Source: Pseudomonadota bacterium (GTDB taxonomy: Bacteria; Pseudomonadota; Gammaproteobacteria; Ga0077536). From it: DNA of 38,736 nucleotides. The notes under the pieces were generated by a model. It was not told where the DNA came from, did no database searches, and saw only the letters and a list, made by a program, of their open reading frames with translations. This document shows positions 1-38,736 of this stretch, in pieces. A program made the position numbers and the translations under genes. Every line of letters begins with the position of its first letter. Position 1 is the first letter of the stretch. The DNA lies in NCBI GenBank assembly GCA_027618655.1, contig JAQCEL010000011.1, positions 1 to 38,736 on the forward strand, written 5' to 3'.

Positions 1-455
1 CAAACGCGGCGGAGCTCATCGAGGGACGATTCGATCAATCCCTGGCGAAACGGAGGATCGAGAAAAATCACGTTGAAGGCGCTCGGCGTATTGGTTCTCA
101 GCCAACTTAGCGCGTCTACATTCAAGATCTGCGCATTTTCGGCAGCCAGTCGAACGATTTGGTGACGTAATAAATCGATTGTTGGGCTGTGATTATCGAT
201 GAAGGTCGCCGCTTCGGCGCCGCGCGAAAGCGCTTCAATGCCGAGGACACCGGTGCCACTGAATAAATCGAGACAGCGGGCCCCGGGCAAATAAGGGCTA
301 AGCCAATTGAACAGCGTCTCGCGCACTCGATCCGGACTGGGGCGTAAGGTGTCGTTGTTCGCGACCAACAATTTGCGGCCGCGCCACTTGCCACTGATGA
401 TTCTAATTTGTCCGAGCGTACTAAGTCGCGACGAACTTTGCTTTCGTCTAGCCAT
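1..455 (-). CDS. rsmD: 16S rRNA (guanine966-N2)-methyltransferase RsmD, 3' end cut by window edge
   Basis: RsmD methylates G966 of 16S rRNA during 30S assembly, using S-adenosylmethionine. Translating leftward from the ATG at 455 gives about 151 residues before the window ends. The visible RsmD features are an N-terminal stretch with IRIISGKWRGRK, then TLRPSPDRVRETLFNWL, the SAM-binding LDLFSGTGVLGIEALSRGA, and the catalytic DPPF motif near the end. A full-length RsmD is about 185-200 residues, so roughly the last 40 lie outside. The protein starts with a short basic extension (MARRKQSSSR), as is usual. It is followed upstream by the M16 peptidase pair on the same strand, the arrangement also seen in Pseudomonas. 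Identity is secure; only the C-terminus is unseen. Confidence 0.95.
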   Translation of the reverse strand, partial: MARRKQSSSRLSTLGQIRIISGKWRGRKLLVANNDTLRPSPDRVRETLFNWLSPYLPGARCLDLFSGTGVLGIEALSRGAEAATFIDNHSPTIDLLRHQIVRLAAENAQILNVDALSWLRTNTPSAFNVIFLDPPFRQGLIESSLDELRRV

Positions 456-506
456 TAGTTGATGGGAGTTCACGCATTGAGCGCGGCTTCCAATCTAGTC
501 TCACAT

Positions 507-1826
507 TCAGTTCTCGTCGGCTTTTGATTTACCAACAACAACCAGGACCATTTTTTCCAAGGCGAGCCGGCGGTTGAACGCAGACCGGACGTCTTTGATC
601 GTGACTGCATCCACGAAACTTTCAAACGTGTTCAAATAATCCAGCGGCAATTCGTAAAATCCGATCATGGACACGTACTCAAGTGTTTTTGAGTTACCGG
701 ATATGCGCAATGGAAAGCTACCGATTAAATTTTGTTTCGCCGCCTTCAACGCTTCGGCGCTTGGACCGGTCGCGATGAATTTTCTAATTTCTTCGCGCAT
801 TACGCTTATCGCCTCGTCTGATTGCGAGTTATCAGTCTGGAGAGAGGCTGTGAAGGGCCCGAGTTCCGCCATCGGCGAAAAATTGCTCCCGACACTGTAT
901 GACAATCCGCGTTTCTCCCTGACTTCGTCAAACAAAATGGAAACTAATCCGCTGCCGCCAAGTACGTGATTGCCAACTAACAAGGCGAAATAGTCCTCGT
1001 CACCACGCTTTAGTCCGGGTTGTCCCAGTATTACGTGGCTCTGAATTGACGGAAAGTCGATTCGTTGCTCGCTCGATTCGGTGAGCGTCATAACGGATTT
1101 AGTTGCGGGAGCTTTGTCACCCGCTTCGAGGTTTGCGGTTAATCGTGACACAAGGTCTTCAGCTTGCGCGCGTGTGAGTGCTCCCACGATAGCCACCGTG
1201 ACATTTTTTGCGACATAGTATCGGCGGTGAAAGGCGTGCACGTTTTCGATGCTGATCGCTGCAACGGACAATTCCGTGCCGGACACCGGCGATCCATACG
1301 GGTGTGCGCCATAGATTTGTTTGAAAAACGCGTTGTTCGCAATCGCCGCCGGCGATTGCTGCTCGCGTTTGATTCCAATCAGTTGATTCGCCCGTTCGCG
1401 TTCGAATGCGTCCTTATCAAATCGAGGCTTACTCAATGCCAATTCCATTAAAGCTAGAGCCGGACGTGCATATTCGTCGTCGCTTAAAGTGCGCAATGAG
1501 ATCCACGACATGTCGCGCATCGCGCCAGTCGAGAGCATGGCGCCGGTTCCGGCAAGCTGCTCGCTAAAAGCATTGGCGTCATATTCTCCTGCACCTTCGC
1601 TGATCAACTGTCCGACCAACTGAGCCAAACCCGCTTTTCCGTCGTCGCGCGCGCTCCCCGCCGAAAACACGAAGCGTACGTCGACCATTGGGATTTCGGG
1701 TGCAGGAACAAAATACACGCGTGCGCCATTATTGGTAACCCAGTGCTGGATTTCTGGAATCGCACTAGCGGTTTGCGCGAAAAGAAGTAAGGTGCAAAAA
1801 AAGCTGGTTAGCCGGGTAAATTTCAT
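507..1826 (-). CDS. Secreted M16-family protein lacking the zinc motif (non-catalytic partner)
   Basis: About 439 residues. The N-terminus is a clear signal peptide (MKFTRLTSFFCTLLLFAQTASA, probable cleavage after ASA), so the protein acts in the periplasm or outer envelope. The body has the two-repeat M16 (pitrilysin/processing-peptidase) fold, with the typical glycine-rich DEVREKRGLSYSVGS region in the second half. Where active members have HxxEH, this one reads GLAQLVGQLISEG, so the zinc ligands are missing and it is probably catalytically inactive. It lies directly downstream of an active M16 gene, only 4 bases after its stop, which fits the known heterodimeric arrangement of one active and one inactive subunit. 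The ATG at 1826 is preferred over one at 1844 because it gives a clean signal peptide and follows a GGGGGA ribosome site. Confidence 0.88.
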   Translation of the reverse strand: MKFTRLTSFFCTLLLFAQTASAIPEIQHWVTNNGARVYFVPAPEIPMVDVRFVFSAGSARDDGKAGLAQLVGQLISEGAGEYDANAFSEQLAGTGAMLSTGAMRDMSWISLRTLSDDEYARPALALMELALSKPRFDKDAFERERANQLIGIKREQQSPAAIANNAFFKQIYGAHPYGSPVSGTELSVAAISIENVHAFHRRYYVAKNVTVAIVGALTRAQAEDLVSRLTANLEAGDKAPATKSVMTLTESSEQRIDFPSIQSHVILGQPGLKRGDEDYFALLVGNHVLGGSGLVSILFDEVREKRGLSYSVGSNFSPMAELGPFTASLQTDNSQSDEAISVMREEIRKFIATGPSAEALKAAKQNLIGSFPLRISGNSKTLEYVSMIGFYELPLDYLNTFESFVDAVTIKDVRSAFNRRLALEKMVLVVVGKSKADEN

Positions 1827-1830
1827 TCGG

Positions 1831-3177
1831 CTATTCCCCCGCACCAGGCAACAACTTAGCGACGGTTAATTGCGACGGGACGAGATATTTTTTCGCTACC
1901 TCGCGTACTTGATCAGGGGTCACGCGTTTGATGTTTGCTACGTATTCATCGTTCAAACGCCAATCGAGTCCGACGGATTCCAAGGTTCCGATGATTAGGC
2001 CTTGGTAAAATATTGAATCACGCTCGTAGATGCTATCTGCTACCACTTGAGTTTTTATGCGCTCTAATTCTGCGTTCGACGGTGGGTCTTTTTGCAATTT
2101 CTCGATCTCATCAATTATCGCCTGCTCTACTGCTTCAAGCGTGTGCTTACCTGCAGGCGCTGCACTGAAACTAAATAAATCGGGTAATCGCGACGTTGAG
2201 GAGTAACTTGCGGATACTTGTGCCGCTATTCGTGAATCGCGAATGAGGCGCTGCGTAAGACGTGCGCTCGGCCCACCATCAAGGGTCTCGGACAGCACGT
2301 CCAGGGCGTAGATCTCCCACTCAGCGACTCCTCCCTCCTCAGACACACTGTTGAGGACCGGCGTTTTATAGCCCATATATAAGTAAGGAACGCGCGTTTT
2401 ATCGCTCGTGACCGTGACTGTTTTCTTGCCGTGTTGTTCGACCTCGGGGCGCAAGCGCGTCGGTTTCACACTTTCGCGCTTTAGCGAACCAAAGTGCTTT
2501 ATCGCCAACGCATTGACCGCCGCCGGGTCGACATCGCCAACAACGACTACGGTTGCGTTATCCGGTGCATACCATCGCTGATACCATTTCTTTAAATCGG
2601 CTACGTCCATCGCTTGAATATCTGCGGCCCATCCGATAACCGGTTGCCGGTAAGGACTCGTTTGGAATGCGACAGCATGTGCTGATTCACCGAGTAAAGC
2701 TTGTGGGTTGTCGTCCGTTCTTAACCGGCGTTCCTCTAATACCACTTTGATTTCGCTTTTGAATTCCGACTCTGACAACAACAAGTTACGCATCCGGTCC
2801 GCTTCTAATTCGAAGCTAAGGCCGACATTCTCCGCTGCCCACGTTTGGAAGTACGCCGTATAGTCGGTGCTCGTAAAAGCATTCTCATCACCACCTTTAG
2901 CCGCGACTATTTCCGAGAAGGCTCCAGGTGCGATTTTTTCCGTGCCTTTGAACATCATATGCTCCAACGCGTGTGAGACGCCGGTTATTCCATCGTATTC
3001 GAAACTCGATCCAATTTTGTACCAGACTTGTACGACCGCGACGGGTGCGCGGTGATCTTCTTGGACAATGAGTTTAAGGCCATTGTCGAGCATGAATTCG
3101 TGGGTTCTATCGTTTGCTAAAGCGGGCGCGGCAAGCGTCAGAAAGAACAGGAGAATCGGACTATCAGAAAAGCGCAA
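1831..3177 (-). CDS. Secreted M16-family zinc peptidase (catalytic subunit)
   Basis: About 449 residues. This is a pitrilysin-family metallopeptidase with the inverted zinc motif HALEH (His69, Glu72, His73 from the chosen start) and the downstream glutamate region VVLEERRLRTDDNP. A signal peptide (LRFSDSPILLFFLTLAAPALA) predicts export, so it probably degrades peptides in the periplasm. The second M16 domain holds the RLTQRLIRDSRIAAQVSASY segment typical of substrate binding. I place the start at the TTG at 3177 because GGAG sits 8 bases before it and it begins the signal peptide. A longer reading to 3255 adds 26 unrelated residues. The inactive paralogue follows 4 bases after the stop, presumably as its partner. 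Substrate is unknown; the family assignment is firm. Confidence 0.92.
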   Translation of the reverse strand: MRFSDSPILLFFLTLAAPALANDRTHEFMLDNGLKLIVQEDHRAPVAVVQVWYKIGSSFEYDGITGVSHALEHMMFKGTEKIAPGAFSEIVAAKGGDENAFTSTDYTAYFQTWAAENVGLSFELEADRMRNLLLSESEFKSEIKVVLEERRLRTDDNPQALLGESAHAVAFQTSPYRQPVIGWAADIQAMDVADLKKWYQRWYAPDNATVVVVGDVDPAAVNALAIKHFGSLKRESVKPTRLRPEVEQHGKKTVTVTSDKTRVPYLYMGYKTPVLNSVSEEGGVAEWEIYALDVLSETLDGGPSARLTQRLIRDSRIAAQVSASYSSTSRLPDLFSFSAAPAGKHTLEAVEQAIIDEIEKLQKDPPSNAELERIKTQVVADSIYERDSIFYQGLIIGTLESVGLDWRLNDEYVANIKRVTPDQVREVAKKYLVPSQLTVAKLLPGAGE

Positions 3178-3344
3178 ATGTTGTACTCCACAATTAATGT
3201 TCGTGCGTGTGACACTTGACCGTAGACACCGCACTTCGGTTCCCGATAATGGCACAGCTTCATGGGGGTGGTAGGATATCTCATTCGCCAGTGACGCAAC
3301 ACCATTGGAAGTTTTAACTAGTTAGTTAGGAACAAGATTCGCGA

Positions 3345-4277
3345 ATGTTCAAACGTTTAGCAGAAGGAATTTCGCGCACGCGCGACAGTCTCCTCGGTGG
3401 ACTGAAAGCCGTGCTCGGAAAGAAAACCCGCATCGATGACACAACGTTAGAGACACTGGAATCAACCTTGCTAACCGCGGATTGTGGCGTTGAAACGACG
3501 GCACGAATTGTTCATTTGATAAAATCACGCGGGCTGGACAATGATCAATCGTTGCTCAGTCTTGTTACCAACGAGATGACTGAACTGTTGCGCGAGGTTG
3601 AAGCACCGTTGGTACCGAGTAGGCAAACAGCTGGGCCCTTTATTATTCTCGTTGTTGGCGTAAACGGCGCAGGCAAGACGACTACGATTGCAAAGATGGG
3701 TAGGCGTTTTAAAACTGCGGGTCTCAGTGTCATGTTTGCCGCTGGAGACACGTTTCGCGCCGCTGCAGTGGAGCAATTGTGCATTTGGGGCGAACGTCTA
3801 GACATTCCTGTTATTAAGCAAGGCAGCGGCGCTGATCCTGCATCAGTGATCTTCGATGCATGTACGGCCGCGACCTCGAGAGGTGTCGATGTCCTCATTG
3901 CTGATACAGCGGGCAGGTTGCAGACCCAAACGAATCTGATGGCGGAACTCGAAAAGGTAAAGCGTGTGGTAAGAAAATTCGATGCCAACGCCCCGCACGA
4001 GACGATGCTCATTGTCGACGCGACGATGGGACAAAATGCGCTTTCGCAAGCGAAACTATTTCACGAACAAATTGAGCTTGATTCGATTTCGTTAACGAAA
4101 CTCGATGGTACGGCGAAGGGTGGAATTTTATTCGCTCTCGTTAGTGCCTTGAAATTACCGATTCGGTTTATAGGCGTCGGTGAAGCATTCGAAGATTTAC
4201 AGGCTTTTTCGGCAGAGGAATTTGCTCGAGCAATGCTTAGCGACTCTTCGCTGGAAACGAAAGCAGCCGAGCAATGA
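3345..4277 (+). CDS. ftsY: Signal recognition particle receptor FtsY
   Basis: GTPase that docks ribosome-SRP complexes at the membrane for co-translational insertion of membrane proteins. The 310 residues cover the NG domain: four-helix N domain (about 1-95), P-loop GVNGAGKTTT (105-114), DTFRAAA (135-141), DTAGRLQT (187-194) and TKLDGTAKGG (251-260), then the closing FIGVGEAFEDLQAF. The long acidic A domain of the E. coli protein is absent, as in many short FtsY proteins. The N-terminal MFKRLAEGISRTRDSL helix is the usual membrane-contact helix. The stop overlaps the ftsE start by four bases (ATGA), so ftsY-ftsE are translationally coupled. It is transcribed divergently from the M16 peptidases. 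Confidence 0.97.
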   Translation: MFKRLAEGISRTRDSLLGGLKAVLGKKTRIDDTTLETLESTLLTADCGVETTARIVHLIKSRGLDNDQSLLSLVTNEMTELLREVEAPLVPSRQTAGPFIILVVGVNGAGKTTTIAKMGRRFKTAGLSVMFAAGDTFRAAAVEQLCIWGERLDIPVIKQGSGADPASVIFDACTAATSRGVDVLIADTAGRLQTQTNLMAELEKVKRVVRKFDANAPHETMLIVDATMGQNALSQAKLFHEQIELDSISLTKLDGTAKGGILFALVSALKLPIRFIGVGEAFEDLQAFSAEEFARAMLSDSSLETKAAEQ

Positions 4278-4933
4278 TTCGCTTTGATGGCGTTTATAAA
4301 ACCTACCGAAATCGACATGAAGCGCTAAGGAACGTTTCATTCGACATTGACAAAGGCGAATTCGTGTTTCTAACCGGGCGCTCAGGTGCGGGGAAGAGCA
4401 CCTTGCTGCGTTTAATCGCTTTAATGGAACATGCGTCGCGCGGTGAAGTGCTTGTTGGTGGGCGAAATCTACAACGACTTCCGCGTCGGGAGATCCCCTA
4501 TTACCGGCGCCAAGTCGGTTTAATATTTCAAGAGCATCGTTTATTGCCTGATAGGTCGGTGTTCGAAAATGTCTCGTTGCCGTTAATGGTCGCCGGCTAT
4601 CGCACCTCAGAGACTCAGAAAAGAGTCCGCGCGGCGTTAGATAAGGTTGGACTATTAGGCAAAGAGGCGAGTTCTCCACGAACATTGTCGGCTGGAGAGC
4701 AGCAGCGGGTCGGAATCGCTCGCGCCGTAGTCAACCGACCGCAAATCTTGCTCGCGGACGAACCCACAGGAAATTTAGATATTGGCTTGTCGTTAGATAT
4801 CTTGAATTTGTTTACCCAATTCAACGACGTTGGTGTCACCGTGTTAATAGCAACGCACAATCTGGACTTGCTCCAACAGCGGAAACATCGTCGGCTGGCG
4901 CTCGTGTCCGGTGAGCTGCGCGCCTCGGCGTGA
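4274..4933 (+). CDS. ftsE: Cell-division ABC transporter ATP-binding protein FtsE
   Basis: ATPase partner of FtsX. In other bacteria FtsEX sits at the septum and switches on periplasmic murein hydrolases through EnvC-type activators. The 219 residues are a complete ABC domain: Walker A GRSGAGKST (35-43), Q-loop FQEHRLLP (about 85-92), signature LSAGEQQR (138-145) and Walker B LLADEPTGNLD (159-169), followed by the switch histidine in ATHNLDLL. The length matches the family (about 220). The start overlaps the end of ftsY by 4 bases. The ATPase looks intact even though the ftsX that follows is broken, which is hard to reconcile with a working FtsEX complex if the sequence is correct. Confidence 0.97.
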   Translation: MIRFDGVYKTYRNRHEALRNVSFDIDKGEFVFLTGRSGAGKSTLLRLIALMEHASRGEVLVGGRNLQRLPRREIPYYRRQVGLIFQEHRLLPDRSVFENVSLPLMVAGYRTSETQKRVRAALDKVGLLGKEASSPRTLSAGEQQRVGIARAVVNRPQILLADEPTGNLDIGLSLDILNLFTQFNDVGVTVLIATHNLDLLQQRKHRRLALVSGELRASA

Positions 4934-4991
4934 TCTGAATTTAAGTTTGTCGTCATGGCGCAAGCGATCCAGAACAACAATAGGCGACAAA

Positions 4992-5829
4992 ATGGGAGCG
5001 CTATCGCTAGCTAGCTGGCTGCGTCAGCATCAAGCTTCCGTAGTCGAGGCCTGGGTTAATTTTAGTGCTGACCGCGCGGCGAACTTGGTGAGCATATTAG
5101 TGATTAGTGTAACGTTCGCTATGCCACTGCTACTTCACGTCGCGCATCACAATGTGACTGCAGTGCTTGGACAATTAGGTTCTAGTTCGCAAGCAACACT
5201 GTTTATGGATCGCGACGCGACACTTGAGGAGGCGAACAAACTCGCAAACCGGTTGCGTTCGGATCAGCGGCTTGGTGAGATCACGCTAATTGATAAGGCA
5301 TCTGCGCTTGCAGAGTTCTCGGAAATATCCGGTTTGCAGACAGCGATCGGGTCACTCCCGACAAACCCACTGCCGCATAGCTTGGTGATATTGGGTACGG
5401 AAATTGAAGGCAATTTCCGTACTAGTGTCACGTTGCGTTGCAGTTTTTACGTTCATTCTCGGCCTTGGGATTGTACTGATCACAGCGAACACGATTAAAG
5501 AGAGCATTTTCAGTAGGCGAGCAGAAATCGAAGTATTCAGATTATGCGGCGCAACGGATGGGTTTGTACGGCGACCGCTTTTATATCGCGGCGCACTTCA
5601 AGGTCTGGCCGGAGCTTTAGTCGCCATTATCGTTGTCTTTTGCGCGATTGCGGTGCTCAAGTTTCCAGCCGAAACCCTTCGAAATATTTACGACTCTGAA
5701 TTGCAACTGTTGAATCTGCCAAGCTTTTCCATTGTGTCAGCGTTATTCCTTGGCGCCGCTCTCGGCTGGGCGGGGGCGTGGCACGCGGTGTCATTACATA
5801 TGCGCCGATTAGACGTGCTTGAGTTATAA
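4992..5829 (+). pseudogene. ftsX: Cell-division protein FtsX, broken by internal deletion and frameshift
   Basis: FtsX is the membrane subunit that couples FtsE ATP hydrolysis to septal peptidoglycan hydrolases. The first frame, from ATG 4992 (or GTG 4911), gives the cytoplasmic N-terminus, the first membrane helix (NLVSILVISVTFAMPLLL) and half of the periplasmic domain up to LPTNPLPHSLVILG near 5395. It then runs into unrelated residues and stops at 5498. The rest of FtsX lies in another frame from about 5425 to 5829: VAVFTFILGLGIVLITANTI, the conserved EIEVFRLCGATDGFVRRP, and two more membrane helices, ending RRLDVLEL. Compared with E. coli FtsX, about 40 residues of the late periplasmic domain are missing between the two parts. 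The break falls at a perfect hairpin (5395-5422). It is either a real lesion or an assembly fault. Confidence 0.85.
5395..5422. repeat. Perfect 11-bp inverted repeat at the ftsX break point
   Basis: GTACGGAAATT (5395-5405), a 6-base loop GAAGGC, then AATTTCCGTAC (5412-5422). The arms are exact reverse complements. The hairpin sits exactly where homology to FtsX jumps frame and about 40 codons disappear. Inverted repeats of this kind can arise by template switching during replication, or can mislead assembly. A regulatory role inside ftsX is less likely. Confidence 0.9.
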
Positions 5830-5903
5830 GTCCGACGGTCCTGGATGGCTGTGCTGAAAACCGCATTAAAGCCACCCTCACGCTTCCTGAACTTAATTCG
5901 TTA

Positions 5904-5930
5904 TTAGCACTCTCACTTGTCGAGTGCTAA
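5904..5930 (+). promoter_or_regulatory. CIRCE element (HrcA operator) upstream of rpoH
   Basis: TTAGCACTC, nine bases, GAGTGCTAA: an exact match to the CIRCE consensus bound by the heat-shock repressor HrcA. It ends 40 bases before the rpoH start codon. A plausible sigma70 promoter overlaps it: TTAGCA (5904-5909), 18 bases, TAATAT (5928-5933). Bound repressor would then block RNA polymerase. AAAGGAG at 5954-5960 is the rpoH ribosome site. The operator match is direct observation; the promoter and the control of rpoH by HrcA are inferences. hrcA itself is not in the window. Confidence 0.93.
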
Positions 5931-5970
5931 TATTGGCTCATAACCGGAATTTGAAAGGAGCACCAAACTC

Positions 5971-6849
5971 ATGACAACTGCGCTCGGACTGCAAATCCCA
6001 CAGCCAATCGGATCTTTGGAGGCATACATCGGGGCCGTAAATCTCGTACCGATGCTGACTTTGGAAGAAGAACAAGCACTCGCGAATCAATTTCGTGAAA
6101 GCGGCGATCTTGATGCTGCGCGGCGCTTAGTCATGTCGCATTTACGCTTTGTAGTAAGAGTCGCACGGGGCTACTCCGGCTACGGTCTTGCACAAGGTGA
6201 CCTCATTCAAGAAGGCAACATTGGCCTGATGAAAGCAGTGAAGCGCTTCGACCCGACCGTCGGGGTTAGATTAGTCTCGTTCGCGGTTCATTGGGTACGC
6301 GCCGAAATGCACGAGTTCATTCTGCGAAACTGGCGCATCGTCAAAGTCGCAACAACCAAATCGCAACGCAAGTTATTCTTCAATCTTCGCAGTTCAAAGA
6401 AACGTCTAGGCTGGATGAATCTCGAGGAAGTTAACGCCATCGCAAGCGACCTTAATGTCGATCCAAAAGAAGTTCTGCTCATGGAGGAACGTTTAAGCGC
6501 CCGCGATGCTTCATTCGATATCAATCCAGCTGACGACGATGAACACGTTGCCCCTGTCGCGTATTTTGCCGATTCGAGATTCGAGCCGTCTCAACAACTG
6601 GAGGCGTTGGAAACCGGTGCTGACGAGAAAGATCAATTACTCAAGGCGATTGGTAAACTCGATGAACGTAGCCGGGACATAGTCACGAGGCGTTGGTTAT
6701 CGGAACCAAAAGATACGCTTCAGACACTTGCTGAAAAATACTCCGTGTCTGCGGAGCGGATCCGTCAAATCGAAAAAAGTGCTTTTGCGTGCTTACGCGG
6801 AGAATTAGCCGATCCGCTGCTGTTATCCGACACAAATACGGGCGTTTAA
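5971..6849 (+). CDS. rpoH: Heat-shock sigma factor RpoH (sigma-32)
   Basis: Alternative sigma factor that directs RNA polymerase to heat-shock promoters. The 292 residues show region 2 (DLIQEGNIGLMKAVKRFDP, about 77-95, and FAVHWVRAEMHEFILRN), the RpoH-box QRKLFFNLR (132-140) that separates RpoH from other sigma factors, and a region 4 helix-turn-helix near the end (LQTLAEKYSVSAERIRQIEKSAF). The length is normal for the family (about 285-290). AAAGGAG lies 10 bases before the ATG. A perfect CIRCE lies upstream, suggesting repression by HrcA in addition to the protein-level control known for RpoH. It follows ftsX by 141 bases, as in Pseudomonas and E. coli, but has its own promoter region. It converges with a membrane protein gene whose stop lies 3 bases away. 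Confidence 0.98.
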   Translation: MTTALGLQIPQPIGSLEAYIGAVNLVPMLTLEEEQALANQFRESGDLDAARRLVMSHLRFVVRVARGYSGYGLAQGDLIQEGNIGLMKAVKRFDPTVGVRLVSFAVHWVRAEMHEFILRNWRIVKVATTKSQRKLFFNLRSSKKRLGWMNLEEVNAIASDLNVDPKEVLLMEERLSARDASFDINPADDDEHVAPVAYFADSRFEPSQQLEALETGADEKDQLLKAIGKLDERSRDIVTRRWLSEPKDTLQTLAEKYSVSAERIRQIEKSAFACLRGELADPLLLSDTNTGV

Positions 6850-6852
6850 ACG

Positions 6853-7566
6853 TCAGTTGTTATGGGATTTCATCCGCTTATAAACAGAACCAAGATAGAT
6901 AGCTAAAAAAAGCGCGAAGTAGTATTCCTGGGGCTCGCTGAAGCGTAGCTCCAGCGGAAGCTGCGCGATATCGAATAATGACTTTATCCGTTCGGGTAGC
7001 CGAATCAGTATGGCGAGCAGTGCTGTGGGAAGCAACTCGATGCTGGGCCAAAACCAGTAAGACTCCGTGCCGATTGCCGCCCTATGAGATTTCCCGATCA
7101 GCTCGCGCAGCGGCCAGACAACCCCGCCGACTAAAACCCAAATTTCGAGCAGCAGACGCGGTTTTTGATCAAACCAGCTGCTTATGTTGTGTAGGTTCGT
7201 TTCTTCCTGGTCATTTAGCGCTTCTAAGTAGACCGGAGTCCTCCAACCGACCAAATGTTGTCCCCAAGACAACTCCTCACCGGCGAGGTACACGCATCCT
7301 AGCGTTGTTAGTAACATCCAGATCCGGATGCGTACGCTCGGAAGTGCGCTTGCTATGCGCATTAATTTAAAACCGATAATCGCACCAATGATCGAGATCA
7401 CGGGTGTGGCCAGCTCAATAAGGCCGAGTTCGCCGTCGATGAAGCTGCGATAAAACTCTGGCGCCATTATTTTTATTGGAATAATGACGAGGAGCAAAAT
7501 AGGTGGGAACCACAACCACAGCCAGCGCGGTAATCGATCCGTTGCGACACGCGGGAATTCGGTCAT
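6853..7566 (-). CDS. Multi-pass membrane protein of unknown function
   Basis: A 237-residue hydrophobic protein with about six membrane segments (near residues 17-33, 50-66, 82-97, 138-152, 172-188 and 213-228). Between the third and fourth it carries GEELSWGQ and, some 25 residues later, EETNLHNISSWF. I recognise this EELSWGQ...ETNLHN pairing from a widespread family of uncharacterised bacterial membrane proteins, but know no function for it. Conserved acidic and histidine residues beside the membrane could bind metal or form an active site; that is a guess. The gene begins 10 bases after the ctaB stop, so it probably belongs to the end of that transcript. No strong ribosome site is visible, consistent with coupling to ctaB. 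Confidence 0.8.
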   Translation of the reverse strand: MTEFPRVATDRLPRWLWLWFPPILLLVIIPIKIMAPEFYRSFIDGELGLIELATPVISIIGAIIGFKLMRIASALPSVRIRIWMLLTTLGCVYLAGEELSWGQHLVGWRTPVYLEALNDQEETNLHNISSWFDQKPRLLLEIWVLVGGVVWPLRELIGKSHRAAIGTESYWFWPSIELLPTALLAILIRLPERIKSLFDIAQLPLELRFSEPQEYYFALFLAIYLGSVYKRMKSHNN

Positions 7567-7576
7567 CGGATTTGCA

Positions 7577-8503
7577 CTAAGTGCCGTGTACTAGGTCAGT
7601 TAGGTGAGGTAAATAATGGTCAATGAATAGCACGATAAACAATAAGGTCAGATAAATAATTGAATACGTGAACGTTTTTTTCGCAAGTTCGTCGCGATGG
7701 TCGAACATCATGCGGATGACGTAATAAAGAAAAATTGCATCGAGGATGAGTGCTGAAATTAGGTAGAACGTCCCACACATATAAGTGACGTAAGGCAGGA
7801 CGGTCGCTATGGTTAAAACGATCGTATAGAGCAAGATCTGCACGCGAGTAAAATCGACGCCATGCGTGATTGGCAGCATCGGAACACGTGCTTTCGCGTA
7901 CTCTTCGCGACGATAAATCGCGAGCGCCCAAAAATGCGGCGGCGTCCAAGCGAAAATAATTAGAAAAAGTAGCAAGGAATGCGGGTCGACAGAACCTGTG
8001 ACGGCCGTCCAACCCAGGACGGGTGGCGCCGCCCCGGCCGCCCCACCGATGACGATGTTTTGCGGCGTCGCGTGCTTCAAAAACATGGTGTAAATCACCG
8101 CATAGCCGATAAGGGATGCGAATGTAAGAACTGCCGTTAGGACATTCACAAACACAATGAGCAGATACATTGCGAGCGCGCCGATGATTAACGCGAACAT
8201 TAATGCGTGAGATCGCGCTAACTCGCCTTGCGGTAATGGTCTATTTTCCGTTCTCTGCATTAACGCATCGATACGGAATTCAGCGACGTGGTTGATCGCA
8301 GCAGCGGAACCTGCCGCTAAGGCAATTCCAAGCGTGGCAAAAAAGAAAATCTCGAGCGGCACCGCGTCTGGAGTCGCGAGGAGCATGCCAACGATTGCCG
8401 TAAATACGATCAGCATGACGACCCGCGGCTTACACAATGCGAGGTACTCTCGCCAAGCGTGAAATCCGCTCGCTCGTATTGTTGCGTCAGTCATGGTTCG
8501 CAT
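7577..8503 (-). CDS. ctaB: Protoheme IX farnesyltransferase (heme O synthase)
   Basis: Membrane prenyltransferase of the UbiA superfamily that adds a farnesyl group to heme B to make heme O, needed by heme-copper oxidases. The 308 residues contain the first polyprenyl-diphosphate motif as NHVAEFRIDALMQRTENRPLP (about 70-90; DRxxD appears as EFRID), the conserved KHATPQNIVIGGAAGAAPPVLGW segment, and the second motif region WTPPHFWALAIYRREEYAKARVPMLP. Multiple membrane helices are evident. An ATG at 8494 is an alternative start. It is equally called cyoE; the cox context favours ctaB. In related gammaproteobacteria ctaA (heme A synthase) usually precedes it, but here there are only 146 non-coding bases. 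Confidence 0.96.
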   Translation of the reverse strand: MRTMTDATIRASGFHAWREYLALCKPRVVMLIVFTAIVGMLLATPDAVPLEIFFFATLGIALAAGSAAAINHVAEFRIDALMQRTENRPLPQGELARSHALMFALIIGALAMYLLIVFVNVLTAVLTFASLIGYAVIYTMFLKHATPQNIVIGGAAGAAPPVLGWTAVTGSVDPHSLLLFLIIFAWTPPHFWALAIYRREEYAKARVPMLPITHGVDFTRVQILLYTIVLTIATVLPYVTYMCGTFYLISALILDAIFLYYVIRMMFDHRDELAKKTFTYSIIYLTLLFIVLFIDHYLPHLTDLVHGT

Positions 8504-8649
8504 TGCCGATGGATGATTGGTTGCCAGAAACGACGAGTTGGCAGGTCGAATAACGCATTAAGTGCCAAACCCGAGCGTCAGTCGCGGGAGTATACACCAA
8601 CTAATTTGTCCGCTTTAAGTCGACGAAGCTACCTAGGGTAAATTATTAA

Positions 8650-9258
8650 CTAGCGAATTTTCGAGGCGCTAAGCAGTTTTTTCAGATCTTTTTTTATATC
8701 CGCTGCCGCGGCTTCAGAGTCAAATCGCAAGACCATTTGTTTACGCCAATCGATAAATACAATTTGTGGCAGGCTTGCGTCGGGCACGTGCGGGCGAAAG
8801 GCGTCCATTAACGCGCCATGTACGACGGGGTCAGGCATCAACTTAGCAGCGTGAGGCGACTTCGAACGTTCCGCAGGTGCGGGGATATTTAATAAGCCGA
8901 GAATATGAACTCTTTGCCCGGAGTAGCCCAGCACGGAGCGAATTGTGGATAGTCGCTCAATGCTGGCTTCGCAAGAAGCGGTACATTCCGTTGGCGCTAG
9001 GTAGAGTAATAGCCAGTCCCCGATACCGAGGGCGGCCCGATCGAACAACGGTTGCAACGCGGGTAATTCGCGCAGGTCTACGGGTGGCGAAATTAACAGG
9101 CCACGATTGGTCCGCGCGAGCGAATCCATGTGCAAGTATCCCGACGTATATAACCCAGCAATGAGGATCGGGCCGACAAATATCATAGCTATGCCGACCA
9201 AGACGATTCGGGATTTCGCTTTCGAGGGCTCGCCTTGGGTGTTTTTAGCTGATTCCAT
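8650..9258 (-). CDS. SCO1-like thioredoxin-fold cytochrome oxidase assembly protein
   Basis: A 202-residue membrane-anchored protein with one N-terminal membrane helix (about 18-38) and a periplasmic thioredoxin-like domain. The sequence ECTASCEASIERL puts two cysteines (C92, C96) three residues apart, as in the copper-binding CxxxC of SCO proteins. A later histidine (PVVHGALMD, or H135 in SPHAAKL) could complete a metal site. The family regularly lies next to SURF1 and is thought to help metallate or reduce the Cu centres of cytochrome oxidase; its exact role is not settled. The start overlaps the end of surf1 by 14 bases, so the two are coupled. A classical SCO1 gene would be closer to the consensus P-DVCP, so I use SCO1-like. 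Confidence 0.8.
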   Translation of the reverse strand: MESAKNTQGEPSKAKSRIVLVGIAMIFVGPILIAGLYTSGYLHMDSLARTNRGLLISPPVDLRELPALQPLFDRAALGIGDWLLLYLAPTECTASCEASIERLSTIRSVLGYSGQRVHILGLLNIPAPAERSKSPHAAKLMPDPVVHGALMDAFRPHVPDASLPQIVFIDWRKQMVLRFDSEAAAADIKKDLKKLLSASKIR

Positions 9259-9994
9259 TGCGTGACTCAGTCCCCTTATTTCGTTGGATAATCAGAACGA
9301 TCGTGATAACCATCAGCACGAAAGCCATAGCAAACCACTGCACGGCATACGCTCGATGTTTCGCCGCGCCGTCACCAGGCTCAGGCCACGAGCGCTCGAA
9401 CCCCTCTTTAGACTGCGCGTCTAAATACACCACAAACGGCGCTAGTTTGAGATTCAGTCGGTTTCCGAGTGTAGTTAAGTCGACGCTTTGAATTCGCATC
9501 AGATTGGCAGCGAGGTCTTCTACATCATCTGCGGCTGAATTCAATTTCAGTCCAGTGACCGGCGGCGGACCAATATGCCCAGAGATCGGAAGCGGGGTAG
9601 TGACAGTTGTGATCTTCGGCAGCGTACGTCGATCAAGGGACGTTCGTATCCAACCTCGATTGACGATCACGGTAAACCCGCTAGCGAATTGAAATGGCGA
9701 CAGCACCTCGGTACCGATCTGCCCGTGATCCGTCCGATTGTCTAGTAAAATAACCGCCCCGGTAAACCGACCGTGACCAGTCGCTCGTCGCCACTGAATT
9801 GAATCGAAATTGGCATCGTGCAATTCGGCCAGCGGCAGCGGATCCTCGCTTAGGCGTGCGCTAAAAGATTCGGATCTAACGCGCTTTTCCTCTGCTCGAC
9901 TGAGTTGCCAGAATCCCAATCTAACTAAAACAACGACACACGCAAAGACGACTATCAACAATCGATAATGTCGCCCAACGTTTTGCCATCGCAT
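9245..9994 (-). CDS. Cytochrome oxidase assembly protein SURF1
   Basis: SURF1 proteins aid heme A insertion into subunit I of cytochrome c oxidase. The 249 residues have an N-terminal membrane helix (RLLIVVFACVVVLVRLGFWQLSRAEEK, the conserved LGxWQLxRxxxK pattern), a periplasmic middle containing RRATGHGRF, ILLDNR and VNRGWI, and a C-terminal membrane helix (WFAMAFVLMVITIVLII) preceded by HRAYAVQW. Order and motifs match the family throughout. It is divergent from the DUF2909 gene and overlaps the SCO1-like gene. Identification is secure; no catalytic residues are expected. Confidence 0.95.
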   Translation of the reverse strand: MRWQNVGRHYRLLIVVFACVVVLVRLGFWQLSRAEEKRVRSESFSARLSEDPLPLAELHDANFDSIQWRRATGHGRFTGAVILLDNRTDHGQIGTEVLSPFQFASGFTVIVNRGWIRTSLDRRTLPKITTVTTPLPISGHIGPPPVTGLKLNSAADDVEDLAANLMRIQSVDLTTLGNRLNLKLAPFVVYLDAQSKEGFERSWPEPGDGAAKHRAYAVQWFAMAFVLMVITIVLIIQRNKGTESRNGIS

Positions 9995-10091
9995 TGTCTA
10001 GCAGCCTTTATCGGGGCTGATGTGCGTTGAGATCGCGGTCTGAAAGCGATGCGGGTTATACTGGCACGACAGTCTTTTGTGAGGATCGGCC

Positions 10092-10304
10092 ATGCCGCCA
10101 GTCGTTAAATACGTCGTGATTGCGATGTTAATTATGATCGTCGCCTCGCTCGGATACGCGCTTTATCAAATGGCAACGAACCGTCAAGGCGAAAACGATA
10201 CAACGATGGTAAAAGCGCTCACCATCCGAGTTGGGCTTTCGATCGCGTTATTTGCGATTCTTATGATCCTCTCGGCGCTCGGGATTATCACGCCGAATTC
10301 GTAA
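10092..10304 (+). CDS. Small twin-helix membrane protein, DUF2909 family
   Basis: Seventy residues with two membrane helices (about 6-26 and 46-66) joined by a short polar loop (QMATNRQGENDTTMVKALTIRVG). The pattern and its position between coxC and surf1 match the DUF2909 family, small inner-membrane proteins of gammaproteobacterial cytochrome oxidase clusters. No function is established; a role in oxidase assembly is inferred from context only. It is the only rightward gene in this block, with its own start preceded by GTGAGG. A hairpin shared with coxC follows it. Confidence 0.85.
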   Translation: MPPVVKYVVIAMLIMIVASLGYALYQMATNRQGENDTTMVKALTIRVGLSIALFAILMILSALGIITPNS

Positions 10305-10311
10305 ACACGAA

Positions 10312-10332
10312 AGGCGCCTTTCTCAGGCGCCT
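10312..10332. terminator. Probable bidirectional terminator between DUF2909 and coxC
   Basis: AGGCGCCT, five bases, AGGCGCCT forms an 8-bp GC-rich stem between two convergent genes. On the leftward strand the stem is followed by TTTCGTGTTT, a moderate U-rich tail, so it should end coxC transcripts. On the rightward strand there is no T run, so termination of DUF2909 there is less certain. Confidence 0.7.
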
Positions 10333-10362
10333 CGGAACCGACTTAAAGTTCGCCGCGACTTA

Positions 10363-11244
10363 TCAGATCCAGTAGACAAATATAAACAAACCAACCCACA
10401 CGACGTCGACAAAGTGCCAGTACCATGCGACTGCTTCAAAGGCGAAATGATGCTTCGGGGTGAAATGCCCTTTCGTTGAGCGCATTAAGATCACGAACAA
10501 CATGAACGTTCCCATTGAAACGTGGAAACCGTGGAAGCCCGTCAGCATAAAAAACGTCGCACCATAAATCCCAGCGTTCATCGTGAGACCGAGTTCATGG
10601 TAAGCGTGACCGTATTCACCTGCTTGCAGATAAACAAACACGACACCTAGGGCAACTGTCGCCGCTAACCATCCGATTAGACTGCTTCGATTACCCGCCT
10701 TTAAGGCCCAATGCGCCATCGTAACGGTAAATCCGCTCGTCAATAAAATCGCCGTGTTGTACGCCGGAATGCCCCACGCGCCGATCACGGCTTTCGCTTC
10801 ACTAAATCCGTATGCAGAGGGGGTTTGTAGAAGCGGCCAATTGGCGACAAATTGGGGCCACAGGAATTGATTCGTCGCGGCACCAGAACCTTCACCCGAT
10901 AGCCAGGGGACGGAGTACATCCGGGCGTAGTAGAGCGCACCAAAAAACGCCGCAAAAAACATGACCTCCGAGAAGATGAACCACATCATCCCCATGCGGA
11001 AACTGACATCTTCCTGCTCGTTGTATTTGCCCGCTTCGCTTTCACCGATGACCGTACCGAACCAACCAAACAAGACCAAAACAAAGCCTAGAAAGCCGAG
11101 ACCCAAAATGACCGGACCAACGCCGATCCCATTTAGCGATGTGGCACCACCGACGAACATCAGGAACAAAGACAGGGACAGGCTTACTGGATAATGACTA
11201 GGTTCCGGTACGTAATAATCTGCATGTGCGTCAGACATGTTCAT
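10363..11244 (-). CDS. coxC: Cytochrome c oxidase subunit III
   Basis: Core membrane subunit III of an aa3-type cytochrome c oxidase. It stabilises proton uptake into subunit I but carries no metal. The 293 residues have seven membrane helices and family landmarks: MGMMWFIFSEVMFFAAFFGALYY, the conserved HAYHELGLTMNAGIYGATFFMLTGFHGFHV and the ending AWYWHFVDVVWVGLFIFVYW. An alternative ATG at 11238 is equally possible. It lies 54 bases after ctaG and is followed by a terminator-like hairpin, so it probably ends the coxB-coxA-small gene-ctaG-coxC operon. Confidence 0.98.
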   Translation of the reverse strand: MNMSDAHADYYVPEPSHYPVSLSLSLFLMFVGGATSLNGIGVGPVILGLGFLGFVLVLFGWFGTVIGESEAGKYNEQEDVSFRMGMMWFIFSEVMFFAAFFGALYYARMYSVPWLSGEGSGAATNQFLWPQFVANWPLLQTPSAYGFSEAKAVIGAWGIPAYNTAILLTSGFTVTMAHWALKAGNRSSLIGWLAATVALGVVFVYLQAGEYGHAYHELGLTMNAGIYGATFFMLTGFHGFHVSMGTFMLFVILMRSTKGHFTPKHHFAFEAVAWYWHFVDVVWVGLFIFVYWI

Positions 11245-11298
11245 TTTCTCTCTTATAAATAACTTTCGATAACAAAATTAGGTTTAGACCCGTAGCCA

Positions 11299-11847
11299 CT
11301 AATTATTGGCGCTCAACTCAGGGGCCTCGAAGAAGGTATACGCTAACGTCAACGTGCGAACATCGGCGGGCAAGCGTGGGTCGACGACAAATCGCACCAC
11401 CATATCCTTAGTCTCGCCGGCAGCTAGTTTTTGTTCAGTGAAGCAAAAACACTCCGTTTTATTAAAATATCGGGCAGCCGAGTTTGGCGCAACGCTCGGA
11501 ACGGCGCGCCCAACGATCGGAAAAGACGCTTCGTTCACGGCCACAAACGTCGCCTCCGTCGCCGCGCCTGGATGCACCGAAATTTTCGCGACCTTCGCTT
11601 TGAACTTCCAGGGCAGCGAACCACCGATACTCGTCACAAACTCCACCGTGACAGAACGGTTTTGATCGATGGTCTCGGACGCCGCAGTTTCCGCGGAGAT
11701 TCGGCCGGTTTTACCATTCAAACCGGTTAGTTCACAGAAAACACTGTATAGCGGCACCAATGCGTATCCAAATCCGAACATAGCAAGCGTCACTGCCAGC
11801 AGCTTGTAGCCTAGGCGTTTATTCGCTTGGTCAATTGATCCTCGCAC
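11299..11847 (-). CDS. ctaG: Cytochrome c oxidase assembly protein CtaG/Cox11 (CuB insertion)
   Basis: Membrane-anchored copper chaperone that delivers copper to the CuB site of subunit I. The protein has one membrane helix running into FGFGYALVPLYSVFCELTG, the conserved NGKTG, and the copper motif CFCFTEQ (C133, C135). I choose the GTG at 11847, giving 182 residues, the usual family size. It begins one base after the stop of the 39-residue gene upstream (TAGGGTG), implying translational coupling. A longer frame to an ATG at 11892 would run through that gene and adds non-conserved residues. An ATT 12 bases downstream of the GTG, preceded by GCGAGG, is a remote alternative. Confidence 0.94.
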   Translation of the reverse strand: MRGSIDQANKRLGYKLLAVTLAMFGFGYALVPLYSVFCELTGLNGKTGRISAETAASETIDQNRSVTVEFVTSIGGSLPWKFKAKVAKISVHPGAATEATFVAVNEASFPIVGRAVPSVAPNSAARYFNKTECFCFTEQKLAAGETKDMVVRFVVDPRLPADVRTLTLAYTFFEAPELSANN

Positions 11848-11848
11848 C

Positions 11849-11968
11849 CTACAAGTGACTGAGAATAAATCCGATGTAAAATACGGCCACAAAGATGCCG
11901 AGAATCGTTGCGGTTTTCACCGCCTTGCGCCGATTTTCCTCAACGACTTTGTGATCCGTATCGTTCAT
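11849..11968 (-). CDS. Small single-helix protein between coxA and ctaG (39 aa), likely oxidase assembly/accessory protein
   Basis: A 39-residue reading frame from ATG 11968 to TAG 11849. It has a polar, charged N-terminus (MNDTDHKVVEENRRKAVKT) and one membrane helix (ATILGIFVAVFYIGFILSHL). It lies 7 bases after the coxA stop and one base before the ctaG GTG start, with no other gene in that space. Tiny single-helix proteins are regularly found at this place between coxA and ctaG in beta- and gammaproteobacteria and are often annotated as cytochrome oxidase small assembly proteins. The function is inferred from position. The composition (charged start, clean membrane segment) and exact packing make a chance frame unlikely. 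Confidence 0.82.
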   Translation of the reverse strand: MNDTDHKVVEENRRKAVKTATILGIFVAVFYIGFILSHL

Positions 11969-11975
11969 CCGTTGC

Positions 11976-13580
11976 TCATCTCATACCGCCTTCTATCGAC
12001 GCAGGCGCCGGGGGCGTGGTGAAGCTGTGATAGGGCGGCGGTGATGGCAAGGTCCATTCCAAGCCGTGAGCACCTTCCCAAACCCGATCCGTGGCTTTCT
12101 CACCACCCTTGACACATTTCCAGATCACCATGACAAAGAGGATCTGCGAAAAGCCAAATACGAAGCCGCCGATACTAGAGACCATATTGAAATCGGCGAA
12201 TTGCACTGCATAGTCGGGAATGCGACGCGGCATCCCCGCTAAACCGAGGAAATGTTGCGGGAAGAACAGCACGTTGACGGAAATCGTTGATAACCAGAAA
12301 TGCCATTTGCCGAGCGTCTCATCGTACATATGGCCGGTCCACTTTGGTAACCAGAAATAGGTTGCCGAGATGATTGAGAAAATTGCCCCGGTTACGAGTA
12401 CGTAGTGGAAATGCGCGACAACAAAATACGTATCGTGATACTGGAAATCAACCGGCGTGATGCCCAGCATCAAGCCGGAAAATCCACCAATCGTGAACAA
12501 GATGACAAACGCCAACGAAAACAACATCGGGACTTCGAAAGTAATTGAGCTTTGCCATAATGTGGCGCACCAGTTGAATACTTTCACGCCGGTCGGTACC
12601 GCAATCAGTACCGTGGTGTACATGAAGAACAGCTCACCTGCTAACGGCATACCGACCGTGAACATATGATGCGCCCAGACGATAAACGATAAAAACGCGA
12701 TCGCGCCTGTCGCGTACACCATTGAGGCGTAACCAAATAATGGTTTACGCGCAAATGTCGGGATAATCGCCGAGGCAATACCGAACGCAGGGAGGATCAG
12801 TATGTAGACTTCGGGATGTCCAAAAAACCAAAAAATGTGTTGGAACATCACGGGGTCGCCGCCACCAGAAGCCGCGAAGAAAGCTGTGCCGAAAAACTTG
12901 TCGGTCAGCAACATTGTCACCGCGCCAGCTAAAACTGGGATCGAGGCGATGAGTAGGAACGCCGTAATGATCCAAGTCCAAACAAATAACGGTAACTTCA
13001 TTAAGGTCATGCCAGGTGCGCGCATGTTGAACACCGTGGCGATGATGTTAATGGCTCCGGCGATTGAAGAGGCCCCCATAAAGTGGACCGCAAAGATTAA
13101 AAACGGAAACGCGTCCCCGGTTTGAAGTACCAGCGGTGGATACATTGTCCAACCGCCAGCGGGTGCACCACCCGGCATGAAAAACGTTCCGAGTAGCAAT
13201 GTAAACGCAAAAGGGAGGATCCAGAAACTCCAATTATTCAAACGGGGTAGCGCCATATCAGGGGCACCAATCATCATTGGGATCAACCAGTTCGCGAAAC
13301 CAGTCCAGGCCGGCATCACCGCGCCGAAAATCATCACCAAGGCGTGCATGGTCGTCATCGAGTTAAAAAATTGAGGCTCGACGAATTGGAGGCCTGGTTG
13401 GAAAAGTTCCAGCCGGATGACCATTGCCATCGCGCCGCCGATAAAGAACATGATCAGCGCAAAAATGAGATACATCGTGCCGATGTCTTTGTGATTAGTC
13501 GTAAACAACCATCGTTTCATCCCACCTGGGTGATAGCCGTGATGCTCGTCGTGTTCGCCGTGGGCTGCTGCGTCACTCAT
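11976..13580 (-). CDS. coxA: Cytochrome c oxidase subunit I
   Basis: Catalytic heme-copper subunit that reduces oxygen and pumps protons. The 534 residues show the twelve-helix core with its ligands: TTMHALVMIF (low-spin heme His), WFFGHPEVYILILP (CuB His with the cross-linked Tyr), IVWAHHMFTVGM (two further CuB His) and YFVVAHFHYVLVTG (heme a3 and heme a His). ANWLIPMMIGAPDMALPRLNNWSFW is the usual D-channel region. GAGG lies 9 bases before the ATG. The extra C-terminal proline-rich tail (PSPPPYHSFTTPP) is typical of proteobacterial CoxA. It is cotranscribed after coxB. Confidence 0.99.
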   Translation of the reverse strand: MSDAAAHGEHDEHHGYHPGGMKRWLFTTNHKDIGTMYLIFALIMFFIGGAMAMVIRLELFQPGLQFVEPQFFNSMTTMHALVMIFGAVMPAWTGFANWLIPMMIGAPDMALPRLNNWSFWILPFAFTLLLGTFFMPGGAPAGGWTMYPPLVLQTGDAFPFLIFAVHFMGASSIAGAINIIATVFNMRAPGMTLMKLPLFVWTWIITAFLLIASIPVLAGAVTMLLTDKFFGTAFFAASGGGDPVMFQHIFWFFGHPEVYILILPAFGIASAIIPTFARKPLFGYASMVYATGAIAFLSFIVWAHHMFTVGMPLAGELFFMYTTVLIAVPTGVKVFNWCATLWQSSITFEVPMLFSLAFVILFTIGGFSGLMLGITPVDFQYHDTYFVVAHFHYVLVTGAIFSIISATYFWLPKWTGHMYDETLGKWHFWLSTISVNVLFFPQHFLGLAGMPRRIPDYAVQFADFNMVSSIGGFVFGFSQILFVMVIWKCVKGGEKATDRVWEGAHGLEWTLPSPPPYHSFTTPPAPASIEGGMR

Positions 13581-13659
13581 TGACTGATCCTCACTTCAAA
13601 AGTTAATGCTGTTAGCGGTGTGTTTTGGATGTTCAGTTCTAAATAAGCCATAACCTAGT

Positions 13660-14472
13660 TTATTCAGACGCCGCTTTCTTGGTTTTTTCGACCCAAGCGA
13701 CGTACGCTTCTTCCGAGACCGCCTCCACGACGATCGGCATAAAGCCGTGGTCTTTGCCGCACAGCTCGGCGCATTGGCCACGATAAACGCCTTCTTCGAG
13801 CACTGTCGCCCAAGATTCGTTGATGAAGCCTGGGACTGCGTCACGCTTCCAGCCGAGATCGGGGACCCACCAAGCGTGGATCACATCACCCGCGGTCGTC
13901 AAAAACCGAATTTTCTTGTTGACGGGCACAACCACGCGCTTATCGACATCTAATAGATAGTGCTCGACGGTTGCGGGGTCGATCCCAGAATTTAGCGTTC
14001 GAGCTTCGTTGCTGTTCTCTGCCAGGGTGCTGTAGAAATCAATACCGTCCTCGATGTATTCGTAGTGCCACCTCCACTGGTAACCCGTGACTTTGATGGT
14101 CATGTCGGCATTAGCAACGTCTTCCATCATGATTAACGCTTTAGTCGCTGGAACTGCCATGCCGACTAAAATCGCCAAGGGTAGAATTGTCCAGATGATT
14201 TCAACCGTCGTACTTTCGTGCCAATTCGCCGCTACCGCGCCACGCGATTTACGAAACGCCCATAAGGAATAAAAGATTGCGCCAAACACGAATATACCGA
14301 TGACGGTGCAAATTCCTAAAATGAGCATGTGGAGGTCGTAGATTTCACGGCTAAACGGGGTGACGCCTTTCATCAGATTGAGTTTCCAATCTGCGAGCAC
14401 CGTGGCAGGCAACGCAGCCAGCAACCACCCTAAGGTGTAGCCTGCGCGGTACTTTCTAAGTTTTGAAATCAT
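13660..14472 (-). CDS. coxB: Cytochrome c oxidase subunit II (CuA subunit)
   Basis: Accepts electrons from cytochrome c through the binuclear CuA centre and passes them to subunit I. From ATG 14472 it has 270 residues. There is a signal or first hydrophobic segment ending ...LPATVLA, two membrane helices (about 46-72 and 88-112), then a periplasmic cupredoxin domain with the electron-entry motif YQWRWHYEY and the CuA ligands H199, C234, C238, H242 and M245 (GQCAELCGKDHGFMP). The start is set by AGGAGG at 14482-14477, immediately before it. A longer frame to 14496 adds only MRREAGGK, which reads through that site. No fused cytochrome c domain is present. It heads the cox operon, 164 bases after DUF2244. 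Confidence 0.98.
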   Translation of the reverse strand: MISKLRKYRAGYTLGWLLAALPATVLADWKLNLMKGVTPFSREIYDLHMLILGICTVIGIFVFGAIFYSLWAFRKSRGAVAANWHESTTVEIIWTILPLAILVGMAVPATKALIMMEDVANADMTIKVTGYQWRWHYEYIEDGIDFYSTLAENSNEARTLNSGIDPATVEHYLLDVDKRVVVPVNKKIRFLTTAGDVIHAWWVPDLGWKRDAVPGFINESWATVLEEGVYRGQCAELCGKDHGFMPIVVEAVSEEAYVAWVEKTKKAASE

Positions 14473-14636
14473 CTTGCCTCCTGCTTCCCGCCGCACGCAT
14501 TGGCGTCGGATTAGCGTTTCACGATTCGTCTTAAGTTATTGAGCTTATTAAACCTGCTTGCGTACGCAGCGACCACTCTTTTGTGGACCGGATCCGCGTG
14601 CAAAAGACCATGGGCACTCCTCATGGCGGGGGTATT

Positions 14637-15119
14637 CTAGCGGTTTTTCTCAATCGCGTTAATCAGTGCTGTCGCTAATGCTTCACGCTCACCGTTGGTA
14701 AGGAAACTACCTAACTCCGTGGAGCGCCCATGCGACGTGATCGACAAACGGCTTGGATACCACTGACGCAGCGATCGGGTGAGTACAACTTTTACCCATG
14801 TGCGGTCGAACTCAACATGAAAGTTCGGTTCCCTGCGACCTTTTTCCACCACAACGGTGTGCGCAAATATCGTTATCACCTCGCGGTTTTCTCCGTCTCG
14901 CAGGACGACATAGAAAGCGATGCCGACCGCTAACGCTTCCAGACCCGAGAAGGGGAGAACAAACGGGTAGCCTCTGGATAAAAACCACAAACCGATTCCT
15001 AGACTGACGGCACTCACTAGAGCAATGAATAATTTCGCTTCACGCCAAGACATCGAACGCGTGGGTTTGATTACCCACTTGCCGTCGCAGCCTGCTTCTG
15101 CCTGATATGTACTAATCAT
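14637..15119 (-). CDS. DUF2244 family membrane protein
   Basis: A 160-residue protein with two adjacent membrane helices (about 29-47 and 52-71) after a short cytoplasmic start, and a C-terminal soluble part with WVKVVLTRSLRQWYPSRLSI. The layout and motifs match DUF2244, a family of uncharacterised inner-membrane proteins often encoded next to cytochrome c oxidase genes in proteobacteria. It sits between bioD and coxB on the same strand, 36 bases after bioD. The region between it and coxB (14473-14636) has no gene and probably holds the coxB promoter. Function unknown; involvement with the oxidase is inferred from position. Confidence 0.8.
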   Translation of the reverse strand: MISTYQAEAGCDGKWVIKPTRSMSWREAKLFIALVSAVSLGIGLWFLSRGYPFVLPFSGLEALAVGIAFYVVLRDGENREVITIFAHTVVVEKGRREPNFHVEFDRTWVKVVLTRSLRQWYPSRLSITSHGRSTELGSFLTNGEREALATALINAIEKNR

Positions 15120-15155
15120 CTAGGCGACGTAACCCCACACGAACTAGGTGGTTAC

Positions 15156-15845
15156 TCATCCCCAAAATTTCCTGACCAATGGATCCAGATCTTCGCCAAT
15201 CCGATTGGTATCAATTGGCTCGCGCCACTCTATGATGCCTAGCAAGGGCGCGTCGATGCGTTGTTTTAAAGTAGAAATCGTCTCCTGACGATATGCGTAG
15301 TCTCGATCTATTACGTTGCCGATCCAGCCAAGCAGTGGGATCGCGTCGCTCTGTATCGCTGCAACGGTGAGCAACGTGTGATTGATACATCCTAAACGTA
15401 AGCCGCATACCAAGATAGTTGGGAGTTTCAGCGCCCTAACCAAGTCAACTGTTTGTAGACTGTTGCTCAAAGGAACCCGCCAACCACCGATACCTTCGAC
15501 TATTACGATGTCCGCACTCCGTTGGCAAATCTCAAATGCTCGGACGATATTGTCCAAGGTAATTTCTTCGTTAGCCGCCGACGCTGCGATGTGCGGCGAA
15601 GTTGGATCTTTGAAGACGTACGGATTGATGATCGAATAGTCCAATTGTGGATTCGAAAATTTTAGCAGTTGCAATGCATCGTCGTTACGTAATCCGTCCC
15701 GGGTCGCTTGCGCACCGCTAGCGACGGGTTTCATCCCGATTGCGGTACGGTTTAAGCGCGCGATACTTTTTAGCAATCCCACTGTGGTCGCTGTTTTACC
15801 AACTTCGGTGTCAGTACCCGTTATGAAAATCGCGTTATTGATCAT
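15156..15845 (-). CDS. bioD: Dethiobiotin synthetase
   Basis: ATP-dependent enzyme that closes the ureido ring of 7,8-diaminononanoate with CO2 to give dethiobiotin, the third of the four ring-assembly steps. The chosen start gives 229 residues with a P-loop GTDTEVGKT (10-18), the substrate motif MKPVASGA near 40, and IVEGIGGWRVPLS in the middle, all typical of BioD. The ATG at 15845 overlaps the bioC stop (ATGA), which argues against a longer frame starting at 15923 inside bioC. It is the last bio gene of the cluster. Confidence 0.96.
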   Translation of the reverse strand: MINNAIFITGTDTEVGKTATTVGLLKSIARLNRTAIGMKPVASGAQATRDGLRNDDALQLLKFSNPQLDYSIINPYVFKDPTSPHIAASAANEEITLDNIVRAFEICQRSADIVIVEGIGGWRVPLSNSLQTVDLVRALKLPTILVCGLRLGCINHTLLTVAAIQSDAIPLLGWIGNVIDRDYAYRQETISTLKQRIDAPLLGIIEWREPIDTNRIGEDLDPLVRKFWG

Positions 15846-16726
15846 CGACGTTTCAGCTCGGCGAATGGAAAAGTAGCGACGGTGCTTCCGTCTTGAGCGC
15901 GGCTCCCGCGCTCGGGTTTCCAACCGTGGGCATAGACCACTTCGAAGGTCGCGGGTAGCTTCGAATCGACCCGGAAGCTTTCGTAGGTCTTCACCATTTG
16001 GGCAAAATCTCTTCGCGTTGAGAAGTTTTTTTTCCTACCACTAATTGAATTAGCGGAGCCGGTACGCCGTAGGTCGCGCATTAACGTGTCGACACGCTCA
16101 TAGTTAACGGTAATTTTATCGCACTCAAGAATAGGGCTCGCGAAGCCGGCTCGGATTAACGCGTCCCCAACATCGTGCATGTCGATGAACATGTTGACAT
16201 GCGGCGACGAATCCACTGACGACCACGCATCGCGTAATTCTCGCAACGTATCAGGACCGAGACTAGAAAATAGCAGGAGACCGTTCGGCTTGAGCACGCG
16301 AAGACACTCCGCGAACACAGCATCTAAGTCGTTACACCAGTGGAACGTGAGACTCGAGAAGATAAAGTCGATTGACGCGTTCGCTAGCGGTAATTTTTCC
16401 GCACTGCCGCCAACGTAGCGTTCCCGAGAACGCCAGCGGCGTAGTTTGCGGCGCGCATAGCCGAGCATCGCCGGCGAGTAATCGAGCAACAATATCGGTG
16501 CGCGTGGGTAACGTTGCGCTAAAGCGTTAGCGCAATAGCCAGTAGCTGCACCTATCTCAAGGATGATTTGCGGAGTGATTTTTATAACGTCCAATGATTC
16601 GAGTAAATTATCGGCCACGGCTCGTTGTAGGGTTGCGTGCTCATCGTAGGTTGCAACGGCGAGGTTGGATGCGCGGAGCGCGTGCCTAACGTTGATTAAA
16701 TAATTTTCGCCGAGCATTGCCGTCAA
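15842..16726 (-). CDS. bioC: Malonyl-ACP O-methyltransferase BioC
   Basis: SAM-dependent enzyme that methylates the malonyl-ACP free carboxyl so that fatty-acid enzymes can build the pimeloyl chain of biotin. The 294 residues contain the SAM motif ILEIGAATGYCANAL (about 55-69), the acidic LLDYSPAML (about 79-87), and FIFSSLTFHWCNDLDAVFAECLRVLKPNGLLLFSSLGPDTLRELRDAW in the middle, a very characteristic BioC stretch. It overlaps bioF by 4 bases (ATGA) and bioD by 4 bases. The matching demethylase (BioH or an analogue) is not encoded here. Confidence 0.95.
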   Translation of the reverse strand: MTAMLGENYLINVRHALRASNLAVATYDEHATLQRAVADNLLESLDVIKITPQIILEIGAATGYCANALAQRYPRAPILLLDYSPAMLGYARRKLRRWRSRERYVGGSAEKLPLANASIDFIFSSLTFHWCNDLDAVFAECLRVLKPNGLLLFSSLGPDTLRELRDAWSSVDSSPHVNMFIDMHDVGDALIRAGFASPILECDKITVNYERVDTLMRDLRRTGSANSISGRKKNFSTRRDFAQMVKTYESFRVDSKLPATFEVVYAHGWKPERGSRAQDGSTVATFPFAELKRR

Positions 16727-17883
16727 AGTCGGTTCATGGTCGATACCAAAGTATCGACTAGTCCTTCAATGTCTTCGGGTTTGTGTGCGGCGGAGATACA
16801 TAAGCGCAAGCGGGAAGTTCCGGGCGGGACTGTCGGCGGTCTAATTGCGCGAACGTAAAAGCCGTTTGCTCGCAGTTGCTCGGCGACGAATAAAGCGTTC
16901 GAATCGGAACCGATAATGACTGGTTGGATCGGAGAATTGGAGTTTAAGAGTGGCAAGTTTTTCGACAACGCACGGAACTTGGTGACGTTCGTGAACAATC
17001 TCTGATGGATTGATTTATCGGTTTCCAGCAGTTCAAGCGAGGCTAAGGTTGCAGCGGCTATCATTGGAGGCGGTGCGGTATCGTAGATAAACGTTCGTCC
17101 TCTTTGAATAAGCGCGTCGATTAAAGATCCCGAACCAACCACCGCCGCACCCGAGGTTCCGAGTGCTTTGCCGAATGTAACGATTTGAATCGGCAACTCT
17201 GCCTGGCTAAGGCTACATGCTGCGGCAGCGCCGCGACCTCCGGCGAGTACGCCAAAGCCGTGGGCGTCGTCTCCGATTACGGTCGCGTTGTATTTACTTG
17301 CTAGTGCTGCGATCTCTTGGAGGGGCGCTAGATCGCCGTCCATGCTAAATAAGGTATCGGTGATAATCCAGGGACATGGATTTTCGCAAGCCTTTAGACC
17401 GTCTTCTAAATCCTTGGTATCGACGTGGCGATAGCGTGTGTAGCTAGCTTTTGTAAGGCTGATAGCATCAATGAGTGACGCGTGGTTGAGTTCGTCAGAG
17501 AAAACATGATCGGTTCGCTTGATGAGCGCGCTAGCGACACCGAGATTCGCTAAATATCCGGATGAGAACAGTAACGCGCGCTCGCGCTTCATGAACGAAG
17601 CCAATCGCTGTTCTAACGCTTCGTGCACGGAACTGCGGCCTGACAGTAACGCGGAGGCGCCACTTCCGACGCCGTGGGTTAGTGCGGCAGCGTAGGCAGC
17701 TTCCGTGAGATTTGGATGAGAACTCAATCCGAGGTAGTCGTTGCTCGTGAAATTGAGATACTCCGTGTCGTTGATGGTGATCAGCCGGCCCTGACCGCTT
17801 GTCGTCGACTCTAAGGTTCTATGGCGATCGTTGCTTTTTGTCTCCTCTATGATGGACGTTATCCGTTGCTCTAACGCGCTCAT
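16723..17883 (-). CDS. bioF: 8-amino-7-oxononanoate synthase
   Basis: PLP-dependent enzyme that condenses pimeloyl-ACP with alanine to give the first intermediate carrying the biotin carbon skeleton. The 386 residues show the family pattern: LNFTSNDYLGLSSHP near 45, GSGASALLSGRSSVHEALE, the DDAHGFGVLAG aspartate/histidine region, and the PLP-binding lysine in VTFGKALGTSGAAVVG (near residue 240). The length is normal. It starts 18 bases after the bioB stop and overlaps bioC by 4 bases, so the four bio genes form one tight operon. Confidence 0.97.
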   Translation of the reverse strand: MSALEQRITSIIEETKSNDRHRTLESTTSGQGRLITINDTEYLNFTSNDYLGLSSHPNLTEAAYAAALTHGVGSGASALLSGRSSVHEALEQRLASFMKRERALLFSSGYLANLGVASALIKRTDHVFSDELNHASLIDAISLTKASYTRYRHVDTKDLEDGLKACENPCPWIITDTLFSMDGDLAPLQEIAALASKYNATVIGDDAHGFGVLAGGRGAAAACSLSQAELPIQIVTFGKALGTSGAAVVGSGSLIDALIQRGRTFIYDTAPPPMIAAATLASLELLETDKSIHQRLFTNVTKFRALSKNLPLLNSNSPIQPVIIGSDSNALFVAEQLRANGFYVRAIRPPTVPPGTSRLRLCISAAHKPEDIEGLVDTLVSTMNRL

Positions 17884-17901
17884 GGTAGTCTTCGATGAGC
17901 G

Positions 17902-18894
17902 CTAAAACGAGGTCGCGTTGATACCAAGTTTTTTGAATAGTGCGCGATCGAGGTCGGCTGCTGGATTAGGTGTTGTAAGGAGTTGTTCGCCGTAAAAAAT
18001 TGAGTTTGCGCCTGCGAAAAAGCATAGCGCTTGCGCTGCTTCGTCCAACCCCTCACGCCCGGCTGACAGACGCACATAAGACTTTGGCATCATGATCCGC
18101 GCGGCGGCGACCATTCGCACCATATCCAATGGGTCGACACTTGACGATTCTTCTAACGGGGTTCCTGCAACTTTTACGAGTAAGTTGATAGGCACGCTTT
18201 CCGGTGCTTGCGGAAGGTTAGCGAGGCTCATTAAGAGGCCCGCGCGATCGCTCAGCGTCTCGCCTAAACCGATAATTCCTCCACAACAGACGTTGATCCC
18301 GGCCGCACGAACATGGTCTATGGTATCTAGCCGGTCCTCGTACGTCCGTGTCGTGATAATTTCGCCGTAGAATTCTGGAGACGTATCTAAATTATGGTTG
18401 TAGTAGTCCAATCCGGCTTCTTTTAGACGGGTTGCTTGCTCGGATTTCAACATACCTAATGTGACGCATGATTCCAGTCCGAGTTCTTTCACAACTTCGA
18501 TTAGCGCGATTACTTTATCGAGGTCTCGATCTTTTGGTGAGCGCCAGGCAGCGCCCATGCAGAAACGCGTCGCCCCTTTCGCCTTTGCAGTTTTGGCTGC
18601 GTTACGAACTACTTCGATATCTAGTAACGGTTCTGATTCGACGGCGGTGTCGTAGCGGGCACTTTGAGGGCAATAAGCGCAATCTTCCGGGCAGCCTCCG
18701 GATTTAATGTTTAAAAGGGTGCTAAGTTGGACTTCGTTGGGATCGAAATTGCTGCGGTGGACACTATGCGCAGTAAAAAGCAGATCGCTTAGCGGTTGTT
18801 CGAGTAAACCTATGACTTCGCGGCGATCCCAGATTTTCTTAACGCCTGGCGCGGTCCTGTCATTCGTTGCTTGCGTACTTACGGCCGATGCCAT
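17902..18894 (-). CDS. bioB: Biotin synthase
   Basis: Radical-SAM enzyme that inserts sulfur into dethiobiotin to complete biotin. The 330 residues carry the radical-SAM cluster motif CPEDCAYC (C68, C72, C75) followed by PQSARY, then [26 protein letters not shown], and [17 protein letters not shown], all expected of BioB and its second iron-sulfur site. GGAG lies 9 bases before the ATG. It is first in the bio operon and divergent from comF across 45 bases, as in Pseudomonas-type genomes. I see no BirA-type operator (long palindrome with TTGTAAAC arms) in that space. Confidence 0.98.
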
Positions 18895-18921
18895 ACGGTA
18901 AATCTCCAGAAATGGTGGAAT

Positions 18922-18941
18922 ATTCGATAAGGAAATCGAAT
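18922..18941 (+). promoter_or_regulatory. Hairpin enclosing the comF ribosome site and start codon
   Basis: ATTCGAT, loop AAGGAA, ATCGAAT: a perfect 7-bp inverted repeat. The loop holds the comF Shine-Dalgarno sequence and the second arm runs into its ATG (18940). In mRNA this could limit initiation, giving weak or conditional translation. It may also be chance in a short AT-rich space. Confidence 0.4.
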
Positions 18942-19644
18942 GCGGAAAATTAGTTTGCTCCTGTCGAGTCTAGTCGACCCTATTAAACGCGACAACTGGT
19001 TAGTTAATACCCAGCAGTCCTTGGTTCGAACTGTTACGCTCGAGACCCGATGCCTGTTTTGCGCGTCAAGTGGCGCCGAGCACGGTATCTGCGCTGCCTG
19101 TGAGGCTGATTTGCCGTGGCGAAGGATCCCGTGGAATAAACGCCTTCCTTACGTTGATGAAGTTTTCGCTTGTTTCAATTTCGCTTATCCGATCCGACAA
19201 CTGATTCATCGAGTTAAATATGGACGAGATATTGCGTGCGCGGCTTTGCTTGGCCGGCTCGCGGCGCAGCGCTTGTTCGAGCGTAATAGTGTGCCAGACG
19301 ATTCAACGATCTTCCCTGTTCCACAGACCCGTCGTCGCATCATGCGACGCGGATTTAATCACGCTGTTGAAATCGCGCTACTCCTAGCACGTCAATTTTC
19401 CTTGCCTATAGATGTAGTTAGTATTTACAAACTAAAATCCGGGCCCGCACAACCAACCCTGAACGCGGCGCAGCGCAGGACGAACATTCAAGGTTCATTT
19501 GCGTTTCGCGAGCGTCTAAAGATCCATACCGCGGTTATCGTAGACGACGTGATCACAACCGGCGCGACCGCGTCAGCAATGGCGCATACGCTCCGCTTGG
19601 CCGGTGCAAAGCGGGTAGTTGTTTGGTCGATCGCTGCGGCGTAG
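18940..19644 (+). CDS. comF: ComF-family amidophosphoribosyltransferase-like protein
   Basis: Double-zinc-ribbon/phosphoribosyltransferase-fold protein; ComF/GntX homologues are linked to DNA uptake for competence or growth on DNA. The 234 residues start with a short variable region, then a cysteine cluster [23 protein letters not shown] (zinc ribbon, about 38-60). Next comes [18 protein letters not shown], then [17 protein letters not shown] and [12 protein letters not shown], and the PRPP-binding loop [13 protein letters not shown] near 199-211. All family landmarks are present. It is divergent from bioB and convergent with gyrB, whose stop lies 4 bases away. A small hairpin covers its start. 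Confidence 0.93.
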
Positions 19645-19648
19645 ATTG

Positions 19649-23156
<3,508 letters not shown>

Positions 23157-23173
23157 GTTAAAAATCCCGTCTG

Positions 23174-24277
23174 CTAGAGCCTCATAGGCATAATGACATA
23201 TCGCGCCATTTCATCATCTGGATCTTGAATTAGGCAACTACTATTCGAATCGATAAAATCCACTCTAACTTTCGGACATTTTAAAACTGATAGGACATCG
23301 AGTAAGTAGGAGACATTAAAGCCAATCTCTAGCTCATCCCCGCTGTATTCCACTTCTATTTCCTCTTCCGCTTCCTCCTGTTCAGGATTATGTGCAATCG
23401 CTTTTAATTGATCTTTGCTCAGTACTATCCGAACGCCACGAAACTTTTCATTAGATAAAATGGATGCTCTCGCTAACCCGGCTTTCAAAGTTTCTCTGTC
23501 AGCAAACACCTTTTTTTCACCAGCTCTTGGTATAACCCGTTCATAATCAGGGAATCTTCCGTCGACCAGTTTCGTCGTCAACACATGCTTCGGCGCCGTC
23601 ATTTTTAAGTGGTTGGCACCAATTGTTATTTTCATAGGATCATCTGGACTGCCAAGCATGCGCATGATTTCGACGACGCCCTTACGCGGAACAATAATTT
23701 GACGCGCTTCTAGTTCCTTTGTTTCAACACTTCTATCACACAACGCTAAACGGTGACCGTCGGTTGCGACAGTCCTAATCATTCCGGCATTTAATTCAAA
23801 CAGTAAACCGTTTAAGTAATATCGGACGTCTTGATGGGCCATCGCAAATTGCGTGCCTTCAACTAGTGCACTTAAGGTACTGCTCCGCAATTCTATTTCC
23901 GCAAATGGTTCAAATGAACCGATACTGGGGAACTCGGCTGATGGCTGGGACGTCAGTAAAAAACGACTGCGGCCAGACTGAATTTTTACTTTCTCTTCTT
24001 GGATCGCAAAGTTAACAACTGCCTGTCCCGGAAGTGCTCGGCAAATATCTAGAAATTTCCTAGCAGGAACTGTGACCGTACCCGCTTGCTCTGTTGTCGC
24101 CTGAAGCTTTACGACGATCTCGACTTCCATATCAGTCGCAGTTAGCGTTACCTCCCCGCCTTCCTCAGCATTAATCAGAACATTGCCTAAGATTGGTAAC
24201 GTTTGGCGACGTTCAACTACGTTATTGATGGCTTGGAGTGGTGCTAAAAGCTCATCTCTATTAATAGTAAGTTTCAT
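23174..24277 (-). CDS. dnaN: DNA polymerase III sliding clamp (beta subunit)
   Basis: Ring-shaped processivity clamp that tethers polymerase III and many other proteins to DNA. It has 367 residues, the family length, with three clamp domains: the start MKLTINRDELLAPLQAINNVVERRQTLPILGN, the middle YYLNGLLFELNAGMIRTVATDGHRLALCD, and the C-terminal ending YVIMPMRL that forms the partner-binding pocket. A short acidic stretch (EQEEAEEEIEVE) replaces a loop in domain three. It follows dnaA after 191 bases that hold DnaA boxes, and recF begins 17 bases after its stop. Confidence 0.98.
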   Translation of the reverse strand: MKLTINRDELLAPLQAINNVVERRQTLPILGNVLINAEEGGEVTLTATDMEVEIVVKLQATTEQAGTVTVPARKFLDICRALPGQAVVNFAIQEEKVKIQSGRSRFLLTSQPSAEFPSIGSFEPFAEIELRSSTLSALVEGTQFAMAHQDVRYYLNGLLFELNAGMIRTVATDGHRLALCDRSVETKELEARQIIVPRKGVVEIMRMLGSPDDPMKITIGANHLKMTAPKHVLTTKLVDGRFPDYERVIPRAGEKKVFADRETLKAGLARASILSNEKFRGVRIVLSKDQLKAIAHNPEQEEAEEEIEVEYSGDELEIGFNVSYLLDVLSVLKCPKVRVDFIDSNSSCLIQDPDDEMARYVIMPMRL

Positions 24278-24468
24278 ATGGTTATTACCAATAGTTGTTG
24301 TTATTAGACTCGGCAGATCTGGTGGGAACTACAAATATTGATTTATTTTTCAATCTGTTGCAGCAACTACAACTTCGGTATACTAGAGGAATCATTGGTC
24401 TTCTTGCCTGTGTATAGATTGTGGGTAAAGTAGCGCCACTATTTCTCGAACCAGTTATCCACAAGGTA
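24278..24468. other. dnaA-dnaN intergenic region with DnaA boxes (oriC candidate)
   Basis: No gene in 191 bases. It contains a perfect DnaA box TTATCCACA (24455-24463) and two near matches on the other strand just left of it, read as TTACCCACA and CTATACACA. Beyond these is an AT-rich stretch around 24330-24360 and a small palindrome GTTGCAGCAAC (24357-24367). This combination suits an origin or a DnaA-controlled dnaN promoter. One further perfect box lies on the other side of dnaA, so the functional origin may include both intergenic regions, as in Pseudomonas. The boxes are seen; origin function is inferred. Confidence 0.5.
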
Positions 24469-25815
24469 CTAAGTTGTTAGTATCCGTTCTAGATTTACAA
24501 AATCTTCGTTGATACGCGGCTCACTCCGCCTTAAGTCTGTAATCTTCCTGCATGCATGGATCACGGTTGTATGATCGCGTCCGCCAAACGCATCACCGAT
24601 TTCTGGCAAGCTATGGTTAGTTAATTCCTTCGCTAAAGCCATTGCAATCTGTCGGGGTCTTGCGATCGATCGAGTCCGTCGCTTGGACAATAAGTCGGCC
24701 ACTCGCATTTTGTAATACTCAGCAACTGTCTTCTGTATATTCTCCATACTCACCATCTTGTCCTGTAGTGCTACGAGATCTTTTAACGCATGTTTCGCAA
24801 AGTCGAGAGATATCGATTCTCCTGTAAAGTGAGCGTTCGCTACCAGTCTATGCAAGGCTCCTTCTAATTCACGGACGTTCGACTTAAAGCGTTTAGCGAC
24901 AAAAAATGCCACCTCGTCAGGTATTGAAATCCCTGCTTGAATGGCTTTGCTTTTTAAAATGGCGACCCTCGTCTCCAGTTCAGGGGGTTCAATTGCGACC
25001 GTGAGTCCCCATCCAAACCGTGATTTAAGACGCTCTTCCACGCCAGAAACTTCTTTCGGGTATCGATCACAGGTCAGAATGATTTGCTGTTGACCTTCAA
25101 GCAAGGCGTTAAAGGTATGGAAAAACTCCTCTTGAGATCTCTCCTTCCCGGCGAAGAATTGAATGTCGTCGATGAGCAAAGCGTCCACTGACCGATAAAA
25201 TCGCTTGAATTCATTGATAGTGTTGTGCTGCAGGCCTTTTACCATATCCGCAACAAACCGTTCCGAATGTAAATACACAACGTTAGCGTTTGGACGACCT
25301 TCAAGAACCATGTTTCCCACCGCGTGCATCAAATGGGTTTTCCCTAAGCCAACGCCACCACAGATAAACAACGGATTATAGGCTTTACCGGGATTTTCAG
25401 CGATTTGCAAAGAAGCAGCGCGAGCTAGCTGGTTCGACTTTCCTTCGACAAAATTATTAAAAGTAAAATCGCTTTTCAGGCGATTTACCATCTTCGAGCT
25501 CCGCACAGGACGCTCGACGGGTGTTGTTAACTCTGGTTTGCTAAGCTCCAGTTTTTCAGCGCCCAATGTTGCTTCCGCCCCCACCGAAAACGATATGAGA
25601 ATCGCCTGATCAGGGGAGATTTCCTTTAAGAGACTTTCGATCCGAACGGAATATTTATCCCTGATCCAATCTAAAACGAATCGGTTCGGCGCAAAAAGCT
25701 CGAGTTTGTTCAGATTTTCGACAACGTGAAGTGGTCGAATCCACGTGTTGTATTGTTGCGAGGTCAACTCTGCTTCGAGTTGTTTTAGGCATCTTTGCCA
25801 AACTACCGGGTTCAA
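24469..25815 (-). CDS. dnaA: Chromosomal replication initiator protein DnaA
   Basis: AAA+ ATPase that binds DnaA boxes and opens oriC. The 448 residues show domain I ([26 protein letters not shown]), a short linker (about 85-110), the AAA+ core with P-loop GGVGLGKTH (153-161) and Walker [26 protein letters not shown], and the C-terminal DNA-binding helix with the signature [15 protein letters not shown]. It starts with TTG at 25815, with AAAGG about 10 bases before; the domain I alignment makes an earlier start unlikely. It heads the leftward dnaA-dnaN-recF-gyrB series and is divergent from rpmH. Confidence 0.98.
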
Positions 25816-25881
25816 GTGAAGATACCTTTGGCTTAAGCTTGATAACGCGAGGACCCGCGAGTCTACGCTTCCTGACCCACG

Positions 25882-25890
25882 TTATCCACA
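25882..25890 (+). promoter_or_regulatory. DnaA box between dnaA and rpmH
   Basis: TTATCCACA, a perfect DnaA-box consensus, 67 bases upstream of the dnaA start and 23 bases before the rpmH promoter. It probably takes part in DnaA autoregulation or in origin function. It is the only perfect box I see in this intergenic region. Confidence 0.8.
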
Positions 25891-25912
25891 GTCCCATCCG
25901 CGCCTTCTTAAA

Positions 25913-25942
25913 TTGACAGCACCGAAACCCTAAGCGTACAAT
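25913..25942 (+). promoter_or_regulatory. Sigma70 promoter for rpmH-rnpA
   Basis: TTGACA (25913-25918), 18-base spacer, TACAAT (25937-25942). The -35 is perfect and the -10 differs from consensus by one base. It sits 64 bases before the rpmH ATG and points rightward. This agrees with a strong promoter for a ribosomal protein gene. The leader after it has no obvious ribosome site. Confidence 0.8.
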
Positions 25943-26005
25943 CGCTCCCCCTCGGGTACCCCAGACCCCTTAAACGCAAAAGCAAAAAATCACTCGGTTC
26001 AAGTC

Positions 26006-26143
26006 ATGAAAAGAACATTTCAACCCAGCAGACTAAAACGCGCGCGCGCACACGGGTTCCGTGCACGGATGGCGACCAAAGCGGGACGTCGAGTTTTAAA
26101 AGCAAGACGCGCAAAAGGAAGAGCACGCCTCACGCCAGACTAA
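26006..26143 (+). CDS. rpmH: Large ribosomal subunit protein bL34
   Basis: Forty-five residues starting [18 protein letters not shown] and continuing [20 protein letters not shown] with the ending RARLTPD. This is a complete, highly basic L34 protein, the smallest of the large ribosomal subunit. The conserved MKRTFQPS start fixes the ATG even though no good Shine-Dalgarno sequence precedes it. A strong promoter is 64 bases upstream, and rnpA begins 9 bases after the stop, the normal rpmH-rnpA order next to dnaA. Confidence 0.98.
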
Positions 26144-26152
26144 CGCGGTCCG

Positions 26153-26500
26153 TTGCCTCATACTCGGCAATTTTTCCCCAAAACACTTCGGCTGAAAAAA
26201 CCGGTAGAATTCACAAACGCTTTCGCGTCCGGAAAAAAGTACCGAAGTCGTGCTTTCACGATCACGGTCACAGCAAACCAGTTAACACATCCTCGTTTAG
26301 GTCTTGCAATAAGTAGAAGAGCAGCCGCCAAAGCCGTTGATCGAAACCGAATTAAAAGAATAGTTAGAGAAAGCTTCCGGTGTAACGCGAGCACGCTCAG
26401 ATCAATTGACATCGTGGTTCAAGCAACTCTAGCCACAAGCACGCAATCGTCGCAATCTCTGTCTCTCGAACTATCCGATTTATGGGTTAAGTTGACCTAA
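26153..26500 (+). CDS. rnpA: Ribonuclease P protein component
   Basis: Protein subunit that helps the RNase P RNA mature tRNA 5' ends. The 115 residues hold the RNR signature RNRIKRIVRESFR (64-76) after the alternating strand region SRAFTITVTANQLTHPRLGLAISRR. It starts with TTG at 26153, 9 bases after rpmH. The usual next gene, yidD, is absent: only 49 bases separate rnpA from yidC and they cannot encode it. Confidence 0.95.
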   Translation: MPHTRQFFPKTLRLKKPVEFTNAFASGKKYRSRAFTITVTANQLTHPRLGLAISRRAAAKAVDRNRIKRIVRESFRCNASTLRSIDIVVQATLATSTQSSQSLSLELSDLWVKLT

Positions 26501-26549
26501 GGCTCCTAATCAACGACGACCACCAACTCCAATAGCGGAACGTTAAAAA

Positions 26550-28193
26550 ATGGACAATATTCGTTTATTCCTGGTCATCGCGCTATCTCTAACCGCGATG
26601 ATGCTATGGGAAGCGTGGCAGCGCGATTACAACGTGACCAATACAGAGCAACAAGCACTCGGCAACAACCCTGCAAATTTTTCCGAATCCCCGCCTATCA
26701 CAGAGAGTGTCGATCCAGCTAGACCATCACTTCCTTCACCAACTTCTTTAGCGTTTGAGCCGTCAGCAGATTCTCTAAAAACGGTATCCGTGTCTACGGA
26801 TATTTACGACATTAAAATTAACTTACTAGGCGGTGGCATCTCTCAAGCTTCGCTTAAGAATTACCCAGTAACTGTGAAAGCGCCGGAGGACCATTTTGCG
26901 CTTCTCGATCAATCGGAATCAAGATTTTTTATCCATCAGGGTGGCATTAAGGGAAGTTCCGAATCGCCAGATCATCGTTCTAACTTTTCTGCAAGCAGAG
27001 CAGAATTCCGTTTAGCCGATGGCAGCGACGATTTAATAGTCGATTTAGATTGGACCTCGACGTCTAATCTTCATGTAACGAAACGCTATATATTTAAGCG
27101 CTCAAGTTACCTAATAAACATTGAGTACATCGTAAAAAACGCATCTGACGAGCAATGGAACGGACGAATTTACGAACAACTACAACGAACGAAACCACTT
27201 TCTAAAAGAAGCCTCGTCTACACGTTTACTGGTGCTGCGTTATCGACTCCAGAAAAACGCTATGAAAAATTCGACTTCGATGATCTCGAAGACGCCCCGC
27301 TTAACACTGAGGTCGTAACGGGTTGGGTCGGAATACTCGAACATTATTTCGTCAGCGCATTGATTCCACCTCAAGAAAATTTAAGCCATTTCTATTCGCT
27401 GATCATCGATAAGGATCGCTACGCCGTGGGCTATTGGGGACCCAGCCAAGCCGTCGCAATCGGTGACACTGCAAACTTCAAATCGTCGATATATATCGGA
27501 CCGAAACTCCAAGAAGTTCTGCACGACGTAACGCCAGGGCTGGAACTCACCGTCGATTTTGGCGTGCTTTGGTTCATCGCGAAACCACTGTTCGTCACGC
27601 TTCAGTTTATCAAAGACCTCACGGGAAATTGGGGCTGGGCGATTATTCTCCTAACAATGCTGCTTAAACTCGGTTTTTATCCGTTATCCGCAGCAGGCTA
27701 TCGATCGATGGCTAACATGAGAAAAGTTCAACCGAAAATGCTTGCAATAAAAGAACGTCACGGCGGCGATCGTACGCGAATGAATCAAGCCATGATGGAG
27801 CTCTACAAGGAAGAAAAAATCAACCCACTTGGTGGCTGTTTGCCGATCATTGTGCAAATCCCCGTGTTTATCTCCTTATATTGGGTGCTCTTAGAAAGCG
27901 TGGAGCTACGCCAAGCACCATTTGCATTATGGCTGCAGGACTTATCGTCTAAAGATCCAATGTATGTCTTACCGCTCATCATGGGCGTAAGCATGTGGTT
28001 CCAACAAAAGCTGAACCCCGCTCCTATCGACCCTGTCCAACAAAAAGTAATGCAAATTCTGCCATTCGCATTTACGATTTTTTTCATGTTCTTTCCTTCG
28101 GGACTCGTGTTGTATTGGGTAGTTAACAACGTATTATCGATCGCGCAACAGTGGAGCATCACTCGTAGTATTGAGAACGCAACGAAGAAATAG
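26550..28193 (+). CDS. yidC: Membrane protein insertase YidC
   Basis: Inserts membrane proteins alone or with SecYEG. The 547 residues match the Gram-negative form: a first membrane helix (LFLVIALSLTAMMLWEAW), a large periplasmic beta domain (about 60-340), then five C-terminal helices. These contain GNWGWAIILLTMLLKLGFYPLSAAGYRSMANMRKVQPK, GGCLPIIVQIPVFISLYWVL and LPFAFTIFFMFFPSGLVLYWVVNNVLSIAQQW. The hydrophilic-groove arginine is in the AAGYRSMA region. mnmE follows 24 bases later, the standard order. Confidence 0.98.
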   Translation: MDNIRLFLVIALSLTAMMLWEAWQRDYNVTNTEQQALGNNPANFSESPPITESVDPARPSLPSPTSLAFEPSADSLKTVSVSTDIYDIKINLLGGGISQASLKNYPVTVKAPEDHFALLDQSESRFFIHQGGIKGSSESPDHRSNFSASRAEFRLADGSDDLIVDLDWTSTSNLHVTKRYIFKRSSYLINIEYIVKNASDEQWNGRIYEQLQRTKPLSKRSLVYTFTGAALSTPEKRYEKFDFDDLEDAPLNTEVVTGWVGILEHYFVSALIPPQENLSHFYSLIIDKDRYAVGYWGPSQAVAIGDTANFKSSIYIGPKLQEVLHDVTPGLELTVDFGVLWFIAKPLFVTLQFIKDLTGNWGWAIILLTMLLKLGFYPLSAAGYRSMANMRKVQPKMLAIKERHGGDRTRMNQAMMELYKEEKINPLGGCLPIIVQIPVFISLYWVLLESVELRQAPFALWLQDLSSKDPMYVLPLIMGVSMWFQQKLNPAPIDPVQQKVMQILPFAFTIFFMFFPSGLVLYWVVNNVLSIAQQWSITRSIENATKK

Positions 28194-28217
28194 AGTCTTA
28201 AAACGCAAGGTTTACTG

Positions 28218-29549
28218 GTGCAGTTTCACGATCCAATCGCAGCAATTGCGACCCCAATGGGTCGCGGTGCGGTCGGCATCGTTAGGATCTCTGGAACTAA
28301 GTTAGACGCAATAGCGCATAAGTTGATCGGACCCTTACCGCCCGATCGAATCGCGACGCTACGGAGCGTTCGCGCAGGGGATGCGCAAACAATCGATCAA
28401 GCCCTCGTTATCTATTTCGCAGCACCGAGATCATTCACTGGCGAAGACGTACTAGAGATTCAAACTCACGGTGGTGTTGTCCAAACGCACGACGTCTTAA
28501 AAGCCGCGATCGACGCGGGTGCGCGCATGGCAGCAGCCGGCGAGTTCACCGAACGTGCTTACCTGAATGGAAAAGTCGATCTTATTCAGGCAGAAGCCAT
28601 TGCTGACCTCATTGAAAGTAGTTCGACGCGTGCAGCGCGTTTAGCGCTTAGTTCGTTGGTTGGCGAATTCTCGAAACACGTTCTAGCCTTCGCTGACAAA
28701 CTAAAATTCATTAGAATCCAACTAGAAGCTTATATCGACTTCCCCGACGAAGATATCTCACCAGCGGCGCTAACCACTTTAGTCGTCGCTACAACCGAGG
28801 TGCGCGACGATCTTCGAGCCCTACTCGCCAATGCCCATCGAGGTGCGCGCCTCAATTCTGGGGTCGACGTCGTGATAATTGGGCGCCCTAATGCAGGGAA
28901 ATCAACCCTGCTAAACGCATTAGCAGACGAGCAACGAGCAATCGTAACGAACGTCCCTGGTACCACGAGAGACGTCTTAACAGTTGATCTCAGCATAGAC
29001 GGCTTAGCTATTCGCGTTCACGATACGGCAGGAATACGTGATTCTTCGGATTTGATAGAACAAGAAGGCGTACGTCGCGCGAAACAAAAAATTGAGCAAT
29101 CCGATCTTGTGTTGTACGTCACCGATGCCGAGACGGACGAACTAATGGAATTCATCAGTACCATCAATATTCCAGTATTTACTGTACGCAATAAAATAGA
29201 TGTCGACGGGTTTGCACCTGCCAGTCAGAAAACCTCAGTTGGGGTTAACGTAAAATTGTCCGCAAAAAACTTAGACGGTATTGGTCTACTGCGCCGTGAA
29301 ATCTTAGATCACTTTAACCTTGCCGATCACAGCGATAATGTGGTGTTGGCGCGTGAGCGTCACCTCATCGCTTTGAAGATGGCTTTAGACGCGCTCGACT
29401 TTGACGCTGAAAAACTATTTCAAAGTGAACCCGAATTGGGAGCGGAACAACTACGCGTGGCGGGTCGTGCGCTCGGTGAGCTCACGGGCGAATATACAAA
29501 CGAGGAATTACTCGGCGATATCTTCTCTACCTTCTGTGTTGGAAAATAA
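28218..29549 (+). CDS. mnmE: tRNA modification GTPase MnmE
   Basis: With MnmG, installs the carboxymethylaminomethyl group on U34 of certain tRNAs. The 443 residues show the N-terminal formyl-THF-binding domain (DPIAAIATPMGRGAVGIVRISG), the helical domain with GEFTERAYLNGKVDLIQAEAIADLI, the G domain (P-loop GRPNAGKST 222-230, VPGTTRD, DTAGIRDSSDLIEQEGV, NKID), and the C-terminal FCVGK with its catalytic cysteine. It starts with GTG at 28218. mnmG does not follow; the gene is convergent with an unrelated gene six bases away, so the usual mnmE-mnmG-rsmG-parAB order is broken here. Confidence 0.98.
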   Translation: MQFHDPIAAIATPMGRGAVGIVRISGTKLDAIAHKLIGPLPPDRIATLRSVRAGDAQTIDQALVIYFAAPRSFTGEDVLEIQTHGGVVQTHDVLKAAIDAGARMAAAGEFTERAYLNGKVDLIQAEAIADLIESSSTRAARLALSSLVGEFSKHVLAFADKLKFIRIQLEAYIDFPDEDISPAALTTLVVATTEVRDDLRALLANAHRGARLNSGVDVVIIGRPNAGKSTLLNALADEQRAIVTNVPGTTRDVLTVDLSIDGLAIRVHDTAGIRDSSDLIEQEGVRRAKQKIEQSDLVLYVTDAETDELMEFISTINIPVFTVRNKIDVDGFAPASQKTSVGVNVKLSAKNLDGIGLLRREILDHFNLADHSDNVVLARERHLIALKMALDALDFDAEKLFQSEPELGAEQLRVAGRALGELTGEYTNEELLGDIFSTFCVGK

Positions 29550-29554
29550 GCCTC

Positions 29555-30025
29555 TCAACGCACAGAAAGCATCTGGTAGTACTCCCAAATATCAGGGTCC
29601 TCACCAGACTTAATCCGATCGAGCACCTTAGCAAAAGGCAGAAATCGGGTGCCGTTAGGTGTTTCAACCCCAGGAAACGATCCATCTGGCATTTCAACCC
29701 AACCCCAGGAACCACCATTTAAAATCCGAGACACCTCAGCCACATAACTTCCAACAGCTCTTGCCACCGGTATTAATTGCTCTTCAGGCGGGTTTTCTCT
29801 GACAAACGTCGCGTGCAAATCATCGAGAATATCGTCTAGATATTTAATACTCGTATGCGACCAGTCCAAATTCACTGAGTATTGCTTTCCAGCGAACACA
29901 ACAAATTCCTCAGCCCATTTCCGTGCATTTGTGTCTAACTCTTCATCCGCTTGAAAACCTGTCGCTTGTGCGTTCGCAATCAACGGTGCGAGCAGCAACG
30001 CGACCACATAAAAAAACTTCTTCAT
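29555..30025 (-). CDS. Small secreted protein of unknown function
   Basis: About 156 residues beginning with a signal peptide (MKKFFYVVALLLAPLIANAQA, probable cleavage after ANA). The mature part is acidic, with FVVFAGKQYSVNLDWSHTSIKYLDDILDDLH and later ILNGGSWGWVEMPDGSFPGVETPNGTRFLPF. I do not recognise the family with confidence. The tryptophan- and glycine-rich WGW-x-PDG stretch looks like a small conserved fold. GGAG lies 9 bases before the ATG at 30025; a longer frame to 30076 adds residues that disrupt the signal peptide. It follows the FHA/membrane gene pair by 56 bases and is probably the last gene of that leftward module. Confidence 0.72.
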   Translation of the reverse strand: MKKFFYVVALLLAPLIANAQATGFQADEELDTNARKWAEEFVVFAGKQYSVNLDWSHTSIKYLDDILDDLHATFVRENPPEEQLIPVARAVGSYVAEVSRILNGGSWGWVEMPDGSFPGVETPNGTRFLPFAKVLDRIKSGEDPDIWEYYQMLSVR

Positions 30026-30081
30026 ATCACTGATCTCCAAACCGTGGTTACAAAAAAAGCACGTGATCTGCAGCACTGCGA

Positions 30082-30597
30082 CTACGGATCGTCATCTTGG
30101 TTCGTTTCGTCAAATAAGGCGGACGATTCTTCAATGAATCGCTCAACATCGTTGCCGTCGGTTATTCTTAAGAAAGGCGGCATGATGTCCTTTATATATC
30201 GTGGTGAGTCGGAAAATTCGGTTTGTTTGAGAATTTCCGGGAACAGCGATAAAGCTAACAAGACGGCGGACAGAACGGTTGCAAATCGCCACCGTTGCCG
30301 GCTATTTAAGTGTGTCGCAATAAGTAAATTAAACCAAAAAACTCCCGCAAGTACGCTGAAGCTAAGGGCAGAGAAAACACAAGCACTGATAATCTCATTC
30401 AGCGAATTGAACAGGACTAATTCATAACACGACACAATGGCGCTTTGGATCAAAAGATAGACTAGTATCAGGGTGAGTTGCGTCTGAAAATGCCCCTCAT
30501 GTTTTATCACTCGCCCAACGATCGCCCAAAACGTTGCTAACGCGACCGCAATCGCTAAGACACCGAATACGCCAACCGCAAATTCCGCCCCGCCCAC
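30082..30597 (-). CDS. Multi-pass membrane segment, probably the C-terminal half of the preceding FHA protein (frameshifted)
   Basis: A 171-residue frame with four membrane helices (about 5-29, 40-60, 68-92, 104-118) and an acidic C-terminal tail (RFIEESSALFDETNQDDDP). It begins with a GTG at 30597 inside the preceding frame. That frame ends in a membrane-type segment (LNTYKRIILWAG) that would join smoothly to FAVGVFGVLAIAVALATFWAIVGRV here if one base were added. The likely slip is within GGGCGGGGCGG on the coding strand (30585-30595). FHA proteins followed by a helical membrane domain with an xWAxVGRv-like segment exist in other proteobacteria. I therefore think this is one gene with a frameshift, though two overlapping genes are possible. 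Confidence 0.6.
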   Translation of the reverse strand: MGGAEFAVGVFGVLAIAVALATFWAIVGRVIKHEGHFQTQLTLILVYLLIQSAIVSCYELVLFNSLNEIISACVFSALSFSVLAGVFWFNLLIATHLNSRQRWRFATVLSAVLLALSLFPEILKQTEFSDSPRYIKDIMPPFLRITDGNDVERFIEESSALFDETNQDDDP

Positions 30598-31049
30598 AAA
30601 ATTATTCGTTTATAAGTGTTTAGCCACTGTTCGCCAATTGCTAGCGCCAGCGCGATGCTAAGACTTGATGCTAGGTAACGCCCACTACTGAGCCGGTTAA
30701 CAATCCCGTCGGCGCTGCCAATTTTGACAGCAGGCGGGACATAATGATCCGTGTTGAAGATCCGGACTCCTTGCCGCCCGAAACTATATTCTGTGCCCGA
30801 GCGAAGTATGACCTCGCTGCCTGGTTCAACCGCAAACTCTGCTCGCGTTCCATTCAAGCTTTCCAGATCTTCAACGACGACGTCACCGTTCGCGCAGCAT
30901 CGTATAACGGCATGATGTGGGGATACGGTTTCATCTGACAAAATGATGTCATTGTCTAATGCTCGTCCGATCGTTAATCGCAGACCGCAAGCACGATGAC
31001 GCTCAAGCGTCCGTCCTGCACGATTGACGACGTCGAAAACTAGTTCCAT
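30555..31049 (-). CDS. FHA-domain protein with membrane segment (N-terminal part of a frameshifted gene)
   Basis: Forkhead-associated domain, which binds phosphothreonine peptides. The 164 residues show LTIGRALDNDIILSDETVSPHHAVI (about 25-49) and VVEDLESLNGTRAEF (57-71), including the GR, S-x-x-H and N-G-T positions that define a functional FHA pocket. A membrane helix follows (YLASSLSIALALAIGEQWL, about 126-144), then the frame ends abruptly near the GGGCGGGGCGG tract. It overlaps the stop of the upstream trypsin-like protease by 10 bases, so the two are coupled. The FHA domain should be cytoplasmic. No kinase is encoded nearby, so its partner is unknown. Confidence 0.8.
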   Translation of the reverse strand: MELVFDVVNRAGRTLERHRACGLRLTIGRALDNDIILSDETVSPHHAVIRCCANGDVVVEDLESLNGTRAEFAVEPGSEVILRSGTEYSFGRQGVRIFNTDHYVPPAVKIGSADGIVNRLSSGRYLASSLSIALALAIGEQWLNTYKRIILWAGRNLRLAYSVS

Positions 31050-32326
31050 TGAATGCTAGAAATAAACTTACGCATAAACGCCATCGCTAGTTCGCGTTCA
31101 ATGCCAGCAATAGTAAAGTGACTGATTAAACCGGCCGTTCGTTCGTGAACTGACGCACCGAAAAACAAGACGTCAAATAGTCCACGATATTTCTTATATT
31201 CGCGGACGCAAAACGTTGTTTTCGTTACGACGTCTCGACCTGATAAGGAATCTGAGCGAATAAAGTCTTCATGGCACGCAAACTCGGTCACATCTTCTTT
31301 GCCCGCTTCGTTATCCGCGTATGCTTTAGCGAATTTCTCGGCGTACATGTTGTAGAAGCGGATGCTGTTTAACTCCTTAGAGTCTAGCCAATTAAACTGG
31401 TAGGCAACGTTGCCCGTGGTGAATTCGCTCGACAAGTAGATCTGCTCCTCACTACCGCACGTCGTCGCTGAATGAGAATAAAGAATTTCCGGATCGTCTT
31501 CTGAATAACCCCAACAGCGCACTTGGGGAGAAATTTCGCTTGGTACGACGGCGTGTCCCAATTCGGCTGTGTCCCACGAATCTTCCAACAATTTATTGAT
31601 CATCGATCGTTGGTTCTTACGCAATTGATCGGCCACGGTTTGATCGCCCATCGCGATATCGAATGTCGATGTTTCTGATCGTCCAATAAACGCTGTCAGC
31701 CGATTAAGCGGTACTAGAAAGCTCAGCTGGTTCCCAGCCGTCGCGACATTGACACCGATCACTTCGCCCTTGTTATTTAGCACCGGTCCACCGCTCATGC
31801 CTGGGTTGACCGATCCCGAAAAGTGTATGCGTTCGTAGACGCTGTGCGCGGCTATCCCGTTATACGTGCCTGGTATCACGGTCCAACCCAGGTCGTGCGG
31901 GTTGCCAATGGAATAGATGGCTTCGCCGTGTTCAGGAAGCTGATCGGCAAGTTCTATAAAATAATCCGGCGGGTCGTTTAGCTGTAATAACGCTAAGTCA
32001 TTGATGACATCTAGATTTACGAGTGCCAATGCGCCTTTATCACCGGCGTGACTAACGAACTCAATATCGAAACGGTCTGGGTGATGGGTATAAGCGGAAA
32101 CAACGTGGTAGTTAGTGACGACGTGGCCGTCTGCGTCCACTAGAAATCCCGATCCGAGACCAGCTTGCTTACCTGAGTTTCGATCAATAATCCGGATCTG
32201 ATATATCCGGTTGCCGTATTCGCTAAACAATGACTTTGCGTCTTGCGCCCAGGCCGTCGTGCCTAGCGCGCTGTGCAGAAGTGCAACAGTGAACAGTAAT
32301 ATGGTGTTCGGAAAATCTTTGAACAA
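31040..32326 (-). CDS. Secreted trypsin-like serine protease (HtrA-like, S1 family) with unknown C-terminal domain
   Basis: A 428-residue exported protein. The signal peptide ends TTAWA (about 27). The protease domain (30-225) has the full catalytic triad: His74 in TNYHVV, Asp110 in NDLALLQL and Ser178 in GSVNPGMSGGPVLN. The serine motif is GMSGGP, where HtrA proteins usually have GNSGGP. There is no PDZ domain. The C-terminal half (about 230-428) is of a type I do not recognise, with several cysteines and the phrase YQFNWLDSKELNSIRFYNMY. The gene overlaps the FHA gene by 10 bases. The context suggests envelope proteolysis linked to an FHA membrane partner; its substrate is unknown. Confidence 0.85.
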   Translation of the reverse strand: MFKDFPNTILLFTVALLHSALGTTAWAQDAKSLFSEYGNRIYQIRIIDRNSGKQAGLGSGFLVDADGHVVTNYHVVSAYTHHPDRFDIEFVSHAGDKGALALVNLDVINDLALLQLNDPPDYFIELADQLPEHGEAIYSIGNPHDLGWTVIPGTYNGIAAHSVYERIHFSGSVNPGMSGGPVLNNKGEVIGVNVATAGNQLSFLVPLNRLTAFIGRSETSTFDIAMGDQTVADQLRKNQRSMINKLLEDSWDTAELGHAVVPSEISPQVRCWGYSEDDPEILYSHSATTCGSEEQIYLSSEFTTGNVAYQFNWLDSKELNSIRFYNMYAEKFAKAYADNEAGKEDVTEFACHEDFIRSDSLSGRDVVTKTTFCVREYKKYRGLFDVLFFGASVHERTAGLISHFTIAGIERELAMAFMRKFISSIQWN

Positions 32327-32759
32327 AGTACTTAAGCCAGATCAAATACCTAGGACAGCATGAGCGAACAAAATTAGTCACCGAAAGGGCAACTCATCAC
32401 GCCCAGTCAGTACGCTACGCGCCACGCCAGCGGTGGTGCACCTTTTCGTCGCGCGGCAACCAGCTAGGCACCAAAGAGCACCTGTCACCGCGTAGCTCTT
32501 AAATCACAATCCTTGTAAAATTCACCGTCCCGCCAGACGTATTCCCTATCGGATCCGAACGGCAACCGCGTCTTAGGACGAGCTAAACGAAGCTTAGTAC
32601 TGCTCGCGGCGCGCAGTTTAACTTGGAACTCTTCCTTTAGCGAACCCAAGCAAGTTTAATAAACGCGTTAAACTGTCCCGATCCTAATCAAGTGAACCTA
32701 AAATATGACTGCGGATTGCACACTAACCGAACCGAAATGAGCACACTGAAGCTGTTTCA
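32327..32759. other. Long intergenic region
   Basis: A 433-base gap between the leftward protease gene and the rightward glycan genes, by far the longest non-coding stretch of the window. I find no tRNA or other RNA gene, no clear terminator and no strong promoter in it. It holds one possible leftward small reading frame (32485-32649). It marks the boundary between two divergent modules, so both promoters should lie here. Confidence 0.6.
32485..32649 (-). CDS. Possible small protein or gene remnant (54 aa)
   Basis: Reading leftward from a TTG at 32649 to a TGA at 32485 gives 54 residues with a protein-like composition: LGSLKEEFQVKLRAASSTKL near the start and FGSDREYVWRDGEFYKD toward the end. 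The aromatic and charged GSDREYVWRDGEFYKD stretch looks more like real protein than random sequence. There is no ATG or clear ribosome site, and two stops (TAA at 32670 and 32658) lie just upstream. It may therefore be the surviving end of a decayed gene. I cannot assign a family. Confidence 0.3.
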   Translation of the reverse strand: MGSLKEEFQVKLRAASSTKLRLARPKTRLPFGSDREYVWRDGEFYKDCDLRATR

Positions 32760-33146
32760 ATGACCGTACAAATTGATGTCTCTTATGGCGAACTGCTCGA
32801 TAAAATTTCGATTCTGGAAATTAAGCTTGAGCGCATGATAGATCCGGAAAAGCTGGCAAACGTTTCTCAAGAATTGGCTATTCTCACTCACGCCTGGATG
32901 AATTCCGGTGTCGATCGTTGCGCAGTTGAAAATGAGCGCCTGATCCTACAAACAATTAACGAGACGTTATGGGCGATCGAAGATGATATCCGCGAAAAGG
33001 AAGCGCAGAAATTGTTCGACCAAGAATTTATCGTCCTAGCGCGCCGCGTTTATAAGACTAACGACGAGCGCGCGCGGTTAAAGCGAGTCATTAACGAGAA
33101 ATTAGGTTCAAGTTTGAAAGAAGAGAAGTCCTATCAGTCCTACTGA
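32760..33146 (+). CDS. DUF6165 family protein
   Basis: A 128-residue soluble, helical protein starting with IDVSYGELLDKISILEIKLERM, then KLANVSQEL, LWAIEDDIREKE and FIVLARRVYKTNDERARLKRVIN. This pattern matches DUF6165, a small family commonly encoded beside glycosyltransferases of LPS or polysaccharide clusters. No biochemical role is known to me. Its last codons overlap the conserved beginning of the next glycosyltransferase, which lies in another frame, so the pair may be translationally coupled. It opens the rightward glycan block. Confidence 0.8.
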   Translation: MTVQIDVSYGELLDKISILEIKLERMIDPEKLANVSQELAILTHAWMNSGVDRCAVENERLILQTINETLWAIEDDIREKEAQKLFDQEFIVLARRVYKTNDERARLKRVINEKLGSSLKEEKSYQSY

Positions 33147-34134
33147 CGCTCCCTCGCTACTCGTACACGTAACCGGCGACCGGATTGGCGATGCGTTAAT
33201 TAAGTGGCCCGTCATCGAGGCCTTAAAACGCGCCTTACCGAATCATCGCCTCGTTTGGGTTGCGGGACGACGTACCAGCGTGTTTAAAGGCGCGTTGTCG
33301 ACATTGGCCGCGAATGTCATTGATGAGGTTGTTGAATGCGCAGATCTCGGCGTCAGCTGGCGAGAGTTGCTGAAGCCCCCAAGATCCGGCCATTACGACA
33401 TTGTCGTGGCAACCGAACCGAAAGTTCGTAACGCACTATTATTGAAGCGGATCAGCCATCGCTTGTTTATCTCGCCTGCCGCGAATTTTCGTTTCTCAGA
33501 CCGACAACCGCGTGCTGATATGCCCTACCCGGACTCAGTCTATGAACAGCTACGCTGTCTAGGGGAACTAGCGGCAGGTCGTAAGCTACAAATAAAGCCG
33601 GTCATTGACGTCGGCGCAGCGAATGAGCGCTTGGCTAAACAGCTACTCCCAGATGGAAAGCGTTATTTAGGCCTCGCCCCTGGCTCCGCCGGAGAATCGA
33701 AGCGATGGCCGTTACGGCGCTATATAGATTTGGCAAAAGCCCATGGTTCTAATGACCTCACGCCGGTGTTTTTTCTCGGGCCCGAGGAGATATCCATGTA
33801 CGAGGAAATTGCACGCGCCGTGCCGCAGGCGCTATTCCCTGAGCAAGTAGCAGGTTCTAGGAATTTGGGCGGGGCACTGTTTAGCATCGCGCTTGCACAA
33901 CGAATCGCGGTCGGCGTCGCAAATGATGCAGGCGGTGGGCACTTGCTCGCCGCCGGTTGTAGACCCTTGATTACTTTGTTCGGACATACGAGTGAACAGA
34001 AATTTAAGCCCCCTTACGGTAGGCGGATTGCGATCAACGCACGCGACTATGGCGGTACTGACATGTCGCTCATCCCGGTCGATCGGGTAGCCGTAGAAAT
34101 AAATTTATTACTTCAGATGACAGCTTCATGCTAG
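33133..34134 (+). CDS. Glycosyltransferase family 9 protein (heptosyltransferase-like), no canonical start codon
   Basis: Family-9 glycosyltransferases transfer heptose or related sugars to LPS core. The C-terminal nucleotide-sugar domain is clear (GLAPGSAGESKRWPLRRYIDLAK, FLGPEE, GVANDAGGGHLLAAGCRPLITLFGHT). The first standard start in frame is GTG 33280, but the conserved N-terminal fold lies upstream of it in the same frame: LLVHVTGDRIGDALIKWPVI and ALPNHRLVWVAGRR. This reading is open back to a TGA near 33111 and has no ATG, GTG or TTG. An ATC at 33133, preceded by purine-rich GAAGAGAAG, gives 333 residues, the expected size, starting (I)SPTDAPSLLVHVTG. A mutated ATG, a rare ATC start, or a +1 shift from the overlapping DUF6165 gene are all possible. 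Confidence 0.8.
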   Translation: MSPTDAPSLLVHVTGDRIGDALIKWPVIEALKRALPNHRLVWVAGRRTSVFKGALSTLAANVIDEVVECADLGVSWRELLKPPRSGHYDIVVATEPKVRNALLLKRISHRLFISPAANFRFSDRQPRADMPYPDSVYEQLRCLGELAAGRKLQIKPVIDVGAANERLAKQLLPDGKRYLGLAPGSAGESKRWPLRRYIDLAKAHGSNDLTPVFFLGPEEISMYEEIARAVPQALFPEQVAGSRNLGGALFSIALAQRIAVGVANDAGGGHLLAAGCRPLITLFGHTSEQKFKPPYGRRIAINARDYGGTDMSLIPVDRVAVEINLLLQMTASC

Positions 34135-35069
34135 CAAAGCGACGTTTATTGTTTATAACCTTAAGCAACGTTGGCGATTTGATTATGACAACGCCGCTGC
34201 TGGAGGCCTTGCACTTGCGCTATCCAAATCACCTGATTGATATTGTTGCGGATGCCCGTTCGTCTGAACTCTTGTTGCCTTGTCCTTATCTGGGGCGACT
34301 GTTACACAAAGACAAAGGCGCTGGCATCCCGGGTGCTTGCGAATTGATCCTAAAGCTCCGCGAACAAGCCTACGACGCGGCAGTCGATCTGCGATCCGCC
34401 GTCTTAACCTTGTTTATCCGCAGCCGCCAGCGTGGTATTAAGCGGCGCGCTAGGTCGGCGGGTTCGCACGCCGTCCAGCATCACTTCACCGCGTTGCGTT
34501 CGATAGTCGGGGCGAATACGCAAATTCCTGATGCGCGATTGTGGCTGGACAAACCAGGACGCGCACGCGCCAAGGAAATCCTAAGCCACTTGCCGCACGG
34601 CCGTCGGCTGACCGTCGCGCCCGGCGCTAATTGGCCTGGAAAGATCTGGCCTGTCGAACGTTACGCTGAATTGCTAAATCAAATAAGGAACGATTTCGAC
34701 AGCGTTGTCATCGTCGGATCAAAAGAAGATATTTCACTAGGCGAACGACTTCGCTCGCTCTCGCCACTCCCTACGATAAATATCGCAGGTTCAACGAGTT
34801 TGTTAGAGGCGGCTGCCTGTCTCTCGGAAAGTACCGCGTTCGTCGGCAACGACTCAGGCCTCGGCCACATGGCTGCTGCATTGCGAGTGCCCACTGTCAC
34901 GGTATTCGGTCCGGGCCAACCCGATCGGTACAAACCATGGGGGCCGCTTGCATCAGTTGTGTTGGCGCCGAATCAAAATCTCCGAGCGTTGCTAGCAGAG
35001 TCAGTTGCAAATAATCTACTAAGCCATCTCGCCCGTATTTCAACCACCGTAGCTGGGGTCGGCGCCTAA
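34128..35069 (+). CDS. Glycosyltransferase family 9 protein (heptosyltransferase-like)
   Basis: A 313-residue ADP-heptose:LPS heptosyltransferase-type enzyme. The N-terminal domain begins LLFITLSNVGDLIMTTPLLEAL, with the usual (G/S)xxGDxxxxTP pattern. The C-terminal domain has VAPGANWPGKIWPVERYAELL, VVIVGSKED, and FVGNDSGLGHMAAALRVPTVTVFGPGQPDRYKPWG, the conserved donor-binding region. The start overlaps the stop of the preceding glycosyltransferase (ATGCTAG). I cannot tell which heptose or other sugar it transfers. It is probably cytoplasmic and membrane-associated. Confidence 0.9.
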   Translation: MLAKRRLLFITLSNVGDLIMTTPLLEALHLRYPNHLIDIVADARSSELLLPCPYLGRLLHKDKGAGIPGACELILKLREQAYDAAVDLRSAVLTLFIRSRQRGIKRRARSAGSHAVQHHFTALRSIVGANTQIPDARLWLDKPGRARAKEILSHLPHGRRLTVAPGANWPGKIWPVERYAELLNQIRNDFDSVVIVGSKEDISLGERLRSLSPLPTINIAGSTSLLEAAACLSESTAFVGNDSGLGHMAAALRVPTVTVFGPGQPDRYKPWGPLASVVLAPNQNLRALLAESVANNLLSHLARISTTVAGVGA

Positions 35070-35077
35070 TAACGCGC

Positions 35078-36112
35078 ATGAGAATTGCGCAAATAATGCT
35101 CGGTAAAGAATTCGGTGGTGCTGAGCGTTCGTATATCGATTTGTGTTCAGCGCTCACCGCCCGCGGCCATGAAGTCCTCGCCATTTGTGAGCGCAGAGCG
35201 CGCGTGCGCGAATACCTCGAGCGCATTGAAGGGCTCACAGTCCGTTCAATTACTGTCTTCGGCCCGTGGGACTATCTGGCGGCGTGGTCATTAAAATCGC
35301 ATATCAAAGCATTTAAGCCCGCGGTCGTCCAAGCGCATTTGGCGCGCGCCGCAAGTTTAGGCGGTCGGGCCGCGCAATCACTTGGCATCCCGAGCATCGC
35401 GAAAACGCACAATTATGTAAATTTAAAATACTACAGACATATCAATCATCTGGTTCCTACGACGGCTAAACAAAAGGCGTATCTACTCGCCAACGGTATC
35501 TCCCCAAACGACTTATCTCAAATCCCTAATTTTTCATCAATCGCAGTAAAACCACGCGCACAAGTAACCCGCGGCGACGCATTGAGAGTCGTCGCGATTG
35601 GCAGGTTAGTCCACAAAAAGGGTTTCGATTTTTTGCTGAAAACGCTCGCGGCGGCGCTCGAGCGCGGTTTAAATCTGCGCTTAGAGATTGCCGGAGACGG
35701 ACCGGAATTAACGGCGCTAAGAAAACAAGCAGCGGAACTGAACTTGGGTAGCAAGCTTACGTTTCTTGGTTGGCAAGCCTCAGTAGAAAGTTGTTTAGCA
35801 CGCGCCGATGTCTTCGTTTTGCCCTCGCGTGATGAGCCATTCGGAATTGTGTGCCTTGAAGCAATGGCTATGGGCGTTCCCATCATTACCACTCGCACTG
35901 ACGGCCCCATGGAAATATTGGATAGTGATACAGCACTACTTGTTGACATCGAAGATATCTCCGGTTTATCCCAGGCGCTTGGGGATGTGCTGAGCGATCA
36001 AGTTCAAGCTGAGGATCGTGCCGCTGCGGCCCATGCAAAGTTTCATGCCCACTACAGTGAAGAAATTGTTGTGCAGCAATACTTAGCGCTCTATCAGCGT
36101 CTCGTCCTGTAA
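35078..36112 (+). CDS. Glycosyltransferase family 4 protein
   Basis: A 344-residue GT-B enzyme. The N-terminal acceptor domain starts MRIAQIMLGKEFGGAERSYIDLCSAL (the GGAE pattern of family 4) and includes VVQAHLARAASLGG. The C-terminal donor domain has VVAIGRLVHKKGFDFLLKTL, RLEIAGDGPEL, FLGWQ and the EPFGIVCLEAMAMGVPIITTRTDG segment with the EX7E glutamates that bind the nucleotide sugar. It begins 9 bases after the previous gene, so it is in the same operon. The sugar and acceptor are unknown; an LPS core or capsule role is inferred from neighbours. Confidence 0.92.
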   Translation: MRIAQIMLGKEFGGAERSYIDLCSALTARGHEVLAICERRARVREYLERIEGLTVRSITVFGPWDYLAAWSLKSHIKAFKPAVVQAHLARAASLGGRAAQSLGIPSIAKTHNYVNLKYYRHINHLVPTTAKQKAYLLANGISPNDLSQIPNFSSIAVKPRAQVTRGDALRVVAIGRLVHKKGFDFLLKTLAAALERGLNLRLEIAGDGPELTALRKQAAELNLGSKLTFLGWQASVESCLARADVFVLPSRDEPFGIVCLEAMAMGVPIITTRTDGPMEILDSDTALLVDIEDISGLSQALGDVLSDQVQAEDRAAAAHAKFHAHYSEEIVVQQYLALYQRLVL

Positions 36113-36119
36113 TTTCACA

Positions 36120-37085
36120 CTAGACCAGACCGTTCTCGGCTAGCTTCGTCCAAACCAGATCACACGATATTTCCGGCAAGCAGTCGGCGTAACGAGCGCC
36201 GCGATATCGTTCAATGCATTCCACTCCAGCGATCACGTAACGCTCTTGACCGAGAGCGTAATTGCGCCGCCAATCACTCGGCCCAAACAGACCGACGACT
36301 GGGATGTGTGACGCTGATAAAACGTGCATAGGTCCAGAATCGTTCGTCACTGCGAAGCGCGCGTGTCGGCCCAACTCAGCTAACTCAATAATGCTGAAGC
36401 AATCACTCGCATCGAGCCCGCCCGTTGTGGCGCATAGCTCGCGATTTATTTTCGCGTCTGCCGCAGCACCGATCCACACGGGTCGTAAGCCCACTGCGCT
36501 TAAGCGTGATCCGAGAGCGGCGAAATAGGGCCAACGCTTTTCAGGTCGCGTCGCGCTCGCGCCAGCGTGTAACACGACAAAACTATTTTCCATCAAAGAA
36601 TTTCTGCTAAGCCATTGATCGACTGAATCGCGTTCTTCAGGTGCTGCTGGTAAGGTCGGAACAGCATCGACGTTCGTCACACCAGCGGCACTTAATACTT
36701 CGATCATTCGTGCGTATATATGCGATTGGCCCCGCCATCTCGTTGCTGGGTGATGCGAGTAAGGATAGCGCGGATGATTACCAACTCGTTCACGGCAAGC
36801 TGATAGTGCGCACATCATTGCGCTCCGATCGCTGCTCTGCAAATCATAGATTCGATCACAATTAAGGCTGCGTATCCACTGAATGGTCGCGATCGTATTA
36901 CTTAGTCCACGCCGTTGCGTCGTCTTTATCGTCAATCCCGGCCAATGACGGAACAGCGTCGCGAAAGGCGGCGACGTTAACAGGGTGACCTCGGCCGTAG
37001 GATGTGCACGTTGGATTGCACTGATCAGCGAAGTCGCCATAACGACATCGCCCAGTGCGCCGAGTTTTATAATCAAAACGTTCAT
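36120..37085 (-). CDS. Glycosyltransferase family 9 protein (heptosyltransferase-like)
   Basis: A 321-residue family-9 enzyme on the opposite strand, starting MNVLIIKLGALGDVVMATSLISAI (KxGALGDVVMAT, the heptosyltransferase signature). The C-terminal half has VVLHAGASATRPEKRWPYFAALG, PVWIGAAADA and FAVTNDSGPMHVLSASHIPVVGLFGPSDWRR. It converges with the family-4 gene (8 bases apart) and diverges from the sulfotransferase gene across 88 bases. It is the third family-9 enzyme in 4 kb, suggesting a heptose-rich core or chain. Confidence 0.92.
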   Translation of the reverse strand: MNVLIIKLGALGDVVMATSLISAIQRAHPTAEVTLLTSPPFATLFRHWPGLTIKTTQRRGLSNTIATIQWIRSLNCDRIYDLQSSDRSAMMCALSACRERVGNHPRYPYSHHPATRWRGQSHIYARMIEVLSAAGVTNVDAVPTLPAAPEERDSVDQWLSRNSLMENSFVVLHAGASATRPEKRWPYFAALGSRLSAVGLRPVWIGAAADAKINRELCATTGGLDASDCFSIIELAELGRHARFAVTNDSGPMHVLSASHIPVVGLFGPSDWRRNYALGQERYVIAGVECIERYRGARYADCLPEISCDLVWTKLAENGLV

Positions 37086-37173
37086 CGTCGGTGGAAGTAT
37101 AACTTGGGCAAGGCAGGCGACGACGGCAGGTAGACACGATATTATCGCGACCCTTGCTACGAGGATCCGATGG

Positions 37174-37989
37174 ATGCCGACGTTCGAGTCACACCGCTAT
37201 CAATTTCACCGCCTAAGACACGAACTTAGTAACTATTCTCTCCTGCGCTTACGCACTTGTGATGGCCTGCTTCTCAGCATGCATCAGTCCGGCACCCACT
37301 GGCTTAAATTTATGCTTGCCAGTGCAATGGCCGATCATTTCGATATCCCGGGTCCGGAATTTAATCATGCGAATGACATCATCGGCGGTGCAAAAGATCC
37401 GGTCATCTATCCACGAATTCCGTTATTACGCAGTAGCCATACGGTTGCGCCACTACTGCTAAGGAATCGACTGGCGCTCCATTGGCTTAAGCTGCCACCG
37501 TCGATCTTATTGGTTCGGGATATTCGCGCATCGCTCGTTTCAAATTACATTAAATGGCAGACGCGCTACGCGGTCTCCTTCTCTGACTATTTGCGCGGCG
37601 ACCCGTCTGGGCGTCGCTACAATAGTGATATTTGGTGGTGTTTTCGATTTCTGAATAGTTGGTCGACGATAAAAATACTGTGCGAATCCAATGTTTATCT
37701 CGTTCGTTATGAAACACTTCGGGACGACCCCGAGCAAGTTTTGACCGAGGTAGCGCGCCATCTCGCCATCCCGTTAGCGAACTCAAGTATTACGCTTGGA
37801 ATTGAGCGCGCGACCAAATCAGCCATGCTGAAACGCGCCGATCCAGCCCGTCCGCCTGGTGAAATAAATCACTCAAACGACGACCCACTCAGCGCCTTTA
37901 GTGCATCCGACCGACGTTTTTTTAGTTCACGCTGTGAATACTATTTGCGCGACTCGCTTGGCTACGACTACCAACGATGGAATACCTAA
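37174..37989 (+). CDS. Sulfotransferase-domain protein
   Basis: A 271-residue protein with PAPS-dependent sulfotransferase hallmarks: the 5'-phosphosulfate loop LLLSMHQSGTHWLKFML (33-48, SGTHW in place of SGTTW) and the 3'-phosphate site LLVRDIRASLVSNYI (113-126, with Arg115 and Ser120). Later come VYLVRYETLRDDPEQVLTEVARHL (YExLxxDP pattern) and the basic tail segment. GAGGA at 37161-37165 lies 8 bases before the ATG at 37174, so I use that rather than a longer frame from 36985 that overlaps the divergent gene. It probably sulfates a surface sugar built by the neighbouring glycosyltransferases; the acceptor is unknown. Confidence 0.85.
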   Translation: MPTFESHRYQFHRLRHELSNYSLLRLRTCDGLLLSMHQSGTHWLKFMLASAMADHFDIPGPEFNHANDIIGGAKDPVIYPRIPLLRSSHTVAPLLLRNRLALHWLKLPPSILLVRDIRASLVSNYIKWQTRYAVSFSDYLRGDPSGRRYNSDIWWCFRFLNSWSTIKILCESNVYLVRYETLRDDPEQVLTEVARHLAIPLANSSITLGIERATKSAMLKRADPARPPGEINHSNDDPLSAFSASDRRFFSSRCEYYLRDSLGYDYQRWNT

Positions 37990-38020
37990 GCGGGCTTTTG
38001 AGACAAGGAATTTCCGAGCG

Positions 38021-38736
38021 TTAATGAGAACGGCTCTCGCGGTAGAAATTCTCGTAAACAGAGAGGGTCTCTTCCTGCATTTTCGCAAGCGTGAATCGAT
38101 GGCTTTTCGGCACCTCGATCCTGTTTTCTAAGAATCTGGCCGACGTTTCGACAGCGCGGGAAATGTCACCAGACGGGACTAAGCCGTCAGGTAGCACTTC
38201 GCGCAGGATCTCTCCCGTGCCACCGTGATCGTAACCGATGACTGGAATGCCAAGACTCAACGCTTCGATGGTGGTGCGCCCGAAAGCTTCCGGTTCAAGC
38301 GTTAACGAATAGGCGATATCCGCACTCGCCAGTACTTCACGCATATCGTCACGGTCGCCGAGGAAAGTAATGTGCTCGTGAAGCGCCTTTTCGACAACGA
38401 GTTTTCTCAATTCGCGCTCGAATGAAACACGTGGGCCGGACGCCCCGCCAGCAATGAGCCCGTGTACTAGGTACCCGCGCTGGATCAGTTCTGCGATCAT
38501 GCCAATAAAATCGCTGTGTCCTTTCCAGCGTGTTATTCGACCCGGAAGTACGAGCAAACGCCGGCCTTCGAACTGGGGATAGTTCAATTGCCAACTTGAG
38601 CGCCAGGCGTCAGTCGGTCGGTAACCGTAAGGATAGATTTCGCGATCGATGCCTCTCGCGATCACGGTGATCCGTTCGGCACGCACTGTCGGATAATTGT
38701 GTGTGACGTAGTCGCGGATGAAATTCGATATCGTGA
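38021..38736 (-). CDS. Glycosyltransferase family 4 protein, 5' part beyond window edge
   Basis: About 238 residues of a GT-B family-4 enzyme; the start lies outside the window. The first visible residues (TISNFIRDYVTHNYP, followed by ITVIARGIDREIY) are the usual end of the N-terminal domain. The donor domain has LLVLPGRITRWKGHSDFIGMIAEL, ITFLGDRDDMREVLASADIAYSLTLEPEAFGRTTIEALSLGIPVIGYDHGGTGEIL. The EAFGRTTIEA region holds the conserved glutamates. A GTG at 38686 is internal and should not be taken as the start. It converges with the sulfotransferase gene (31 bases). Confidence 0.9.
   Translation of the reverse strand, partial: TISNFIRDYVTHNYPTVRAERITVIARGIDREIYPYGYRPTDAWRSSWQLNYPQFEGRRLLVLPGRITRWKGHSDFIGMIAELIQRGYLVHGLIAGGASGPRVSFERELRKLVVEKALHEHITFLGDRDDMREVLASADIAYSLTLEPEAFGRTTIEALSLGIPVIGYDHGGTGEILREVLPDGLVPSGDISRAVETSARFLENRIEVPKSHRFTLAKMQEETLSVYENFYRESRSH

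Follow-up and report, generated by a model that had tools for sequence, protein, structure and literature searches.

A predicted HrcA operator overlies putative sigma-70 and sigma-E promoters of rpoH in most hrcA-bearing members of a bacterial class

Heat-shock control is taught either as positive, by RpoH in E. coli, or as negative, by HrcA in Bacillus, and bacteria with both regulators are usually presented as having parallel inputs on groESL. In the B. subtilis model, HrcA is inactivated through titration of GroEL. RpoH of E. coli is controlled largely post-transcriptionally, and the P3-type promoter of its gene is sigma-E-dependent. A CIRCE operator before rpoH was predicted earlier in Geobacter sulfurreducens, at -51 (Rodionov et al., 2004; PMC545781, Table 8), and by that tabulated prediction the CIRCE-rpoH arrangement as such is not new. 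In full-text searches of the open literature, this was the only paper with a CIRCE at rpoH.

The rpoH locus described here lies in a stretch of 38,736 nucleotides, analysed in full and referred to as the window. Its features are as follows.

3345-5829, + strand: ftsY-ftsE-ftsX, upstream of rpoH (profile matches), a possible read-through source of rpoH mRNA.
5888-5894, + strand: putative sigma-E-type -35, TGAACTT (consensus GGAACTT), the best placement in the 300 nt before rpoH and in phase with relatives.
5904-5930, + strand: CIRCE operator (predicted HrcA site), with left arm 5904-5912, 9-nt spacer 5913-5921 and right arm 5922-5930.
5904-5909, + strand: putative sigma-70-type -35, TTAGCA, within the left arm (class-wide TTRGCA).
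5911-5915, + strand: putative sigma-E-type -10, TCTCA (consensus TCTAA), straddling left arm and spacer, 16 nt after its -35.
5928-5933, + strand: putative sigma-70-type -10, TAATAT, beginning in the right arm and running 3 nt beyond it.
5955-5960, + strand: Shine-Dalgarno sequence of rpoH, AAGGAG (from the sequence).
5971-6849, + strand: rpoH, heat-shock sigma factor sigma-32, 292 aa (TIGR02392, NF005143, sigma-70 regions 2 and 4).

The operator, TTAGCACTC-TCACTTGTC-GAGTGCTAA, has no mismatch to the CIRCE consensus, in agreement with the perfect 9-9-9 repeat of the original prediction, and it is the sole match with at most 3 mismatches in the window. Shuffled sequences were expected to give 0.02 such matches each, and a chance match at rpoH was ruled out on these figures. 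A gap of 40 nt (5931-5970) separates the operator from the ATG at 5971. The downstream gene, likewise named beforehand as rpoH, was identified by the TIGR02392 equivalog (390 bits, cut-off 323) and NF005143 (408 bits); sigma regions 2 and 4 were detected in the translation, which contains the RpoH-box motif QRKLFFNLR. The order ftsY-ftsE-ftsX then rpoH is also that of E. coli. In the window ftsX is present as two overlapping frames, 4911-5498 (extracellular domain) and 5404-5829 (permease domain), and both parts are in a single frame in a relative of the same genus (L008); the cause of the split is a genuine frameshift or a misassembly.

The repressor gene presupposed by the original prediction was found elsewhere in the source assembly (4.36 Mb, 94.5% complete). 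A single intact hrcA (TIGR00331, 324 bits, cut-off 197), with both the DNA-binding and the C-terminal domain (PF01628 and PF03444), precedes grpE and dnaK, and an orphan operator lacking its repressor was thereby ruled out. Further CIRCE copies are also present: the genome has three groESL operons (contigs C159, C160 and C230; L003, L005 and L004), each with a CIRCE-like site 86-88 nt before groES, of decreasing quality (1, 2 and 3 mismatches). The rpoH CIRCE is the only perfect copy in the genome. Within the window's family all rpoH CIRCEs seen have at most 3 mismatches and most are perfect, and the groESL CIRCEs examined all have 1-3; from these counts, rpoH may hold the tightest HrcA operator. 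The groESL CIRCEs of the family (L189-L198) share the form TTAGCACTA-N9-GAGTGCTAA, in which the next bases, CTC, restore CTC one step later; this pattern is absent from the rpoH CIRCEs of the same genomes. Autoregulation of hrcA in the source genome was unsupported, since the hrcA locus has nothing closer to a CIRCE than a match with 5 mismatches. A site with 3 mismatches near an alcohol dehydrogenase gene (contig C238) was set aside as being at the level of the control patterns.

RpoH was located in 96 relatives, the upstream DNA was scanned for CIRCE (at most 3 mismatches, within 400 nt upstream of rpoH), and those genomes were searched for hrcA. Among the 87 relatives with a readable rpoH, the operator was found in 58/61 genomes with hrcA versus 8/26 without; seven of these eight hrcA-less genomes are less than 90% complete. 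When only genomes at least 90% complete were counted, the figures were 51/54 versus 1/18 (p = 1e-12), and with one such genome per family, for families outside the window's own, they were 29/32 versus 1/18 (p = 2e-9), an association that shows functional linkage and neither its direction nor its strength, since operator and hrcA could drift away together. A second sample from the class gave 5/5 versus 0/20. The operator was also found at the examined rpoH copy in family f76, of another class of the phylum, in 5/6 genomes with hrcA versus 0/5 without, and it was almost wholly absent from the remaining hrcA-bearing genomes examined outside the class, where one match with 4 mismatches was seen. 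Perfect copies precede rpoH in, among others, Dyella ginsengisoli, Dyella acidisoli and a Ketobacter sp.; no CIRCE was found before rpoH in the records examined for Halomonas, Legionella and Psychromonas. Within the class, the comparison of rpoH upstream regions bore out a conserved operator nearly wherever hrcA is present. The original prediction held CIRCE to be normal at groESL and dnaK and was unsure how far its placement at rpoH extends; it is not the oddity of one genome, being the rule among hrcA-bearing members of the class.

An rpoH CIRCE that is a relic or a chance match, on which no regulator acts, is scarcely credible against the intact hrcA in the genome, the absence of any mismatch, the conservation of the site and its loss together with hrcA. 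Such a loss is seen within genus g88, where the palindrome is broken in G182, a member that lacks hrcA, and the operator is present in its hrcA-bearing sister G186. Both retain the promoter elements, which in G182 are GGAACTT, TCCAA and TAAGAT.

The arms hardly vary among 113 unique rpoH sites, and bases have drifted at most positions of the spacer. The spacer is 9 nt long in 116 sites versus 1 for all other lengths combined, and the mirror pattern was found in none. The conserved arms, the fixed spacer and the contrast between G182 and G186 fit a protein operator that would be retained only while its repressor exists. The repeat could instead act as an RNA hairpin in sigma-E or read-through ftsYEX-rpoH transcripts and affect the stability or translation of rpoH mRNA; the palindrome is foldable, and 12 symmetric double changes at arm position 7 preserve pairing. 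This was judged very improbable, as the repeat is upstream of the start predicted for sigma-70, the arm letters themselves are conserved beyond what pairing demands, the presence of the operator tracks hrcA, and no RNA family in Rfam, thermometers included, matched the rpoH leader.

Two variations on the operator were noted. The rpoH operators of Xanthomonadaceae (L097, L099, L107, L109, L111, L120, L141, L143 and L173) share the symmetric variant TTAGCAGTC-N9-GACTGCTAA, and other CIRCE-like sites in those genomes have mixed C/G at the variant position, a pattern that suggests a shifted HrcA specificity. Next to the rpoH operator of L071, L083 and L091 is an additional half-site or near copy of the CIRCE, suggesting tandem operators at rpoH in some lineages.

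The operator is predicted to be phase-locked over two promoters, one of sigma-70 type and, in most lineages, one of sigma-E type. The first, TTAGCA-18-TAATAT, is present as originally described and has 8/12 matches to the consensus (4+4); it falls below the 9-of-12 threshold of a generic sigma-70 scan, which did not call it. Its class-wide form in the alignment is TTRGCA-18-TAaaAT, in which each hexamer overlaps a CIRCE arm, and the conservation of TTRGCA is to be read with the operator's own demand for the same letters. Positions 28-30, outside the operator, are conserved as A/A-or-C/T in the 113 unique sites and complete the TAaaAT -10; TA...T is in phase in 32/36 families versus 1/23 groESL CIRCEs.

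The idea of a single promoter overlapping the CIRCE did not hold, since most lineages have a putative sigma-E-type promoter that overlaps the operator as well. In the window TGAACTT-N16-TCTCA has 2/12 mismatches, and the next best placement in the 300 nt before rpoH has 4. In the class alignment GGAACT holds a fixed phase, 15 nt ahead of the operator, and TAA is preferred at spacer positions 1-3, which gives GGAACTT-N16-TCtaA. With at most 1 mismatch, GGAACT occurs at this offset in 63/113 sites and at any other upstream offset in at most 7; with at most 2 mismatches, 82/116 sites have it at either of two fixed offsets, versus 6.7% by shuffling. The -35 and -10 halves co-occur (58/14/10/31; p = 6e-9, p-values here ignoring the shared ancestry of the sites), and the -35 is in phase in 20/36 families. 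Neither half is in phase in the 23 groESL CIRCEs used as controls. The source genome encodes rpoE (TIGR02939 equivalog, 299 bits, cut-off 236), before which a sigma-E site was sought as a local yardstick; only a weak GAAACTA-N16-TCTAT with 3 mismatches was found, so the sigma-E reading draws on the relatives. In several lineages that lack the CIRCE (Halomonas, Nitrococcus and others) the sigma-E promoter often persists on its own, and the operator therefore appears to have been overlaid on an ordinary rpoH promoter set.

The best explanation, held with high confidence, is that an HrcA operator lies in the rpoH promoter region and represses rpoH transcription. The original proposal that HrcA controls rpoH finds strong support in the class-wide co-occurrence of operator and hrcA and in conserved arms around a drifting spacer; as far as comparison of genomes can indicate, the HrcA and RpoH circuits are very probably connected in a large group of bacteria. 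Without stress, HrcA dimers on the CIRCE would mask the sigma-70 -35, the first bases of the sigma-70 -10 and the sigma-E -10, and initiation at rpoH by either polymerase would stay low. Heat or protein-folding stress would inactivate HrcA, via GroEL titration or via its own heat sensitivity, the latter having been reported for Campylobacter (PMC8533110). Derepressed rpoH would then raise chaperones, including groESL, itself a putative direct target of HrcA, and more GroEL would reactivate HrcA and close the loop. With groESL also under HrcA, the circuit would be a coherent feed-forward loop with negative feedback.

The HrcA effect could be modest, as control of E. coli RpoH acts largely after transcription. 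A reading that we consider possible but doubtful builds on that known E. coli control: HrcA binds, the level of RpoH is determined chiefly by its translation and proteolysis, and the operator trims basal expression with little effect on heat shock. Read-through from ftsYEX just upstream would be compatible with it. Against it, a near-perfect operator has been kept in tens of families, which suggests a selected effect, and in the window's family it is the rpoH sites, not those of groESL, that are mostly perfect. Repression by HrcA with a marked effect may be carried further, to a class-wide master gate in which the 27-bp operator inside two overlapping promoters lets sigma-70 or sigma-E drive RpoH synthesis only when GroEL, and with it cytoplasmic folding capacity, is short; RpoH and HrcA would form the feed-forward loop on groESL, and the layer would have been lost with hrcA in enterics, Halomonas and Legionella. 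To this full version we give an even chance.

In the predicted circuit, most members of the class with hrcA have the sigma factor itself subordinate to a repressor. Should this be confirmed, the E. coli circuit would be a derived, simplified state, and envelope stress would feed RpoH only under an HrcA veto, through the overlap with the sigma-E promoter. The link between HrcA and rpoH is testable in culturable species, e.g. Dyella and Ketobacter. A study by Permina and Gelfand in 2003 reportedly includes in its scope groups studied here, and class-wide conservation may already be in print. No report of that conservation or of the merger with sigma-E was found in the open literature searched, the coverage of which excluded that study, and HrcA is unmentioned in Leyn 2016.

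Geobacter sulfurreducens resembles the window's genome in having a perfect CIRCE before rpoH and a CIRCE at groESL (PMC545781). There the prediction concerns a single deltaproteobacterium in which hrcA-grpE-dnaK-dnaJ also has a CIRCE, unlike the hrcA locus of the window's genome, which has no match better than 5 mismatches; an overlap with sigma-E is not described in the tabulated part of that report. The class I heat-shock genes groESL and dnaK share with rpoH the 9-9-9 operator and the repressor family, but the target here is a sigma factor gene and the operator overlies both -35 and -10. The groESL CIRCEs of the same genomes follow a CCnATA-like upstream element, with neither GGAACT nor TCTAA in phase. 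With the E. coli P3 type, the window shares the GGAACTT-N16-TCnnA arrangement before rpoH, whereas its putative sigma-E -10 is merged with the predicted HrcA operator.
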